From: Trujillonella endophytica
Lineage (GTDB): Bacteria > Actinomycetota > Actinomycetes > Mycobacteriales > Geodermatophilaceae
Direction of reading: 5' to 3'
Assembly (NCBI RefSeq): GCF_900110555.1
Contig: NZ_FOEE01000016.1
Location: 1-64,000 of the forward strand
Length of the DNA: 64,000 nucleotides
Shown: positions 1 through 64,000 of the stretch, in pieces
How the letters are laid out: each line of letters begins with the position of its first letter
Numbering within the stretch: the stretch's first letter is position 1
Notes under the pieces: model-generated
Told to the model about the DNA's origin: nothing
The model's database searches: none
What the model saw: the letters and a program-made list of their open reading frames with translations, nothing else
Program-made: the position numbers and the translations under genes

Positions 1-221
1 CGCTGCAGACCGACGCCACCGTGCACCGACTCACCGTCATCCCGCACGGCACCGTGACCCTCGGCCGGCACCTGATCCGCCTGGGCGCCGCCTACGGCGG
101 CGCCCAGGTCACCGCCCTGGTCAACGGCCCCCAGGTCAGCTTCCACGCCCTCAGCGGCGACCTGATCGGCCAACTGACCCTGAACCCGGCCAAGCGTTAC
201 GCCACACTCTGCGCGGCCTAA
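1..221 (+). CDS. C-terminal part of a transposase/integrase-like protein (partial)
   Basis: The reading frame is open from the left edge (codon phase from base 3) to TAA at 219-221, so the gene starts outside the window. The visible ~72 residues (VHRLTVIPHGTVTLGRHL ... NPAKRYATLC) resemble the small beta-rich domain that follows the DDE core in IS481-type actinobacterial transposases (pattern V-R-[vt]-G-x-V-[st]-[vl]-G). No catalytic DDE residues fall in the window, so the family call is inference. The GTG at 21 is internal and not the real start. A possible element end lies just downstream at 228-248. Confidence 0.45.
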   Translation, partial: LQTDATVHRLTVIPHGTVTLGRHLIRLGAAYGGAQVTALVNGPQVSFHALSGDLIGQLTLNPAKRYATLCAA

Positions 222-227
222 CCGAAG

Positions 228-248
228 TGCGACACATGTCCTCAGACA
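228..248. repeat. possible right terminal inverted repeat of the left-edge insertion sequence
   Basis: Seven bases after the transposase-like stop lies TGCGACACATGTCCTCAGACA. Read inwards it begins TGTCTGAGGACATGTG, which has the TG start usual for IS481-type ends. The other end and any target duplication are outside the window, so the call is tentative. Confidence 0.3.
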
Positions 249-307
249 TCACTGCGACAGAGGTCCGGAGACACGACAGTGCGGGATCCGCACTCGGGCG
301 ACTCCGC

Positions 308-2374
308 TCACTGGCCCGGCGGGACCTCGACCGAGGTCGCGGTGTCGCCGGGTGCCGTGTCGGCCGGGGTGCCCGCCCCGGCCTCGGCCCGCAGCTCCGC
401 GTCGTGCGCGGCCATGGCCTCCTGCCGGTCGGCCTCCTCCTCGAGGATCGCCGCCCGCTTCCACTCGTGCGGGATGGCGAAGCCGTCGACCAGCGTGACC
501 AGGTGCGGCCGCAGCTCCTTCAGCAGCTGGTTGACCGTGGCGGTCACCGCCTTCGACCGGGCCGGGGTCAGCTGGCCGTGCTCGAGGAACCAGCCCTTGT
601 CCGCCTCGATCGTCGACAGCGCGTACAGGTCGCAGACGGCGTCCAGCAGCGCCTGCGCGTCGGGGTCGGTGGCCCGGTCGACGCCGGCGACGAACGCCTC
701 CAGCACGATCCGGTCGATGTGCGTCTGCGCGGTGCGCAGCACGTGGTCCTGGACGTCGTTGAACATGTCGAACGGCTCCATGCCCTCGACCTCGGCGTTC
801 CTGCGCAGCCGCCGGATCGCACCCTCGAGCGTGTGCTTCTCGCGGAACTCGAACATCTTGAGCTGCCACCCGCGGTCGCGCAGCGGCACCTCCTCGTCCC
901 GCCCGGGCACCGCGTCTATCAGCCGGGCGATCAGGCCGCGGGCCGCCGTCCGCTCCAGGACGGTCTCGCGCACCATGTCGGCGAAGAAGGAGACCTTGCC
1001 CCAGCCGTCCAGCGAGCCGAACGCGTCGCGGTAGCCGGTGAGCAGGCCCTTCGCCACCAGCTGCAGCAGCACCGTGTTGTCGCCCTCGAAGGTGCTGAAG
1101 ACGTCGGTGTCGGCCTTGAGCTGCGGTAGCCGGTTCTCCTGCAGGTACCCGGCCCCGCCGCAGGCCTCCCGGCACATCTGGATGGCGCGGGTCGCGTGCC
1201 AGGTATTGGCCACCTTCAGGCCGGCGGCGCGGGACTCCAGCTCGCGCTGGGCGGCCTCGTCGACCTCCTGCCCGTGCTCGTGCACCGCCGTCTGGACGTC
1301 GTGCATCGTGCCGACCAGTTCCTCCTGGGCGAAGTGCAGGGCGTAGGAGGTGGCCAGCGCCGGCAGCAGCTTGCGCTGGTGCACCAGGTAGTCGTTGACG
1401 ACGATCTCGCGGTCCCGGCCCGGCGCCGTGAACTGGCGGCGCACCTCCCCGTAGCGGACGGCGATGTCGAGGGCCGTCTTCGTGGCCGACCCCGCCGAGC
1501 CGCCGACGCTGACCCGGCCGCGCACCAGCGTGCCGAGCATGGTGAAGAAGCGACGCGTCTCGTTCTCGATCGAGCTCGTGTAGGTGCCGTCGGCGGCGAC
1601 CTGCCCGTACCGGTCCAGCAGCATGTCCCGGGGGACCGCCACGTGGTCGAAGCTCAGCCGGCCGTTGTCGACGCCGAGCAGGCCGGCCTTCGGCCCGTCG
1701 TCGCCGATGGTGACCCCGGGCAGGGGGGCGCCCTCGGCGTCGCGGATCGGCACCAGCCAGGCGTGCACGCCGCGGTTCTCGCCGCCGGTGATCAGCTGCG
1801 CGAAGACGACGGCCATCCGGCCGTCCTTCGCGGCGTTGCCGATGTAGTCCTTGCGCGCGGCCTGGTGCGGGGTGTGCAGGTCGAAGGTCTGCGTCCGCGG
1901 GTCGTACGTGCAGGTCGTGCGCAGCTGCTGGACGTCGGAGCCGTGCCCGGTCTCGGTCATCGCGAAGCTCCCCGGCAGGGCGAAGCTCATGATGTCGCGC
2001 AGGTAGGCGTCGTGGTGCCGCCGGGTGCCCAGCAGCTGCACGGCGCCGCCGAACAGCCCCCACTGGACGCCGGCCTTGACCATCAGCGACAGGTCGCCGA
2101 ACGCCAGCATCTCGATCGACGTCACCGAGCCGCCGGCATCTGCCTCCCCGCCGTATTCCTTGGGGAAGCCCAGGCCCACCCGGCCGGTCGCGGCGAGCTC
2201 GACCGCCAGCCGGGTGATCCGCTCCCGCGCCTCCTGCATCGTCTCGCCGTAGACCGGGGCGAACGTCTCGCCGGCCAGTTGCTCGCGGGCGGCGCGCCGC
2301 ACGTGCGACCAGCGCCCGTCCAGCACCTCCTGCAGGCGCTGCGGGTCGACGCTGCGGGGCAGGGACTGCGTCAC
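308..2374 (-). CDS. acyl-CoA oxidase/dehydrogenase family protein
   Basis: A 688-residue flavoprotein, longer than the ~400 aa of ordinary acyl-CoA dehydrogenases and close to acyl-CoA oxidases. The substrate/FAD-binding stretch FAMTETGHGSDVQ is near residue 140, and the motif TFEGDNTVLLQL near 430 is typical of the oxidase branch. It should catalyse alpha,beta-desaturation of acyl-CoA esters, using either O2 or electron-transfer flavoprotein. The GTG start at 2374 was chosen because it overlaps the TetR stop (GTGA, 2371-2374) and follows GAGGAGGAACA. The frame stays open far upstream, but that part lies over the TetR gene. The C-terminus is acidic and Ala-rich. It probably belongs to the regulon of the adjacent TetR protein. 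Oxidase versus dehydrogenase cannot be decided by eye. Confidence 0.85.
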   Translation of the reverse strand: MTQSLPRSVDPQRLQEVLDGRWSHVRRAAREQLAGETFAPVYGETMQEARERITRLAVELAATGRVGLGFPKEYGGEADAGGSVTSIEMLAFGDLSLMVKAGVQWGLFGGAVQLLGTRRHHDAYLRDIMSFALPGSFAMTETGHGSDVQQLRTTCTYDPRTQTFDLHTPHQAARKDYIGNAAKDGRMAVVFAQLITGGENRGVHAWLVPIRDAEGAPLPGVTIGDDGPKAGLLGVDNGRLSFDHVAVPRDMLLDRYGQVAADGTYTSSIENETRRFFTMLGTLVRGRVSVGGSAGSATKTALDIAVRYGEVRRQFTAPGRDREIVVNDYLVHQRKLLPALATSYALHFAQEELVGTMHDVQTAVHEHGQEVDEAAQRELESRAAGLKVANTWHATRAIQMCREACGGAGYLQENRLPQLKADTDVFSTFEGDNTVLLQLVAKGLLTGYRDAFGSLDGWGKVSFFADMVRETVLERTAARGLIARLIDAVPGRDEEVPLRDRGWQLKMFEFREKHTLEGAIRRLRRNAEVEGMEPFDMFNDVQDHVLRTAQTHIDRIVLEAFVAGVDRATDPDAQALLDAVCDLYALSTIEADKGWFLEHGQLTPARSKAVTATVNQLLKELRPHLVTLVDGFAIPHEWKRAAILEEEADRQEAMAAHDAELRAEAGAGTPADTAPGDTATSVEVPPGQ

Positions 2375-3174
2375 TGTTCCTCCTCGGTCGTGCGGTTCTC
2401 GGGATCGGTGCCGGGGAGCACGCCGGCGAGGCCGGCCCAGGCGAGTTCGGTGAGGTGGGCGGCGAGATCCGACCGGAGCATGGGCCGGTCGGCGCGCAGC
2501 CACCAGTCGGCGGCCGAGCGGACCAGGCCCACCAGGCCGTGGCCCCAGGGCCCCGCGGGGGCGGGGTCGCGGCCGGCGTCGGCCAGCGACGCGGCGACCA
2601 GCGCCGCCGCCTGGTCGCCGACGAGGTCGGACAGGGAGCTGATCGGATCCCTGTCGCCGGGGAGGTCCAGCAGCGGGTGCCGGACGACGAAGCGGTACAG
2701 CTCGGGGTCGGCCTCCAGGAACGCCAGGTAGGTCTCGACGGCGGCACCGACCCGCTCGCGGGGGTCGGTGCTGCTGGCCATCGCCTCGCGCAAAGCGGCG
2801 GTGAGCTGCGCGGCGACCCGCCCGCAGACGGCGACGTACAGCTCGCCGCGGTCGGCGAAGTGCCGGTAGACGACGGTCTTGCTGGTGCCGGCCGCGGCCG
2901 CGATCTCCTCCATGCCGACGCCGGCGCCGTGCCGGGCGACCGCGGCCAGGGTCGCGTCGACCAGCTGCTCGCGACGGGCGCGCCGGTGCTCGTCCCAGCG
3001 GGAGTCGCGCCGGTCGCGGGCGGTGATCCGGGGCTCCGACTCGCGGCGCTCGCCGACCATCCGGGGCTCCGACTCGCGGCGCTCCCCGCCGACGATCCGG
3101 GGCTCCGACTCGCGGCGCCGCGCGGGCTGCGCCACCTTGTCCTGCGACGTGCCGCTCACCGCCTCGGCTTTCAT
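2371..3174 (-). CDS. TetR family regulator with three N-terminal repeats
   Basis: A 267-residue regulator. The helix-turn-helix begins around residue 70 (ATLAAVARHGAGVGMEEIA, then TSKTVVYRHFADRGELY), and an all-helical ligand domain follows. The first ~60 residues are unusual: three copies of RRESEPRI/M separated by short linkers, giving a charged extension that normal TetR proteins (~200 aa) lack. It is translationally coupled to the acyl-CoA oxidase gene and divergent from the thiolase operon. It is therefore probably an acyl-CoA-responsive repressor of both; that role is inferred from context. The start is ATG 3174; a later start after the repeats is possible but not obvious. Confidence 0.85.
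   Translation of the reverse strand: MKAEAVSGTSQDKVAQPARRRESEPRIVGGERRESEPRMVGERRESEPRITARDRRDSRWDEHRRARREQLVDATLAAVARHGAGVGMEEIAAAAGTSKTVVYRHFADRGELYVAVCGRVAAQLTAALREAMASSTDPRERVGAAVETYLAFLEADPELYRFVVRHPLLDLPGDRDPISSLSDLVGDQAAALVAASLADAGRDPAPAGPWGHGLVGLVRSAADWWLRADRPMLRSDLAAHLTELAWAGLAGVLPGTDPENRTTEEEQ
3026..3117. repeat. three direct copies of a 23-bp unit inside the TetR gene
   Basis: ATCCGGGGCTCCGACTCGCG followed by GCG occurs at about 3026, 3059 and 3095. The 33-36 bp spacing keeps the frame. Each copy encodes one RRESEPRI/M block (minus strand). Near-identity at DNA level suggests recent repeat expansion. Confidence 0.85.
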
Positions 3175-3182
3175 GTAACCGA

Positions 3183-3206
3183 AGGTACTGGGTACTCTGG
3201 GTACCT
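3183..3206. promoter_or_regulatory. probable TetR operator in the divergent intergenic region
   Basis: The 69-bp gap between the TetR start (3174) and the thiolase start (3244) holds an imperfect palindrome, AGGTAC at 3183 and GTACCT ending at 3206, with a third GGTAC at 3192 in the middle. Position and symmetry fit autoregulation plus control of the divergent operon. Confidence 0.55.
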
Positions 3207-3243
3207 AGCAAAGCGAGACCACCCCCGACCCGGAGGTCCACCC

Positions 3244-4530
3244 ATGGCCACCACCCCCCGCACGGCTGCGATCGTCGGCGGCAACCGGATCCCGTTCGCC
3301 CGGTCCAACTCCCGGTACGCGCAGGCGTCCAACCAGGACATGCTCACCGCGACCCTCGACGGGCTCGTGGCGCGCTTCGGGCTGCAGGGCCAGCAGGTCG
3401 GCGAGGTCGTCGCGGGCGCCGTCCTCAAGCACGCACGCGACTTCAACCTCACCCGCGAGGCCGTGCTCGGGTCGCGGCTGTCGGCGTCCACGCCGGCCTA
3501 CGACGTCCAGCAGGCCTGCGGCACCGGGCTGGAGGCGGCGGTCCTGGTCGCCAACAAGATCGCCCTCGGGCAGATCGAGTCCGGCATCGCCGGCGGCACG
3601 GACACGACCTCCGACGCGCCGCTGGCCGTGAACGAGGACCTGCGCCGGGTGCTGATCAGGCTGAACTCGGCCACGACCCTCGGCGACCGGTTGAAGGCCC
3701 TGCGCGGGCTGCGGCCCGGCCAGCTGGCGCCGGAGATCCCGCGCAACGCCGAGCCGCGCACCGGCCTGGCGATGGGCGACCACGCCGCGATCACCGCCAA
3801 GGAGTGGGAGATCGGCCGCGAGGAGCAGGACGAGCTGACCGTCCGCTCGCACCAGAACCTGGCCGCCGCCTACGACCGCGGGTTCTTCGACGACCTGGTC
3901 ACCCCGTACCTGGGCCTGTCGCGCGACCAGAACCTGCGGCCGGACTCCTCGATGGAGAAGCTGGCGAAGCTCGCCCCGGTCTTCGGCACGGGCGACCCCG
4001 CCGCCACGATGACCGCGGGCAACTCCACGCCGCTCACCGACGGCGCCTCCGCGGTGCTGCTGGCCTCCGACGAGTGGGCCGCCGAGCGGGGTCTGCCGGT
4101 GCTCGCGCACCTGGTCGACGCCCAGACGGCGGCGGTCGACTACGTGCACGGCGGCGAGGGGTTGCTGATGGCCCCGGCCTACGCGGTTCCGGTGCTGCTG
4201 GCCCGCCAGGGGCTCACCCTCCAGGACTTCGACTTCTACGAGATCCACGAGGCGTTCGCGTCCACCGTGCTCGCCACGATGAAGGCATGGGAGGACCCGG
4301 GCTTCTGCAAGGAGCGGCTCGGCCTCGACGCCCCGCTCGGCGCGATCGACCGGTCGAAGCTGAACGTCAACGGCTCCTCGCTGGCCGCCGGGCACCCGTT
4401 CGCCGCCACGGGCGGCCGGATCATCGCGACGCTGGCGAAGATGCTGCACGAGGCCGGGCCCGGCAGGCGCGGGCTGATCTCCATCTGCGCCGCCGGCGGC
4501 CAGGGCGTCGTCGCGATCCTCGAGTCCTGA
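3244..4530 (+). CDS. acetyl-CoA C-acetyltransferase (FadA2-like thiolase)
   Basis: A 428-residue thiolase with all catalytic elements: nucleophile Cys92 in QQACGTGLE, His384 in SLAAGHPFAATGG and Cys415 in ICAAGGQG. It should thiolytically cleave 3-ketoacyl-CoA or run the reverse condensation. ATG 3244 follows GGAGG and is the first start after the divergent TetR gene. It heads the operon with the FabG4-like reductase and HtdX-like dehydratase. That trio matches mycobacterial FadA2-FabG4-HtdX order, which suggests a complete 3-oxoacyl/3-hydroxyacyl/enoyl interconversion module. Confidence 0.93.
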   Translation: MATTPRTAAIVGGNRIPFARSNSRYAQASNQDMLTATLDGLVARFGLQGQQVGEVVAGAVLKHARDFNLTREAVLGSRLSASTPAYDVQQACGTGLEAAVLVANKIALGQIESGIAGGTDTTSDAPLAVNEDLRRVLIRLNSATTLGDRLKALRGLRPGQLAPEIPRNAEPRTGLAMGDHAAITAKEWEIGREEQDELTVRSHQNLAAAYDRGFFDDLVTPYLGLSRDQNLRPDSSMEKLAKLAPVFGTGDPAATMTAGNSTPLTDGASAVLLASDEWAAERGLPVLAHLVDAQTAAVDYVHGGEGLLMAPAYAVPVLLARQGLTLQDFDFYEIHEAFASTVLATMKAWEDPGFCKERLGLDAPLGAIDRSKLNVNGSSLAAGHPFAATGGRIIATLAKMLHEAGPGRRGLISICAAGGQGVVAILES

Positions 4531-4563
4531 TCGCCGCACCCCCCCACTTTCCCGACGTTCCAC

Positions 4564-4608
4564 GTGCAACTCCGCGCTTCTGCACGGTGCAGCAGCGCGG
4601 AAGTGCAC
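4564..4608. repeat. 18-nt palindromic repeat family, locus 1 (inverted pair)
   Basis: GTGCAACTCCGCGCTTCTGC pairs across a short loop with GCAGCAGCGCGGAAGTGCAC. The hairpin sits between the thiolase and the FabG4-like gene, inside what looks like one operon. Same family as 15574-15640, 20860-20949, 28605-28668 and 45177-45217. Confidence 0.8.
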
Positions 4609-4649
4609 GGACCCGCGACCCGGCGACCGACCTCCGAGAGGAACTCCCC

Positions 4650-6005
4650 GTGAGCGACTGGTACCGCGACTTCGCCAACTCCGGCTTCGGCACGACGATC
4701 ACCCGGCAGCTCGGCCTCCCGCGCCCGGCGGTGCTCCGCCGGTACGAGCCCGGGCGGCCTCTGTTGCCCGGCCCGGCCGTGCTCGGCTCGACCGGCGGGG
4801 GTCGGCTGGGCGACACCCTGACCCGGGTCCTGACCGACGCCGGCGTGGCCGTGCTCCCCCCGGTCGTCGCCGACGGCCCGACCGACGGCGAGAAGCCCGC
4901 CGCCGTCCTGCTCGACGCGACCGGCCTGACCTCGCCCGGTCAGCTGGCCGCCGCGTACCAGTTCCTGGCCCCGGCGATCAAGCGGCTGGGCACCTCGGGC
5001 CGCGTGCTGATCCTGGCCGACCCGCCGGCCGCCACCGACTCCCCGGCCACCGCGGCGGCCCGCCAGGCGCTCGACGGGCTGATCCGGTCCGTCGGCAAGG
5101 AGCTGCGCGACGGGTCCACGGCGAACCTCGTGTACGTGCCCGAGGGCGCGGAGTCCGCGGTCGCCTCGCCCGTCCGCTTCTTCCTCTCCGGCCGGTCGGC
5201 CTACGTCGACGGCCAGGTGCTCACGCTCGCGGCGGCCGACGTCCCGACCGGGGAGGACGGCGAGCGGCCGCTGGCCGGCAAGGTCGCCGTCGTCACCGGG
5301 GCGGCCCGCGGCATCGGTGCGGCGATCGCGCGCGTGCTGGCGCGCGACGCCGCGCACGTCGTGGCGGTCGACGTCCCGGCCGCCGGTCAGTCGCTCGCCG
5401 AGGTCGCCAACGAGATCGGCGGGACGGCGTTCCAGCTCGACATCACCGCCGCCGACGCCGCGGCCCGGCTGGTGGCGCACCTGCGCGAGCGGCACGGGGG
5501 CGTCGACGTCGTCGTCCACAACGCCGGGATCACCCGGGACAAGCTGCTGGTCAACATGGACGCCGCCCGCTGGAACTCGGTCATGGCGGTGAACCTGCAG
5601 GCCCAGCTGGACCTCACCGCTGCGCTGCTGGCCGCCGAGGGCGTGCTGCGCCCGGACGCCCGGATCGTCTGCGTGAGCTCGCAGTCGGGCATCGCCGGCA
5701 ACCGCGGCCAGACCAACTACGCGGCGAGCAAGGCCGGGATCATCGGCATGGTCCGCGCCTGGGCGCCGGAGTTCGCCGCCCGCGGGGCCACGATCAACGC
5801 CGTCGCCCCGGGCTTCATCGTCACCGAGATGACCGCGAAGATGCCGCTGGGCACCCGCGAGGTCGGTTCCCGGATCAACTCGCTGCAGCAGGGCGGGCTG
5901 CCGGTGGACGTCGCCGAGACGATCGCCTGGCTCTCCCAGCCGGGCAGCGCGGGCGTGAACGGCCAGGTCGTGCGGGTCTGCGGCCAGTCGATGCTGGGGG
6001 CGTGA
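4650..6005 (+). CDS. fabG4: 3-oxoacyl reductase, high-molecular-weight FabG4 type
   Basis: A 451-residue short-chain dehydrogenase with an extra ~210-residue N-terminal flavodoxin-like domain, the architecture of mycobacterial FabG4 (454 aa). The C-terminal half carries the cofactor motif TGAARGIG from Thr216, the NAG motif (HNAGITRDK), Ser around 343 and the YAASK motif with Tyr357 and Lys361. FabG4 proteins reduce 3-oxoacyl-CoA with NADH. The GTG start at 4650 follows GAGAGGAAC; upstream sequence is repeat and not coding. The stop overlaps the next start (TGATG), so translation is coupled to the dehydratase. Confidence 0.9.
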   Translation: MSDWYRDFANSGFGTTITRQLGLPRPAVLRRYEPGRPLLPGPAVLGSTGGGRLGDTLTRVLTDAGVAVLPPVVADGPTDGEKPAAVLLDATGLTSPGQLAAAYQFLAPAIKRLGTSGRVLILADPPAATDSPATAAARQALDGLIRSVGKELRDGSTANLVYVPEGAESAVASPVRFFLSGRSAYVDGQVLTLAAADVPTGEDGERPLAGKVAVVTGAARGIGAAIARVLARDAAHVVAVDVPAAGQSLAEVANEIGGTAFQLDITAADAAARLVAHLRERHGGVDVVVHNAGITRDKLLVNMDAARWNSVMAVNLQAQLDLTAALLAAEGVLRPDARIVCVSSQSGIAGNRGQTNYAASKAGIIGMVRAWAPEFAARGATINAVAPGFIVTEMTAKMPLGTREVGSRINSLQQGGLPVDVAETIAWLSQPGSAGVNGQVVRVCGQSMLGA

Positions 6006-6859
6006 TGGCGACGACCGTGCTGGAGGCGGCACCGTCGATGCCGGCGCTGCTCGCCCGGGCGGCGCTGACCGCCCGGGGCCGGGGCGGGGCGCTGCCCGAG
6101 GACCGGGTGGCGCGCCGGGGCGTCGTCGTCGACCCGGCCGAGGTGGCCGCGTACGCGCGGGTCTGCCGGTTCCCGCTGGCCGACACGCTGCCGGCGACCT
6201 ATCCGCACGTGCTCGCCTTTCCGCTGCAGGTCGCGCTGATGACCGACCGCGCGTTCCCGCTGGCCCTCCCGGGCCTGGTGCACGTGCGCAACCGCATCGA
6301 GGTGCTCCGGCCGATCGGGGCAGGGGAGGCCCTGGACCTCGAGGTCCGGGCCGAGCGCTTCGCCCGGCACCGCAGCGGGGCGACCGTCGACCTCTGCGCC
6401 TCCGTCTCCGCCGGAGGGGCGGAGGTGTGGCGGGCCAGGTCGACCTACCTGGCCCGCGGCGCCACGGCACCCGAGGGTGCGCCGGAGGCCGACGTCGACG
6501 TCGAGATCGCCGACCTCGGCCCCGGCACCATCACCTGGCGGGTGCCCGCCGACGCCGGCCGCCGCTACGCCGCCGTCTCCGGCGACGTGAACCCCATCCA
6601 CCTGTCGGGGCTCAGCGCCAAGGCGTTCGGCTTCAAGCGGGCCATCGCGCACGGCATGTGGGTGAAGGCGCGTGCCCTGGCGGCGCTGACGGGTCGGCTG
6701 CCCGAGGCGCTGACGGTGGACGTCGGCTTCCGCAGGCCGCTGTTCCTGCCCTCGACGGTCACGCTGGCCAGCGGGCAGCGCGGCAGCGGCTGGGACGTCG
6801 CCGTCCGCAACGCGACGGCCGGGACCGAGCACCTGGTGGGGCGCATCCGTCCGCTCTGA
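6005..6859 (+). CDS. MaoC-family (R)-3-hydroxyacyl dehydratase, HtdX-like
   Basis: A 284-residue double hot-dog protein. The C-terminal half has the hydratase-2 signature [18 protein letters not shown] with catalytic Asp194 and His199 and then AHGMW. The N-terminal half is a degenerate hot dog. It should interconvert (R)-3-hydroxyacyl and trans-2-enoyl thioesters, the step after FabG4. ATG 6005 overlaps the previous stop; a GTG one codon upstream (6002) is the alternative. Order thiolase-reductase-dehydratase matches M. tuberculosis Rv0243-Rv0242c-Rv0241c. Confidence 0.9.
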
Positions 6860-6879
6860 CGACCCGGGCCCCGCTCGTC

Positions 6880-6936
6880 GATCATCGGCGAGTGGTCGGC
6901 CGCCGCGCCGATCGCGACGACCGGTCGCCGATGATC
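6880..6936. repeat. GATCATCGGC inverted repeat, copy 1
   Basis: Left arm GATCATCGGCGAGTGGTCG (6880-6898) and right arm CGACCGGTCGCCGATGATC (6918-6936) pair with two mismatches across a 19-nt loop. It lies between the dehydratase and acyl-CoA dehydrogenase genes, so it may end the upstream operon. A second copy with different loop is at 49620-49676. Confidence 0.75.
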
Positions 6937-6965
6937 ACCGCAGGACCGACGAAGGAGACCCCCGC

Positions 6966-8180
6966 ATGGCCGTGTCGTTCGAGCTCACCGAGGACCAGGT
7001 GGAGCTGCAGAAGTGGGTGCACGAGTTCGCCGCGGACGTCGTCCGCCCCGCGGCCGCCGAGTACGACGAGCGCGAGGCCTTTCCGTGGCCGGTGCTGCAG
7101 GAGGCCGCGAAGATCGGGCTCTACTCGCTCGACTTCTTCGCCACCCAGTGGTTCGACGAGTCGGGGCTCGGCATCCCGATCGCCATGGAAGAGCTCTTCT
7201 GGGGCGATGCCGGCATCGGGCTGGCGATCGTCGGCACCACCCTGGCCGCGGCGTCGGTGCGGGCGAACGGCACGGACGAGCAGGTGGGCCGGTGGGTCCC
7301 GGGCATGTTCGGCACCGAGGCCGAGCCGAAGGTGGCCGCGTTCTGCTCGTCCGAGCCCGACGCCGGCTCCGACGTCGGGGCGATGCGCACCCGCGCGGTC
7401 CTCGACGAGCGGAACGGCGAGTGGGTGCTGACCGGCACCAAGACCTGGGCCACCAACGGCGGGATCGCCGACGTGCACGTGGTCACCGCCGTCGTCGACC
7501 CCGAGCTCGGCGCCCGCGGGCACGCCAGCTTCGTCGTTCCCCCCGGTACCCCGGGGATCAGCCAGGGGCAGAAGTTCCTCAAGCACGGCATCCGCGCCTC
7601 GCACACGGCCGAGGTCGTCCTCGACGACTGCCGGATCCCCGGCGACTGCCTGCTCGGCGGGCGGGAGAAGCTCGACGAGCGGCTGGCCCGCGCCCGCGAG
7701 GGGGTGAAGAGCGGCCGCACCCAGCCGTCGATGGCCACCTTCGAGCGCACCCGTCCCGCCGTCGGGGCGCAGGCGGTGGGCGTCGCCCGGGCCGCGTACG
7801 AGTACGCGCTGGAGTACGCCAAGCAGCGGGTGCAGTTCGGCCGGCCGATCATCGAGAACCAGGCGATCGCGTTCGCGCTCGCGGACATGAAGACGTCGAT
7901 CGACGCCGCCCGGCTGCTGGTGTGGCGCGCCGCGTGGATGGCCAGCACCGGCCGGCAGTTCACCGCCGCGGAGGGGTCGATGTCCAAGCTCGTCGCGGGC
8001 GAGACCGCGGTGCGGGTCACCGAGCAGGCCATGCAGATCCTCGGCGGCAACGGCTACACCCGCGATTACCCGGTCGAGCGGATGGCGCGCGACGCCAAGA
8101 TCTACACGATCTTCGAGGGCACCTCGGAGATCCAGCGACTGGTCATCGCCCGCTCGATCTCCGGCGTCCAGATCCGCTGA
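6966..8180 (+). CDS. acyl-CoA dehydrogenase
   Basis: A 404-residue enzyme of normal family length. It has the FAD/substrate signature [13 protein letters not shown] around residue 120, a C-terminal four-helix bundle, the [20 protein letters not shown] motif and Glu384 in IFEGTSEIQ as the expected catalytic base. It desaturates acyl-CoA and passes electrons to electron-transfer flavoprotein. The ATG at 6966 has a strong GAAGGAGA site. An inverted repeat and 106 bp separate it from the FabG4/HtdX genes, so it may be a separate unit of the same locus. Confidence 0.93.
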
Positions 8181-8199
8181 GAACGGGCGCCGGAGGCGG

Positions 8200-8457
8200 G
8201 CGCGGTACCGGATCGAGAGCGGCCCGAACAGATCAGCACAACGGCGGAGTGCGCGGTTCGTCGTGTTCCGGCGCGATCCCTCCCGATCATGACGGCCGAC
8301 CGGGCCGCGAGGGTCACGGCGAGGTCACGCCGGGTCCCAGGCGTCGCGGCCCGTGTGGCGCGGCTCGGCGCGGGGGGACGGCGTGGTCCCTTCTGCCGCG
8401 CCCGGCGACCCGGGCCAGCGAGCCCGGCGTGATCCGGGTCCTCCACGGGGAGTCCGC
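8200..8457 (+). promoter_or_regulatory. upstream/leader region of surface protein 1
   Basis: This region is visibly paralogous to 10300-10558. Shared parts are CGGTTCGTCG-GTTCCGGC, an 11-bp-spaced direct repeat (GGTCACG at 8312 and 8323), a GTGTGGCGCGG block, and a hairpin GCCCGG-CGTGAT-CCGGGT just before GGGGAGTCCGCGTG. The 11-bp pair resembles sites for OmpR-type response regulators (PhoP/MtrA); the regulator is not identified. The hairpin would lie in the 5' leader of the mRNA. Confidence 0.5.
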
Positions 8458-10182
8458 GTGCATCTCGCACCATCGTCCCGGCGTGCGCTCGGCCTCGCGG
8501 CCGTCGGCGCCATCGCCCTGTCCACGACCCTCGTGTCCCTGAGCGGGGTCGCCTCGGCGACCCCGCTCCCGGGGGGCCCGTCCGAGCTCCGCTTCTCCAC
8601 CGACGCCGCGAGCGTCGCGGAGGACGGGTACTCGCTGATCGACGGCGCCTTCACGGTGCCGTCCGGCTACTGCCAGATGTCCTGGACGGTGCGCGGGGCC
8701 GCGGGGGGTTCCGGGTACTACGGTGCCGGGCTGCCCGGAGAGGTCGTGCAGGGCGACACCGCGGCGGCGCCGGGCGTCTACGCGGTGACCGTCGGCACGG
8801 CCGGCGGCCCCGGCGCCTTCTCGGTCGGCGGGGTGGCGGGAACCGGTTCCGCCCCGGCCGCGGCCGCCGGTGGCGTGCTGATGATGCCCATGCCCGGAGG
8901 CATGCCGGGGATGTTCATACCCATGCCGGCGGGTGCCGGCGGTGGTGGTGGCGGCGGGTCCGCGGTCACCGGCCCGGGCGGTTTCGCCGTCCAGGCCCCC
9001 GGCGGTGCCGGCGGAGGTCCCCTCCAGGGGATCGGCGGCGGCGCGTTGGCTCTCCCCGACGGCCTGAGCGCCGGAGTCCCCGGCCCCACCGGAGCCGGCC
9101 TCGTCGAGGTCGTCGTCTCCCCCTGCGCTCCGGTCCTGGCCGCCCCGAGCGCCCCGCAGGGCCTGGCCGTCGAGGCCGGCCGCAGCGGCGCGCTGGACCT
9201 GAGCTTCCTGCCGGGCGCGTTCGACGCGGACGCGCAGTCCCCGGTCACCGGCTACGAGGTGACGACCGACGGCGGCGCCACGCACGATCCGCTGCCCACC
9301 AGCGCCGAGCAGGGCGCACGGATCGGCGCGCTCGCCGCGCTGGCGAACGGGACCGCCTATGACGTCCAGGTACGGGCGACCTCGGCCGTGGGGCCGAGCG
9401 CCTGGAGCGACGAGGTCACCGCCACGCCGTACCTCGCGATCGGCGCCCCCGTGAACGTCCGCGCCACCGCGGGCCCGTCGTCGATCGTCCTCACCTGGGA
9501 CGCGCCCACCTCGCCGGGCACCTACGGCCTGGCCGGATACGTCGTCGGAGGTGAGGCCACGTCCGCGGACGGCACCGACGGCGCCTCCGGCATCGCCTGC
9601 GAGACCACTCCCGACGTGCGGACGTGCGTCCTGGTCGCCACGCCGGGGTGGAGCCACACGTTCGGCGTCACCCCCGTCGACGCCGAGGGCAATCCGGGTG
9701 CCCACTCGGCGGTCGTGACCGTCTCCGACGTCCCGCGCTCGTCGGTGCCGGCCGGCGTGCCCGCGCGGAGCGGGGATCTCGTGCGCCCGGCCGGGCAGAC
9801 CGGATCGGTCGCTGTGGGCTCGCCGGTGACGTTCTCCGGCTCGGGCTACCTGCCGGGCTCGACGGTCACGCTGCTCGTCTACTCCGAGCCGCAGGTGCTG
9901 ACGACGGTCGTCGCCGATGCCTCCGGCAGTTTCACCGTGACCGTCACGGTGCCGGCCGGGCTGGTGGCCGGGCAGCACACGCTGGTCGCCTCCGGTGTGG
10001 ACCTCACCGGCGCGCTCCGGTACCTGACGCTGCCGATCACCGTCGCCGGTGGCACGACCGGCTCGGGCGGCCTCGCCTACACCGGCGCAGCGGTCGCCGT
10101 GCCGGCGATGGCCGGCCTGGCCGCCCTCGCGCTCGGTGGCGGTCTGGTGCTCGCCGGCCGGCGTCGCCGCACCGCCGAGTAA
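8458..10182 (+). CDS. sortase-anchored surface protein with fibronectin-like domains (paralog 1)
   Basis: A 574-residue exported protein. Residues 1-35 form a signal peptide (LGLAAVGAIALSTTLVSL ... ASA). A Gly-rich, Met/Pro-rich segment follows at ~60-200 (including MMPMPGGMPGMFIPMP), then two fibronectin-III-like stretches (APQGLAVEAGRSG, APVNVRATAGPSS) and a beta-sandwich ending near 530. The C-terminus is a sorting signal: LAYTG, a ~20-residue hydrophobic span, then RRRR. LAxTG is the motif of class E sortases, so the protein is predicted to be attached to peptidoglycan. GTG 8458 is chosen from GGGGAG spacing and the paralog. No sortase gene is in the window. Confidence 0.8.
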   Translation: MHLAPSSRRALGLAAVGAIALSTTLVSLSGVASATPLPGGPSELRFSTDAASVAEDGYSLIDGAFTVPSGYCQMSWTVRGAAGGSGYYGAGLPGEVVQGDTAAAPGVYAVTVGTAGGPGAFSVGGVAGTGSAPAAAAGGVLMMPMPGGMPGMFIPMPAGAGGGGGGGSAVTGPGGFAVQAPGGAGGGPLQGIGGGALALPDGLSAGVPGPTGAGLVEVVVSPCAPVLAAPSAPQGLAVEAGRSGALDLSFLPGAFDADAQSPVTGYEVTTDGGATHDPLPTSAEQGARIGALAALANGTAYDVQVRATSAVGPSAWSDEVTATPYLAIGAPVNVRATAGPSSIVLTWDAPTSPGTYGLAGYVVGGEATSADGTDGASGIACETTPDVRTCVLVATPGWSHTFGVTPVDAEGNPGAHSAVVTVSDVPRSSVPAGVPARSGDLVRPAGQTGSVAVGSPVTFSGSGYLPGSTVTLLVYSEPQVLTTVVADASGSFTVTVTVPAGLVAGQHTLVASGVDLTGALRYLTLPITVAGGTTGSGGLAYTGAAVAVPAMAGLAALALGGGLVLAGRRRRTAE

Positions 10183-10200
10183 CCAGCACGATCCCCGCAC

Positions 10201-10235
10201 AGCGGCCGTCGTCCCCCTGCGGGACGGCGGCCGCT
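10201..10235 (+). terminator. rho-independent-like hairpin after surface protein 1
   Basis: AGCGGCCGTCGTCCC (10201-10215), loop CCTGC, then GGGACGGCGGCCGCT (10221-10235): a 15-bp stem with one G-T pair and no T-run, as is common in actinobacteria. It is nearly identical to the hairpin after the next paralog. Confidence 0.8.
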
Positions 10236-10249
10236 GTCGTCGTCCGGGC

Positions 10250-10558
10250 TTCCCGGGACGGCGCTCGTTGCCGTTGTCCGGGCCTCCCCGGTGAGGCGCT
10301 CGGTATCGGATCCGAGACCGTCCGGAACGTATCTCCACAACCGGAACCCGAGCGGTTCGTCGAGTTCCGGCACTATTTCGCCTGTCGCTGACCTGCGGTT
10401 TCGCGTCCAAGGTCACGATCAGGTCACGCCACACCCCATGCGTTCTGCCCCGTGTGGCGCGGTGTGTCGTCGGGAATCCGCATGGTCCTGTGCTCCACGA
10501 GTCCGGCATCCCGGACCAGCGAGCCCGGCGTGTACCGGGCCCACTTCGGGGAGTCTGC
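10250..10558 (+). promoter_or_regulatory. upstream/leader region of surface protein 2
   Basis: With the preceding terminator this fills the 376-bp gap between the two paralogs; no gene is seen. It holds GGTCACG at 10411 and 10422 (11 bp apart, ~135 bp before the start, as in the first paralog), CCGTGTGGCGCGG, and a perfect leader hairpin GCCCGG-CGTGTA-CCGGGC near 10531-10548, followed by GGGGAGTCTGCGTG. Conservation of arrangement suggests the promoter was duplicated with the gene and is still under selection. Confidence 0.5.
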
Positions 10559-12361
10559 GTGAATCTCGCAGCACCAACTCGGCGGACGCTCGGCCTCGCG
10601 GCCGTCAGCGCGATCGCCATGTCCACCACCCTGCTGTCCCTCGGCGGCGTCGCCTCGGCGACCGATGAGCTGGAAGGCTTCAGCTTCACCACTGACGCCG
10701 ACCGCGCCGACGAGTACGGCGACCAGCTCATCGGCGAGGACGGGTTCACCGTTCCCGAGGGCTACTGCTCGGTCAGCTGGTTCATCCTCGGCGGCGGCGG
10801 CGGCTGGGGCTCCATCGAGGCCGAGTACGACGCCGACGGCTCGTCCGGCGGCATCCTGCGGGGGTCGACCCCGGTCGTCGCGGGTCAGCACTTCGACATC
10901 GACGCCGGCACCGAGGGTGGCGACGGCTCGGTCGAGGGCGGCGGCTCCGGGGGTCTCGGAGTGGCACCCGGCGAGGCCGGTCAGCCGGTCCTGGCCGAGG
11001 CCGACCCCGACCCCGACCCCGAGCTCCCCCCGGCGCTCAGCACGGTCGGCGGCGGCGGCGGTGGCGGTGCCGGCTCGGTCGTCACCGGCACCGACTTCGT
11101 CCTCAAGGCGTTCGGCGGCGACGGCGGCGGCGGCGAGTTCGGCGGCGCCGGTGCCGTCGTGGGTGTCGAGCCCGGTGTGAACAAGGTCGCTGCGGCGGGC
11201 TGGGTCGACGCCGAGGTCCTGGACGGCGACATGCCCGCCAACGGCGTCTCGGACTACGGCAGCAGCTGGCGCGGCATCGTCGAGGGCTACGTGGAGCCCT
11301 GCGCGGCTCCCGAGGTCCTCGAGCCCCCGCTGGCGCCGGTCGACCTGTTCGCCGTCGACGGCAACGGCGAGGCCGAGATCCTGTTCAACGAGGACTACGA
11401 CGGCACGGAGTCCGACTCCTTCGAGTACAACATCGTCGGCACCAACACCTGGGTCCCGGCCACCGACACCTACAGCGACGCGTACGCGATGACGTCGATC
11501 ACGGTCGACGGCCTCACCAACGGCCAGAGCTACGACGTCCGGGTCCGCGGGGTCAGCGACGCCGAGGGCGACGGGGCCGCCAGCGCGCCCGTCACGGTCC
11601 ACCCCTTCGTCGGGGCCAGCGCTCCGCAGGGCGTGTCCGTCACCCCCGGCGTGGCGTCGGTGCGCGTGAACTGGTCCGCCTTCACCACCCCGGGCAGCTT
11701 CCCGGTGGAGAAGTACGCCGTCGACCTCATCTCGATCGGTGGCGAGTGGGGAGACCGGGACACCGTCTGCGAGACCGCTCTCGACGCGCCCATGACCTGC
11801 CTGGTCGGGCTGGACACCGAGGCCGGCGTGACCTACCGCATCGTGGTCAGCACGGTCGACTCGGTCGGCCACTTCGGCGCCGACTCCGCCGAGCTGCCCG
11901 TCGGCCAGGCGGCCTCCCCCTCGGTGCCCTCGTCGGTCCCGAGCTCGGACGGGCCGATCTCCCGCCCCGACGGTGGCACCGGCTCGATCGCGGCGGGCTC
12001 GACCGTCGTCCTCTCCGGTGACGGCTTCCTGCCCGGCTCGACCGTGTCGCTCATCGTGTACTCCGAGCCGCAGGTGCTGACCCACACGGTCGCCGACGCC
12101 AACGGCCACTTCGAGGTCAGCGTCGTCGTCCCCGCGGGTCTGGCCTCCGGGTCGCACACGCTGGTCGCCTCCGGGGTGGACCTCGCCGGCAACGCGCGGT
12201 TCGTGACGCTGCCGATCACCGTCACCGGCGGCACGACCGGCTCGGGTGGGCTCGCCTACACCGGTGCCTCGGTCGCCGTCCCGGCGATCGGTGGCCTGGC
12301 CGCCCTCGCCATCGGTGGTGGCCTGGTGCTCGCCGGCAAGCGTCGCCGCACCGCCGAGTAA
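10559..12361 (+). CDS. sortase-anchored surface protein with fibronectin-like domains (paralog 2)
   Basis: A 600-residue paralog of the preceding gene with the same plan: signal peptide (LGLAAVSAIAMSTTLLSL ... ASA), Gly-rich region, two fibronectin-III-like stretches, C-terminal beta-sandwich and sorting signal LAYTG, hydrophobic span, KRRR. It differs by being strongly acidic, with an EADPDPDPELPP segment and many Asp/Glu, where paralog 1 is Met/Pro-rich. The last ~150 residues are much more alike than the rest, so the anchor half is conserved and the outer half diverges. Predicted to be linked to the wall by a class E sortase; ligand unknown. Confidence 0.8.
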   Translation: MNLAAPTRRTLGLAAVSAIAMSTTLLSLGGVASATDELEGFSFTTDADRADEYGDQLIGEDGFTVPEGYCSVSWFILGGGGGWGSIEAEYDADGSSGGILRGSTPVVAGQHFDIDAGTEGGDGSVEGGGSGGLGVAPGEAGQPVLAEADPDPDPELPPALSTVGGGGGGGAGSVVTGTDFVLKAFGGDGGGGEFGGAGAVVGVEPGVNKVAAAGWVDAEVLDGDMPANGVSDYGSSWRGIVEGYVEPCAAPEVLEPPLAPVDLFAVDGNGEAEILFNEDYDGTESDSFEYNIVGTNTWVPATDTYSDAYAMTSITVDGLTNGQSYDVRVRGVSDAEGDGAASAPVTVHPFVGASAPQGVSVTPGVASVRVNWSAFTTPGSFPVEKYAVDLISIGGEWGDRDTVCETALDAPMTCLVGLDTEAGVTYRIVVSTVDSVGHFGADSAELPVGQAASPSVPSSVPSSDGPISRPDGGTGSIAAGSTVVLSGDGFLPGSTVSLIVYSEPQVLTHTVADANGHFEVSVVVPAGLASGSHTLVASGVDLAGNARFVTLPITVTGGTTGSGGLAYTGASVAVPAIGGLAALAIGGGLVLAGKRRRTAE

Positions 12362-12378
12362 CCAGCACGACCCTTCGC

Positions 12379-12414
12379 AGCGGCCGTCGTCCCTCCCCTG
12401 GGACGGCGGCCGCT
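12379..12414 (+). terminator. hairpin after surface protein 2
   Basis: AGCGGCCGTCGTCCC (12379-12393), loop TCCCCT, GGGACGGCGGCCGCT (12400-12414). Same stem as after paralog 1, so the duplicated unit spans leader, gene and terminator. Confidence 0.8.
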
Positions 12415-12506
12415 GTCGTCGTCCAGGCGCGGACCCTGCGGGTGGATTCGGGACCCTGCGGGCGGGATCGCCGCGGCACCGTCGGGAACGCGCCCGCAGG
12501 GTGGCG

Positions 12507-13280
12507 CTACGAGGGCGGGCGCGGCGGCGGGGGCGGTCCCGGGGGCAGGCGGGGGAGCTGGACCAGGACCGTGGCCGACGTCGAGCCCGACCCGGACCCG
12601 GGCGGCGCGGCGGGCGGCGGTTCCTCGGCGGCGGCGGGCTCCGGCTCGGGTTCCGGCTCCACGGGCCCCGGCGCCTGCTCCGGCTCTGGCTCCGGCTCGG
12701 GTTCCGGCTCCGCGGGCGGCGGCTCGGGCGCCGGCTCGGGCTCCACGGGCCCGGAGACCACCGGCTTGGTCAGCAGCACGGGCGCGGCAGCGGGCTGCTC
12801 GGGAGCAGGCGGCTCGGGAGCGGGCGGCGGCGCGGTCGCGGGAGGCTGCGCGGCCGGGGCGGCGCCGAACCCGAGCGAGCGGAGTACCCCGTCGAGGGTG
12901 TCGGCGAGGTACTCGAAGGACGCCGCGGGGGCGGCGGCGGTCGCGGTGAAGCCGGTGCCCGGCGTCGTGGCGCAGACCTGCACCTGGACGACGCGTGCCC
13001 CGCCGGGCGGTGCCCACGAGAACAGCCGCGCGTAGGCGGGCCCGGAGCTCAGCGGCACGACGGTGAGCACGTGCTGCTGGTAGTTCGGGAACTCCGCGCC
13101 GAGCCGGTCGCCCAGCCCCTGGGCGTACTGCTCGGTGCGCACGGCCGGGGGCAGCGGCTCCCGCGCGACGACGACGTTCGCCTGCGCGTCGGGCGCGACG
13201 AGGGTCCAGGACTCCCTGACCGACCAGCCCTCGGGCACCCGGACCCGCAGCCGGCTGTCGGTCCACTGCTGCTCGGTCAC
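12507..13280 (-). CDS. DcrB/DUF1795-like protein with Pro/Glu-rich tail
   Basis: A 257-residue protein. Residues 1-135 (WTDSRLRVRVPEGWSVRESW ... FEYLADTLDGVLRSLGF) look like the DcrB/PsbP-like fold seen in DUF1795 proteins, based on the V-P-x-G-W opening and a final helix around L-D-x-V-L. Residues ~140-257 are low complexity with long Pro-Glu runs, probably an extended rod. No signal peptide is seen. The GTG start overlaps the upstream stop (GTGA), so it is coupled to the 666-residue gene. Function unknown; the family call is moderate. Confidence 0.65.
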   Translation of the reverse strand: MTEQQWTDSRLRVRVPEGWSVRESWTLVAPDAQANVVVAREPLPPAVRTEQYAQGLGDRLGAEFPNYQQHVLTVVPLSSGPAYARLFSWAPPGGARVVQVQVCATTPGTGFTATAAAPAASFEYLADTLDGVLRSLGFGAAPAAQPPATAPPPAPEPPAPEQPAAAPVLLTKPVVSGPVEPEPAPEPPPAEPEPEPEPEPEQAPGPVEPEPEPEPAAAEEPPPAAPPGSGSGSTSATVLVQLPRLPPGPPPPPRPPS

Positions 13281-15277
13281 GACGCCGTCCCCACCTGGAC
13301 GAGGCTGGTCAGGGGGCGCTGCGTGCCGGCGGCGGCCGGCTGACCGGCGGCCACCAGCCGCCCGTCCCGCAGGTCGAGCGCGGGCAGGCCCGGGGGCGAG
13401 GCCGACAGCACCGCCGCGTCGTCGGCCACGGCCACCACCGCGAACGGCTCGCGGGTCTGCAGCACCGGGCGCAGCGGCCCCTGGCCGGTCACCACGCCGA
13501 GGACCGAGGGGTGCTCGGCTCCGGACAGCCCGTACCAGCGGGCGCCGGTGCGGGGGTCGAGCGCCGCGCTGGCCTGGACACCAACGGGAGCGGCCGCGAC
13601 CTGGGTCCAGCCCCCCGCCCGGAGCTCGAACAGGACGCTGCCCCGCCCGTCGAGTCGGGTGGCGAGCGCGGCCGGCACGGGGGCGGGCAGCAGCCGGGTG
13701 TCGACGGGACCGGCCTGAGCGGTCCGGACCCCGTCGACGCCCGGGCCACCGGCGTCCCCGGTGAGCAGGAGGCCGTCGTGCAGCCGGCGGGCGGTGGTCC
13801 ACGGCGGTCCGCCGGGATCGGTCTGCAGGCTCAGCGCGCCCTCGGCGGTGACGGTGAGGTGGTGCTGGGCGGGCCGGTCCCAGGCATCCCTGCCGGGGAC
13901 GGCGAACCAGAGCCCCTCGCCGCGCGTGTCGGCGGGCGTCGGTTCGATCCAGCCCGGCACCTCGGACGGCGGCAGCTGCGGGTAGATGCCGCTGACCGGC
14001 AGGTCCGTCTTCTGCCACGGGTTGCTCGCGGGATCGCCCAGCCGGGCCGGCTCGAGGCGGTGCAGCCGGTACCGGTGCACGACCGCGCCCTGGGCCGCGG
14101 CCCGCCGTCCGGCGTCGTCGGGCGCGTCGTGCGGGCCGGCCGCCTCGGTCACCAGCACGTGCACCGAGGCCGGGGAGGCCACCAGGGCCAGCGCGCCCTC
14201 CGGCGGGAACGTCGCCCGGTGCAGCACCTGCAGGGCGGCGTCCAGGACCAGCAGCTCCCGGCCGACGACGACGGCCACGCCACCCCTGTGCACCACGCAC
14301 TGCTGCGGCGGGCCGGCCAGGTCGAGCACCGTGTCGGGCACGACCGCGCCCGGCGGGAAGCGGCGCAGCTGCCAGCGGCCGTCCCAGTCGACGCAGCAGG
14401 CGAGGACGCCGGCGTGGGTGGCGCCGGCGGTGTGCACCAGCGGCGCGAGCACCTGCGGGCTGCCGGCGAGCTCGAGCAGCGGTGTCGTCGCAGGCCAGTC
14501 CGGGGAGTCGGCCGGGACGTACAGCGGCACGGGGGAGCGGGGGAGGACCGCCGGCCGCGCGCTGACGACGAGGGCGGGCTCGACGTCGGGTGACAGCTCC
14601 GGGGCGAGCTCGCCGAGCGTCCCGGCGAAGACGCCGGTGAGCCGGCCGACGGCGGTGACCGACGCGCCCACCGCCGGGAGGTCGGCCAGGACCTCCGGGG
14701 CGGCGCACACGTCGAGGGCGATCCCGCCGGCGGTCTCCACGGTGAGCACGGCGAAGGCCCGGCCGGTGCGCGCCGACGTCCGCCGGTCCGCCGCCCGGAC
14801 GACGCCGGTCACCTCCGCGGCGGCCTGCCCGGGCGGGCAGGACAGCGCGGGCCCACGTCCGGCCCCGGCGGCCTGCACGCGCTCGGCCGCCAGGGACAGC
14901 CGCAGCCGGGTCGTGCGGCCGCGGCGGTAGGCGCCCGGACCGGCATGGGCGAGGTCGACCAGGCCCGCGACCACCGGCACCGGCTCGGCGCCGGCGACGT
15001 CGGCCACCAGCCGCGAGCGCCAGAAGTCCTCGGGGTCGGGCAGCAGGGCCCGGCAGACGACGGAGGTGATAGGACCGGCCCAGAAGCCGGGCACCGCGCT
15101 GTCGGCGGCGTCCTCGCCCGAGGTCACGCCGAGCAGCGCGCCGCTGGGGTCCACGTCGAGGCAGAAGGTGACACCCTCCGCCGTCGGCACCAGCGGGAGG
15201 CGGCTCCTGCGCACGTCGGCGGCGTGCTGCGGCAGGTCGGCGTCGACGCCGCCGACACTGGCGTAGGGGGTGGGCAC
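13277..15277 (-). CDS. large protein of unknown function with OB-fold-like and propeller-like regions
   Basis: A 666-residue protein I do not recognise. Around residues 185-260 there is an OB-fold-like stretch (AAEVTGVVRAADRRTSARTG, then VGASVTAVGRLTGVFAGTL). The C-terminal ~400 residues have repeated beta strands with WD/quinoprotein-like turns (GRELLVLDAALQVLH, RDGRLVAAG), suggesting a beta-propeller. The GTG at 15277 is preferred because it follows CAGGAG by six bases; TTG 15394 or ATG 15367 would add a Pro-rich N-terminus without a ribosome site. No signal peptide. Coupled to the DcrB-like gene. Confidence 0.6.
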   Translation of the reverse strand: MPTPYASVGGVDADLPQHAADVRRSRLPLVPTAEGVTFCLDVDPSGALLGVTSGEDAADSAVPGFWAGPITSVVCRALLPDPEDFWRSRLVADVAGAEPVPVVAGLVDLAHAGPGAYRRGRTTRLRLSLAAERVQAAGAGRGPALSCPPGQAAAEVTGVVRAADRRTSARTGRAFAVLTVETAGGIALDVCAAPEVLADLPAVGASVTAVGRLTGVFAGTLGELAPELSPDVEPALVVSARPAVLPRSPVPLYVPADSPDWPATTPLLELAGSPQVLAPLVHTAGATHAGVLACCVDWDGRWQLRRFPPGAVVPDTVLDLAGPPQQCVVHRGGVAVVVGRELLVLDAALQVLHRATFPPEGALALVASPASVHVLVTEAAGPHDAPDDAGRRAAAQGAVVHRYRLHRLEPARLGDPASNPWQKTDLPVSGIYPQLPPSEVPGWIEPTPADTRGEGLWFAVPGRDAWDRPAQHHLTVTAEGALSLQTDPGGPPWTTARRLHDGLLLTGDAGGPGVDGVRTAQAGPVDTRLLPAPVPAALATRLDGRGSVLFELRAGGWTQVAAAPVGVQASAALDPRTGARWYGLSGAEHPSVLGVVTGQGPLRPVLQTREPFAVVAVADDAAVLSASPPGLPALDLRDGRLVAAGQPAAAGTQRPLTSLVQVGTAS

Positions 15278-15461
15278 GGGATCTCCTGCCGGTCGCGCGG
15301 GCGGTGGGCGCAGCATGCCCGTCCCCGGGATCCCCACCTCCGACGGGGTGCGCGCTTCGCTCGGCATGATCGACCCGCGCCGGAGGGCGGTCAACGAGGT
15401 GGCGGCCCGGAGTGTCCGCCGGACGGGTAGGCGGGGACCGGGCGATAGCCTCGACGCGCCA

Positions 15462-15549
15462 GGAGGGCTCGCCTAGTGGCCGATGGCGGCGGTCTTGAAA
15501 ACCGCTAAGAGGTAATCCCTCTTCGTGGGTTCGAATCCCACGCCCTCCG
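15462..15549 (+). tRNA. tRNA-Ser(UGA)
   Basis: The acceptor stem GGAGGGC (15462-15468) pairs with GCCCTCC (15542-15548), with discriminator G. Anticodon loop CTTGAAA gives anticodon TGA. A long class II variable arm (AAGAGG...CCTCTT) and T arm GTGGGTTCGAATCCCAC are present. The CCA end is not encoded. Confidence 0.95.
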
Positions 15550-15573
15550 CTCACACCTCGCCGGGGCGTTCCG

Positions 15574-15640
15574 TGCAGAAGCGCGGTAGTGCCCGGGGCA
15601 GGAGCGCGGAATTGCTCGGGGGCAGAAGCGCGGAAGTGCC
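15574..15640. repeat. 18-nt palindromic repeat family, locus 2 (three direct units)
   Basis: Units begin near 15574, 15598 and 15622: GCAGAAGCGCGGTAGTGCC, GCAGGAGCGCGGAATTGC and GCAGAAGCGCGGAAGTGCC. They are in the same orientation with a 24-nt period, between tRNA-Ser and the phosphatase gene. Confidence 0.85.
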
Positions 15641-15731
15641 CGGGGAGCGGTGTAGAACTGGGTGCGTCGGGGAGGTGCGCCGTCGTTCTACTCTGCGCCG
15701 CCGCGGCGACGACCCGACGGGAGCGGTGCCC

Positions 15732-16496
15732 ATGACCGAGAACCTGACCCTGTCCGCGCCGGCCAACCTGCGCGACCTCGGGGGGATCCCCGCCGTCGGC
15801 GGCACGGTGCGTCGCGGGGTGGCGATCCGCGCCGACGACCTGTCCCTCACCCCGCGCGAGGACGCCGAGACCCTGATCGCCGACGGCCTCGCCGCGGTGA
15901 TCGACCTGCGCACCCCGGGGGAGGTCCGCAACACCGGCCGCGGGGTGTTCGGTGAACTGCCGGTGGCCTACCACCACCTGCCGCTGATGCCGGGACTGCG
16001 GCCGACCGCCGGACCGGGCAGCGGCGTCGACCCGCGGGACCCGGTCGGCATGGGCGGCATGTACGCGGACCTGTTCTCGACCGCCGCCGGCCAGATCGTG
16101 ACGGCGCTGGCGGTGCTCGCCGTGACGCCGGGCGCGACGGCGTTCCACTGTTCGGCCGGCAAGGACCGCACCGGGGTGCTGGCCGCGGCCTTCCTCCTGG
16201 CCCTGGGTGCCGACGACGACGACGTCGTCGCCGACTACGCGGTCACCGGGACCAACATCGCGGCGGTGGGACGGCGGCTGCAGCCCCTGATGGGGGCGAT
16301 CCTCGCCTCGCACGGGGTCAACCGGAACACGTTCACCCGCTCGGCCATCGGCCAGGACTTCTCGGCGGTCGCGATGGAGACGGCGCTGGCCACGCTCCGG
16401 CAGCGCCACGGGGACCCGCTCCGGCCGCTGCGCGAGGCGGGGCTCGGCGACGAGCTGGTCGCGATGCTGCGCCGGCGCGCCGTCGACCCCGCCTGA
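15732..16496 (+). CDS. tyrosine/serine protein phosphatase (PtpB/Siw14-like)
   Basis: A 254-residue phosphatase with the active-site loop HCSAGKDRTG (Cys140, Arg146), the N-terminal NLRDLGGIPAVGG and DLRTPGEV patterns of the PtpB-type dual-specificity family, and no signal peptide. ATG 15732 is the first start after the repeat array; upstream open frame runs over tRNA and repeats. It may dephosphorylate phosphotyrosine/serine or phosphoinositides; the substrate cannot be read from sequence. Confidence 0.88.
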   Translation: MTENLTLSAPANLRDLGGIPAVGGTVRRGVAIRADDLSLTPREDAETLIADGLAAVIDLRTPGEVRNTGRGVFGELPVAYHHLPLMPGLRPTAGPGSGVDPRDPVGMGGMYADLFSTAAGQIVTALAVLAVTPGATAFHCSAGKDRTGVLAAAFLLALGADDDDVVADYAVTGTNIAAVGRRLQPLMGAILASHGVNRNTFTRSAIGQDFSAVAMETALATLRQRHGDPLRPLREAGLGDELVAMLRRRAVDPA

Positions 16497-16562
16497 CACC
16501 GGCACCGTGCGCCCCGGGCCCGGAACCGGCGTGGAACGGGCACGGGGCGCACGGCGTACGGC

Positions 16563-17567
16563 TCAGCCGAGCAGCTTCGCCTTCTGCGCGGCGAACTCCT
16601 CCTCGGTGAGGATCCCGGCGTCGCGCAGCTCGCCCAGCTTGCGCAGCTGCTCGACGAGGTCGGGCGCGGCCGGGGCGGGAGCGGGCGCCGGGGCGGGCGC
16701 GGGCGCCGGGGCGCCGTAGCCCGCGCCGGGGGTCATGTGGTGCACGTACTGCGACTGCCGCTCCATCGTCTTCTTGCTGCGGGCCGCGCTGACCAGCGGC
16801 GCCAGCAGGTCGTAGACCTGGTGCGGGCCCTCGATGTTGTCGAGCACCACCTGGCCGCTGGTCGTCGCACCGGCCTCCGGGGCGCCGGTGAAATTGAAGG
16901 TGTCCTGCTGGACGCCGTACGCCGGGTCGTCGAGGCCCAGGACGAGGTCCCCGACGTCCTTGCCGCGCTGCCAGACCGCCTGCCGGACGTCCATGTCGCG
17001 GACCGCCCACAGCGGCACGCTCTCGGTCTTGGTGCCGAGCAGGCCGCTCTCGATCCAGATGCGGTCCTTGGTGATCCGGTACCGCGCCTTGGCGACACCG
17101 GCCGCACCGGTGGCCCCGCCCTTGCTCTCGCCGAACCACAGGGTGTTGGGGTCGTTGGCCCACTGCTCGGTCCGCTTGGCCGACTGCTCGGCGAGCTTCG
17201 CCTTGCCGGACTCGGCGACCGCCTTGCCCTGGTCGGCGACCTGCTTGAGCCGGTCCTTCCAGCTCGGCTTGCCGGCCGGCGCCGGCTGCGGCTGGCCGTA
17301 CCCCGGGGCCTGGCCGTTCCCCGGGGGCTGGCCGTTCCCGACCTGCGCCGGGTCGGGGGCGCCGTACCCGGGGGCGGCGTACCCGGCGGCGCCCTGCGGG
17401 GGCGGCGGGGGCGGCGGCGCGGCCGGACCCGGCGGCGGCAGCTCGGCGCTCGGCGCGTCGGTGCCCGTCGTGCCCTGGTCCGAGACGTGCTCGGTCCAGG
17501 CGCTGCCGTTCCAGTAGCGCAGCTCGTGCGTCCCACTCGGGTCGGGCAGCCAGCTCGCGTCGACCAT
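16563..17567 (-). CDS. DUF2510 / PH-like / SHOCT domain protein
   Basis: A 334-residue cytoplasmic or membrane-peripheral protein. Residues ~4-30 (ASWLPDPSGTHELRYWNGSA) are a DUF2510 module. A Pro/Gly-rich linker follows to ~105, then a helical segment with many Lys and Ala, a bacterial PH-like beta domain at ~155-270, an (AP)n linker, and a C-terminal SHOCT helix pair (LRKLGELRDAGILTEEEFAA). SHOCT domains often mediate oligomerisation. ATG 17567 fits the DUF2510 start. Role unknown. Confidence 0.8.
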   Translation of the reverse strand: MVDASWLPDPSGTHELRYWNGSAWTEHVSDQGTTGTDAPSAELPPPGPAAPPPPPPPQGAAGYAAPGYGAPDPAQVGNGQPPGNGQAPGYGQPQPAPAGKPSWKDRLKQVADQGKAVAESGKAKLAEQSAKRTEQWANDPNTLWFGESKGGATGAAGVAKARYRITKDRIWIESGLLGTKTESVPLWAVRDMDVRQAVWQRGKDVGDLVLGLDDPAYGVQQDTFNFTGAPEAGATTSGQVVLDNIEGPHQVYDLLAPLVSAARSKKTMERQSQYVHHMTPGAGYGAPAPAPAPAPAPAPAAPDLVEQLRKLGELRDAGILTEEEFAAQKAKLLG

Positions 17568-17724
17568 CAGTTGTCCCTCCAGCGTTCCCGGGACCTTCCC
17601 GGCGACCGCGACACCGTGCCAGAGGCCCGGCCGCACCGGTACACATCCGGGCGCGGGCTCCGGAGTCCCTCGCCGGAGTGAGCGGGGGCTCAGCCGCGAC
17701 CCGGCCCGTGCCGATCTCGCAGGG

Positions 17725-18759
17725 GTGAGACTGCCGCCGACGTTCCGGGCCCGTGAGCCGCGCACCGCGGCTCGGTCGGGCGCCGGCATCAGCGTCGTCT
17801 GCGCCGTCGTCCTCGCCGTCTCCACCGCGTTCGGGCCGAACTCGGTCACTGACACGACGCGCGCCGCGTCGTGGGCGGGCGCGGCCGTGCTCGCGGTCCT
17901 CGGGGCGATCGCCCTGCTGTGCGACCCGCGGACGCTCGACCGGTTCGGCGCCTTCCTCGGCATCGGCGTCGGCGCCGTCCTCATGACCTGCGTGCTCAAC
18001 GTCATCACCGAGGACCCCTCCGCCGCAGGCCAGGCGTTCTTCGCCTTCCCGGTGCTGTGGGTGGCCTCCCACCTGCGCCGAGGCGCCGTCGTGGTGGTCA
18101 CCGCGCTGGCCGTGCTCGGCGACCTGGCCGCGCTCGTGCTGCTGCTGCCGGTCGAGGACGCGGTGATCGACGTCGTCTTCTTCGGCGCGGTGCTGGTGCT
18201 GGTCGCGACCATGCTCGTCCGGGCCGGCTCCGTGCAGGAGGGCCTGGTCCGCGCGCTGGAGGAGCAGGCCACGGTGGACTCCCTCACCGGCCTGCTCAAC
18301 CGCCGCGTGTTCGACGAGGCGCTGGAGCACGCGCTGGACAGGGCACCGCGCCGCGAGGGCACCGCGCTGGTGCTGCTCGACGTCGACTCCTTCAAGCAGA
18401 TCAACGACCGCCACGGGCACCCCGTCGGCGACGACGCCCTGGTGCACCTGGCCGGCCTGATCCGCCGCCACGTCCGCGTCGGCGACGCCGTGCTGAGCCG
18501 GCTCGGCGGCGACGAGCTGGCGGTCCTGCTGCCAGGCTGCTCCGCCTCGGTCGCCGCCCGGCGGGCCGACGTGCTGCTGCAGGCCGTCCGCTCGACGCCG
18601 CTGCGGCTGCCCGACGGCGGGCTCCTGGCGGTGTCGGTGAGCGTCGGCGTCGCCCATGCACCCGACCACGCGAGCGGGGTGCGCGGGCTGTACACCGCGG
18701 CCGACGCCGCGCTCTACCGGGCCAAGCGCGCCGGCCGCGACCGCGTCGAGGTCGCCTAG
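17725..18759 (+). CDS. diguanylate cyclase (GGDEF domain), membrane-bound
   Basis: A 344-residue protein. Residues 1-175 contain about six hydrophobic helices, and a GGDEF domain follows from ~185 (DSLTGLLNRRVFDEAL, LLDVDSFKQINDRHGH). The active-site motif at 261-265 reads GGDEL instead of GGDEF, a tolerated change since catalysis uses the GGDE part. RVGD sits six residues before it and could be an inhibitory RxxD site, one residue further than usual. It should make cyclic di-GMP from GTP. The GTG start follows CAGGG. The stop shares CTAG with the convergent reductase gene. Confidence 0.88.
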   Translation: MRLPPTFRAREPRTAARSGAGISVVCAVVLAVSTAFGPNSVTDTTRAASWAGAAVLAVLGAIALLCDPRTLDRFGAFLGIGVGAVLMTCVLNVITEDPSAAGQAFFAFPVLWVASHLRRGAVVVVTALAVLGDLAALVLLLPVEDAVIDVVFFGAVLVLVATMLVRAGSVQEGLVRALEEQATVDSLTGLLNRRVFDEALEHALDRAPRREGTALVLLDVDSFKQINDRHGHPVGDDALVHLAGLIRRHVRVGDAVLSRLGGDELAVLLPGCSASVAARRADVLLQAVRSTPLRLPDGGLLAVSVSVGVAHAPDHASGVRGLYTAADAALYRAKRAGRDRVEVA

Positions 18760-19877
18760 CCCGACGCGGAGCGGAGCCGACGGACGGCGGCGGCCAGCGT
18801 CCGCGCCGTCAGCCGGCCGTCGGCGAGGCCCAGCGCCACCACGTCGTCGAACACCCGCTGGTCGGCCGCCGCGCCCCGGACGGCGGCGTCCATCAGCAGC
18901 GGCCACCGGGACAGCTGCGAGGCCGCCGACGTCGCCCGCAGGTGCGACCCCAGCCGGGAGCGCAGCGCGCGCCGGTAGACCGCGCCGGCCCGTGACCCCG
19001 CCGGAGCCGCCGATCCGGCCAGGGCGCCCGACAGCACCGCGTAGAAGATGCCCTCCCCGGTCAGCGGGTTGATCAGCGACGCCGCGTCCCCGGCCAGCAG
19101 CACCCGGCCGTCGGGCTGACGCGGCCGGCCGGTCGACAGCGGCAGCCGGTGCGCCCGGAGCCCCTCGGGGCGCACCCCCGGCAGCAGCCGCGCGAGCCCC
19201 GCGACCAGCTGCTCCCGCGTGGCGCCGCCGGAGACGAGCTCGCCGTAGCCGACGTTGGCCCGGCCGTCGCCGAGCGGGAACGACCAGGCGTAGGCGGGCC
19301 AGCGCTGCTCGGTGGTCACCAGCACCTGGGTGCCGGGGCGCAGCGGCGGCTCGGGGGCGTAGCCGCGGATGGCCACGGCGATCCGGTCGTCGGGGGAACG
19401 GGGCAGGCCCAGTGCCCGGCGGACGACGGACTCCGCGCCGTCCGCCCCGACGAGCACGCCCGCCCGGACGGCGCCGTCGACGACCACGCCGTCGTCGTCC
19501 ACCGCGATCGACCGGACCCGGTGCCGCCGGACGCGGGCGCCCGCCGCGCGCGCCGCGGCCAGGATCCGGGCGTCGAGGACCAGCCGGGGGACGACGTAGG
19601 AGGGGCGGACGGTGTCCCGCTCGACGACGGCGCCGCGCGGGGCCCGCAGCGTCAGCCGCGGCACCGCGGGATACCCGGCGACCAGCGCGGCCGGATCGGC
19701 GCCCAGCACGGCGAGCACGTCGAGCGCCTCGGGGGCGATCCCGTCGCCGCAGACCTTGTCGCGGGGGAACTCGGCCCGGTCGAGCACCAGCACGGACGCG
19801 CCGGCCCGCCGCGCGGACAGGGCGGCCGCCGCGCCCGCCGGGCCGCCACCGACGACCACGACGTCCCAGGACTCCAC
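18756..19877 (-). CDS. geranylgeranyl reductase family FAD oxidoreductase
   Basis: A 373-residue flavoprotein with an N-terminal Rossmann motif (VVVVGGGPAGAAAALSARRAG), the CGDGI motif of geranylgeranyl reductases (KVCGDGIAPEAL) and a second FAD motif (LLAGDAASLINPLTGEGI) near residue 270. Family members saturate isoprenoid chains such as the menaquinone tail (MenJ) or act in polyketide/lipid oxidation. menB is 5 kb away, which would fit but is not proof. The GTG start lacks a clear ribosome site. The hydrolase upstream ends 10 bp away, so the two may be cotranscribed. Confidence 0.85.
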   Translation of the reverse strand: MESWDVVVVGGGPAGAAAALSARRAGASVLVLDRAEFPRDKVCGDGIAPEALDVLAVLGADPAALVAGYPAVPRLTLRAPRGAVVERDTVRPSYVVPRLVLDARILAAARAAGARVRRHRVRSIAVDDDGVVVDGAVRAGVLVGADGAESVVRRALGLPRSPDDRIAVAIRGYAPEPPLRPGTQVLVTTEQRWPAYAWSFPLGDGRANVGYGELVSGGATREQLVAGLARLLPGVRPEGLRAHRLPLSTGRPRQPDGRVLLAGDAASLINPLTGEGIFYAVLSGALAGSAAPAGSRAGAVYRRALRSRLGSHLRATSAASQLSRWPLLMDAAVRGAAADQRVFDDVVALGLADGRLTARTLAAAVRRLRSASG

Positions 19878-19887
19878 CGCGGGGAGG

Positions 19888-20796
19888 CTAGGGCTCCTGG
19901 GCCAGGAGCGCGCGCCAGCTGTCCCGGTCGTGCGCGGCCGGCTCGGTGTCGCGGAGGAACCGCGACACCACCCGGCAGAAGCGCTGCGGATCGTCGAGGT
20001 GCGGCCAGTGGCCGGCGTCCTCGAACACCTCGAGCCTGGCCGTGGGCACCAGGGCGCGGACGGCGTCGGCGTGGCTGATCGGCACGATCGGGTCGCGGCT
20101 GCCCCAGATGACCAGCATCGGGATCGCGTTGGCCAGGTACAGCCGGTCCAGAGCGGTCACCGCCTGCCCACGCGCGTCGACCACGCTGCGCAGCGTCCGC
20201 AGGAACGCGCGGCGCGCCTCGACGTCGCGCAGCGCCAGCAGCGCCTCGCCGGCCTCGGCCAGGTCGCGCGCCTGCTTCCACCCGGCGAGGCGGCCGAAGC
20301 CCTCGAGCCCCCGCAGCCCGGTGCGGAGCACGCCGGAGGCCCCCGCCAGCCCCGTCAGCACGACCTCCGCGCCGGGCAGGGTCGCGGCCCGAAGCGTCGC
20401 CGAGAGCTCGGACCCGAGCCCGCCGCTGCCCACGAGCACGATCCGCTGGCAGCGCTCGGGGAACTGGTAGGCGAACTGCAGGGCGACCCCGCCGCCGAGG
20501 GAGTGCCCGATCACGGTGACCTGCTCGATGTCGAGCACCGAGAGCAGGTCGCGCATGCCGTTGGCGTAGCCGGCGATCGAGTAGTCGCCGCGGGGCTTGT
20601 CGGAGTCGCCGTGGCCGAGCAGGTCCGGCGCGATGACGGTGTGCGTGGCGGCCAGCTTCCCGATGACGCCGGCCCAGGTCCGGGCGTTGTTGCCGATGCC
20701 GTGGATGAGCAGCAGGGCCGGGCCCTCGCCGGCGCGCAGGAACGCCCGCCGGTGCCCGTGCACCATCCGGGTCTCGCGCACCACCTCCACCGTCAC
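19888..20796 (-). CDS. alpha/beta hydrolase
   Basis: A 302-residue alpha/beta-hydrolase: oxyanion HGIGNNARTW, PDLLGHGDSD, nucleophile elbow GHSLGGG (Ser), acid in WGSRDPIVP and His in DAGHWPHLDDP, giving a complete Ser-Asp-His triad. Esterase, lipase or C-C hydrolase is possible; the closest feel is MhpC-like. Start GTG 20796 (TVEVVRETRMVHG) is chosen because upstream sequence is a repeat array; ATG 20763 is an alternative. Confidence 0.85.
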   Translation of the reverse strand: MTVEVVRETRMVHGHRRAFLRAGEGPALLLIHGIGNNARTWAGVIGKLAATHTVIAPDLLGHGDSDKPRGDYSIAGYANGMRDLLSVLDIEQVTVIGHSLGGGVALQFAYQFPERCQRIVLVGSGGLGSELSATLRAATLPGAEVVLTGLAGASGVLRTGLRGLEGFGRLAGWKQARDLAEAGEALLALRDVEARRAFLRTLRSVVDARGQAVTALDRLYLANAIPMLVIWGSRDPIVPISHADAVRALVPTARLEVFEDAGHWPHLDDPQRFCRVVSRFLRDTEPAAHDRDSWRALLAQEP

Positions 20797-20859
20797 GACC
20801 CCAGTGGACCACCGCCCCTTTGCGGGGGCGTTACGGCCGCCGGCGACCGCCCTCGCCGT

Positions 20860-20949
20860 GCAGAAGCGCGAAATTGCGCGGCGCAGAAGCGCGAAGTTGC
20901 CCCAGGGCAGAAGCGCGGAGTTGCCCCCGGGCAGAAGCGCGGAATTGCG
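20860..20949. repeat. 18-nt palindromic repeat family, locus 3 (four direct units)
   Basis: Four copies of GCAGAAGCGCGAAATTGC-type units start at 20860, 20883, 20907 and 20931, in one orientation with a ~24-nt period. They lie between the LOG gene and the hydrolase. The spacers are only ~5 nt and GC-rich. Confidence 0.88.
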
Positions 20950-20960
20950 CGGGGGGTGGG

Positions 20961-21530
20961 TCAGGCCGGCGTCGGGGTCCACTTGCGGGGCGGGTGCTCG
21001 TAGCCCTCGACGAACGCCAGCAGACCCGCGGCGTCGGTCACCACGCCCAGCGCGTCGAGCCGGCGCCGGTCGAGGTAGCCGTCGTCGGCCATCCGGCGCA
21101 GCTGGGCCAGCAGCGGCTGCCAGAACCCGTCGACGTCGACCAGCACCGTCGGCTTGGCGTGCAGCCCGAGCATTCCCCAGGTCCAGGCCTCGAACAGCTC
21201 CTCGAGGGTGCCGGCCGCCCCGGGCAGGGCGACGAAGGCGTCGGAGAGCTCGGCCATCCGGGCCTTGCGTTCGTGCATGGAGGAGACGATCTCCAGGCGG
21301 GGCAGCCGGGGGTGCGCGAGCTCGTCGTCCACCAGGTGCTGCGGGATGACGCCGACCACCTCGCCGCCGGCGGCCAGCGCCGCGTCGGCCACGACACCCA
21401 TCAGGCCCACGTGCCCGCCGCCGTAGACGATGCCGACCCCGGCCCGGGCCAGGTCGCCGGCCAGGGCCGCGGCCGCCGTGCGGTGGGACTCGGGCCCGCT
21501 CTGCGACCCGGTGAAGACGGCGATGCGCAT
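20961..21530 (-). CDS. LOG family protein (TIGR00730, cytokinin-riboside phosphoribohydrolase-like)
   Basis: A 189-residue protein with the LOG phosphate-binding GGGHVGLMG and the region LPGAAGTLEELFE. The family motif is usually PGGxGTxxE; here the second Gly is Ala. Family members hydrolyse nucleoside 5'-monophosphates to base and ribose phosphate. ATG 21530 begins the Rossmann strand IAVFTGS. It lies 2 bp after the NIPSNAP-like gene stop, so the two are probably one transcript. Confidence 0.88.
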   Translation of the reverse strand: MRIAVFTGSQSGPESHRTAAAALAGDLARAGVGIVYGGGHVGLMGVVADAALAAGGEVVGVIPQHLVDDELAHPRLPRLEIVSSMHERKARMAELSDAFVALPGAAGTLEELFEAWTWGMLGLHAKPTVLVDVDGFWQPLLAQLRRMADDGYLDRRRLDALGVVTDAAGLLAFVEGYEHPPRKWTPTPA

Positions 21531-21532
21531 GG

Positions 21533-21850
21533 TCACCGAGGCGTCGCCGTCGGGCCCAGCACGTCCTCGACGAACCCGTTGACCTGCTCGGCGACGCACC
21601 GGGGGAAGGTCTCGAACGCGGCCGCCTTCTCCGGGGAGGCGTCGTACCGCTCGACGGCGGCCAGGAACTCCGCCTCGTCGCCGTCGTGCGCGATCGCCCA
21701 GGTGAAGGTGTCCAGCGCGTGGTCGGCGTACGCGGAGACGACGCGGAAGCCGAACGCCTCGCGGGCGGGCAGCACCGTCGGGAACCAGGTGAGGAAGTCG
21801 GCCATCCGGCCCGGCTCGATGCGGTAGCGGCGCAGCTGGACGGTGGTCAC
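21533..21850 (-). CDS. NIPSNAP/dimeric alpha-beta barrel-like small protein
   Basis: A 105-residue protein (QLRRYRIEPGRMADFLTWFP, then FRVVSAYADHALDTFTWAIA) with the strand-helix pattern of NIPSNAP or ferredoxin-like barrels. The GTG at 21850 begins this core; longer upstream frame overlaps the divergent Nudix promoter. Function unknown. Confidence 0.7.
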   Translation of the reverse strand: MTTVQLRRYRIEPGRMADFLTWFPTVLPAREAFGFRVVSAYADHALDTFTWAIAHDGDEAEFLAAVERYDASPEKAAAFETFPRCVAEQVNGFVEDVLGPTATPR

Positions 21851-21894
21851 CGGTCGATCCTGCCTCCCGCCGCCGGTGCGGTTCACTGGGGGGC

Positions 21895-22356
21895 GTGTTC
21901 TCCCCGACGGACGGCTGGACGACGTGCGCGCTGGGCCACCGGCACTGGGGCCGGGCGGGCGCGGCCGGGCTGCTCGTGCACCGGGACGGGGAGATCGGGC
22001 CCGAGTTCCTGCTCCAGCACCGGGCCGAGTGGTCGCACCACGGCGGCACCTGGGGCACGCCCGGCGGCGCGCTGTACGCGGACGAGGCGCCCGAGCGCGG
22101 TGCCCTGCGCGAGGTCCGCGAGGAGCTGGGGCTGACCGGCGACGACGTCGTCCTCGGGACCTGCTCGGTCGACGACCACGGCGGCTGGGCCTACACCACC
22201 GTGCTCGCGCGGCCGGCCCGCCTGATCGACCCGGCGCGGCTGCGGCTGGACGGCGAGAGCACCGCGGTCGGCTGGATCCCGCTGGCCGGGCTGGAGCGCG
22301 TGCCGCTGCACCCGGGCCTGGCCGCCTCTCTCCCGCGCCTGCTGCCGCTGCTCTAG
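21895..22356 (+). CDS. Nudix hydrolase
   Basis: A 153-residue protein with a complete Nudix box, G(x5)E(x7)REVREELGL, at about residues 57-79 (GGALYADEAPERGALREVRE). It hydrolyses a nucleoside diphosphate linked to another group; which one is unknown. The GTG start is 44 bp from the divergent NIPSNAP-like start, so the two share a short promoter region. Confidence 0.9.
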   Translation: MFSPTDGWTTCALGHRHWGRAGAAGLLVHRDGEIGPEFLLQHRAEWSHHGGTWGTPGGALYADEAPERGALREVREELGLTGDDVVLGTCSVDDHGGWAYTTVLARPARLIDPARLRLDGESTAVGWIPLAGLERVPLHPGLAASLPRLLPLL

Positions 22357-22372
22357 GAGCAGGGTGCGGCAG

Positions 22373-23176
22373 TCAGCCGCGCACGGGGGCGGTGAGGGCG
22401 CGGTGGTCGCCGACCGCGAGCAGCGACGCGCTGCCCTCCCCGGCCGGTTCGGCGCCGATCGCCACCAGGTGGTCCAGCTGCACGCGGGGCGCGGCGGCGG
22501 GGAAGGTCGCCGCCCGCACCAGCGGCACGCCGCCGAGCAGCCGGGCGGGCAGGGCGCCCGGCAGGTTGAGGTCCCCGGCCACGACGACGGGCCCGGGCAG
22601 CGTCGCCACCCACCGCCTGAGCCGGCGCAGCTGCCGCAGCGCGGTGGGCGGCGCGAAGGACAGGTGCGTGCCGACGACGGTGAGCCCGTCCACCCGTGCC
22701 GCGAGCGCGACCCGGGGCTCGTCGGGGATCCACCACCAGCGCTCCCGGCCGGTGCGCGGGTCCGGCGCCCGCACCGGCAGCCGCGCCCGACCCCCGCCGA
22801 GCGCCAGGACCGACCACTCCGCCACCGGTCGCCGGCTCACCAGGGCGAGGCCGTAGAGCGGGCCGGGCGGCGCGTCGCCGGGACCGCGCAGCACAGGCGG
22901 GTCGACGGGCTCCCAGCTGCGCACCGGGCCCGGGGTGCCGGTCACCGTGGCGGCCGCCCGCCAGTCCGCCGCGCCCAGGGCCGCGGCCACCAGCGCCGGC
23001 TGGTCGGTGCAGCCGGACCGCGGCTGCGCCGTGTCGGTCTCCTGCACCGCGAGGACGTCGACGTCGAGCGCGGCGAGCGCGGCAGCGATGCGCTCGGCGG
23101 GGAGGGCCGTGCCGGCGGGGCCCCGGCCGGAGGCCAGGTTGAGCGTGCCGACGCGCAGCACCGTGCGGTCGGCCAC
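22373..23176 (-). CDS. endonuclease/exonuclease/phosphatase family protein
   Basis: A 267-residue protein of the Mg-dependent EEP fold: LRVGTLNLASGRG near the N-terminus, the catalytic Glu in VLAVQETD, a central VVGTHLSFA with His, VVVAGDLNLPG (Asp, Asn) and a C-terminal GDHRALTAPV with the catalytic Asp-His. It is cytoplasmic by sequence. The substrate could be DNA or a phosphoester; not resolved. Confidence 0.88.
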   Translation of the reverse strand: MADRTVLRVGTLNLASGRGPAGTALPAERIAAALAALDVDVLAVQETDTAQPRSGCTDQPALVAAALGAADWRAAATVTGTPGPVRSWEPVDPPVLRGPGDAPPGPLYGLALVSRRPVAEWSVLALGGGRARLPVRAPDPRTGRERWWWIPDEPRVALAARVDGLTVVGTHLSFAPPTALRQLRRLRRWVATLPGPVVVAGDLNLPGALPARLLGGVPLVRAATFPAAAPRVQLDHLVAIGAEPAGEGSASLLAVGDHRALTAPVRG

Positions 23177-23261
23177 CCGCCGGACGCTACGCGCGGGTCG
23201 TCGACGGCGTTCGATGTGACAGTGATGTGTGACACGGTCGCGGCTGGGTAGGGGGCGCGCC

Positions 23262-24155
23262 GTGAGCAGCCGTCACCGCGCGCCCGAAGCAGCCGGGCGC
23301 ACCCCGTCCCCGCCCGCCGGAACGACGCCCGCCGGCACCTCGCCCGCCGGCACTTCGCCGGCCGGGACCGCGCGGTCGAGCGGGGTCGACGACGCCGCCG
23401 AGCGCCGCACCTGGCGCGTGCTCATGACGGCCGCGGTGGCCGGGCTGATCGCGGCGCCCCTGCTGGCCACGGCGGGTCCCGGCGGTGCGGAGGCCGCCGA
23501 CGACACCGCGATCGGCGCCGAGGACGCGGTCGGCGGGGGAGTCGCCGGCGGCCCCGACGTCGCCGGCCCCACGGAGTTCGGCCGGCTCTCCCCGCTGTTC
23601 GGTGCGGCCGGCCTGGACGGGTGGCCGTTCACGACGACGACCAGCGCCGGCGTCTCGGCGTCCCAGGTGCAGGGCATCGGCGTCGCCGGGAGCCGCCTGC
23701 AGGGCTTCCTCGACGGGTTCGGCGCCGCCCCGGCCGGCGTCGGGGCGCTGCCCGGCGCGCCCGCGGCCGCCGTACCGGTCGCCGCCGCGCCCGGCACCCC
23801 CGGGGCGGCCCTGGCGCCCGCACCCGGCACGGGCACCGTCGGCACGCCGGCGGCCCCCGGCACCCCGTCCCCGGGCGTCCCGGCGCCCGGCACCGCGCCG
23901 GCCGTGCCGGCGCCCGCCCCGCCGTCGGTCCCGCAGGTCGTGCAGGGGACCGTCGGCGGCGTTACGCAGGGCGTCGGCGAGGTCGTCGGTGGCGTGACCG
24001 ACGGCGTGGGCTCCGTCGTCGGCGGTGTGACCGGCGGCGATCCGCTCGGCGGGGTTCCGCAGGGCGTCGGGGAGGTCGTCGGTGGCGTGACCGACGGCGT
24101 GGGCTCCGTCGTCGGGGGCGTGACCGGCGGCGTCGGCGGCCTGCTCGGCGGGTGA
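23262..24155 (+). CDS. repeat-rich exported or membrane-anchored protein
   Basis: A 297-residue protein with a Pro/Thr/Ala repeat N-terminus (PAGTTPAGTSPAGTSPAGTA), one hydrophobic helix (VLMTAAVAGLIAAPLLATA) and Ala/Pro/Gly-rich sequence after it. The C-terminus has two near-identical blocks around QGVGEVVGGVTDGVGSVVGG. Low complexity and a single membrane span suggest a wall-spanning protein. The GTG at 23262 is preferred over 23229 because it has TAGGGGG before it. Not recognised as a known family. Confidence 0.65.
   Translation: MSSRHRAPEAAGRTPSPPAGTTPAGTSPAGTSPAGTARSSGVDDAAERRTWRVLMTAAVAGLIAAPLLATAGPGGAEAADDTAIGAEDAVGGGVAGGPDVAGPTEFGRLSPLFGAAGLDGWPFTTTTSAGVSASQVQGIGVAGSRLQGFLDGFGAAPAGVGALPGAPAAAVPVAAAPGTPGAALAPAPGTGTVGTPAAPGTPSPGVPAPGTAPAVPAPAPPSVPQVVQGTVGGVTQGVGEVVGGVTDGVGSVVGGVTGGDPLGGVPQGVGEVVGGVTDGVGSVVGGVTGGVGGLLGG
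23967..24130 (+). repeat. two 71-bp direct repeats in the exported protein gene
   Basis: Copies at 23967-24037 and 24060-24130 differ at only a few bases and encode QGVGEVVGGVTDGVGSVVGG with its following residues. High DNA identity indicates recent duplication and a likely length-variable site. Confidence 0.85.
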
Positions 24156-24213
24156 GCCGCGGCCCCGCGGACCGGCCGCACGGCGTCCGCGCACCCGCAC
24201 TACCGTGCCGATC

Positions 24214-25101
24214 ATGAGCGCGCGCGACGACGTCTCGGAGATCTTCGACGCGACGGCCTGGCGGCCGGTCGAGGGGTTCGACTTCGCCGACATCACCTAC
24301 CACCGGGCCGTCGACGCCGGCGTCGTCCGCATCGCCTTCGACCGGCCCGAGGTGCGCAACGCGTTCCGCCCGCAGACCGTCGACGAGCTGATCGCCGCCC
24401 TCGAGCACGCCCGGCTGTCCACCGACGTCGGCTGCGTGCTGCTCACCGGCAACGGCCCGAGCCCCCGGGACGGCGGCTGGGCGTTCTGCTCCGGCGGCGA
24501 CCAGCGGGTCCGCGGCAGGTACGGGTACGAGCACGCGCAGGGGAGCTCCGGCCGGCTGCACATCCTCGAGGCGCAGCGGCTCATCCGGTTCATGCCGAAG
24601 GTCGTCGTCTGCGTCGTCCCCGGGTGGGCGGCCGGCGGCGGGCACAGCCTGCACGTCGTCGCCGACCTGACCCTCGCCAGCGCCGAGCACGCCCGGTTCA
24701 AGCAGACCGACGCCGACGTCGGCAGCTTCGACGGCGGGTTCGGGTCGGCCTACCTCGCCCGCCAGGTCGGGCAGAAGTTCGCGCGGGAGATCTTCTTCCT
24801 CGGCGAGGAGTACACCGCCGCCGACGCGCACGCGATGGGCATGGTCAACCGGGTCGTGCCGCACGCGGAGCTGGAGCGCACGGCCCTGGACTGGGGACGG
24901 CGGATCGTCGCCAAGAGCCCGACCGCCCAGCGGATGCTGAAGTACTCCTTCAACCTGATCGACGACGGGCTGGTCGGTCAGCAGCTGTTCGCCGGGGAGA
25001 CCACCCGGCTGGCCTACATGGCCGAGGAGGCGGTGGAGGGCCGGGACGCCTTCCTGGAGAAGCGCGACCCGGACTTCTCCCCGTTCCCCTGGCACGTCTG
25101 A
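24214..25101 (+). CDS. menB: 1,4-dihydroxy-2-naphthoyl-CoA synthase
   Basis: A 295-residue crotonase-fold protein matching actinobacterial MenB closely: NRPEVRN-type RPEVRNAFRPQTVDEL, GGWAFCSGGDQRVRGR, GRLHILEAQRLIRFMPK, HARFKQTDADVGSFDGGFGS and AYMAEEAVEGRDAFLEKR, ending FPWHV. It converts O-succinylbenzoyl-CoA to 1,4-dihydroxy-2-naphthoyl-CoA in menaquinone synthesis. ATG 24214 (MSARDD) is preferred; GTG 24205 is in frame. No other men gene is in the window. It is followed closely by a small gene. Confidence 0.95.
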   Translation: MSARDDVSEIFDATAWRPVEGFDFADITYHRAVDAGVVRIAFDRPEVRNAFRPQTVDELIAALEHARLSTDVGCVLLTGNGPSPRDGGWAFCSGGDQRVRGRYGYEHAQGSSGRLHILEAQRLIRFMPKVVVCVVPGWAAGGGHSLHVVADLTLASAEHARFKQTDADVGSFDGGFGSAYLARQVGQKFAREIFFLGEEYTAADAHAMGMVNRVVPHAELERTALDWGRRIVAKSPTAQRMLKYSFNLIDDGLVGQQLFAGETTRLAYMAEEAVEGRDAFLEKRDPDFSPFPWHV

Positions 25102-25114
25102 AAGGACTCCTCCG

Positions 25115-25426
25115 GTGATCGTCGAGCTGGTGGGGGGCGCCGAGGAGCGTCCCGAGGTGCGGGTGGTCCACGTGGACGACCTGACCCGGGTGGTGCTCGC
25201 CCTCGGCGAGGTCACCGACGAGGAGGCCGACGGCCTGCTGCGCGAGGCCGGGCTGGGGCGCCTGGTGGACGCCGACACGGCCGTGCTGGACCCCGCGGCG
25301 CTGCGGACCGCGGCCGAGCCCGGCGCCACGGCCGGGGACTGGGCCGACCGCTGGGACGCCCTCGCCGCGTCGGCGGCGGACGACGGGATGCTGCACGTCC
25401 CGGTGCAGAGCGCCGCCGGGGCGTGA
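25115..25426 (+). CDS. small hypothetical protein downstream of menB
   Basis: A 103-residue acidic protein starting at GTG 25115, 13 bp after menB with AAAGGACTCCTCC before it, so almost certainly cotranscribed. It is rich in Val, Asp and Ala, without membrane segments or recognisable motifs. The second half (GDWADRWDALAASAADDGML) is helical. Function unknown. Confidence 0.7.
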   Translation: MIVELVGGAEERPEVRVVHVDDLTRVVLALGEVTDEEADGLLREAGLGRLVDADTAVLDPAALRTAAEPGATAGDWADRWDALAASAADDGMLHVPVQSAAGA

Positions 25427-25532
25427 CGACGCACACATAGCGGGAACGATCCTGGAGGGCCTCATTCCTTGTGGCCGGTCCATCGAGCGGCCAGGATGCT
25501 CCGGTGCGCAGGACCAGGGACGGGAGCACGGT

Positions 25533-26135
25533 GTGAGCGGGACCCCCGGTAGGCCGTTGAGTGCGGAGCTGTCCGAGCAACTCCTGTCCGTCGCGGTCGA
25601 GATCCTGGCCGAGGAGGGGTGGGGGCGGCTCAACAGCGACCGCGTCGCGGCCCGCGCCCGCGCCGGCAAGGCCGGCATCTACCGCCGCTGGCCCACGATG
25701 TCCGCGCTGGCCCGGCACGCGGTCAGCCGGTTCCGGCTGGTCGACCAGCCCGAGGACACCGGCTCGATCCGCGGTGACGTCGCCGTCCTGGTCGAGGGAT
25801 GGCGCCGGCCGTTGTCGCGCGAGGAGTGCGCCGTCGCCAGCCTCGTCGGCGCCGCCCGGCACGACGAGGAGCTCCGCGCCGGCCTCGACGCCGCGCTCGT
25901 TCACCCCCTCGCGGCCGCCGTCGCCGTCATCGGGGAGCGCGCGCAGGCCCGCGGGGAGGGCGTGCCCGAGGACCGCCTGGCCCTGCTCCGCTCGGTGCTC
26001 GAGGCGTTCCTCTGGCAGCGGTTCACCACTGCCGGCGGCGACGGCGCGATCCCGGCCGAGCGCCTCGACCGGCTCGTGGACGACGTCCTGATGCCGCTGG
26101 TCAGCGCGCCCGAGCGCGAGGCCGCCGCGGTCTGA
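25533..26135 (+). CDS. TetR family regulator
   Basis: A 200-residue regulator with the helix-turn-helix at ~20-60 (AVEILAEEGWGRLNSDRVAA, AGKAGIYRRWPTMSALARHA). The IYRRW sequence and following region resemble the TetR_C_11/AcrR-like group. The ligand is unknown. It converges with another TetR gene 10 bp downstream. No target operon is obvious. Confidence 0.9.
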   Translation: MSGTPGRPLSAELSEQLLSVAVEILAEEGWGRLNSDRVAARARAGKAGIYRRWPTMSALARHAVSRFRLVDQPEDTGSIRGDVAVLVEGWRRPLSREECAVASLVGAARHDEELRAGLDAALVHPLAAAVAVIGERAQARGEGVPEDRLALLRSVLEAFLWQRFTTAGGDGAIPAERLDRLVDDVLMPLVSAPEREAAAV

Positions 26136-26145
26136 TCGCGGGTCG

Positions 26146-26805
26146 CTACCGCTGCAGGCTCGCGCCGGAGTCCAGCGCCAGCGCCAGGCTGTCGAACACG
26201 CGGCCCGCCAGCGAGACCGCCTGACGGGCCCGGTCCACCGCGTCCTCGGGCTCGGGGAGCGGCCGGCGCGCCTCCGAGGCGATGGTGCGCACCGTGGCCA
26301 TCCACGTCGAGGCGACCAGGGCCGCGGTCAGGTGGACGTTCTCGCGCGAGGGCGCCCCGCCGTCCGACCACGCCTCCAGCAGCGCGTCCTCCAGGCGGGC
26401 CCGCGCCTGGTCGTTGAGCTCCCGCTCGTGGCTCTCCAGGGCGGGCGAGGCGGCCATCGTCGTCACCATCCGGCGCTGCGGGGTGTCGGCGAGCGCGGCG
26501 ACGTGCTCGCCGAGGACGCGCAGCAGCGCCTCCCGCAGGGCGGCCACCGGTGACTCATCGGGCCGCCGACCCCGGACCGCCTCGGCCGGCGCCTCCACCC
26601 ACGGGGTGCGGCCGGCGAAGAAGAGGTCCTCCTTCGTCGCGAAGTGGTTGAACACGGTCTGGACGGCGACGTCGGCCGTGGCCGCGATGTCGGAGATCGT
26701 CACGGCCTCGAAGCCGCGCTGGTCGAACAGCCGCTGGGCGGTCTCCAGCACCAGTTGCCGCGTCGCCGCCTTCTTCCGCGCGCGGCGGTCGCTGCCCTCA
26801 CTCAT
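26146..26805 (-). CDS. TetR family regulator
   Basis: A 219-residue regulator with a typical N-terminal DNA-binding domain (QRLFDQRGFEAVTISDIAAT, VQTVFNHFATKEDLFFA) at ~20-65. The helical C-terminal domain resembles actinobacterial mycofactocin- or fatty-acid-type TetR proteins, with no specific ligand. It lies 42 bp downstream of the DUF5946 gene on the same strand. Confidence 0.9.
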   Translation of the reverse strand: MSEGSDRRARKKAATRQLVLETAQRLFDQRGFEAVTISDIAATADVAVQTVFNHFATKEDLFFAGRTPWVEAPAEAVRGRRPDESPVAALREALLRVLGEHVAALADTPQRRMVTTMAASPALESHERELNDQARARLEDALLEAWSDGGAPSRENVHLTAALVASTWMATVRTIASEARRPLPEPEDAVDRARQAVSLAGRVFDSLALALDSGASLQR

Positions 26806-26847
26806 CGCTCATACCTTATCGACCCTGCGTGACGATCGCGTCCCGAG

Positions 26848-27312
26848 TCACGAACGGGCCGCCCGGCTCCAGTCCTCGGCGACGGTGCGGGCCCAGGTCT
26901 CCACGAGCGTCTCGAGCCCGACGACGTCCAGGTCGGCCGCGATGTCCGCCGGCGTCATCTGCCACGCGGCGGGTCGCTGGGGTGCGGGGTCGGGGTTCGG
27001 GTCGTCACCCAGCCGGCGCACGAGCGTGTCCAGCACGCCGTGGACGGCGCCCGGGTCGGCTGGGTCGGGGTGCTGCGCGGCGTAGGCGGTGTCGGCGAGG
27101 TGCACGGTGGCCGCGGCGGTCGCGTCGCTGCCGGCCTCCTCGCGGGCGCCCCGGGTGGTCTCCTCGAACAGCCGCCGGCACGCCGCCGCGGCGCCGTCGG
27201 CACCGGTCGAGCCCGGCGCGGGCGCGAGCACCGCCCCGCAACCGGGGCAGGCGGCCGGCTCCGGCCCGCCGGCCGACGCTGCCGGGGACGGGCGGCTGTG
27301 GGGTGCGGACAC
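26848..27312 (-). CDS. DUF5946 family protein
   Basis: A 154-residue protein with an N-terminal zinc-finger-like CPGCGAVLAP, a Cys in ACRRLFEE and DTAYAAQHPDPADPGAVHGV, the Cys/His pattern of DUF5946. Likely soluble and metal-binding; no known function. The GTG at 27312 follows AGGAGG. It is divergent from the alcohol dehydrogenase gene. Confidence 0.75.
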   Translation of the reverse strand: MSAPHSRPSPAASAGGPEPAACPGCGAVLAPAPGSTGADGAAAACRRLFEETTRGAREEAGSDATAAATVHLADTAYAAQHPDPADPGAVHGVLDTLVRRLGDDPNPDPAPQRPAAWQMTPADIAADLDVVGLETLVETWARTVAEDWSRAARS

Positions 27313-27448
27313 CGGCCCATCGTCCTCCTGTACGCACCGGTCCGCCGGGTGCGGGGCCCCGCCTTCCGGTCCCGGCCGGGAAGGGCATCCGGGATCCGGG
27401 GCAGACTGACGCCGACGTTCGGCGAGGGACGAAGGGAGCCGGTGCCCG

Positions 27449-28564
27449 GTGAGGACCACAGGAGCGGTGCTGTTCGAGCCGGAGACGGACTTCCGGATCG
27501 TCGAGCTCGAGGTCGTCGATCCCGGGCCCGGCGAGGTGCTGGTGGAGATGGCCTTCGCCGGGCTCTGCCACTCCGACGAGCACCTGCGGCACAGCAACCC
27601 CGGCGGGGCGTTCCCCATCGTCGGTGGTCACGAGGGCTCCGCCGTCGTCCGCGCGGTCGGGCCCGGTGTCACCCGCGTGGCCCCCGGCGACCACGTCGTC
27701 ACCAGTTTCCTGCCCGCCTGCGGGCACTGCCGGTACTGCGCCACCGGGCGCTCGAGCATCTGCGACGCCGGGGCCACGATCGCCACCGGCCGGCTGCCCA
27801 CCGGCACGCTGCCCTTCCGGCTGGACGACGGCCGCGAGCTCGGCGGGTTCTGCATGGTCGGCGCCTTCGCCCGGCACACCGTGCTGCACGAGTACTCCTG
27901 CGTGCGCATCGACCCGTCCGTGCCGCTGGACACCGCCGCGCTGCTGGCCTGCAGCGTGCCCACCGGGTGGGGCTCGGCCGTGTACGCCGGCGGGGTGCGG
28001 CCGGGGGACACGGTCGTCGTCGTCGGGCTGGGCGGGGTGGGGGTCAACGCGGTGCAGGGGGCCGTGCACGGGGGCGCGCTGCACGTGATCGGGGTGGACC
28101 CGGTGGAGATGAAGCGGACGTTCGCCGGTTCGGTCGGCGCCACGCACACGGTCGCCGACGCGACGGAGGCCGCCGTCCTGGCCCGCGAGCTCTCCCGGGG
28201 CACCGGCGCGGACGTCGTCGTCGTGACCGTCGGGAAGATGTCCGCCGAGGTGCACGCGGCGGCGAGCCGGTGCCTGGGCAAGGGCGGAACGATCGTGCTC
28301 ACCGCGCTGGCCGACCGGCCGGCCGAGGGCATGGTTCCCCTCAACGGCCAGGTCACGACAGCGTTCCAGCAGCGCGTGCAGGGAACGCTGTTCGGGAACT
28401 GCAACCCGTTCACCGACATCCCGCGGCTGCTGCGGATGCACGAGGAGGGCCGGCTGGAGCTCGACCGCCTCATCACCCGGCGGTACGGCCTCGACGAGCT
28501 GACGCAGGGTTACCGCGACCAGGCGGCCGGGGAGACGGTGCGGGGCCTGCTCGTCCACGGCTGA
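27449..28564 (+). CDS. zinc alcohol dehydrogenase, NDMA-dependent/MDR type
   Basis: A 371-residue medium-chain dehydrogenase. Catalytic-zinc ligands are Cys40 (GLCHSDEH) and His61-Glu62 (GGHEGS). Structural-zinc cysteines are 91, 94, 97 and 105 (CGHCRYCATGRSSIC). The cofactor motif is VVGLGGVGVNAVQGA near 190. It most resembles the NDMA-dependent (mycofactocin-linked) alcohol dehydrogenases with tightly bound NAD, but no mycofactocin genes are nearby. The GTG start follows GAAGGGAG. Confidence 0.88.
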   Translation: MRTTGAVLFEPETDFRIVELEVVDPGPGEVLVEMAFAGLCHSDEHLRHSNPGGAFPIVGGHEGSAVVRAVGPGVTRVAPGDHVVTSFLPACGHCRYCATGRSSICDAGATIATGRLPTGTLPFRLDDGRELGGFCMVGAFARHTVLHEYSCVRIDPSVPLDTAALLACSVPTGWGSAVYAGGVRPGDTVVVVGLGGVGVNAVQGAVHGGALHVIGVDPVEMKRTFAGSVGATHTVADATEAAVLARELSRGTGADVVVVTVGKMSAEVHAAASRCLGKGGTIVLTALADRPAEGMVPLNGQVTTAFQQRVQGTLFGNCNPFTDIPRLLRMHEEGRLELDRLITRRYGLDELTQGYRDQAAGETVRGLLVHG

Positions 28565-28604
28565 CCGCCCCGGCCCCGCCCCCGCCCCGCTCCCGCCCCC
28601 CGGG

Positions 28605-28668
28605 GCAATTTCGCGCTTCTGCGCGGTGCAATTTCGCGCTTCTGCCCGGTGCAGAAGCGCGGAATTGC
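28605..28668. repeat. 18-nt palindromic repeat family, locus 4 (two inverted, one direct)
   Basis: GCAATTTCGCGCTTCTGC at 28605-28622 and 28628-28645, then the opposite orientation GCAGAAGCGCGGAATTGC at 28651-28668. The last two can form a hairpin of 17-18 bp around CCGGT. It lies between the dehydrogenase and HAD genes. Confidence 0.88.
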
Positions 28669-28722
28669 CCAGGTCGGGGGGCCCGCGGTTGCCCCGGGGG
28701 GCGGGCGGGCAGAGGTGCGGCC

Positions 28723-29388
28723 ATGCCCGCATCCACGATCGCCGTCCTCGACGTCGACGGCACCCTCGTCGACAGCAACTACCAGCACGCGCTGGCCTGG
28801 TACCGGGCGTTCCGTTCGCTGGGCGAGACCTTTCCGATCTGGCGGATCCACCGGCTGATCGGCATGGGCGGCGACCAGCTCGTCGCGGCGATCGGCGGGG
28901 ACGCGCTGGAGGAGCGGATCGGGGAGCAGGCCCGCGCCCGGTGGGTCGAGGAGGCCGACCCGCTCATGGCGGAGGTGGCGGCGCTGCCCGGCGCGCGCGA
29001 CCTGCTCGTGGCGCTGAAGGAGCGCGGGCACCGGCTGGTGCTGGCCAGCTCGGGCAAGCCGCACCACGTGGACCTCGCCCTCGACCTGCTCGGCGCCCGC
29101 GACGTCGCCGACGCCTGGACCACCGGCGACGACGTCGAGGAGACCAAGCCCGCGCCCGACCTGCTGCAGGTGGCGCTGCACCGGCTGGGTGCCCCGGACG
29201 ACGCACCGAGCGTGCTGGTCGGCGACTCGGTCTGGGACGTCAAGGCCGCCGACGCCGCGGGCATGCCGGCGCTGGTGGTGCGGTCCGGCGGCTTCGGGGA
29301 CGACGAGCTGTCCGACGCCGGCGCCCTGGCCATCTTCGACACCCCGGGGGACCTGGCGGCGAACCTGCACGACACGCCCCTGGCCTGA
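28723..29388 (+). CDS. HAD-superfamily phosphatase
   Basis: A 221-residue haloacid-dehalogenase hydrolase with the nucleophile motif VLDVDGTLVDSN at ~8-18, a helical cap domain, motif II LASSGKP, Lys in EETKPAPDLL and motif IV VLVGDSVWDVKAADAAG. It is similar to phosphoglycolate/beta-phosphoglucomutase-like enzymes. ATG 28723 starts the first strand. Substrate unknown. Confidence 0.9.
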   Translation: MPASTIAVLDVDGTLVDSNYQHALAWYRAFRSLGETFPIWRIHRLIGMGGDQLVAAIGGDALEERIGEQARARWVEEADPLMAEVAALPGARDLLVALKERGHRLVLASSGKPHHVDLALDLLGARDVADAWTTGDDVEETKPAPDLLQVALHRLGAPDDAPSVLVGDSVWDVKAADAAGMPALVVRSGGFGDDELSDAGALAIFDTPGDLAANLHDTPLA

Positions 29389-29592
29389 CCGCGGCCCGGG
29401 TCGGAGTGCTGGCCCGAAGGCGTCGGGACGTGACCGGCGTGCGCGGGCTCGACTGCGGAGTGTGACGAGGAGGTGGCTGTATCGGGGCGTTCGCGGGAGA
29501 TGCCTTCACTCAGGGTAGCCGGATGAAGGGATCGGTCCTACCGTCGACTGCCGGCCGCCGCCGAGGACTCGCCGAGACGGGAGGGTGCGCCG

Positions 29593-30273
29593 ATGTCAGG
29601 ACCGAGACCGAGGACGGCAGCCGTGCGCGTGTGGACGCTCGATCTCCATGACCCGCACTGGGACGAGGCCGCGGCGGCGCGGCTGCTGCTGCCGGCGGAG
29701 CGCCGGCGTGCCGGGGAAGGGACGCCGGAGGTGGCCCGTCGACGAGTCCTCCTCCGGTCGGCGCTGCGCCGCGTCCTCGGGCGGCTGCTGGGCATGGCAC
29801 CACAGGATGTGCCGTTGGACGTCCGGGCCGGCCGGCCGGTGCTCTCCGGCGGCGCGGCGCACCTCGCCGTCAGCTCCAGCAGCAGCGGCGCGCTGGGTGT
29901 CGTGGCCGTCTCGCGGAGCGGGGGCCTGGGTATCGACGTGGAGCGGCTGGACGAGGGGTTCCGGCTCGCCGCGGAACGGGATTGGCTCACCGAGGCCGAG
30001 GCAGGGGCGATCGCCCGGCGAGGGCCGAGCGAGCAGCCGTCGCTGCTGCTGCGCTGCTGGACGCAGAAGGAGGCGGTCCTCAAGGCCGCCGGGGTGGGAC
30101 TGTGGCGGCCCCCTCGGAGCGTGTCCACGCCGCTGTCGGCGCGCGGGCGGGTGGGGCCGTGGTCCGTGGGGCCGGTCCCGCTGCCGGCGCCGTACGTGGG
30201 CAGCGTGGCGGTGGACTCCCGCCGGTCGCCGCGTGTCCGGGTCGCCCGGCTGGCCCCGGCGGGCTGCGCATGA
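29593..30273 (+). CDS. 4'-phosphopantetheinyl transferase (Sfp type)
   Basis: A 226-residue transferase with the Mg-binding GIDVERLDEGF and the CWTQKEAVLKAAGVGL motif of Sfp/Gsp-type enzymes, plus the conserved RLLGMAPQDVPL region. It attaches the coenzyme-A arm to a carrier-protein serine. The stop overlaps the start of the next gene (ATGA at 30270-30273). That gene encodes a carrier domain, so the transferase is probably dedicated to it. The 204-bp gap upstream contains no gene and probably the promoter. Confidence 0.9.
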   Translation: MSGPRPRTAAVRVWTLDLHDPHWDEAAAARLLLPAERRRAGEGTPEVARRRVLLRSALRRVLGRLLGMAPQDVPLDVRAGRPVLSGGAAHLAVSSSSSGALGVVAVSRSGGLGIDVERLDEGFRLAAERDWLTEAEAGAIARRGPSEQPSLLLRCWTQKEAVLKAAGVGLWRPPRSVSTPLSARGRVGPWSVGPVPLPAPYVGSVAVDSRRSPRVRVARLAPAGCA

Positions 30274-33236
30274 CCGCCCTCTCCGCCCCGCCCCCGCGGT
30301 CGGCCGGGCGGGTGGGCCGGACGCAGCTGATGGAGTTCCGGGAACTGTGCGAGGAGGCGTCCGGGGAGGACCTCAGCGGGGCGCCGGCGCTGCACCGCTG
30401 GTCGGTCACGCGGTCGGAGCAGTTCTGGCGGACGTTCCTCGACTGGTCGCAGCTGCTCTGGGAGGGCTCGGCCGAGCCGGTGCTGACCGGCGCCGACGTG
30501 CGCCGGGACCGCTTCTTCCCCGGCGTCCGCCTGAACTACACCGAGAACCTGCTGCGCCGGCTGGACGAGGAGACGGAGCGAGCGCCCGCGCTGACCTCGG
30601 TGCACGGGGACGGCACCGCGCGGACCTGGACCCGCGCGGAACTGCGGCGGGAGGTGGAGCGGACGGGCGCGGCGCTGGCCGCCCTCGGCGTCGAACGCGG
30701 CCAGCGGGTCGTGGTCATCGCCCCGAACCATGCGGGCGTCGCGATCGTGGCGCTGGCGGGGGCATCGCTCGGCGCCACCCTGTCGACGGCGACCCCGGAC
30801 ATGGGGGTGGAGACGCTGGTGGGGCGGTTCGAGCAGGTGGCGCCCGCTTGCCTGGTCGTCGACCGGCGTGGCATGGACAAGGGAGCACAGACCGCGGACG
30901 TCGTCCTCACCGAGCTCCTGCGCAGGCTCCCCTCCGTACGCCTCGTCCTCGTGCTCGATCCGGGGCCGCTGCCGGACCCGGACGGCGTCCCGGTCCGGCG
31001 ACTGGCCGACCGGGTGGCCGCGGTCCCGGCCGACGGTCCCGCGCCGCACTGGCCCCGGCTTCCCTTCGACCACCCGCTCTGGGTGATGTTCACCTCAGGC
31101 ACGACAGGTCCGCCCAAGCCCCTGGTCCACGGGGCAGGAGGCTCGCTCATCGAGCACGTCAAGGAGCACCGCCTGCACGGCGACCTCGACAGCCGCGACA
31201 CGCTCTACTTCCACACGACGACCGCCTGGATGATGTGGAACTGGCAGCTCTCGGCCCTGGCGGTGGGTGCGCACGTCGTCGTGTACGACGGCCCGGTCAC
31301 CGGCCCCGAGACGCTGTGGGAGCTTGCCGCCCGGCACCACGTCACCGTGTTCGGCACGAGTCCGGCCTACTTGCAGGTGTGCCAGGACGAGGGCTACCGC
31401 CCCCGCGACTCCCTGGACCTGACCGCCCTCCGCGCGGTGCTGTGCACCGGAGCAGTGCTGCACGATTGGCAGTACGCGTGGTTCGCCGACGCGGTCGGAG
31501 ATCCGCCGCTGCAGTCGATCTCCGGGGGGACCGACATCGTCGGGTGCTTCGTCCTCGGGCATCCGGAGCAGCCGGTGCGGGCCGGGCGGTGCTCGTCGCT
31601 CTCCCTGGGGCTCGACGTCGCCGCCTTCGACGACGAGGGCCGTCCCGTCCTCGGCGTCGCCGGTGAGCTGGTGTGCCGGCGCCCCTTTCCGTCCCGGCCC
31701 GTCGGTCTTCTGGCCGATTCCGACGGATCCCGCTTCACCGCCGCCTACTTCGCCCACTTCCCCGGGGTGTGGACACACGGAGATCGGATCGAGATCGGCG
31801 CGGACGGCTCGGCCCGCATGTTCGGCCGGTCCGACGGTGTGCTGATGGTGGACGGGGTCCGGATCGGGCCGACGGAGATCTATGCCATCGTCCGCGCGAT
31901 CCCCGGCATCGCCGACGCCATGGCCGTCGAGCAGGAGCGCCACGCAGGGGGGAGCCGGCTGGTGCTGCTGGTCGTCCTGCGTCCGGGGGTGCGACTCGAC
32001 GAGGCGTTCACCCAGCGGATCAGGTCGGTCCTGCGCAACCAGGGCTCGCCGGCGCACGTTCCCTCGCGCATCCTCGCCGTCCCCGAACTCCCGCGGACAC
32101 ACAGCGGCAAACCGTCGGAGCAGGCGGTACGGGACACGCTCGACGGCCGGCCGGTCCGCAATGCCGCCGCCCTTCGGAACCCGGGGTCGCTGCTCGAGAT
32201 CGGTGCCGCCGCGGCCGGGGGAGACCCTGCCGCGGACGATGCCGTCCCGGCGGCGGAGATGCCGGGCTCCTCGGCGCGGTCCGCGACGGCGGTCGCGATC
32301 GCGACCGCGTTCCGAGAGGTCCTGGGTCGGCCGGCTCCCGAGGAGGTCTCCTTCTTCGACCTCGGTGGCACGTCGCGCCAGTCCATGACGCTGCTGCGCC
32401 GGCTGAGGGTCGAGCTGGACCGCCCGGTGGAGATGGCCGATCTCCTGGCGGCTCCCTCGGTGCGTGAACTCGCGTCGCTCCTCGCCGACCGCAGGCCGGA
32501 GGATCCCGGAGTTCGCACGCTCCGAGGCGGCAACCCCGCTGTGCCGCCTCTGCACGTCGTCCACGGGGCGCACGGTGACCTCGACAGCTATGTCGCTCTG
32601 GTCGAACGGCTCGCCACGTCGGCGCCGGTGGTGGGTCTGCTGGGGCGGCTGGCCGCGCCGGACGGGCAGCGGCTCCCACTCGAGGACGTGGCGGCCGCGC
32701 ACGCGGCCACGATCGATGCCGGACAGCCCGAGGGGCCGGTGCGCCTGCTGGGCTACTCCTTCGGCGGGTTGGTAGCCCTGGAGTCGGCCCGTCGACTGGC
32801 CGCGGCCGGCCGCGACATCGGGTTCATCGGCCTGCTGGACGTCCGCCTGCCGTACGCCAGCCTCACGCGGTGGCAGGGGTTCCTGCGGCGCCTCGCCGGG
32901 GGGCTGGCGCTGGTCGTTCCCGGCATCACGGAGGAGAGCCTGGCCACGGCGTTCCGCGACCGGTTGCGCAGCGGGGACCTCCCGGCAGACCGGGCCGTCC
33001 TCCGCGACTCCGCGCGGGTGTACGAGGCCTTCCGCGTGCCCCCCTATGCCGGGCCGGTCACGTACTTCCGGGTGCGCCGGCGCATCCCGCTGATCGCCCA
33101 CCTCCTACCCGTGTGGCGGCGGCTCCTGCCCGCGCTGGACGTGGTCGACGTCCGGGGCACGCACAACGGGATGCTCGCCGAGAAGCATGCGGAAGATCTC
33201 GCCGCGAGGGTGTCGGCCGCACTGGCACGCACCTAG
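30270..33236 (+). CDS. acetoacetyl-CoA-synthetase-like / carrier protein / thioesterase fusion
   Basis: A 988-residue three-domain protein. Residues ~20-650 resemble acetoacetyl-CoA synthetase: FFPGVRLNYTENLLRR, P-loop TSGTTGPPKP at 275-284, TTTAWMMWNWQLSALAVGA, SISGGTDIVGCFVLG, AYFAHFPGVWTHGDR and catalytic Lys614 in RTHSGKPSE. Residues ~685-765 are a carrier domain, FFDLGGTSRQSM, with phosphopantetheine site Ser702. Residues ~780-988 are an alpha/beta thioesterase: GYSFGGLVAL with Ser830 and GTHNGML with His965. It reads as a one-module NRPS-like enzyme that activates a small keto or hydroxy acid, loads it on its carrier and releases or dimerises it. Product unknown. Confidence 0.88.
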   Translation: MTALSAPPPRSAGRVGRTQLMEFRELCEEASGEDLSGAPALHRWSVTRSEQFWRTFLDWSQLLWEGSAEPVLTGADVRRDRFFPGVRLNYTENLLRRLDEETERAPALTSVHGDGTARTWTRAELRREVERTGAALAALGVERGQRVVVIAPNHAGVAIVALAGASLGATLSTATPDMGVETLVGRFEQVAPACLVVDRRGMDKGAQTADVVLTELLRRLPSVRLVLVLDPGPLPDPDGVPVRRLADRVAAVPADGPAPHWPRLPFDHPLWVMFTSGTTGPPKPLVHGAGGSLIEHVKEHRLHGDLDSRDTLYFHTTTAWMMWNWQLSALAVGAHVVVYDGPVTGPETLWELAARHHVTVFGTSPAYLQVCQDEGYRPRDSLDLTALRAVLCTGAVLHDWQYAWFADAVGDPPLQSISGGTDIVGCFVLGHPEQPVRAGRCSSLSLGLDVAAFDDEGRPVLGVAGELVCRRPFPSRPVGLLADSDGSRFTAAYFAHFPGVWTHGDRIEIGADGSARMFGRSDGVLMVDGVRIGPTEIYAIVRAIPGIADAMAVEQERHAGGSRLVLLVVLRPGVRLDEAFTQRIRSVLRNQGSPAHVPSRILAVPELPRTHSGKPSEQAVRDTLDGRPVRNAAALRNPGSLLEIGAAAAGGDPAADDAVPAAEMPGSSARSATAVAIATAFREVLGRPAPEEVSFFDLGGTSRQSMTLLRRLRVELDRPVEMADLLAAPSVRELASLLADRRPEDPGVRTLRGGNPAVPPLHVVHGAHGDLDSYVALVERLATSAPVVGLLGRLAAPDGQRLPLEDVAAAHAATIDAGQPEGPVRLLGYSFGGLVALESARRLAAAGRDIGFIGLLDVRLPYASLTRWQGFLRRLAGGLALVVPGITEESLATAFRDRLRSGDLPADRAVLRDSARVYEAFRVPPYAGPVTYFRVRRRIPLIAHLLPVWRRLLPALDVVDVRGTHNGMLAEKHAEDLAARVSAALART

Positions 33237-34204
33237 GCGAAGGCGGCGCGGAGGGCTCGGTACTCCGGGAGCGAGGTCATGGGCGGGCGCTCGTCGACGG
33301 CCACCGGGCTGCTGTAGGGCTCGAAGCCGTCCTCGCCGTGCCGGAACTGGGTGAGCAGCCCGTGGACGGCGCGGTCGTGCCCGGCGCGCGCGAGCACGGC
33401 CGAGACCACCTGGCCGGCCATCCGGCTCAGCGCGTCCTGCGTCTGCGAGGTGTGCCGCCGCACGCCCAGGTCCACCTGGGCCAGCCCGGACAGACCGATC
33501 AGCTCCACGAGGTCCAGCAGCAGGCCGACCTCGACGCCGTACCCGGAGGAGAAGGGCACCTGCTCGAGGAACTCCCGGCGGCCCGCGTACTCCCCGGCCA
33601 GCGGCTGGACGACGCCGGCGAGCTCGGGCCACAGCGCGTTGAGCAGCGGTCGCGCGGTCAGCTCGGTCACCCGGCCGCCGCCGGCGGGGCTGGTGACGCC
33701 GTCGACGCTCAGCGGGCGGGTGTAGCAGCCCTTCACGTAGCCGACGGTCGGGTCGGTCAGCAGCGGGCCGACCAGCGCGGGCACGTAGTGGGCGACGTCG
33801 CCGAGCAGGTCGGCGTCGTGGAAGACGATCAGGTCACCGGTGGTGGCGGCCAGCGACTTCCACAGCGCCTCGCCCTTGCCGGGGCGGGTGCCGTGCGCGG
33901 GCAGGACGTCGGCGGTGGCGACGACGTCGGCTCCGGCGGCCCGGGCCGCCGCGGCCGTCGCGTCGGTCGAGTCGGAGTCGACGACGACGAGCTCGTCGAC
34001 CAGGGGCACGCGGCGCATCCAGCGGTCGACGATGTCGGCGGCCAGGCGCCCGACGGTCGCCTCCTCGTCGCGGGCGGGCAGGACGACGCTGATCCGGTGG
34101 CCGCCGCGCCGCTTGGCCCGCAGCAGCGCCGCCGCGTCGACCTCGGTCAGGGACGCGGCGGACGTCGTCCGCGTCTCGAACCAGGCTCGCGCGTCGGGTC
34201 TCAC
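33233..34204 (-). CDS. gpgS: glucosyl-3-phosphoglycerate synthase
   Basis: A 323-residue GT-A glycosyltransferase matching GpgS: nucleotide-binding ISVVLPARDEEATVGRL, DELVVVDSDSTDATAA, metal-binding FHDADLLG, and the GpgS signature GGGRVTELTARPLLN / VQPLAGEYAGRR / SGYGVEVGLLLD. It transfers glucose from an NDP-glucose to 3-phosphoglycerate, the first step to glucosylglycerate and methylglucose lipopolysaccharide. The GTG start overlaps the upstream stop by 4 bp. It is the last gene of a four-gene operon, and its stop shares CTAG with the convergent synthetase gene. No GpgP phosphatase is adjacent. Confidence 0.92.
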   Translation of the reverse strand: MRPDARAWFETRTTSAASLTEVDAAALLRAKRRGGHRISVVLPARDEEATVGRLAADIVDRWMRRVPLVDELVVVDSDSTDATAAAARAAGADVVATADVLPAHGTRPGKGEALWKSLAATTGDLIVFHDADLLGDVAHYVPALVGPLLTDPTVGYVKGCYTRPLSVDGVTSPAGGGRVTELTARPLLNALWPELAGVVQPLAGEYAGRREFLEQVPFSSGYGVEVGLLLDLVELIGLSGLAQVDLGVRRHTSQTQDALSRMAGQVVSAVLARAGHDRAVHGLLTQFRHGEDGFEPYSSPVAVDERPPMTSLPEYRALRAAFA

Positions 34205-36423
34205 CGCTCCACTGTCGGTGCTGTCGCGGCGGCCCGCCAGGGCCGGGTGCCGGGATTCACCTCCCCGTCACCGTGTGCCCGGTCACCCGCGGCGCGGGCG
34301 AGCTCGCGCGCGGTGACGCTGTTCGGGCCGGCCATCGCGCCGTCCGCGACGGGTTCCGGGTGGCCGAGATCGGTCAGCCAGCCGCGGAGGACCCGGTGCA
34401 ACTGCTCGGCGCCGACCACCTCGCCGGGGTCGGCGAACGTGCTCGGATGGACGAGGAAGCCGCGCTGCTGCGGGCCGCCGAGGCCGCCGTGCGAGCCGAC
34501 GTGCGGCTCGAACGGCGGGGCCTCGCCCGTGGCCGGGTCCCACGCGCTGTTGATCACGACGTCGGCGCAGTGCGGAAAGGCCGACACCCGGGCGACCAGG
34601 TCGGCCGCGTGCTCGCCGTAGGCGGCCAGGGGGTCGCTGCCGATGACCTCGCCGGTCTCCAGTCGGTGGATGCCCTCCCGGCCGAGGACGACGGGGCCCC
34701 GCTCCTGCGAGTGCACCAGCAGGAACCCGACCCCGGCGTGGTCGACCAGGCCGGGCAGCAGGTCGGGCCAGTGCCGCTCGATCTCCTCCAGCGGCACCCG
34801 CCCGGGCAGGTCGGCGAGCGAGACCGACGCGGTGTGCCCGGAGACGGTGACCACGACGCCGGGAGCGACCCGCGGCACGGCGCCCGCGCTGTCCGCGGGC
34901 GGCTCGTGGTCGTGCCGGTCGACGCCGGCCTGCACCCGCGCGCGCAGCCGGCGGGCCACCGGGCCGCCCTCGGCCAGCGCGGCGCCGATCTGCCAGCCGC
35001 CGTCGGCCGGGTCGCGGCTGGACGCCGGGCCGCTGCACACGGTCCCCGGGTCGGGGTCGGCGCCGCAGAGGCGGCCGACCAGGGCCTCGACGGTCTCGCC
35101 GAAGCGGGCCTCGAAGTTCTCCCCCTGGGTCAGGCCGTGGTCGGAGAGGCAGACCAGGTGGTACTGCCGCGGCGCGAGGGCGGCGGCGCGGTGCAGCCGG
35201 CCGATCTGCTGGTCGATGGTGCGCAGCACGGCGAGGGTGTCGGCGCGGTCGAGGCCGGCGTGGTGGCCGGCCTCGTCGTAGCCGAGGAAGTCGGCGTAGG
35301 CGACGGGGCGGCCGGCCATCATGTCCTCCAGCAGGGCGAAGACGACGACGTCCCGGCTGATCACGGTGGTCCCCGGCCGCATGAGCGGCCACAGCCCGCC
35401 GCGGGAGACCCGGGGGCGGACGTCGTCGCGGCGCTCGCGGGCGGCGGCGACCAGCTCGCGGCCGATGTCGACGGCCGACACCGCGACGGTGCGCAGCGCG
35501 TTCACCGGGTCGGCGAAGTAGGCGTAGTAGCCCGAGCCCACCCGGTCGCGGCGGCGGTGCTCGCGGCGGGCGCCGGGGAGGAACGCCAGCGAGCTCATCG
35601 TGAGGCTGACGTGCGGGGCGTCGCCGGTGAACAGGTTGCCCCGGCTGGCCCCGCCGCCGGCGAGCAGGCCGCGGCCGTCGGACAGCCGGCGCTCGACCAG
35701 GGCGGCGTCGTCGGGGTGGGACACCCGGACCAGCCGGTCGCGCTCCTTCTCGTACCAGCGGAACCCGAACACGTCGTGGTTGCTGCCGAGCAGGATGCCG
35801 CTGACCTCGGCGCCGGTCTGCGAGCTCCAGTCGGTGTGCCAGGAGGTCATGGTGTGGCTGCCCGAGCGCAGCAGCGCCGCGACGTTGGGCATCGACCCGT
35901 CGCGGACGGCGCGGGCGGCGGTCTCGGCGGCGAGCGCGTCGATCTGCAGGAACAGCACGCCCGGCGGCTGCTCCCCGGCCACCCCCGCCCGGCGCGCCCG
36001 CCGCCGGGCCCGCCGGAAGAACAGCTCGTCCTCGTCGAGCGCCAGCGCGCTGCTGACCAGGCCGGAGACCGCCGCCATGCCGACGACGACGACCACCCCG
36101 GTGCGCACGTTCTCGATCACGACGCCGGGCACGAGGAACGACATGCCGACCGCGGCCGCGCCCAGCAGCAGGAAGCTCCCCAGGCCGAGGGTGAACACGG
36201 CGATCGGCAGCGCCACCCGCATGACCAGCGGCCACACCACCCCGGTCAGCAGGCCGAGCAGCAGCGCGACCAGCGGGGGCTGCCACCAGGAGCCGAGGCT
36301 GAACCGGTCCAGCCAGGCGTCCAGCACTCCCAGCGCGACGGTGGCAACCAGCCAGGTGAGCAGCACGCGCGCCGGGGTGCGGCCGCGCCGCACCACCCGG
36401 CCGCGCTCGGGGGGCCGGGTCAT
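34201..36423 (-). CDS. membrane-anchored alkaline-phosphatase-fold phosphodiesterase
   Basis: A 740-residue protein. Residues ~20-130 are four hydrophobic helices of the phage-holin-like (PF04020) type. The rest is an alkaline-phosphatase-superfamily domain with metal-site elements FLQIDALA, LGYDEAGHHAG, CLSDHGLTQGENF and VGSHGGLGG. Such proteins are annotated as holin-family or nucleotide-pyrophosphatase-like; hydrolysis of a phosphodiester at the membrane is the likely activity. Its start and stop overlap the DedA and GpgS genes by 4 bp, which ties all into one operon. Confidence 0.82.
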   Translation of the reverse strand: MTRPPERGRVVRRGRTPARVLLTWLVATVALGVLDAWLDRFSLGSWWQPPLVALLLGLLTGVVWPLVMRVALPIAVFTLGLGSFLLLGAAAVGMSFLVPGVVIENVRTGVVVVVGMAAVSGLVSSALALDEDELFFRRARRRARRAGVAGEQPPGVLFLQIDALAAETAARAVRDGSMPNVAALLRSGSHTMTSWHTDWSSQTGAEVSGILLGSNHDVFGFRWYEKERDRLVRVSHPDDAALVERRLSDGRGLLAGGGASRGNLFTGDAPHVSLTMSSLAFLPGARREHRRRDRVGSGYYAYFADPVNALRTVAVSAVDIGRELVAAARERRDDVRPRVSRGGLWPLMRPGTTVISRDVVVFALLEDMMAGRPVAYADFLGYDEAGHHAGLDRADTLAVLRTIDQQIGRLHRAAALAPRQYHLVCLSDHGLTQGENFEARFGETVEALVGRLCGADPDPGTVCSGPASSRDPADGGWQIGAALAEGGPVARRLRARVQAGVDRHDHEPPADSAGAVPRVAPGVVVTVSGHTASVSLADLPGRVPLEEIERHWPDLLPGLVDHAGVGFLLVHSQERGPVVLGREGIHRLETGEVIGSDPLAAYGEHAADLVARVSAFPHCADVVINSAWDPATGEAPPFEPHVGSHGGLGGPQQRGFLVHPSTFADPGEVVGAEQLHRVLRGWLTDLGHPEPVADGAMAGPNSVTARELARAAGDRAHGDGEVNPGTRPWRAAATAPTVER

Positions 36424-37118
36424 GCCGGCCCCGAGCGGTCGGGGACCGGCCCGCACGGCGCGGGCTCGACTCCGCCGACCCTGTCGTTCCGCCCGGCGTC
36501 GGCGGGCGGCCCGGCCGCGGCCTCCCGCCGGTGGGCGGCGCGGCGGCGGGCCGCGCTGCCCAGGTTGAGCGCGGTGCTGACGACCAGCACGAGGCACGTG
36601 GCGATGAGGGTGGCCAGCAGCGGGCTGTCGAAGATGCCGCCGCTGACCACGCCGATCAGGGCGTAGGCCGACGCCCACAGCAGGGCCGCGAGCATGCTGG
36701 CCGGCAGCAGCCGCCGCCACGGATAGGCCAGCGCGCCGGCGGCGAGCAGCACCGGGATGCGCCCGGCGGGCAGCAGCCGGCCGGCCACGATGATCTGCCA
36801 GCCGTGCGCGCGGAACTGCTCGCGGACCTCGGCGATCCGGTCGGCGTGCTGACCGCGGGCGACCCAGCGGACGGCGGCGGGTCCGCCGGACCGGCAGACG
36901 GCGAAGGTGAGGGCGTCACCGGTCCAGGCCGCGAGCGTGGCCAGGACCAGCACCAGCCCCAGGTCCAGCCCGTGCGTGGTCGTCGCGACGGCGGCCGCGG
37001 CGCCGACCACCGCGCCCGTGGGCACGACCGGCACGACCGAGCCGAGCAACACCCCACCGAACACGACCGGATAGCCGATCGACGAGCTGTCGGTCCAGCT
37101 CGTGGCCAGCGCGCTCAC
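36420..37118 (-). CDS. DedA/VTT-domain membrane protein
   Basis: A 232-residue membrane protein with about five hydrophobic segments and the DedA motif AGRLLPAGRIPVLLAAG, followed by WRRLLPASMLAALLWASAYA. DedA proteins are lipid (polyprenyl-phosphate or phospholipid) flippase-like transporters. The GTG start overlaps the preceding metallo-beta-lactamase gene stop (GTGA). The Arg/Pro-rich C-terminal ~40 residues are cytoplasmic. Confidence 0.85.
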   Translation of the reverse strand: MSALATSWTDSSSIGYPVVFGGVLLGSVVPVVPTGAVVGAAAAVATTTHGLDLGLVLVLATLAAWTGDALTFAVCRSGGPAAVRWVARGQHADRIAEVREQFRAHGWQIIVAGRLLPAGRIPVLLAAGALAYPWRRLLPASMLAALLWASAYALIGVVSGGIFDSPLLATLIATCLVLVVSTALNLGSAARRRAAHRREAAAGPPADAGRNDRVGGVEPAPCGPVPDRSGPA

Positions 37119-37921
37119 GCGGCGTCCCCCGCGGGCATCCGGACGGGCGTGCCGGGCTCGGCGAGCACCACCCGGGTGTCCAGGGAGCGGTCGGCGACGG
37201 CCCGGGTGAACGCGAGCGGCGGCTCGGTGAGCAGCCGCCGCATCCGGGCGCGCAGCGGCGGGACGACGGTGCTGCCGCGCATGGCCAGCGTGCCCCAGTG
37301 CACGGGGACGGCGATCCGCGGCCGGACGCGGGCGACCGCCTCGGCGGCCTGCAGCGGGTCGAGGTGGCCCGGCCCCAGGGAGGGACCCCAGCCCCACACC
37401 GGCACCAGCGCCACGTCGACCGCGAGGTCGCCGAGGGCGTGCATGCCGTCGAACAGGTCGGTGTCGCCGGTGGCGTAGACGCTGCGGCCGCCGCCCTCGA
37501 GCAGGTGCCCGACGGCGGGGGCGTGCGGGCCGTGCGTCAGCCGGGGGCCCCAGCGGTGCGGGCTGTGCTCGGCCGGGACGGCGGTGATCCGCAGCTCGCC
37601 GTCGGTCAGGGACTCCCCGGGCGCCAGCTCGTCGACGCGGGAGAAGCCGCGGGCCCGCAGCCAGGCCCCGGCGCCGCGCGGCGCGACGATCCGCACGCCG
37701 CCGCCGAGCAGCCGCAGGGACGGCAGGTGCAGGTGGTCGCCGTGCAGGTGGCTGAGCAGCACGAGGTCGACCCCCGCCCAGGACGCCGGGTCGGGCAGGG
37801 CGACCACCCGCCGCAGCGGGCCGACCCGCGCGGTGAGCACCGGGTCGGTGAGCACGGTCCTGCCGGCCAGCTCGACGCGCACCGTCGAGTGACCCAGGAA
37901 GTGCAGCACCGGATCGACCAC
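37115..37921 (-). CDS. metallo-beta-lactamase-fold hydrolase (UlaG-like)
   Basis: A 268-residue MBL protein. The metal motif is LLSHLHGDHLHLP (HxHxDH), with further ligands in AEHSPHRWGP, ATGDTDLFDG and VPVHWGT. This resembles the UlaG/NAPE-PLD branch, whose members hydrolyse lactones or phosphodiesters. It starts the four-gene operon with DedA, phosphodiesterase and GpgS. The GTG at 37921 gives the natural VLHFLGHSTVRVEL start; no strong ribosome site. Confidence 0.85.
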   Translation of the reverse strand: MVDPVLHFLGHSTVRVELAGRTVLTDPVLTARVGPLRRVVALPDPASWAGVDLVLLSHLHGDHLHLPSLRLLGGGVRIVAPRGAGAWLRARGFSRVDELAPGESLTDGELRITAVPAEHSPHRWGPRLTHGPHAPAVGHLLEGGGRSVYATGDTDLFDGMHALGDLAVDVALVPVWGWGPSLGPGHLDPLQAAEAVARVRPRIAVPVHWGTLAMRGSTVVPPLRARMRRLLTEPPLAFTRAVADRSLDTRVVLAEPGTPVRMPAGDAA

Positions 37922-37995
37922 GGACCCAGTGTCCTCCGCACCACCGACCAGATCATCGGGGTTTCCCCTGGTTCGGGGACGGGGCCGCCCCCGAT

Positions 37996-39063
37996 TCAGT
38001 CGGCCTGGGGACCCAGCAGGTCGACGCAGCCGCCCGGGACCTCGTGGTCGACCCGGCCGGCGCAGCTGGCGCCGAACCACTCGTAGAAGTCGTCGACCGG
38101 GGTGTTCCAGTAGAGCTCGTCGCAGGAGTTCATGTCGCCCTCGGCGCAGTCGCGCGCCTGGGCGTCGAACTCGGCGTCGTAGAGGTGGCTGGACGCCGGC
38201 GGCGCGGGCAGGGCCCGCCCGTCCCGGTAGTAGCGCTCACCCCACGGGCTGTCCCCGGCGTAGGTGCCGCTGCCCCCTGCCCCCGCGGCGTAGGGGTCGA
38301 GCAGGAAGGGGACGCCGTCGCCCGTTCCGCGCAAGGGGACGACGACGAGGGCGACGACCGCCAGCGCCGCGGCCGGGACGGCGACCGCGGCCAGCACGCC
38401 CGGAGGAGCTCCCGCGCGGCGCGGTGGCACCCACCGGCCCCGCACCGGCGACCACACCGGCGCGGTGGCCGGCGGCGCGGCAGCGTCCAGCCACGCCCGC
38501 ACCGGGAGGCGGGCGAGCAGCACGAGGCGGACCGCGGGAGCGGCGGCGAGGGCGAGCCCCGCCAGCAGGACGCCGACCGCGCCTCCGCCCGACCGGTCGG
38601 CGGCGAGCGCGGCGACCGCCGCGAGCGTCAGCACGGCGAGCAGCCCGAGCTCGGCCCAGGTGGCGGCGGTCAGCCACCGCGGGGCCGCGCCCCGGAGCAG
38701 GCCCAGGCCGCCGATCACCAGCAGCGCGGCCACCGCGGTGAGCGCCAGCACGGCGAGGACGGTGCCGGTGCCCGCGTCGACGTCGTCCGCCGTGCCGAGC
38801 ACGACGACCCAGCCGAGCGCGCCGGACGCGAGCAGGCCGCCCTCGGTCAGCGCGAGGGCGGCGGCCGCGGTACCCGGTGCGGGGCGCCCGTCCGCCGGGG
38901 CGGGGGCGGCCGGTGCCGGGGCGGGGGCGAAGCCGGGGTAGCCGTATCCGTAGCCGCCGTCCTCACCCCGGACGAGGGTCGGCAGGGGCGGCGACACGAC
39001 CTCGTACTCGACGTCGTCCGGGCCGAACGGAGCGGGCCGGTACGGGCCGTACGGGTCGGTCAT
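37996..39063 (-). CDS. multi-span membrane protein with Cys-rich C-terminus
   Basis: A 355-residue protein. A Tyr/Pro/Gly-rich cytoplasmic start (MTDPYGPYRPAPFGPDDVEY) precedes about six hydrophobic helices at ~65-270. A C-terminal extracytoplasmic segment contains four cysteines (ARDCAEGDMNSCDELYWNT, GASCAGRVDHEVPGGCVDLL). The DC-x5-SCDxL pattern is seen at the end of actinobacterial membrane proteins with no assigned function. ATG 39063. Confidence 0.75.
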   Translation of the reverse strand: MTDPYGPYRPAPFGPDDVEYEVVSPPLPTLVRGEDGGYGYGYPGFAPAPAPAAPAPADGRPAPGTAAAALALTEGGLLASGALGWVVVLGTADDVDAGTGTVLAVLALTAVAALLVIGGLGLLRGAAPRWLTAATWAELGLLAVLTLAAVAALAADRSGGGAVGVLLAGLALAAAPAVRLVLLARLPVRAWLDAAAPPATAPVWSPVRGRWVPPRRAGAPPGVLAAVAVPAAALAVVALVVVPLRGTGDGVPFLLDPYAAGAGGSGTYAGDSPWGERYYRDGRALPAPPASSHLYDAEFDAQARDCAEGDMNSCDELYWNTPVDDFYEWFGASCAGRVDHEVPGGCVDLLGPQAD

Positions 39064-39143
39064 CGGTGGTACACCCCGCTCTCGCGCGACGGCCGGGGTG
39101 CCGTCCCGCCCGCCAGCGTGCGTCGCCGCCGGGGAACGGTCAA

Positions 39144-39524
39144 TCAGCTCCGGCGCGGTAGTACCCGGTCGAGGGTCCAGCTGAGCCCGACGCCCAGCGC
39201 GGCGCCGAGTCCGTTGGTCACGAGGTCGCGGAACGTGGCGTCGCGGCCGGGCAGCACGTACTGGTACAGCTCGACCGCGGCGGAGGCGGCGACGCACAGC
39301 CCCCACATCAGCCACCGCGGGACGGCCGGGAACGACAGGCAGAGCAGGAACCCGATCGGTACGAAGAGGGCGACGTTGGCCAGGGCCTCGATGGCCTGCG
39401 GCGAGAGCGCGCCGTCGAACGCGCGGATACCGGAGGCGAACAGCCGCCCCGGCTTCGGACCCAGGGTGATCGAGGCGCCGGCCAGCAGGTAGACCGCGAG
39501 CGCGATCCGGGCCGCCCTCGTCAC
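39144..39524 (-). CDS. VanZ family membrane protein
   Basis: A 126-residue protein with four hydrophobic segments and the VanZ-like pattern NVALFVPIGFLLCL, AAVELYQYVLPGR and DLVTNGLGAALGV. VanZ domains are linked to teicoplanin resistance and to phosphatidylserine-type lipid effects, but the role here is unknown. GTG 39524 chosen for the VanZ start; a longer upstream frame exists. Confidence 0.85.
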   Translation of the reverse strand: MTRAARIALAVYLLAGASITLGPKPGRLFASGIRAFDGALSPQAIEALANVALFVPIGFLLCLSFPAVPRWLMWGLCVAASAAVELYQYVLPGRDATFRDLVTNGLGAALGVGLSWTLDRVLPRRS

Positions 39525-39640
39525 GCCGCGACGGTATCCGCCCGGCGCCACGGTCCGGGGCACCCGCGCGGGTGATCTGTCGCTCGGAAGGCCGTGCGTT
39601 CGGGCAGCCGGATCCCGCGGGCGGTGGCAGCATCGACGGG

Positions 39641-42600
39641 GTGAAGACCTGGCTCGACGCCTGGCCGGTGTTCCGGCAGCTCACCGGTCCCGATCCGCTC
39701 GGCCGGGGCCGGGCCGCGCGCAGCAGGGGGACCGAGGCGGTGGTCAGCCGCACCGCGACCGCCGACCGGGTGGCGGCCAGCGTGTGCCCCTACTGCGCCG
39801 TCGGCTGCGCGCAGAAGGTGTACGTCGAGAACGAGCGGATCACCCAGATCGAGGGCGATCCGGACTCGCCGATCAGCCGCGGCCGGCTGTGCCCCAAGGG
39901 CAGCGCGAGCAAGCAGCTGGTGACCAGCCCGACCCGGGTCACGAAGGTCCGCTACCGCCGTCCGTACGGCACGGAGTGGGAGGACCTGGACCTCGACACG
40001 GCGATGGAGATGATCGCCGACCGCGTGCTGGAGGCGCGGCGCAAGGGGTGGCAGGAGGTCGACGGGCCGCCGGAGAACCGGCACCGCGTCAACCGCACCA
40101 TGGGCGTAGCGAGCCTCGGAGGGGCGACCCTCGACAACGAGGAGAACTACCTCATGAAGAAGCTCTACAGCGCCCTGGGCGCGATCCAGATCGAGAACCA
40201 GGCGCGCATATAGCACTCCTCCACGGTGCCCGGTCTGGGTGCCTCGTTCGGTCGTGGCGGTGCCACGAACTTCCTGGAGGACCTGGCGAACTCCGACTGC
40301 ATCGTCATCGAGGGTTCGAACATGGCCGAGTGCCACCCGGTGGGCTTCCAGTGGGTGATGGAGGCCAAGGCGCGCGGCGCGAAGGTCGTGCACATCGACC
40401 CCCGGTTCACCCGGACCAGCGCGGTCGCCGACCTGCACGTGCCGCTGCGCGTCGGCACCGACATCGCCTTCCTCGGCGGGCTGATCCGCTACGTGCTGGA
40501 CAACGACCTGTACTTCCGCGAGTACGTCGTCGCCTACACCAACGCCGCGGCGATCGTGGGTGAGGAGTTCGTCGACACCGAGGATCTCGGCGGGCTGTTC
40601 TCCGGCTTCGACCCGGAGACCCGCACCTACGACGAGGCGAGCTGGTCCTACGAGCCGAGCGGGCAGGACTCCCGCACCGACGACCCCGGCGAGGCCGCGG
40701 AGCAGGAGCGATCCGAGCAGCACCCCGACGTCAAGCACTCCGACCGGGCACAGGCGGCCGGCAGCGGCGGCCCGCCGATCCCCAGCAAGCCGCACCGCGA
40801 CGAGACCCTCGAGCACCCGCGCACGGTGTTCCAGATCCTCAAGCGGCACTTCGCCCGCTACACCCCGGAGATGGTCGCCGAGGTGTGCGGCATCGAACCC
40901 GAGGTGTTCGAGCAGGTCGCCCGCTGGGTCACCGAGAACAGCAACCGCGACCGGACGACGGCGTGGGTCTACTCGGTCGGCTGGACCCAGCACAGCGTCG
41001 GCGCGCAGTACATCCGCACCGCGTCGATCCTGCAGACCCTGCTGGGCAACATCGGCCGGCCCGGCGGCGGGATCATGGCGCTGCGCGGGCACGCGAGCAT
41101 CCAGGGCTCCACCGACGTCCCGACGCTGTTCAACCTGCTGCCGGGCTACCTGCCGATGCCGCACGCCATGCAGCACCAGACGCTCGACGAGTACTGCGCC
41201 GACGCGGCCGGCAAGGGCGGGTTCTGGGGCAACAAGCGCGCCTACACGGTCAGCCTCCTCAAGGCCTGGTTCGGCGACGCCGCGCAGCCGGAGAACGACT
41301 TCCGGTTCGACTGGATCCCCAAGATCAACGGTGACCACAGCTCCTACCGGACGATCGCCGACATGATCGAGGGGAAGGTGCACGGCTACTTCCTCGTCGG
41401 CGAGAACCCGACCGTCGGGCACCCCAACGGGCGGATGAACCGCTTCGGCCTGGCCAACCTGGACTGGCTCGTCGTCCGCGACCTGCAGATGATCGAGTCG
41501 GCGACCTTCTGGAACGAGTCGCCGGAGATCGAGACCGGGGAGCTCGCGCCGGAGACGATCGGCACCGAGGTGTTCTTCCTACCCGCCGCCTCGCACGTGG
41601 AGAAGGAGGGCACGTTCACCCAGACGCAGCGGCTGCTGCAGTGGCGGCAGAAGGCCGTCGAGCCGCCGGGGGACGCCCGCAGCGACCTGTGGTTCTACTT
41701 CCACCTCGGGCGGATCCTGCGCTCCCGGCTGGCGGACTCGACCGACCCCCGCGACCAGGCGCTGCTGCACATGACCTGGGACTACCCGGTGCACGGGGAG
41801 ACCCGGGACCCCGACGCCGAGGCGGTGCTGCGCGAGATCAACGGCACCGGCCCCGACGGGCGGGCGCTGTCGACCTACGTGGACATGGCCGACGACGGCT
41901 CCACCTCCGGCGGCTGCTGGATCTACACCGGGGTCTTCGCCGACGAGGTCAACCAGGCGGCCCGCCGCACGCCGGCCCGCGAGCCGGGGGCCGTCGCCTC
42001 CGAGTGGGGCTGGGCGTGGCCGCTCAACCGCCGGATGCTCTACAACCGCGCGTCGGCCGATCCCGAGGGCAGGCCGTGGAGCGAGCGGAAGAAGTACGTG
42101 TACTGGGACTCCGCCGCCGGGGAGTGGACCGGCGCGGACGTGCCGGACGTCGAGAGGACCAAGCGGCCGGACTACGTGCCGCCGGAGGGCGCCAGCGCGC
42201 AGGACGCGCTGGCCGGCACCGATCCGTTCGTCATGCAGGGCGACGGCAAGGCGTGGTTGTACGCGCCGGCCGGGCTGGTCGACGGGCCGCTGCCGACGCA
42301 CTACGAGCCGGTGGAGTCCGTCGTCGAGAACGCCCTCTACGCCCAGCAGGCGAGCCCGACGGTGGAGCGCATCGAGGGGCCGTGGAACCGGGAGAACCCG
42401 TCGATGAGCGAGGTCTTCCCGTTCCAGGTGACCACCTACCGGCTGACCGAGCACCACACCGCCGGCGGGATGAGCCGCACGCTGCCCTACCTGGCGGAGC
42501 TGCAGCCGGAGTTCTTCGTCGAGGTCAGCCCGGAGCTGGCCGCGCTGCGCGGGCTGACCCACGGCGACTACGCGACGCTGGTCAGCACCCGGACGGCGAT

Positions 42601-42940
42601 CGAGGCGAAGGTGCTGGTCACCGAGCGGGTCCGGCCGATCCGGCTGCGCGGCGGGCAGGTCGTGCACCAGATCGGCATGCCCTACCACTGGGCCTACAGC
42701 GGGCTGTCCACCGGCGACTCGGCCAACGACCTGCTGGGGATCGCGCTCGACGCGAACACCCACATCCAGGAGGACAAGGTCAGCACCGCCGACATCGTCC
42801 CCGGCCGGCGCCCGCGCGGGCCGGAACTGCTGGAGTTCGTGGAGTCCTACCGGCGGCGGGCCGGCGTGGGCTCGGGGCGGGTCGGGGTGAACGGCCGCGC
42901 GCCGGTCGCGGAGGGGGACGGCGATGATCAGGTCACCTGA
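39641..42940 (+). CDS. fdhA: formate dehydrogenase catalytic subunit, selenoprotein with UAG-encoded Sec
   Basis: A 1099-residue molybdopterin/tungsten formate dehydrogenase. Translation must read through an in-frame TAG at 40211-40213 (residue 191): ENQARI-[TAG]-HSSTVPGLGASFGRG, exactly where FDH-N/O-type enzymes have selenocysteine or cysteine. Both sides are in the same frame and fully conserved-looking. The 4Fe-4S ligands are Cys49, 52, 56 and 84 (CPYCAVGC ... LCPKG). A SECIS-like hairpin follows the TAG (40225-40243). The GTG start (VKTWLDAWPVFRQLTG) matches the family start. No twin-arginine signal is seen, so the subunit may face the cytoplasm. It oxidises formate to CO2 and passes electrons to FdhB. 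A hydrophilic insert lies near 345-390. Confidence 0.93.
40211..40213 (+). other. in-frame UAG predicted to encode selenocysteine
   Basis: The TAG replaces the catalytic Sec/Cys codon between ENQARI and HSSTV. All three codon bases lie in the frame shared by both halves of fdhA, with no frameshift, and the downstream 2.7 kb has no other stop. UAG for Sec (with a CUA-anticodon tRNA-Sec) has been reported in Geodermatophilaceae. The selC, selA and selB genes are not in this window. Confidence 0.88.
40225..40243 (+). promoter_or_regulatory. bacterial SECIS-like hairpin in fdhA mRNA
   Basis: GGTGCCC (40225-40231), loop GGTCT (40232-40236), GGGTGCC (40237-40243): 7 bp including two G-T pairs. Counting the T of TAG as 1, the loop has G22 G23 U24 C25 U26 and there is a U at 17. 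The same bases occupy the same positions as the bulged U17 and G23/U24 recognised by SelB in the E. coli fdhF SECIS. Confidence 0.85.
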
Positions 42941-43072
42941 TCCCGGCGCTACCTCCCTCACGGTGCGCGGCGAGGGAGGACGCGCTGCGGTGAGGGAGGA
43001 CGGCGCCCGGTGCGACGGCGCCCCGTGGCGCGGCGCCACGAGCGGGACCACGACCCCGGGAGGGAGGCCGGC

Positions 43073-44083
43073 ATGACCTCGATCAGCTCGGCGAGCCCGG
43101 CCTTCACCGGCAAGGACCCGCACAACCGCCTCTTCGGCCCGCTGCCCGACGTCACGGCCGAGGCCGGCTACGACGAGGACCACCCGGCGCGCGTCGGGTT
43201 CTTCACCGACACCTCGGTGTGCATCGGCTGCAAGGCCTGCGAGGTCGCCTGCAAGGAGTGGAACACGCTCCCGATGGACGACTCGCACGGCACCCGCGAC
43301 GTCATCGGCCTGTCGGGGATGTCCTACGACAACACCGGCCAGCTGGGCGCGAACAGCTGGCGGCACGTGGCCTTCATCGAGCAGGTGCGCACGGTCGACC
43401 TGCCGATGCCTACCGTCGGGCGGCCCGGCGACGACCCCCGGGGCAGCGTGCTCAACGCCGAGGCGCTCACCGAGTTCGACCCGCAGACCGGGCAGAGCGG
43501 CACCGACAAGCAGGTCCGCTGGCTGATGTCGTCGGACGTCTGCAAGCACTGCACGCACGCCGGCTGCCTCGACGTCTGCCCGACCGGAGCGCTCTTCCGC
43601 TCCGAGTTCGGCACGGTCGTCGTCCAGGGCGACATCTGCAACGGTTGCGGCTACTGCGTCTCCGCCTGCCCGTACGGCGTGATCAACCGCCGGGAGGACG
43701 ACGGCCGGGTCTTCAAGTGCACGATGTGCTACGACCGGCTCACCGACGGGCTGATGCCGGCCTGCGCCACCGCCTGCCCCACCCAGTCGATCCAGTTCGG
43801 CGACCTCGACGAGCTCCAGGCCCGCGCCGACGCCCGCCTGGCCACGCTCAAGGAGCAGGGCGTGGAGACCGCGCGGCTCTACGGCCGGGACGAGGACGAC
43901 GGGGTCGGCGGCAACGGCGCCTTCTTCCTGCTGCTCGACGAGCCCGAGGTGTACGGCCTGCCCCCGGATCCGGTCGTGACCACCCGCGACCTGCCGGCGA
44001 TGTGGAAGGCCGCGGGCAAGGCGGCGCTGATGATCGTGGGTGTCGCCGCGACCGCGGTGTTCGGCTCGAGGCGCCCCCGATGA
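43073..44083 (+). CDS. fdhB: formate dehydrogenase iron-sulfur subunit
   Basis: A 336-residue electron-transfer subunit with four cysteine clusters for 4Fe-4S centres: CIGCKACEVAC, CKHCTHAGCLDVCP, CNGCGYCVSACPYG, and CTMCYDRL with CATACP. Near the C-terminus is a single hydrophobic segment (AALMIVGVAATAVFG) like the FdnH membrane helix. ATG 43073 follows AGGGAGG. The preceding 132-bp gap, holding a GAGGGAGGA direct repeat, contains no gene. It conducts electrons from FdhA to the NrfD anchor. Confidence 0.93.
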   Translation: MTSISSASPAFTGKDPHNRLFGPLPDVTAEAGYDEDHPARVGFFTDTSVCIGCKACEVACKEWNTLPMDDSHGTRDVIGLSGMSYDNTGQLGANSWRHVAFIEQVRTVDLPMPTVGRPGDDPRGSVLNAEALTEFDPQTGQSGTDKQVRWLMSSDVCKHCTHAGCLDVCPTGALFRSEFGTVVVQGDICNGCGYCVSACPYGVINRREDDGRVFKCTMCYDRLTDGLMPACATACPTQSIQFGDLDELQARADARLATLKEQGVETARLYGRDEDDGVGGNGAFFLLLDEPEVYGLPPDPVVTTRDLPAMWKAAGKAALMIVGVAATAVFGSRRPR

Positions 44084-44132
44084 CGGAGCGGGTGTGCACT
44101 TCCGCGGACGTGCACGAAGGGGAGGGGGCGCG

Positions 44133-45173
44133 GTGACCGAGGGGATCGCGACCCCGGGAGGCGGCTGGCGGCGGGCCGACGGCGGTCAGGCCGCGCAGCC
44201 CCGGACGAAGCGCCGCAAGGGTGGACGGCGGGGCGGCCGCGGCGAGATCGCCATGGTGGACGACGTCGAGTTCACCTCCTACTACGGGCGGCCGATCCTC
44301 AAGGCCCCGGTGTGGAAGTCCCCCGACGTCCCGCTGTACCTGTTCCTCGGCGGCGCGGCGGGGTCGTCGTCCATCCTGGCGGCCCTGGCCGACGTCACCG
44401 GGCGCCCGGCGCTCACCCGGGTGGGCCGCTACGTCTCCGGCGGCGGCGCGCTGGCCTCGGTCGTCTTCCTCATCCACGACCTCGGCCGCCCGGCGCGGTT
44501 CCTGCACATGCTGCGGGTGTTCAAGCCGACCTCGCCGCTGTCGGTGGGCACCTACATCCTCGCGCCGTTCAGCGCCGCGGCCTCGACGACCGCGGCCGTG
44601 GAGCTGCTGGGGTGGTTCCCGGGGCTGAAGCGCTTCGGCGGGGTGGTGGCCGCGCTGTTCGGCGGGCCGCTGGCGACCTACACCGGCGTCCTGCTGGCCA
44701 ACACCGCCGTCCCGACCTGGCACGCGGCGCACACCCAGCTACCGTTCGTGTTCGGGGCCTCGGGCATGGCGGCCGGCGGCGGCCTCTGCATGGTGTTCAC
44801 CCCGCTCGCCGAGTCCGAGCCGGCTCGGCGGATGGCGATCGCGGGAGCGGCGATCGAACTGGCCGTCGTCCGCCGGGTGGAGGGCAGCGACTCGATCGTC
44901 GCCGAGCCCTACCACCTGGGCCGGCCGGGCGTGCTGATGCGGGCGGCCAGGGCGTGCACCGCCTCGGGGCTGGGGCTGGCCCTGCTGGGCGGCCGCACCC
45001 GTGCCGGCGCCGTCGGCTCGGGGCTGCTGCTGGCGGCGGGCTCGCTGCTGACCCGGTTCGGCGTCTTCGAGGCGGGTGTGGCCAGCGCGAAGGACCCGAA
45101 GTACGTCGTCGTCCCGCAGCGGGAGCGGTTGGCGGCGCGGGCGCACGAGCACGCCTCGACGATCACCCGCTGA
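44133..45173 (+). CDS. NrfD-type membrane subunit of formate dehydrogenase
   Basis: A 346-residue protein. A ~60-residue basic cytoplasmic start (RTKRRKGGRRGGRGE) is followed by about eight hydrophobic helices of the NrfD/PsrC family (LYLFLGGAAGSSSILAAL, FLIHDLGRPARFLHMLRVFK, GVLLANTAVPTWHAAHTQLP). NrfD subunits anchor such complexes and hand electrons to menaquinone without haem. It completes the fdhABC-like operon. The GTG start follows GGGGAGGGGG. Confidence 0.88.
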   Translation: MTEGIATPGGGWRRADGGQAAQPRTKRRKGGRRGGRGEIAMVDDVEFTSYYGRPILKAPVWKSPDVPLYLFLGGAAGSSSILAALADVTGRPALTRVGRYVSGGGALASVVFLIHDLGRPARFLHMLRVFKPTSPLSVGTYILAPFSAAASTTAAVELLGWFPGLKRFGGVVAALFGGPLATYTGVLLANTAVPTWHAAHTQLPFVFGASGMAAGGGLCMVFTPLAESEPARRMAIAGAAIELAVVRRVEGSDSIVAEPYHLGRPGVLMRAARACTASGLGLALLGGRTRAGAVGSGLLLAAGSLLTRFGVFEAGVASAKDPKYVVVPQRERLAARAHEHASTITR

Positions 45174-45176
45174 CGG

Positions 45177-45217
45177 GCAATTCCGCGCTTCCGCACCGTG
45201 CAGAAGCGCGGAATCGC
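45177..45217. repeat. 18-nt palindromic repeat family, locus 5 (inverted pair, convergent gene end)
   Basis: GCAATTCCGCGCTTCCGC (45177-45194) and GCAGAAGCGCGGAATCGC (45200-45217) form a hairpin around ACCGT. It lies between the convergent NrfD and dehydratase-like genes and could act as a two-way terminator. Confidence 0.85.
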
Positions 45218-45233
45218 ACGGGGGGCAGCCGGG

Positions 45234-46214
45234 TCAGGCGACCCCGCCGAGCTCCGCGACGTCGGTGTCCACCATCGCCTCGACCATCTCCCGGAAGCCG
45301 ACCGTCGGCGCCCAGCCGAGCAACTCCCGCAGCCGGGTGGCGTCGCCGGTGAGCACGGCCGAGTCGGTGGGGCGCAGCAGCGCTGCGTCGGAGCTGACGT
45401 AGCGCTCCCAGTCGTCGATGCCGACCCGCGCGAACGCGGCCGCGACGAGGTCGGTGAGGCTGTGCGCCTCGCCGGTGGCGACGACGTAGTCGCGGGGCTC
45501 GTCGGCCTCCGCGGCCAGCAGCATCGCCCGGGTGTAGTCCGGCGCCCAGCCCCAGTCGCGGCAGACGTCGAGGTTGCCCAGCGTCAGGTCCCCCGCGCGG
45601 CCGGCGGCGATGGCCGCGACGCCGGCGGTGATGCGTCGGGTGACGAATCGGTGCGGACGCCGGGGTGACTCGTGGTTCAGCAGGATCAGCGAGCTGCAGT
45701 GCACTCCCTGCGTCCGGTACATGCCCACCATCTGGTGGCCCAGGGCCTTCGCGGCGCCGTACGGGTTGACCGGGCTCACCGGCGTGGTCTCGTCGATCGT
45801 GCCCCCGCCACCGGCGAAGCTCTCGCCGCTGGAGGCCTGGATGAACCGGATGGGGCGCTCGCCGCGGTTCTGCCGTCCGCGCAGGTACTCCAGGACGCCG
45901 ATCACCGGCCGCGCGTTGGTGTCGAACGTCGTCATCGGGTCGGTCCAGGAGGCCGCGACGCTCGACAGCCCGCCCAGGTTGAACAGCCAGTCCGGGGCGA
46001 CGTCGTCGATCACGCGGACGAGCGCGGTGACGTCGCGCAGGTCGGCGCGGTGCAGCCGCAGCCGCGAGCCGACGGCGGCCAGGTGCGGCAGCTCCCCGGC
46101 ACGCGAGAGCTCGCCGCGGCAGACGCCGTGCACCTCGTGACCGGCAGCGACGAGCTGCTCGACCAGATAGCCGCCGTCCTGACCGGTCACGCCGGTCACC
46201 AGGGCGGTGCCCAC
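45234..46214 (-). CDS. GDP-mannose dehydratase-like SDR (paralog)
   Basis: A 326-residue extended SDR with cofactor motif [12 protein letters not shown], active-site IQASSGESF and YGAAK, and the substrate-side LNHESPRRPHRFVTRRI that mirrors GMD. It is a paralog of the gene just upstream, but its mid-part (SSVAASWTDPMTTFDTNARP) differs from true GMD. It may be a second GDP-4-keto sugar enzyme or a GMD isoform. The GTG start gives TALVTGVTG; the gap to the preceding gmd is 17 bp. Activity is unproven. Confidence 0.8.
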   Translation of the reverse strand: MGTALVTGVTGQDGGYLVEQLVAAGHEVHGVCRGELSRAGELPHLAAVGSRLRLHRADLRDVTALVRVIDDVAPDWLFNLGGLSSVAASWTDPMTTFDTNARPVIGVLEYLRGRQNRGERPIRFIQASSGESFAGGGGTIDETTPVSPVNPYGAAKALGHQMVGMYRTQGVHCSSLILLNHESPRRPHRFVTRRITAGVAAIAAGRAGDLTLGNLDVCRDWGWAPDYTRAMLLAAEADEPRDYVVATGEAHSLTDLVAAAFARVGIDDWERYVSSDAALLRPTDSAVLTGDATRLRELLGWAPTVGFREMVEAMVDTDVAELGGVA

Positions 46215-46231
46215 GTCAGTCCGCCCCCACG

Positions 46232-47212
<981 letters not shown>

Positions 47213-47404
47213 GCGGCACCTTCCGTCGATCGGCGCACGTCCGGCCGTGCGTCCCGAGGAGACTAGTGGGACAGGACGTGCACTCCCGCCCTCGGGCGGG
47301 GCCCGACACCCATCAGAGCGACGTGGCGCACGTCTCGCGTGGGTATCGTGCGAGGTCGCGCGACCGCAGCCGGCGTCCACTGGTACTCGGGGGTTCCCTC
47401 GCCG

Positions 47405-49597
47405 ATGGCGACAGACACACGCGCGGCCCTTCCGGCCGCGGTGCCGTCGGGTCCCCCCGCGTCCGCGTTACCGCGCGACGGGGCCTCCCACGTCCGCGGG
47501 GACATCGAGGGGCTGCGGGCGGTCGCCGTCCTCCTGGTGATCGGCGACCACCTGCTGGGCTGGCCGCACGGCGGCTTCGTCGGCGTCGACGTCTTCTTCG
47601 TGATCTCCGGCTTCCTGATCACCGGGCTGCTGCTGCGGGAGCACCGCACCTCGGGGCGGATCTCGTTCGTCGACTTCTACAAGCGCCGCATCCGGCGGAT
47701 CCTCCCGGCGTCGCTGCTGGTGCTCGTCGCCACCGTGGTCGCCGCGCACGCCGTCTTCTTCGGCAGCCGGGCGCGCACCACCTCCGACGACGCGCTGTGG
47801 TCGCTGCTGTTCGCCGGCAACTGGCGGTTCGCCCTCAACGGGACCGACTACCTGCAGGCCGGTGGCCCGCTCTCGCCGCTGCAGCACTACTGGTCGCTCG
47901 CGGTCGAGGAGCAGTTCTACGTCGTCTGGCCCGTCGTCCTGGCGGTGGTCCTGGGCATCGCGGGGTGGCGCCGCAAGCACGGCCCCAAGGGCCTGGTGGG
48001 GATCGCCGTCGTCGCGGTCGGAGTCGTCGTCGGCGGGTACGCGTGGGCGCTGCACGAGACGACCACCGACCCGACGTGGGCCTACTTCTCCACGTTCTCC
48101 CGCGCGTGGGAGCTCGGGTTGGGCGCGCTGCTGGCCGTGGCGGTGCCCGCGGTCGCCCGCATCCCCGCACGGCTGCGCCCGCTGCTCGGCTGGGTGGGGC
48201 TGGCCGGGATCGTCGCCAGCGCGTTCGTCATCGGCCCGGACACGCCGTTCCCCGCGCCCGGCGCCCTGCTGCCCGTGCTCAGCACCGGCCTCGTGATCGC
48301 CGCCGGCACGGGCGGTCCGTCGCACGTCCTCGCGCTCGACAACCCGCTCGCCCGCTACCTCGGCGCGCTGTCCTACTCGCTGTACCTCTGGCACTTCCCG
48401 GCGATCGTCGTGCTGGCGGTGCTGCTGCCGGTCGACGGCACCTACTACGCGCTGGTGGCCGCCCTCACCGTGGTGGTCTCGATGGCCAGCTACCACCTGG
48501 TCGAGCAGCCGATCCGCCGGTCGGACTGGCTGCGGCCCGGGGTGGTGCGCAAGCGGGAGCGCCGCGTCGCGCTGATCGGCGGCTGGGTGGCCACCGCGGC
48601 GGCCGCGGCGCTGACCGTCGTCCTCGTCGTCCTCCCGGCGACCGGGTCGGGCTGGCCGTGGGCGTCGGCGAGCGAGCCGGCGGCGGCACCCCCGCCCGTC
48701 TCGGTCGACGATCCGCTGCCGGCCGCGCCGTCGGTGGACCACGCCGCCGTCCTGGCGGGCGAGATCTCGGCCGCCGTCACGACGCCGGAGTGGCCCGAGC
48801 TCGTGCCGGGGCTGGACTCCACGTCGGAGGAGGTCTACGTCCCGGAGTGGGTGGTGGACGACTGCCTCAACATCCGGTCCGCGGCCGACGCCGCCGGCTG
48901 CGTGTACGGCGATCCGGCCGCCGAGCGGACCGCCGTCCTGCTCGGTGACTCCGTCAGCATCAGTTGGATGCCGGGCATCCGGCGCGCGCTGGAGTCCGAT
49001 GGCTGGCAGATCCGGGTGCTCACGCTCGGCCAGTGCCCGCAGGCGATGGTGCCGACGGAGATGGACCGCGGCGACCCGGCGTTCCCCGAGTACTGCTCGG
49101 CGCACCAGGAGTGGGCGCTGGCGCAGGTGCAGGAGCTCCGGCCGGACCTCGTGATCATGTCCTCGGCGGCCAACTCGATCGGGCGGATGGTCTCCGAGGC
49201 CGAGGGGGACGCGGCGCTGGCCGAGTGGCGCGACGGGCTCATCGCGACGATGACCGCGCTCGACGGTTTGCAGGCGCGGTTCGTGCTGCTCGGTTCCCCG
49301 CCGCCGGGGTTGAACATCCAGACGTGCGCGACGCGCTTCAACACCCCGCAGGACTGCCTGAGCACGATCGCCGACGACGTGACCGACTTCCTCGAGAACG
49401 AGGCCGACACCGTCCGGGCGTTCCGGGGCACGACGCTGCAGGCCAGCTACGTGGACACCCGGTCGTGGTTCTGCGACGCGCAGGAGCAGTGCCCGCTGTT
49501 CGTCGGGACGACGCCGGTGTTCGCCGACGGCACCCACATGACGGCCGCGTACTCCGCGCGGCTGGCCCCGGTGCTCGCGCCCGTGCTGGCGGGGTAG
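47405..49597 (+). CDS. membrane O-acyltransferase with C-terminal SGNH domain (OafA/YrhL type)
   Basis: A 730-residue protein. Residues ~30-410 form the acyltransferase-3 membrane domain: [37 protein letters not shown] and [15 protein letters not shown]. After a linker, a SGNH domain begins at ~510 ([17 protein letters not shown]) and ends with [12 protein letters not shown], supplying Ser and Asp/His. It O-acetylates an exported sugar. ATG 47405; divergent from gmd across 192 bp that presumably holds both promoters. Confidence 0.92.
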
Positions 49598-49619
49598 GCG
49601 CGAGTCCTCGCCCCTTGTT

Positions 49620-49676
49620 GATCATCGGCAGGTGGTCGCCCGCCACGCCGGTGGGGGCAGCCACCTGCCGATGATC
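49620..49676. terminator. GATCATCGGC inverted repeat, copy 2, between convergent genes
   Basis: GATCATCGGCAGGTGG (49620-49635) and CCACCTGCCGATGATC (49661-49676) are perfect 16-bp inverted arms around a 25-nt loop. It sits between the plus-strand acyltransferase and minus-strand NagZ-like genes, fitting a bidirectional terminator. Same family as 6880-6936. Confidence 0.75.
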
Positions 49677-49701
49677 GACGCATCCGCCGGGACCGCAGGC
49701 C

Positions 49702-50940
49702 TCAGGCCAGCAGGCCGCCGGTGACCTTCGCGCGGAGAGCGGTGCGGACTGCGGCGTCGACCTGCGCGGCGAAGGCCGGATCGGCGTCGGCGCGGGCCAG
49801 CACGGCGTCCATCATCGCGGGCAGCACGGCGGGCGTGACGGTGAGGACCAGCGTGCCGCCGGCGGCGAGGAAGCGGACGGCGCGCTCGCCGGGCGGGATG
49901 TCCTGCACGGCCCGCGCGGCGCCGAGGTCGTCGGAGATGACGACGCCGGCGAACCCGAGCTCCCCGCGCAGCAGGTCGGTGACGACGACGGGGGAGAAGG
50001 CGGCCGGCGCGTCGGGGTCGATCAGCGCGTAGGTCGCCGAGCTCGTCATGACGAACGGCGCCGCGGGCGAGGCGGCCAGGGTGCCGAACACGGCCACCTG
50101 CTCGTCGTCGCGGGTGGTCACGGTGTCGACGACCCCGGCGCTGTCGTCGGTGTTGCCGACCACCCGGCCCAGGCCGGGGAAGTGCTTCACGGTCGCGGTG
50201 ACCCCGTGCGCGGCGAGCCCGTCGAGGACGGCGCCGGCGGCGGGGACGACGGCGGCCGCGGTCGCGCCGTACTGCCGGCCGAAGGCGCCGATCGGTTCGT
50301 TGCGGCGCTCGCTGCCGGCGGGGACGACGTCGGCCACGGGGGCGAGGTCGAGGGTGATGCCGGCCGCGGCGAGGGAGGCGCCGAGACCGTCACCGAGCTG
50401 GGCGAGCTGGTCGGGCGGCAGCGCCCCCTGCTCGACGGCCGGCGGGAGGTCCGCGAAGCCGGGCCCCGACAGCGTCTGCACCGCGCCGCCCTCCTGGTCG
50501 ACGGCGACCCACGCGCGCAGGCCGGGGGTCAGGGCCGCCCACGCGGCGGTGACGGCGGCGAGGTCGGTCGCGGCGGCGGCGCTGCGGCCGCGTAGGAACA
50601 CCCCGCCGACGCCGGTGTCGCGGATGAACGCCGTCCCGGCGTCCGAGGGGTCGGCCGCGGGCACGCCGACGACGAACAGTTGGGCGACCTGGCGGCGCCG
50701 GTCCATGCCGGCCAGGACCGCGTCCAGCTGCGCCTCGAGCAGGGCCGCGGGGTCGGGGGCGGCGCTCGTCGTCGGGGAGGAGCTCGTCGGGCCCGACGAC
50801 GGCGACGCGGAGCGCGGCTCCGACCCGCCGCAAGCGGCGAGGACCAGCAGCAGGAGGACGGTCAGCGCGGCCGCGAGCCGGCGGGGGAGCAGGACCCGGC
50901 GGCCGGGAGCGGTTCCTCCGCGGAAGGGCACGGCGTCCAC
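49702..50940 (-). CDS. glycoside hydrolase family 3 lipoprotein, NagZ-like beta-N-acetylhexosaminidase
   Basis: A ~412-residue exported lipoprotein: signal RRLAAALTVLLLLVLAACGG with lipobox LAAC, a Ser/Thr/Pro linker, then a GH3 domain with VDQEGGAVQTL, TVKHFPGLGRVVGNTDDSAG (His/Asp) and VVISDDLGAA with the nucleophile Asp. It removes N-acetylglucosamine from peptidoglycan fragments. The start is uncertain: GTG 50940 and GTG 50970 are both plausible, since neither has a strong ribosome site. Confidence 0.85.
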   Translation of the reverse strand: MDAVPFRGGTAPGRRVLLPRRLAAALTVLLLLVLAACGGSEPRSASPSSGPTSSSPTTSAAPDPAALLEAQLDAVLAGMDRRRQVAQLFVVGVPAADPSDAGTAFIRDTGVGGVFLRGRSAAAATDLAAVTAAWAALTPGLRAWVAVDQEGGAVQTLSGPGFADLPPAVEQGALPPDQLAQLGDGLGASLAAAGITLDLAPVADVVPAGSERRNEPIGAFGRQYGATAAAVVPAAGAVLDGLAAHGVTATVKHFPGLGRVVGNTDDSAGVVDTVTTRDDEQVAVFGTLAASPAAPFVMTSSATYALIDPDAPAAFSPVVVTDLLRGELGFAGVVISDDLGAARAVQDIPPGERAVRFLAAGGTLVLTVTPAVLPAMMDAVLARADADPAFAAQVDAAVRTALRAKVTGGLLA

Positions 50941-51156
50941 TCTGCGCGCCGAGGGGGCGGTCGCGGTCACCCCGCCCGGCGTGTCGTGCTCTGCCCACCC
51001 GGGGAGGCAGAGCACGAGGGGCGCCGGTCGTCAGCAGGGCCGCGTTGGTGGAGGGTCCATGACGATGGGGCCCACGCGTCACACCGTGCACAACCCGCTG
51101 GTCGAGGCGGTGCCGTCTCGCTACCGTCCATCCCCTGCCGTGGAGGGGGGCTGGCG

Positions 51157-51285
51157 ATGGGTGAGCAGCAGGTGCAGCAGCGCGCGACACGGATGCGCAC
51201 GATCGTCTCGCTGGGGTTGTGGCTGCTCGCGGCCGGCGCGGCCGCCGTCGTCGGCCTGGATCCGGACGGCATCGCCCACTCCTGA
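51157..51285 (+). CDS. 42-residue single-span membrane peptide
   Basis: A short gene with GGAGGGGGG seven bases before ATG 51157. The peptide has a polar start (GEQQVQQRATRMR), one hydrophobic helix (IVSLGLWLLAAGAAAVVGL) and a short end (DPDGIAHS). No homolog is recognised; support is the ribosome site plus membrane pattern. Confidence 0.45.
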   Translation: MGEQQVQQRATRMRTIVSLGLWLLAAGAAAVVGLDPDGIAHS

Positions 51286-51458
51286 CGCGGACGGCGAGGC
51301 CGCGTCCGGATCACTCCTCGACGTCGGTTACGCGCGTCGGAGGAGGGATCCCGGAAGCGGAACAGCAGCGCGGGCGCCTCGCGGCGGACGCGGACAGACC
51401 CGGCCCGCTGGTGGGAGCCGACGGGTGGGGGCGCGGCCGCACGAGGTAACTTCCGCCC

Positions 51459-52232
51459 ATGGCGCGGGGCGACCACTGGTGGAACGAGCCGCCCTGGTGG
51501 GCCTGGGCCACGATGGCCGTCGGCCTGGCGGCGATCCTGGTGATGCTGCCGTTCGCGCTGGACCGGGAGTCGCCGGAGGCCGACCCGTCCACCCGGGCCG
51601 CGCTCCCGACCACGGCGCCCGCAACGCAATCCGGCAGCGCGGCCACGAGCGCTGAGCCCCGCGACGGCGACGCGCCCCGGGTCCTGGTCGTCGGGGACGT
51701 CGACACGGCCGGCTTCGCGGCCGGCAGCGTCGGCTGGCCCGCCGTGCTCGAGCGGCGCCTGCCGGACGCGGAGTTCACCGTCGCGACCACCGGTGACGCC
51801 GGCTACGTGACCATCGGGACCGAGGACGACGCCACCATCCCCGACCTCGTGGCGGCGGCGGACCTGAGCGAGGTCGACGTCGTGCTGATCTTCGACAGCC
51901 GGTTCGACGCCGCGGGCATCGCCGACCGGGTGGAGTTCGCGATCGGCGTGACCATCGGTGCGATCGCCGAGCAGGCGCCGGGAGCCGAGCTCGTCGTCGT
52001 CGGCCCGCCGTGGCCCGACGACGCCCCGCCCGCGGGCGTCCGCAACAACCGCAACGTGCTCCGCCTGGCCGCGGAGACGGCGGGGGTGACGTTCGTCGAC
52101 CCGATCGCCGAGGGCTGGCTGGCCGACGCGCCGCAGCTGGTCGGCCCCGACGGCGAGCACCTCACCGCCGAGGCGGACGCCTACCTCGCCGACCGCTTCG
52201 AGCCGCTGCTCCGCCAGGCCCTCGCCGCCTGA
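51459..52232 (+). CDS. SGNH-fold exported protein lacking the catalytic serine
   Basis: A 257-residue protein. A single N-terminal hydrophobic helix (WWAWATMAVGLAAILVMLPF) anchors it and a Thr/Ser linker follows. The SGNH domain has block I as VVGDVDTAGFA, with Val81 where the nucleophile Ser of GDSxxxG belongs, but keeps the block V-like DGEHLTAEADAYLA. The fold seems intact and activity is probably lost, suggesting a binding or scaffolding role. ATG 51459. The neighbour 27 bp downstream is a SGNH protein with an intact GDS. Confidence 0.75.
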   Translation: MARGDHWWNEPPWWAWATMAVGLAAILVMLPFALDRESPEADPSTRAALPTTAPATQSGSAATSAEPRDGDAPRVLVVGDVDTAGFAAGSVGWPAVLERRLPDAEFTVATTGDAGYVTIGTEDDATIPDLVAAADLSEVDVVLIFDSRFDAAGIADRVEFAIGVTIGAIAEQAPGAELVVVGPPWPDDAPPAGVRNNRNVLRLAAETAGVTFVDPIAEGWLADAPQLVGPDGEHLTAEADAYLADRFEPLLRQALAA

Positions 52233-52259
52233 CCGTCCGCGAACCTCGAGTCACGTACC

Positions 52260-52979
52260 GTGACTACCGTGCGCGCCCGGCCGAACCTGTCCCGACCGCT
52301 GGTGATCGGTCTCGTGCTGGCGCTCGTGGTCATCGCCGGCGTCGCCGTCTGGTGGACGCAGCGCGGCGAGGACCCGGACGAGGCCCTGTGCCGGACGATC
52401 AGCGCCGAGGTGGAGGCCCGGGACGACGAGCGTCCGGTCGCCACGGGCGGCGAGGTCGCGGTGATCCTCGGCGACTCCTACAGCCAGGGCATGCTCCTTC
52501 CCGACCAGCGCGAGCAGGCGTGGTCGACGGCGCTGGGCCGCCTGCAGGGGTGGACGACGTACGTCGACGCGATCGGCGGCACCGGCTTCGTCAACGGGGG
52601 CTCGTGCGGCGGGCAGACGTTCGGATCCCGCGTCGAGCACGTCCTGGAGTGGTCCCCGGGGACCGTCGTCGTCCAGGGCGGACTGAACGACGCGGACGCC
52701 GACCCGGCGGAGGTGCAGGAGGCCGCCGGCGAGGTACTGGCGGACCTGTCGGACGTTCCTCGCGTCGTCGTCGTGGGGCCCCCGACCACGCCCGGACGCG
52801 GGGACGTGACGGCGATCGACGCGGCCCTGGCGGTTGCAGCCGCCGAGGCCGACCGCCAGTACGTCTCCACCGCCGGCTGGACCCTGCCGTACGGGGACGA
52901 CGGCCTGCACCCGACCGCCGAGGGGCACCAGCAGTTCGCGGCGATGGTGGCCCAGGCACTGGCGGCCGCCCGGCCATAG
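52260..52979 (+). CDS. SGNH/GDSL hydrolase, membrane-anchored
   Basis: A 239-residue protein with an N-terminal membrane anchor (PLVIGLVLALVVIAGVAVWW), block I ILGDSYSQGM with Ser73, an Asn in GGLNDADAD and block V DGLHPTAEGH. It should be a deacetylase or esterase acting outside the membrane, perhaps on polysaccharide acetyl groups. It follows the Ser-less paralog closely, so the two are probably one transcript. GTG 52260. Confidence 0.85.
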   Translation: MTTVRARPNLSRPLVIGLVLALVVIAGVAVWWTQRGEDPDEALCRTISAEVEARDDERPVATGGEVAVILGDSYSQGMLLPDQREQAWSTALGRLQGWTTYVDAIGGTGFVNGGSCGGQTFGSRVEHVLEWSPGTVVVQGGLNDADADPAEVQEAAGEVLADLSDVPRVVVVGPPTTPGRGDVTAIDAALAVAAAEADRQYVSTAGWTLPYGDDGLHPTAEGHQQFAAMVAQALAAARP

Positions 52980-53058
52980 CGTTCCAGGAAGAGACCGATG
53001 AGCGGCAGCGCCCTCCGTCGGTACGCCGTACCGGCGGAGGGCACTGGCTCGGGTGCAG

Positions 53059-53925
53059 CTACTTCCGGGAGAAGTAGCTGACGCAGGCACCCTGGTTGCG
53101 GAACACCGGCTCGTCGCTGGTGGCCCAGCCGCCGTTCTTGCAGTCGTTCTTCCCGGTCAGCCGGACCGGGGCCTCGCCCGCCTCGAAGTCGTAGGTGACG
53201 TCGACGCCGCTCCTCGTGGCGATGTGGAGCGCGTCGGCCGCGCCCACGACGCCGGCGTTGTACGAACCCTGGTTGAAGCCGATGCTGCCGTGGAAATCTG
53301 CCCCGGCCGGTGTCGAGGGCGACCGGAGGCTGGTGGAGTCCTCCTGGATCGTCGCGTCAGGGTAGAGATCGAGGAGCTCGTTGATCGAGCACGGCGCATC
53401 CTGCGGGCACGCGCCGATCTGCCCGCTCCACCACTCGGACTCGCCGCCGTGCCACGCGTCCCACGTCTGCCAGACGCCTGGGTGCACAGCGCCGTTGCCG
53501 TAGAAGTCGTCCTGATAGGGCTCGTAGACGAGGTAGGCGTCGACGACGCCGTCGGAATCGCGGTCCAACCGGATGTTGAGCGCGGGGGTGCCGGGGTTCC
53601 CCGCCGGTGCCTCGACCACGTACGTGGCGTAGCCGAGCGCGGTGATGTCGGCGAGCCGTGTGTCGTCATGGGCGTCGGTCAGCAGCTGCACCTTTGCAGG
53701 GTTGCTGGGCGTGTCCAACAGCACGGCTCCGTTGCCGAGCGCCCCTCCGTACTCCTCGGTCCACGTGAGCGACCCGTCCGGGCGCGTGTCAGCGGTGTGC
53801 CACTCCCCGGTGCCGTCAGGCGCGTACACCTGTTCGGTCGTCGGGGCAGCCGATGCTGCCCCCGAAGTGGTCAGCACGGCGGCAGCCGCCGCTGCGGTGA
53901 TGAACGTGATCCGTCGCGAGTTCAT
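53059..53925 (-). CDS. secreted protein of unknown function
   Basis: A 288-residue exported protein. Its signal peptide is ITFITAAAAAAVLTTSGAASA with AxA cleavage near residue 26. The mature part has a calcium-loop-like DRDSDGVVDAY around 120, a Cys pair (GACPQDAPCS), and a C-terminal NDCKNGGWATSDEP ... NQGACVSYF motif common in actinobacterial secreted proteins. ATG 53925. Function unknown. Confidence 0.75.
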   Translation of the reverse strand: MNSRRITFITAAAAAAVLTTSGAASAAPTTEQVYAPDGTGEWHTADTRPDGSLTWTEEYGGALGNGAVLLDTPSNPAKVQLLTDAHDDTRLADITALGYATYVVEAPAGNPGTPALNIRLDRDSDGVVDAYLVYEPYQDDFYGNGAVHPGVWQTWDAWHGGESEWWSGQIGACPQDAPCSINELLDLYPDATIQEDSTSLRSPSTPAGADFHGSIGFNQGSYNAGVVGAADALHIATRSGVDVTYDFEAGEAPVRLTGKNDCKNGGWATSDEPVFRNQGACVSYFSRK

Positions 53926-54192
53926 GATCTCTGGTTCTCCGGTCCATCGGGCCCTACTTGGCCGGCGTATGAGAGCAGCGCTGTCGAGCCGGGTCCAGCA
54001 GCCACCGAGCAGGGTGGGGCTCGCGAGGTCGAGGACACGGGAGGGGGCAAACAGGGCCCTTGGGACATCACGGTTCCGGTACGCCCGCCGACACGGCCGC
54101 CGGATCGCCGGGCGCTCGGGTCGCCTGCCTACCGTCGGGGTCGATGTCGCGACGGCGCGACGGCACTCGAGCACGACGGGGGACGCACGACG

Positions 54193-55773
54193 ATGACGCA
54201 GAGTCTCTGCGGGAACTGCGGCACGGGGTTGCAGTACGGCTCCGGCTGGTGCCCGGGCTGCGGGATGGCCGTGACGCCGGCGGTTCCGGCACCGGCGGCA
54301 CCGTCGTTCGCCGGCCAGGCCCCGCCCGTGCAGCCCCCCTACGTGCCGCAGCCCCCGTACGAGCCCCGGACCTCGCCGATGCCGTACCCGCAGGGCGCGC
54401 CGGTGCCACCGCCCGGCTACGGCGCGGCCCCGTACGGCGCGGCCCCGTACGGCTCCTCGCCCTACGGCGGCGGTCCGGGCGTTCCCCCGCCGGGTTGGAG
54501 CGCGGTCGAGGCGCTGCTCACCGGCGACTGGCTGGGCCCGGCGAAGTCCGCGGTGCTCGCCGTGGTGGCGATGCTCGGCGTCTCGCTGTTCGGCATGCTG
54601 CTCATCGCCAACGGGGACCTGGGCTTCGCGGAGACGCTGGTGCTGATCCTCGCCGGGGTGTGCCTCGCGGTCGGCGGCGACGCGTTCGCCGAGGCCGAGG
54701 CCGACTCGTTCGACTCCGCCACGGCGTCGGTCAGCATCGGGGTGCTGCCGCTGACGGTCACGCTCGTCGGGATGCTCGTCCTCGGCGCCACGTTCGCCCG
54801 CCGGCTGCGCCGGGGCGAGGTCGCCCGCGGCCGCGACGTGCTCGCCGACCTGGTGCGGACCGCGCTGGTCTTCGCGCTGCTGTTCATCCCGCTGCCGCTG
54901 CTGGCCCGCTACACGCCGGACCGGTTCGACGACGGCGGCCTCGGCGAGCTGGTGGACCTGAACGGCCGGCTGGGCGTCGGCGTGTGGTCGACGCTGTTCG
55001 GCGCGCTGCTGTTCGCCGTCGCGACGACGGGCCTGGTGGCACTGCTGCGGCGCTCGGCACCGTTGCTCGGCCGGTTCCGGCCGCGGGTGATGCCCGCACT
55101 GCGGGGCGCGCTGGTGGTGTTCGCGGCCGGCACCGTGGGGGCCGTCGTCTTCATGATCTGGGCGCTGGCCGAGAACGGCGGGGAGGAGGGCGTGCCGCAG
55201 TTCCTCGGCGTCTCGCTGCTGGCCTTCGTCAACGCGACGCTGGCCGTCGTCCTGTGGGCGGCCGGAGGGCAGCTGACCGGGGAGGGCGGGCTCACCGACG
55301 AGATCACCGGCACCAGCTCGATCGACCTGCTGACCTTCACCGACGTCCACGGGGCCTTCTGGCTGGCGCCGGTGGTGCTGTTCGCCGTGATGCAGACCGT
55401 GGCGGTCGTGGTGGTTCTGCGGCAGCACACGATGCTGACGGCCCGGCTGGAGGGCCTGCGGTTCGCCGCCGCGCTCGCGTTCGTGGCGCTGGTCGCCGCC
55501 CTGCTGCTGCGGTTCGCCGTGGACTCGTCGACGGGCGGTGGCGGCTTCCGCGCCGGCGTCAGCGTCGAGGAGACCTTCAACCCGTTCCTGGTCGCCTTCA
55601 TCCTCGCGCTGTGGGGTGCGGTCACGGGCCTGCTGGCGCCGGCGATCGCGGCGGGGCTCCCGCCGAACGTCGTGCAGGCGGTCCGCCGCCGCTACGGCAT
55701 GGCGGACGCGCCGGTGGCGCCCCCTGCTCCCGCTCCCGTCCAGCCGCCCGCGCCGCCGCAGCACTGGCAGTAG
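54193..55773 (+). CDS. zinc-ribbon multi-span membrane protein
   Basis: A 526-residue protein. A zinc ribbon at 5-27 (CGNCGTGLQYGSGWCPGCG) with CxxC pairs is followed by a Pro/Tyr/Gly-rich linker (PYGAAPYGAAPYGSS) to ~105. About ten hydrophobic helices follow, with a large loop, and then a Pro-rich tail. The zinc-ribbon plus membrane layout is typical of uncharacterised actinobacterial envelope proteins. It lies before the PP2C gene on the same strand, 175 bp away. ATG 54193. Confidence 0.78.
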   Translation: MTQSLCGNCGTGLQYGSGWCPGCGMAVTPAVPAPAAPSFAGQAPPVQPPYVPQPPYEPRTSPMPYPQGAPVPPPGYGAAPYGAAPYGSSPYGGGPGVPPPGWSAVEALLTGDWLGPAKSAVLAVVAMLGVSLFGMLLIANGDLGFAETLVLILAGVCLAVGGDAFAEAEADSFDSATASVSIGVLPLTVTLVGMLVLGATFARRLRRGEVARGRDVLADLVRTALVFALLFIPLPLLARYTPDRFDDGGLGELVDLNGRLGVGVWSTLFGALLFAVATTGLVALLRRSAPLLGRFRPRVMPALRGALVVFAAGTVGAVVFMIWALAENGGEEGVPQFLGVSLLAFVNATLAVVLWAAGGQLTGEGGLTDEITGTSSIDLLTFTDVHGAFWLAPVVLFAVMQTVAVVVVLRQHTMLTARLEGLRFAAALAFVALVAALLLRFAVDSSTGGGGFRAGVSVEETFNPFLVAFILALWGAVTGLLAPAIAAGLPPNVVQAVRRRYGMADAPVAPPAPAPVQPPAPPQHWQ

Positions 55774-55948
55774 TTCCGCCGCCGCGCGGGGCTGTGCGCA
55801 GGGTTACCGCTGAGTGCGGGTAGTCGGGGCGACCAGCGGATATCCCTGGAGGACGACGGCCGGGTCGGCTGATGGCCATCTCGGCCAATAGGCTCACCGG
55901 CTCACGGGGAAGACGTGCGCAGCGGGGCCGCGTCGAGACGGGAGACCG

Positions 55949-56689
55949 ATGCCGCAGGTACAGCTGTCGTGGGGGAGTGCCACCCACATCGGGCAGCGCG
56001 AGGAGAACCAGGACCGGTTCCTCGCCGTGCCTCCGGTGTTCGCCGTCGCCGACGGGATGGGTGGCCATGCAGCCGGTGCCGAGGCGGCGCAGAAGGCGGT
56101 CGACTCCCTGTCGAAGACGATCGGGCAGCCCACCCTCACGGTGCAGGCGCTGCAGGACGCCATCCGCATGGCCGACGAGGGCATCCGCTCCCTGGGCGAG
56201 GCCGACATCTCCATGGTGGGCGCCGGCACGACCGTGGCCGGCGTGGCCCTGGTGGAGGACGCGGGGGAGCTGTGCTGGGCCGTGTTCCACATCGGCGACT
56301 CGCGCGTCTACGCCTGGACGCCGACCTCGTGGGGTCAGGTGACCGTCGACCACTCGCTGGTGCAGGTGCTCATCGAGAGCGGGCACGTGGCGCCGGAGAA
56401 CGCCGCCACGCATCCGCAGCGGAACATCGTGACCCGCGCGCTCGGCGTGGGCGCCGGTGGAGATGCCGATGTGACGATGCTGCCGGTGGGGGAAGGGCAG
56501 CGCTTCCTCGTCTGCTCGGACGGGCTGTCCAACGAGGTGCCCGAGGACCGGCTCGCTGAGCTCATCGGCAGCGACACCACGCCGGATGTCACGGCGCAGC
56601 GGATGGTCGCCGAGGCGGTCGAGAACGGTGGCCGCGACAACATAGCCGCCGTGGTCCTGCACGTCGTCGACGTGCTGCCCAGCGGCTAG
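55949..56689 (+). CDS. PP2C-type serine/threonine phosphatase
   Basis: A 246-residue PP2C/PstP-like phosphatase: RSEENQD-type REENQDRF, VADGMGGHAAG, FHIGDSRVYAW, LVCSDGLSNEV and GGRDNIAAVV supply the metal-binding Asp residues. It would reverse Ser/Thr kinase phosphorylation. There is no transmembrane helix, unlike PstP. ATG 55949. Confidence 0.92.
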   Translation: MPQVQLSWGSATHIGQREENQDRFLAVPPVFAVADGMGGHAAGAEAAQKAVDSLSKTIGQPTLTVQALQDAIRMADEGIRSLGEADISMVGAGTTVAGVALVEDAGELCWAVFHIGDSRVYAWTPTSWGQVTVDHSLVQVLIESGHVAPENAATHPQRNIVTRALGVGAGGDADVTMLPVGEGQRFLVCSDGLSNEVPEDRLAELIGSDTTPDVTAQRMVAEAVENGGRDNIAAVVLHVVDVLPSG

Positions 56690-56765
56690 GCCGGCCGGAC
56701 GTACAGCCGCACCCGGGAGATCCCGTAGAGGTGCTTCAGTCGGCCCGCTGAGCGGCGAGCCTCCC

Positions 56766-57863
56766 TCATCGAGGTACGTCGGGCAGGGATTCGTCACCGA
56801 ACTCGGCGGCGTTGGCGGCCAGGGAGTCGCTGCGCAGGTAGGTCCACATGCGCTCGCCCGTCACGGTGTCGAGGTAGACGACGCTCGCGGAGCCCTCGCG
56901 ACCGGTCCCGAGGATGGGCGCGGTGAAGGACTCGACGTTCTCCGGGCGCAGGTTGCGCAGCGAGTAGGCCAGCGAGAACAGGTCGGTGTTGCTCAACGTG
57001 TCGTCGACCGCCACCGCGCCGGTCACCGCTCGCAGGGCCGCATCCAGGCGCCCGGGGTCGGTGAACGTGTCGCTGCTGAACAGCTTGGTGAACATCGCCT
57101 CGAGGAACTGCTGCTGGCGCCGGACGCGGTCGAAGTCGCCGCCCTCCAGCCCGTACCGCTGGCCCAGGTACCAGCGGGCCGCGGCGCCGTCGAGGTGGTT
57201 CACGCCGGCCGGGAAGGTGTACGGCCCGTTGGTCGTCTCCTCCGCGACGACGACGTTCACGCCGCCGAGGTCGTCGGTCACCTGGATGATGCCCTGGAAG
57301 TCGATCGTCACGTAGTGGTCGATGCGCACGCCGGTGAGCTGCTCGACGGTCTGGATGAGCAGGGTCGGCCCGCCGAACGCGTAGGCGGCGTTGATCTTGT
57401 TCCGGCCGTGACCGGGGATGTCGACCCACGAGTCGCGGGGGATCGAGACGAGCTGTGCGTGCCGGCGGTCACCAGCGAACCGCGCGATCATGATGGCGTC
57501 GGATCGGCCGCCCTCGGCTACGCCGTCGTCGGTCGTCTCACGGGTGTCGGATCCGACGAGCAGGAACGTCACCGGATCCTCGGCGGTCGGCTGCTCCGGC
57601 GTCGGCGCGGCCGGCCGCGAGTCCTCGTCGAGGTCGTCGAACACGCCGGCGACCCGGTCGATGTTCCCGGCGTACCGGTCGGCCAGGAACCAGATGCCCC
57701 CGCCGACGAGAACGGTGAGGACCAGCGTCAGCGCGCCGGCAGCGGTCAGCGCGCGACGGAGCCGGCGCCGGGGCGGCGGCTCCGCGTCCCGAGTGGATGC
57801 GGCTCCGACGGAGTCAGGTTCAGCGGTTCGTTCGGAACCGTCGTACGGCACGTCCGTGCTCAT
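56766..57863 (-). CDS. LytR-CpsA-Psr (LCP) family cell-wall ligase
   Basis: A 365-residue LCP protein: cytoplasmic start, one membrane helix at ~40-62 (LTAAGALTLVLTVLVGGGIW), then the LCP domain with VGSDTRE, RSDAIMIARF, SIPRDSWVDIPG, KINAAYAFGG and RWYLGQRYGLEGGDFDRVRR. LCP enzymes transfer lipid-linked glycopolymers to peptidoglycan. This fits the surrounding polysaccharide genes. ATG 57863. Confidence 0.92.
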   Translation of the reverse strand: MSTDVPYDGSERTAEPDSVGAASTRDAEPPPRRRLRRALTAAGALTLVLTVLVGGGIWFLADRYAGNIDRVAGVFDDLDEDSRPAAPTPEQPTAEDPVTFLLVGSDTRETTDDGVAEGGRSDAIMIARFAGDRRHAQLVSIPRDSWVDIPGHGRNKINAAYAFGGPTLLIQTVEQLTGVRIDHYVTIDFQGIIQVTDDLGGVNVVVAEETTNGPYTFPAGVNHLDGAAARWYLGQRYGLEGGDFDRVRRQQQFLEAMFTKLFSSDTFTDPGRLDAALRAVTGAVAVDDTLSNTDLFSLAYSLRNLRPENVESFTAPILGTGREGSASVVYLDTVTGERMWTYLRSDSLAANAAEFGDESLPDVPR

Positions 57864-57961
57864 GTCGTCCCCCGTCCGGCAGGCATTCCGCCCGAGGGTA
57901 GGAGCACGGACGACGGCCGGTCACCCGCCGTTCCCCCGGTAGGGGGAGGTGGGCCCGGGTG

Positions 57962-58156
57962 TCAGCCCGCCCGATTCCCACCGAGGGTCGGGGAGAGCAG
58001 GTCCTCGGCGGAGGGCCTGGCGAGGGGAGATCGAACCCGGCTGCCACGAGTGCTGCCATCGCGCCGGTCGGCCACATGAACGACCCCACCGATCAGCAAC
58101 CCGGCGAGGACGGCGATGACCAGCCAGCCGAGAAGGACGAGCCACAGCCAGGTCAC
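57962..58156 (-). CDS. 64-residue single-span membrane protein
   Basis: GTG 58156 has GAGGAG seven bases upstream. The protein is one hydrophobic helix (TWLWLVLLGWLVIAVLAGLL, continuing IGGVVHVAD) followed by a basic 35-residue tail. It is upstream of the LCP gene on the same strand, 98 bp away. No family recognised. Confidence 0.55.
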   Translation of the reverse strand: MTWLWLVLLGWLVIAVLAGLLIGGVVHVADRRDGSTRGSRVRSPLARPSAEDLLSPTLGGNRAG

Positions 58157-58387
58157 GGAGCGCTCCTCGTCGAGCGGTCGGGTGATAGTGGTGTCGCCCG
58201 CACCTGAGCCGGGCACTGCACATCTTCCCGGCCCCTCGGAGGTCAAACCTTGCAGGGGGTGCAGATCGCGGAATCGTGGCCTCACGAGCCGCTGATTGCC
58301 GGGCGGTCGCGCTCGGCGCGCAGATCGCGTGGCCGCATGCTCAACTGTGAGTCGAACTGTTCTGAGCCGCGTGCGAAGGCAGGAGCG

Positions 58388-59704
58388 ATGCGCATCTCGG
58401 TCGTCGGCTGCGGATATCTCGGAGCAGTTCACGCGGCGTCACTCGTCGAGTGGGGTCACGAGGTCATCGGCATCGACGTCGACCCGCGCAAGGTCGGCGA
58501 TCTCAGCGCCGGTCGGGCGCCTTTCTTCGAGCCCGGTTTCGCCGAGCTCCTGCGCCATGGCCTTGCATCCGGGCAGCTGAGCTTCACGACCGACATCGTC
58601 GAGGCGGCCGGAAGCGCCGTTCACTTCATCTGTGTCGGGACGCCGCAGCAGCACGGCGAGTACGCCGCCGACCTCCACTTCGTCCAGGAGGCTGCCGAGT
58701 CGCTGCTGCGCGTGCTGGAGCCGGGTGATCTCGTCGTCGGCAAGTCCACCGTGCCTGTAGGCACTGCCGCCCGGCTGGCCGACATGGTGGCAGAGAAGGT
58801 GCCAGGTGCGTTGCTGGCCTGGAACCCGGAGTTCCTCCGCGAAGGATTCGCGGTCCAGGACACCCTGCATCCCGACCGGCTGGTGTACGGCGTCCCCGAC
58901 CATGCCAGGGCCGACAGCGAACGTGTGCTCGACGAGGTCTATGCACCCGTCGTGGCCCGGGGAGTCCCGAAGGTCGTGACCGACTACGCCACCGCGGAGA
59001 TGGTGAAGACGGCGGCCAACTCCTTTCTCGCCACGAAGATCAGTTTCATCAACGCGATGGCCGAGTTGTGCGAGGCCACGGGTGCGGACGTGAAGTTGTT
59101 GGCGGATGCGATCGGCTACGACGACCGGATCGGTCGCAAGTTCCTCAATGCCGGGCTGGGCTTCGGCGGGGGCTGTCTGCCCAAGGACATCCGCGCGTTC
59201 ATGGCTCGGGCCGGGGAGCTGGGTGCCGATCAGGCGCTGACGTTCCTGCGGGAGGTGGACAACATCAACATGCGCCGGCGGATCCGGATGGTGGAGCTGG
59301 CTCGTGAGGTGTGTGACGGGTCGTTGCTGGGCAAGCGGGTGGCGGTGCTGGGGGCGGCGTTCAAGCCTGACTCCGATGACATTCGCGATTCCCCGGCGCT
59401 CAATGTCGCCGCGCAGTTGCAGTTGCAGGGCGCGGTGGTGCGGGTGACCGATCCGGCTGCGGTGGACAACAGCCGGAAGTTGTGGCCGCAGCTCGACTAT
59501 GCCGACACCGCGGAGGAGGCGGCCGAGCGGGCCGACGCCGTGCTGGTGCTGACCGAGTGGAAGCAGTACCGCGAGCTCGACCCGGTCGCCTTCGGCGGGG
59601 TGGTGGCGCAGAGGCGTGTGCTCGACGGGCGTAACGCCCTGGATCGCGATTCGTGGACCGCGGCCGGCTGGACCTACCGCGCACTGGGGCGCCGGGCGGG
59701 CTGA
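58388..59704 (+). CDS. ugd: UDP-glucose 6-dehydrogenase
   Basis: A 438-residue UDP-glucose/GDP-mannose dehydrogenase. It has an N-terminal Rossmann domain (ISVVGCGYLGAVHAASLVEW), a central dimer helix with EMVKTAANSFLATKISFIN, catalytic Cys263 in FGGGCLPKD, and a C-terminal domain (VAVLGAAFKPDSDDIRDSPAL). It oxidises UDP-glucose to UDP-glucuronate with NAD. ATG 58388 follows AGGAGCG. The divergent gap to 58157 (231 bp) holds promoters. Supplies uronic acid for exopolysaccharide. Confidence 0.95.
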   Translation: MRISVVGCGYLGAVHAASLVEWGHEVIGIDVDPRKVGDLSAGRAPFFEPGFAELLRHGLASGQLSFTTDIVEAAGSAVHFICVGTPQQHGEYAADLHFVQEAAESLLRVLEPGDLVVGKSTVPVGTAARLADMVAEKVPGALLAWNPEFLREGFAVQDTLHPDRLVYGVPDHARADSERVLDEVYAPVVARGVPKVVTDYATAEMVKTAANSFLATKISFINAMAELCEATGADVKLLADAIGYDDRIGRKFLNAGLGFGGGCLPKDIRAFMARAGELGADQALTFLREVDNINMRRRIRMVELAREVCDGSLLGKRVAVLGAAFKPDSDDIRDSPALNVAAQLQLQGAVVRVTDPAAVDNSRKLWPQLDYADTAEEAAERADAVLVLTEWKQYRELDPVAFGGVVAQRRVLDGRNALDRDSWTAAGWTYRALGRRAG

Positions 59705-59900
59705 ACGCGCGTGTCTTCGCGTTATGCCCGTAACAGATGTGACTGGACTGACTACAGCGGGCCCCTTCCGTAATACGTCATGGGTCCTTAGCCTTTGCGA
59801 CGCCGGTTGAACGCTGAAGTTCACCGACCTATCCGCAGGATCTGTCCCCACCTTCCGCATTGGTGCGGACTGATGTTCCGCACGGGGGTGCGCTGGCTCC

Positions 59901-61409
59901 ATGGCTGTGACGCGTGACGAAGCCGTTCGTCAACCCGAGATCGTCCGCAGCCGCGGCTGGAGCTTCCTGGCTCCTCGCCTCCGCGGCGAGGGCACGACCG
60001 CGCGGCGGGCCTGGCGTGGAACCTACGTCCGCCGTCTCATGGCCGTCGACGCGGTCATCGCCGGGATCGCCGCCACCGTCGGCTACGTGGTCCGCTTCGG
60101 GCCGGCGGACGCGCCGACCGCCCACGCCCCCTTCGCCCTCGCCGTGCTGCTGCCGGGCGTCTGGGTGCTGGCGATGCTCGTCGGTCGCGCGTACGAGCAG
60201 CGCTTCCTGTGGGTCGGGCCGGAGGAGTTCCGCCGGGTCTTCGTCGCAGCGATGATGATGCTGGCCGCCGTCGGCACCGTGTCCTGGGCGTTCAAGCTCG
60301 ACGTCGCCCGCGGGTTCGTCGTCCTCGCGTTGCCGCTGGCCGCCGTGCTCACCCTCGGCGCTCGGTACGCCCAGCGGCAGGCGCTGCACCGCACCCGCCG
60401 GCACGGCCACAACATGCAGACGACGATCCTCGTCGGCCACCGTGGTGGCGTCGCCGCCATGGACGAGCAACTCGACCGCGAAGCATTCCACGGCTACCGG
60501 GTCATCGGCTGCTGCCTGCCTGCCGGCCAGCAGAGCGAGGGCAAGGACGCGTTCCACGGCCTCCCCGTGCTCGGCGACCTGTCCGAGGTCACCGCGGTCG
60601 TCAAGGCGTACGAGGTCGACACCGTCGCCGTCCTGCCGTGCCCCGAGCTGGACGGGCCGGCGCTGCGCCGCCTCGGGTGGGAGCTCGAGGACACCGACGC
60701 CGAGCTCCTGCTCGCTCCGGCCGTCACCGAGATCGTCGGCCCGCGGGTCCGCATCCGCCCCGTCTGCGGCCTGCCGCTGCTGCACATGGAGCGCCCCGAG
60801 CTGAAGGGCATCCGGCGGCTCACCAAGGCGGCCTTCGACCGCGCCAGCGCGGCCCTCGGTTTGCTGTTCCTCGCCCCCGTGCTGATCGCCGTGGCCCTGA
60901 CCGTCGCCGTCACCAGCCGCGGGCCGGTGTTCTTCCGCCAGGAGCGCGTCGGCCGCGACGGGCGCACCTTCTCGATGCTGAAGTTCCGCACCATGGTCGT
61001 CGGCGCCGACCGGATGGTCGAGCAGCTCACCGCCGCCAGTGACGGCAACGGCGTGCTGTTCAAGAAGAAGGTCGATCCGCGGGTCACCCGCGTCGGCCGG
61101 ACCCTGCGCCGGTACTCGCTCGACGAGCTGCCGCAGCTCATCAACGTGGTCAAGGGCGACATGAGCCTCGTCGGCCCGCGCCCGCCGCTGCAGAGCGAGG
61201 TCGAGAAGTACGGCTACGACATGCACCGCCGCTTCCTGGTCAAGCCCGGCCTGACCGGCCTGTGGCAGGTCAGCGGCCGGTCGGACCTGTCGTGGGACGA
61301 CTCGGTGCGCATCGACGTCCGCTACGTCGAGAACTGGTCGCTCGCCTTCGACTTCATGATCCTCTGGAAGACCGCCGGTGCCGTGCTCCGCGGCAGCGGG
61401 GCCTACTGA
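59901..61409 (+). CDS. exopolysaccharide polyprenyl glycosylphosphotransferase
   Basis: A 502-residue initiating transferase. It has five hydrophobic helices in the first ~170 residues, a Rossmann-like CoA-binding-type domain at ~175-290, and the C-terminal sugar transferase domain with FRQERVGRDGRTFSMLKFRTM, RRYSLDELPQLINVVKGDMS, VGPRPPL and KPGLTGLWQVSGRSDL. It puts the first sugar phosphate on undecaprenyl phosphate. The preceding 196 bp are non-coding and likely carry its promoter. ATG 59901. Confidence 0.95.
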   Translation: MAVTRDEAVRQPEIVRSRGWSFLAPRLRGEGTTARRAWRGTYVRRLMAVDAVIAGIAATVGYVVRFGPADAPTAHAPFALAVLLPGVWVLAMLVGRAYEQRFLWVGPEEFRRVFVAAMMMLAAVGTVSWAFKLDVARGFVVLALPLAAVLTLGARYAQRQALHRTRRHGHNMQTTILVGHRGGVAAMDEQLDREAFHGYRVIGCCLPAGQQSEGKDAFHGLPVLGDLSEVTAVVKAYEVDTVAVLPCPELDGPALRRLGWELEDTDAELLLAPAVTEIVGPRVRIRPVCGLPLLHMERPELKGIRRLTKAAFDRASAALGLLFLAPVLIAVALTVAVTSRGPVFFRQERVGRDGRTFSMLKFRTMVVGADRMVEQLTAASDGNGVLFKKKVDPRVTRVGRTLRRYSLDELPQLINVVKGDMSLVGPRPPLQSEVEKYGYDMHRRFLVKPGLTGLWQVSGRSDLSWDDSVRIDVRYVENWSLAFDFMILWKTAGAVLRGSGAY

Positions 61410-61424
61410 CCGCACAATGTCCGC

Positions 61425-62063
61425 GTGTCCCGTCACTGGTCGCCCGAGCCGGCCTTCGCCGTGCTCGTGGTCTGTACGGGCAACATCTGTCGCTCCCCGC
61501 TCGCGGAGCGGCTCGGCCGCGCCTACCTCGACGACCGGCTGGGCGAGGACGCGGATCTCGTCCGGCTGACCAGCGCCGGCGTCGGCGCCGTGGTCGGTTC
61601 GGCGATGCACCCCGACAGCGCCCTCGTGCTGCAGGGCTACGGCGGCGACCCCACCGGCTTCGTGGCCCGCCAGATCATCGAGGGCATGGCCATCGACGCC
61701 GACCTCACCCTCACCCTGACCCGGGCCCACCGCCGTCGGGTGCTCGAGCTGGCGCCCCGCGCGCTCTCCCGCACCTTCACCCTCCGCGAGGCCGCCGCAC
61801 TCGTCGACCTGCTCCGGGACGTCGACGTGCCGGGCGAGGACCTCGCCGACCGGGCGCGCGCCCTGGTGCGGGAGATGAACGGCGCCCGCTCACGTCGGCA
61901 GGCCGGCGAGGGCGACGACGTCCGCGACCCCATCGGGCAGCCGGTGGAGGTGCACGAGGAGATCGGCGCCGCCATCGCAGAGGCGCTCATTCCCCTCCTC
62001 GATCGCATCGCCGGCCTGCACCGGTCAGCGCACGACGAAGCCCACGACCCCGACGCGGCCTAG
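61425..62063 (+). CDS. low-molecular-weight protein tyrosine phosphatase (Wzb-like)
   Basis: A 212-residue phosphatase with loop VCTGNICRSPLAERLGRA (Cys17, Arg23) and a long C-terminal extension; the usual length is ~150. The general acid Asp probably lies in the DLLRDVDVPGED region, where family members have DPxG. It follows the glycosyl transferase by 15 bp, matching a Wzb/Wzc control pair without the kinase in the window. GTG 61425. Confidence 0.88.
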   Translation: MSRHWSPEPAFAVLVVCTGNICRSPLAERLGRAYLDDRLGEDADLVRLTSAGVGAVVGSAMHPDSALVLQGYGGDPTGFVARQIIEGMAIDADLTLTLTRAHRRRVLELAPRALSRTFTLREAAALVDLLRDVDVPGEDLADRARALVREMNGARSRRQAGEGDDVRDPIGQPVEVHEEIGAAIAEALIPLLDRIAGLHRSAHDEAHDPDAA

Positions 62064-62069
62064 CGAACG

Positions 62070-62900
62070 TCAAATCAGCGCCTCGACGGTCCTCGCGATC
62101 AGGCGCTGGCCGACGGCGGTCGGGTGGGTGTCGTCGGGATGGACCAGCCCCGCCCGGCGGACGTCTCCGCCGTCCTCCTCGGCCGCGGTGCGGAACGCCT
62201 CGAACGCGTCGGCCACCACCGCGTCGTGGGCCCCGGCGGCGTCGGCGATCGCCGCGTTCAGCGCCTCGATGACGGCGAGTTCCGGGTTGTCGGCCTCGTA
62301 CTTGTAGGCGGAGTAGTTGACGACGACGATCGTGCCCTCGTAGCCGCCGTCCTCCCGCAGCGCGGTGAGCGCGGTGTCGAGGTTCTCGCGGGCCTGCTCG
62401 GCCATCGCGGCCACGCCCTCGCGGGTGCTGCACTCCAGGTTCGCGCCGCAGACGACGATGTCGTTCGCGCCCAGCTGCAGCGTCACCAGCTCCACCTCGG
62501 ACGAGTTCTCCAGCGCCCGCACCGCCGCCTCCACCTGGGCGCCGTCGTAGTTGGTGTGCAGCGGGGCCCGCTCGCGGTACCCCCGGCCCTCCCGGCCCGA
62601 CCCGTCGTAGTTGGTGCACAGGTTCGGCGCGTCCACGTCGAGGAAGCTCGCCGTGGTCTCGCCCGGGCAGGAGAGATCCAGCAGCTCGAGGTCGCGGTCG
62701 TCGGCGAGCAGCGCGGGGTAGCCCACGAAGTCGTCGTCGTCCTCGTAGCCGCCCGGAGCGTTCAACCGGTACCCGAACGGCGCGGAGTCGCCCAGCGCCA
62801 GGTACTCGATCGGCGGGCGGTCCTCGCTGCAGCCGACCAGGCACGACAGCAGGAGACCGACCAGGGCCGCGAGGGCCGACGCACCCGTGACCATGCGCAT
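62070..62900 (-). CDS. SGNH/GDSL hydrolase lipoprotein (tandem copy A)
   Basis: A 276-residue lipoprotein: signal ALAALVGLLLSCLVGC with lipobox Cys at 24, then an SGNH domain with LALGDSAPFGYRLNAPGGYE (Ser), LQLGANDIVVC (Gly/Asn), and block V DDTHPTAVGQR. A second hydrolase gene overlaps its start (ATGA, 62900-62902). It may deacylate polysaccharide or lipid at the outer face. The two proteins share most conserved segments. Confidence 0.9.
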   Translation of the reverse strand: MRMVTGASALAALVGLLLSCLVGCSEDRPPIEYLALGDSAPFGYRLNAPGGYEDDDDFVGYPALLADDRDLELLDLSCPGETTASFLDVDAPNLCTNYDGSGREGRGYRERAPLHTNYDGAQVEAAVRALENSSEVELVTLQLGANDIVVCGANLECSTREGVAAMAEQARENLDTALTALREDGGYEGTIVVVNYSAYKYEADNPELAVIEALNAAIADAAGAHDAVVADAFEAFRTAAEEDGGDVRRAGLVHPDDTHPTAVGQRLIARTVEALI

Positions 62901-63736
62901 CAGTCGGCTCTGGGGAGGGTCGCCTCGATGGTCCGGGCGACCAGCCGCTGCCCCACGGCCGTGGGGTGGACGTCGGCGGGCAGCATCAGCCCGGCGTCGA
63001 CGGCGTTCCCGTCGGACTCCTCGGAGGCCGCGCGGAACGCCTCGAAGGCGTCGGCCAGCTCGGCGTCGTGGGCTGCGGCCGCCTCCGCGATCGCGGTGTT
63101 CACGGCCCCGAAGACCGCCGTCTGCGCCGCGTCGGAGTAGTCCACCACGTAGTAGTTGACCACCACGATCGTGCCGTCGTACCCGGCCTCGTCGCGCAGC
63201 CCGGAGAGCACGGTGTCCAGGTTCTCCCGCGCCTGCGCGGCCATGGCGGCGATCCCGTCCGCCGTCGCGCACTCCGCCGTCCCGAGGCAGAGCAGGGCGT
63301 CGTTCCCCCCGAGCTGCAGCGTGACCAGCTCGATCCCCGGCTCGTCCTCCAGCGCCTCGACCGCCGCGTCGAGCTGGGTGCCGTCGTAGTCGGTGTGCAG
63401 CGGGGCCCGCTGGCGGTACCCCTCGCCCTCGCCGGCGATGTTCGTGCAGCCGAAGTTGACCGCGTCCTCGTCGAGGAAGCTCGCCGTCGTCTCGCCGGGG
63501 CAGGAGAGGTTGCGCACCACGATTCCGCGCGAGTCGGCGAGCATCTGGGGATAGCCGACGAAGTCGTCGGCGTCGCCGTAGCCGCCCGGGGCGTTGGCCC
63601 GGAACCCGAAGGGGGCCGAGTCGCCGAGGGCCAGGTAGTCGACGGGCTTCGGATCGCTGCCGCAGCCGGCCAGGGACGACGCGACCAGCAGGCCGGCCAG
63701 GGCGCCCAGGATCGACGTCCTCGGGAACGTGCGCAT
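62900..63736 (-). CDS. SGNH/GDSL hydrolase lipoprotein (tandem copy B)
   Basis: A 278-residue paralog of the preceding gene: signal ILGALAGLLVASSLAGC, GDSAPFGFRANAPGGYG, LQLGGNDALLC, and ADVHPTAVGQRLVA. Both have an intact Ser-Gly-Asn-His set. Its stop overlaps the start of copy A (ATGA), so the pair is an operon. ATG 63736. Confidence 0.9.
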   Translation of the reverse strand: MRTFPRTSILGALAGLLVASSLAGCGSDPKPVDYLALGDSAPFGFRANAPGGYGDADDFVGYPQMLADSRGIVVRNLSCPGETTASFLDEDAVNFGCTNIAGEGEGYRQRAPLHTDYDGTQLDAAVEALEDEPGIELVTLQLGGNDALLCLGTAECATADGIAAMAAQARENLDTVLSGLRDEAGYDGTIVVVNYYVVDYSDAAQTAVFGAVNTAIAEAAAAHDAELADAFEAFRAASEESDGNAVDAGLMLPADVHPTAVGQRLVARTIEATLPRAD

Positions 63737-63856
63737 GTGTCTCCTCGTGGAGCACCGCCTCGAGGAGCAGTCGCACCGCGGCGGGTCGGGTCGGCTCCGC
63801 CCAGGCTAGGGGCGCGAGAGCGCCGGGAGCAGCGCGCTCACCCGCCTGGGTGTGAT

Positions 63857-63873
63857 CGTGACCTCACGGTCAC
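63857..63873. promoter_or_regulatory. GTGACC-TCAC-GGTCAC palindrome upstream of GDSL operon
   Basis: Arms GTGACC and GGTCAC with a 4-bp spacer lie ~125 bp before the start of copy B and touch the stop of the upstream gene. It shares the GGTCACGATC core with the leader at 10411. A regulator site is possible but unproven. Confidence 0.35.
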
Positions 63874-64000
63874 ATGGCGCGATTCGGCGTCACCGGCCCG
63901 AAGGCGGCCAGCTCCTCCTCGCCGGTCCAGCCGAACCGGAACAGCGGGCGGTCCCAGGCCTCCGGCCACGCGACGACGGCCGCCTCGTGCTGCCGCAGGA
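63870..64000 (-). CDS. C-terminal end of an unrecognised gene (partial)
   Basis: The open frame enters from the right edge and ends at TGA 63870-63872. Visible residues include VAWPEAWDRPLFRFGWTGEE and GPVTPNRAM. It is soluble-looking, with Trp/Pro rich sequence. No family can be assigned from 42 residues. Confidence 0.5.
   Translation of the reverse strand, partial: LRQHEAAVVAWPEAWDRPLFRFGWTGEEELAAFGPVTPNRAM

Follow-up and report, generated by a model that had tools for sequence, protein, structure and literature searches.

A UAG codon predicted to encode selenocysteine in the formate dehydrogenase of Trujillonella endophytica, and a relative that appears to carry two selenocysteine codons

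We analyzed a stretch of 64,000 nucleotides of Trujillonella endophytica (positions 1 to 64,000 of contig NZ_FOEE01000016.1, hereafter the window), in which a gene for formate dehydrogenase, fdhA, is cut in two by a standard ORF search. The gene and its neighbors are arranged as follows.

39641..40210, forward strand: fdhA, part 5′ of the Sec codon (frame open from 39572; start taken as GTG 39641)
40211..40213, forward strand: TAG, putative Sec codon, residue 191 counting from GTG 39641
40214..42940, forward strand: fdhA, part 3′ of the Sec codon
40225..40243, forward strand: candidate SECIS hairpin, GGTGCCC-GGTCT-GGGTGCC, 7 pairs (two of them G-U), loop GGTCT
43010..44083, forward strand: ORF for the beta (iron-sulfur) subunit of formate dehydrogenase; TIGR01582 FDH-beta matches best, at 180.2 bits, under the cut-off of 334.7
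44040..45173, forward strand: NrfD-like membrane-anchor ORF; weak match to TIGR03148 nrfD, E 1.1e-4, far under the cut-off

Two plasmids with sel clusters show the same succession of genes (fdh, 4Fe-4S, nrfD) in their annotation. Two adjoining ORFs on the reverse strand of the window (45234-47380) resemble tandem sugar-nucleotide dehydratases by eye, the first of which matches gmd under its cut-off.

An earlier reading of the window, made from the sequence only, had claimed that fdhA is split by an in-frame TAG at the catalytic Sec site, and the two halves indeed share one frame. The site reads ENQARI-TAG-HSSTVPGLG, with the TAG in frame with the ORFs at 39572-40213 and 40226-42940. When the TAG was read through, FdhA scored 1891.1 bits against NF041513 (formate_DH_Act), for which the curated cut-off is 1400. 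The numbering of Sec as codon 191 holds when GTG 39641 is the start.

The sequence-only reading further proposed that the codon is decoded by a tRNA-Sec with a CUA anticodon, a proposal that it would give up if SelB or tRNA-Sec were absent. Both are present in the genome, as are selA and selD. The genes are clustered on a contig other than that of the window (locus L009), in the order selB (−), selA (−), selC (−), selD (+), and each enzyme scored above its NCBIfam cut-off.

G000:C20:270064-270155, reverse strand: tRNA-Sec (selC), anticodon CTA (CUA), 64.2 bits against RF01852, cut-off 47
L009 6943-8688, reverse strand: selB, TIGR00475, 268.4 bits, above cut-off
L009 8699-10009, reverse strand: selA, TIGR00474, 420.9 bits, above cut-off
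L009 10995-12002, forward strand: selD, TIGR00476, 381.6 bits, above cut-off

The sole other match above the Rfam cut-off was the tRNA-Ser(UGA) at 15462 of the window. ARAGORN labels the CUA tRNA of this genome tRNA-Pyl, a label that would suit a UAG that codes for pyrrolysine or is decoded by a general amber suppressor. We regard this as extremely improbable: the tRNA exceeds the tRNA-Sec cut-off of RF01852 by the margin listed above, is located in the sel cluster and, apart from its anticodon arm, is similar to the tRNA-Sec(UCA) of sister genera, and the codon itself stands at the UGA-Sec position of FdhA from outside the family.

We read the Sec codon in 118 fdhA loci, 38 from genome searches and 80 named, some genomes being in both sets. 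It was TAG in 76 of 76 loci of the Geodermatophilaceae (38 from the family search and 38 named) and TGA in 42 of 42 others. The named TAG loci come from Blastococcus, Geodermatophilus, Modestobacter, Klenkia, Goekera and one MAG titled Frankiales; the TGA loci bear titles outside the family (Amycolatopsis, Kibdelosporangium, Actinomycetospora, Nocardioides, Micromonospora and others), a few being MAGs named to order or class. An order-wide search gave TGA in every fdhA match from outside the family, among the matches listed. At E 1e-100, fdhA was found in 100 of the 112 family genomes and in none of the seven with tRNA-Sec(UCA) only, so that the codon comparison takes in no UCA-only genome.

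Seven family fdhA loci, from among copies with extra TGA or TAG stops, were re-read. TAG was found at residue 214 in six of them, within a near-full alignment in L331, L332, L333, L236 and L064 and a partial one in L335; the extra stops inside alignments lie at residue 23 (L064, L335) and residue 1116 (L331). In the copy L334 (G080:C12:811500-816500), the Sec codon and the SECIS stretch are missing or scrambled, through decay or an assembly fault, and G080:C4 holds a second partial copy (residues 225-978) with one TAG. A lone in-frame stop in the window would look alike if it were a sequencing error, the true base giving TGA or TGC, or if fdhA were a pseudogene, and the G080:C12 copy without its Sec stretch speaks for such an origin. 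However, the same TAG recurs in all 76 family loci across many assemblies and is matched by the tRNA anticodon, and we give error or decay almost no credence.

The 7-bp hairpin with loop GGTCT that had been noticed after the TAG was found at 40225-40243, where folding predicts it as the structure of minimum energy. With the T of TAG as position 1, its U17, G23 and U24 agree with the positions claimed for E. coli fdhF, given the spacing that we take that element to have from its Sec codon. The 17-base sequence of the E. coli element is printed in the accessible part of PMC3834832. The fold energy of the window hairpin was not better than that of dinucleotide shuffles (z 0.51; 135 of 200 folded at least as well), and hairpin energy was rejected as evidence, both for this element and for one in a second genome described below (z 0.04). 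Since its fold energy is ordinary, the hairpin by itself is unconvincing; what does convince is conservation together with the changes at pair 18-30.

Across the 118 fdhA loci, TAG and TGA alike, T17, G23 and T24 are invariant, T24 being a wobble base that never varies. All 76 TAG loci have GGT as codon 22-24, as do 40 of 42 TGA loci, the remaining two having AGT; in crudely called ORFs of this genome, GGT makes up 9% of glycine codons. The 118 loci include some genomes twice and contain 34 distinct TAG elements and 31 distinct TGA elements. Pair 18-30, which links two synonymous sites of different codons, covaries: the TAG elements have CG 13, GU 13, GC 6 and UA 2 with no mispair, and the TGA elements CG 16, UA 7, UG 7 and GU 1. 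The number of paired cells and the covariation score were each reached by none of 500 shuffles in either set, a control that related sequences can exceed. The number of pairs changed on both sides was reached by 36 of 500 shuffles (TAG) and 218 of 500 (TGA), and further pair types among the TAG elements by 46 of 500. The outermost pair, 15-33, is evidently dispensable, being broken in 17 of the 31 TGA elements. Folding the mRNA and comparing the SECIS of relatives, both suggested as checks on the sequence-only reading, thus yielded a minimum-energy hairpin with invariant loop positions and a covarying pair. The conserved SECIS directly 3′ of the codon that bacterial Sec insertion calls for is seen here in that covariation and those loop positions.

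The hairpin also bears on the possibility that FdhA ends at the TAG and a second protein restarts at GTG 40226, which does open an ORF with 12 bases separating it from the TAG. This we consider very unlikely. The GTG is the valine codon of the SECIS, and GTC or GTT, neither a listed start, takes its place in 21 of the 76 TAG loci; moreover, the split would lose the catalytic residue and deprive tRNA-Sec(CUA) of its one known client in this genome.

UAG continues to end genes. By crude ORF calls, 12 of the 39 ORFs in the window end in TAG, one being the 5′ half of fdhA; with two neighboring stretches added (n = 61), the stops are TGA 43, TAG 14 (one of them that of fdhA) and TAA 4. Two loci had been cited beforehand as window genes ending in TAG, of which the 18-kb example stood and the 15-kb example did not, since the called ORFs there end in TGA. 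As UAG is still a normal stop, the SECIS must tell the two meanings apart, and the stop usage supports the earlier claim that context has to separate UAG-stop from UAG-Sec.

Other UAG selenoproteins, which the same reading had suggested looking for, were found in relatives. The UGSC family (NF041046) gave 94 matches in 54 of the 112 family genomes; counted by hand, 72 have one TAG, 22 have no stop and none has TGA. Where the TAG was read, it fell on the U of UGSC (22 of 22 loci), and loci without a stop have TGC at that position (8 of 8 read). Copies with and without TAG lie side by side in some family genomes, with up to four copies per genome (L288-L295, L296-L317). In the UCA-only genomes G067 and G073, the UGSC-family copies encode Cys and are not interrupted by a stop. 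AhpC-type genes gave 50 matches in nine genomes; TAG is present in two of these matches (from G007 and G008), each time at the U of UPYC. A UAG AhpC is reported for B. saxobsidens DD2 in the accessible part of PMC5330540, a report that the AhpC-type TAG of G007 and G008 (the latter being B. saxobsidens DSM 44509) fits. In the T. endophytica genome, UGSC, AhpC-type and SECIS-model searches gave no second UAG selenoprotein: its UGSC copy is CGSC, TAG is present in 0 of 5 AhpC-type copies, and SECIS model R1 has fdhA as its only strong match (74.2 bits), the remainder, at most 19.9 bits with E of at least 0.17, being taken as chance (150 of 12660 candidates scored). Within this genome alone, therefore, the case for UAG-Sec rests on one gene, fdhA.

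The sequences themselves show that codon, hairpin, tRNA and the enzymes SelA, SelB and SelD are present, and that they occur together within the family. With its SECIS and a tRNA-Sec(CUA) in the genome, the UAG of fdhA is almost certainly read as selenocysteine; the proposed decoding by a CUA-anticodon tRNA-Sec is supported by selC(CUA), the sel genes and the SECIS of relatives. Charging, delivery and competition we infer by analogy with E. coli. SerRS would charge tRNA-Sec(CUA), and SelA would turn the Ser into Sec using selenophosphate from SelD. SelB would hold the SECIS, whose hairpin starts 11 bases downstream of the UAG, and bring Sec-tRNA to the ribosome at that codon, for which release factor 1 would compete. 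A UAG without a SECIS would be an ordinary gene end. According to the accessible part of PMC3834832, UAG with tRNA-Sec(CUA), the SECIS and SelB gives about the same selenoprotein activity in E. coli as UGA with the UCA anticodon.

To place the anticodon in its family, we searched 112 family genomes for tRNA-Sec, counting a match at E 1e-9 and scoring 34 candidates per genome, a number at which weak extra copies could be missed. A match was obtained in 108 genomes, the four without one being 72-82% complete. The 110 distinct selC (111 loci, one tRNA occurring twice) comprise 102 with CUA and 8 with UCA. By genome, 101 have CUA (G037 with two copies) and seven have UCA only, namely G067, G069 and G070 (genus g6), G071 (g7) and G073-G075 (g8); G059, among the 101, has both. 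All 102 tRNA-Sec(CUA) genes are called tRNA-Pyl by ARAGORN, an annotation trap. The seven contigs around selC of the UCA-only genomes (L336-L342, from G071, G074, G073, G075, G067, G070 and G069) gave no fdhA match and no recognized UGA-Sec gene; SelA was found on four, SelB on four and SelD on two, and a scan for TGA-interrupted ORFs returned mostly wrong-frame noise. In about a hundred genomes of the family the Sec codon and the anticodon correspond, and the older anticodon survives in some sister genera; it becomes possible in this way to test in what order the steps of a natural codon switch took place.

A SelA tree was built from 48 rows, two of 50 (L015, L016) having been removed because their genomes were represented already. 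The 41 CUA rows are set apart by one branch (100/100), the four UCA rows from the family form a group (99/95), and three UCA sequences from plasmids lie outside (89/85), in a tree with long outgroup branches and a midpoint root. The bodies of CUA and UCA family tRNAs are very similar. Tree and tRNA bodies fit one switch from UGA to UAG inside the family, and the tRNAs fit a switch made of the anticodon change UCA to CUA (two changes) and the change of one anticodon-stem pair from U-A to C-G.

The genome with both anticodons, G059 (Geodermatophilus sp. LHW52908), has TAG in fdhA and UGSC and a single selA/selB/selD set that adjoins selC(CUA) (L072). Elsewhere it carries the following pair.

L071 = G059:C17:1-20000, positions 1169-1263, reverse strand: orphan tRNA-Sec(UCA), 81.8 bits
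G059:C17 1579-2157, forward strand: AhpD-like ORF, TGA at 1870 = codon 98, within RCFYxMESH

The two are divergent and 315 bases apart. The orphan tRNA, whose sequence is considerably divergent, folds well and is recognized as tRNA-Sec, and a promoter-like site ends seven bases before it. GC is 0.59-0.65 in the first 6 kb after the tRNA versus 0.69-0.77 further on. It is 83-84% identical to the tRNA-Sec(UCA) of two plasmid sel clusters. Four of its six plasmid matches were examined, and all four are tRNA-Sec(UCA); three of these plasmids are annotated with selA, selB and selD beside the tRNA, and the fourth is without annotation there. The TGA of the AhpD-like ORF sits at the CxxU site of AhpD-like selenoproteins, and the ORF scored 51.8 bits against NF041238 (AhpD_rel_CFYUT), under the cut-off of 175.

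We lean toward a history in which the Sec codon moved from UGA to UAG once and G059 has since regained UGA through a mobile AhpD-like gene with its own tRNA-Sec(UCA). Since a UGA-Sec gene in a UAG-Sec host would work only with its tRNA, the gene would have come with it. G059 would then write Sec with two stop codons through one SelA/SelB/SelD set; SelA, SelB and SelD had no match on the 69-kb contig C17. Somewhat less probably, G059 uses UAG alone; the AhpD-like TGA would then be a plain stop or a mark of decay, and the tRNA-Sec(UCA) either a passenger that is silent or an artefact of the assembly. The pair occurs in a single genome and amid transposase genes (six of the eight ORFs tested around the tRNA have transposase-type domains). 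The hairpin after the TGA had an energy no better than that of shuffles, 98 of 200 being as good. For the AhpD-like protein (P0002), the 394 genomes sampled from the class yielded no close relative, viral contigs and phages yielded none, and the 333 plasmid records all fall below 60% identity. A 6-kb piece of C17 could be aligned from end to end with six genus mates, at 80-81%, and in part with the others, by which the contig is taken as native; the piece lies about 47 kb from the tRNA. Against the use of UAG alone, the frame stays open for 94 codons beyond the TGA, and TIGR01926 matches across it (residues 51-189) at 112.6 bits, the cut-off being 81.8. The residue aligned with the TGA is Cys (TGC) in five of five family homologues, and the tRNA folds well, is recognized as tRNA-Sec and has its promoter-like site. 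G059 thus appears, from the sequence of one assembly, to use two Sec codons. If they are functional, one SelB serves both, and the genome would show that a single cell can acquire a second codon for an amino acid by horizontal transfer and that a gene may have to move together with its tRNA.

Reading of UAG as Sec in the Geodermatophilaceae has been published, and the mechanism in the window is the known one. Labelling with 75Se by Mukai et al. in 2016 reportedly confirmed UAG-programmed synthesis in Geodermatophilus and Blastococcus. The earlier statement that UAG-Sec had been described in this family agrees with the accessible part of PMC5330540, where the UAG-Sec genes are FDH, UGSC and AhpC; tRNA-Sec(CUA), the UAG in FDH and the family are common to that report and ours. 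Three genomes are treated there, compared with 112 here, which include another species, UCA-only relatives and one genome with both anticodons. New in our work are the SelA tree that fits one switch and the two codes that G059 appears to carry.

E. coli FdhF, which uses UGA, shares with the window the Sec site, the SECIS directly downstream, the loop GGUCU and U17, G23 and U24. The window stem has seven pairs with U17 paired, in contrast to the E. coli element, in which U17 is presumably bulged, and with UAG as the codon RF1 would compete in place of RF2. Compared with actinobacterial UGA-Sec formate dehydrogenase (NF041513), the protein family, the SECIS plan and the loop are the same, and the differences lie in the Sec codon and in a small number of stem pairs. 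The window adds a clean case of context-dependent stop-codon recoding.

For G059, the nearest known systems are the CxxU AhpD-like selenoproteins, a family tabulated in the accessible part of PMC13188914. Its TGA gene belongs with them by family (TIGR01926) and by its CxxU site; unlike them, it is neighbored by an orphan tRNA-Sec(UCA) of its own, in a host that uses UAG for Sec. Titles and abstract openings among the literature matches listed contain no description of a bacterium with two Sec codons. Multiple tRNA-Sec genes per genome have precedent in the eight bacterial genomes that, in the accessible part of PMC5330540, have an extra tRNA-Sec copy bearing compensating changes; that part makes no mention of different anticodons in one genome, whereas G059 has them.
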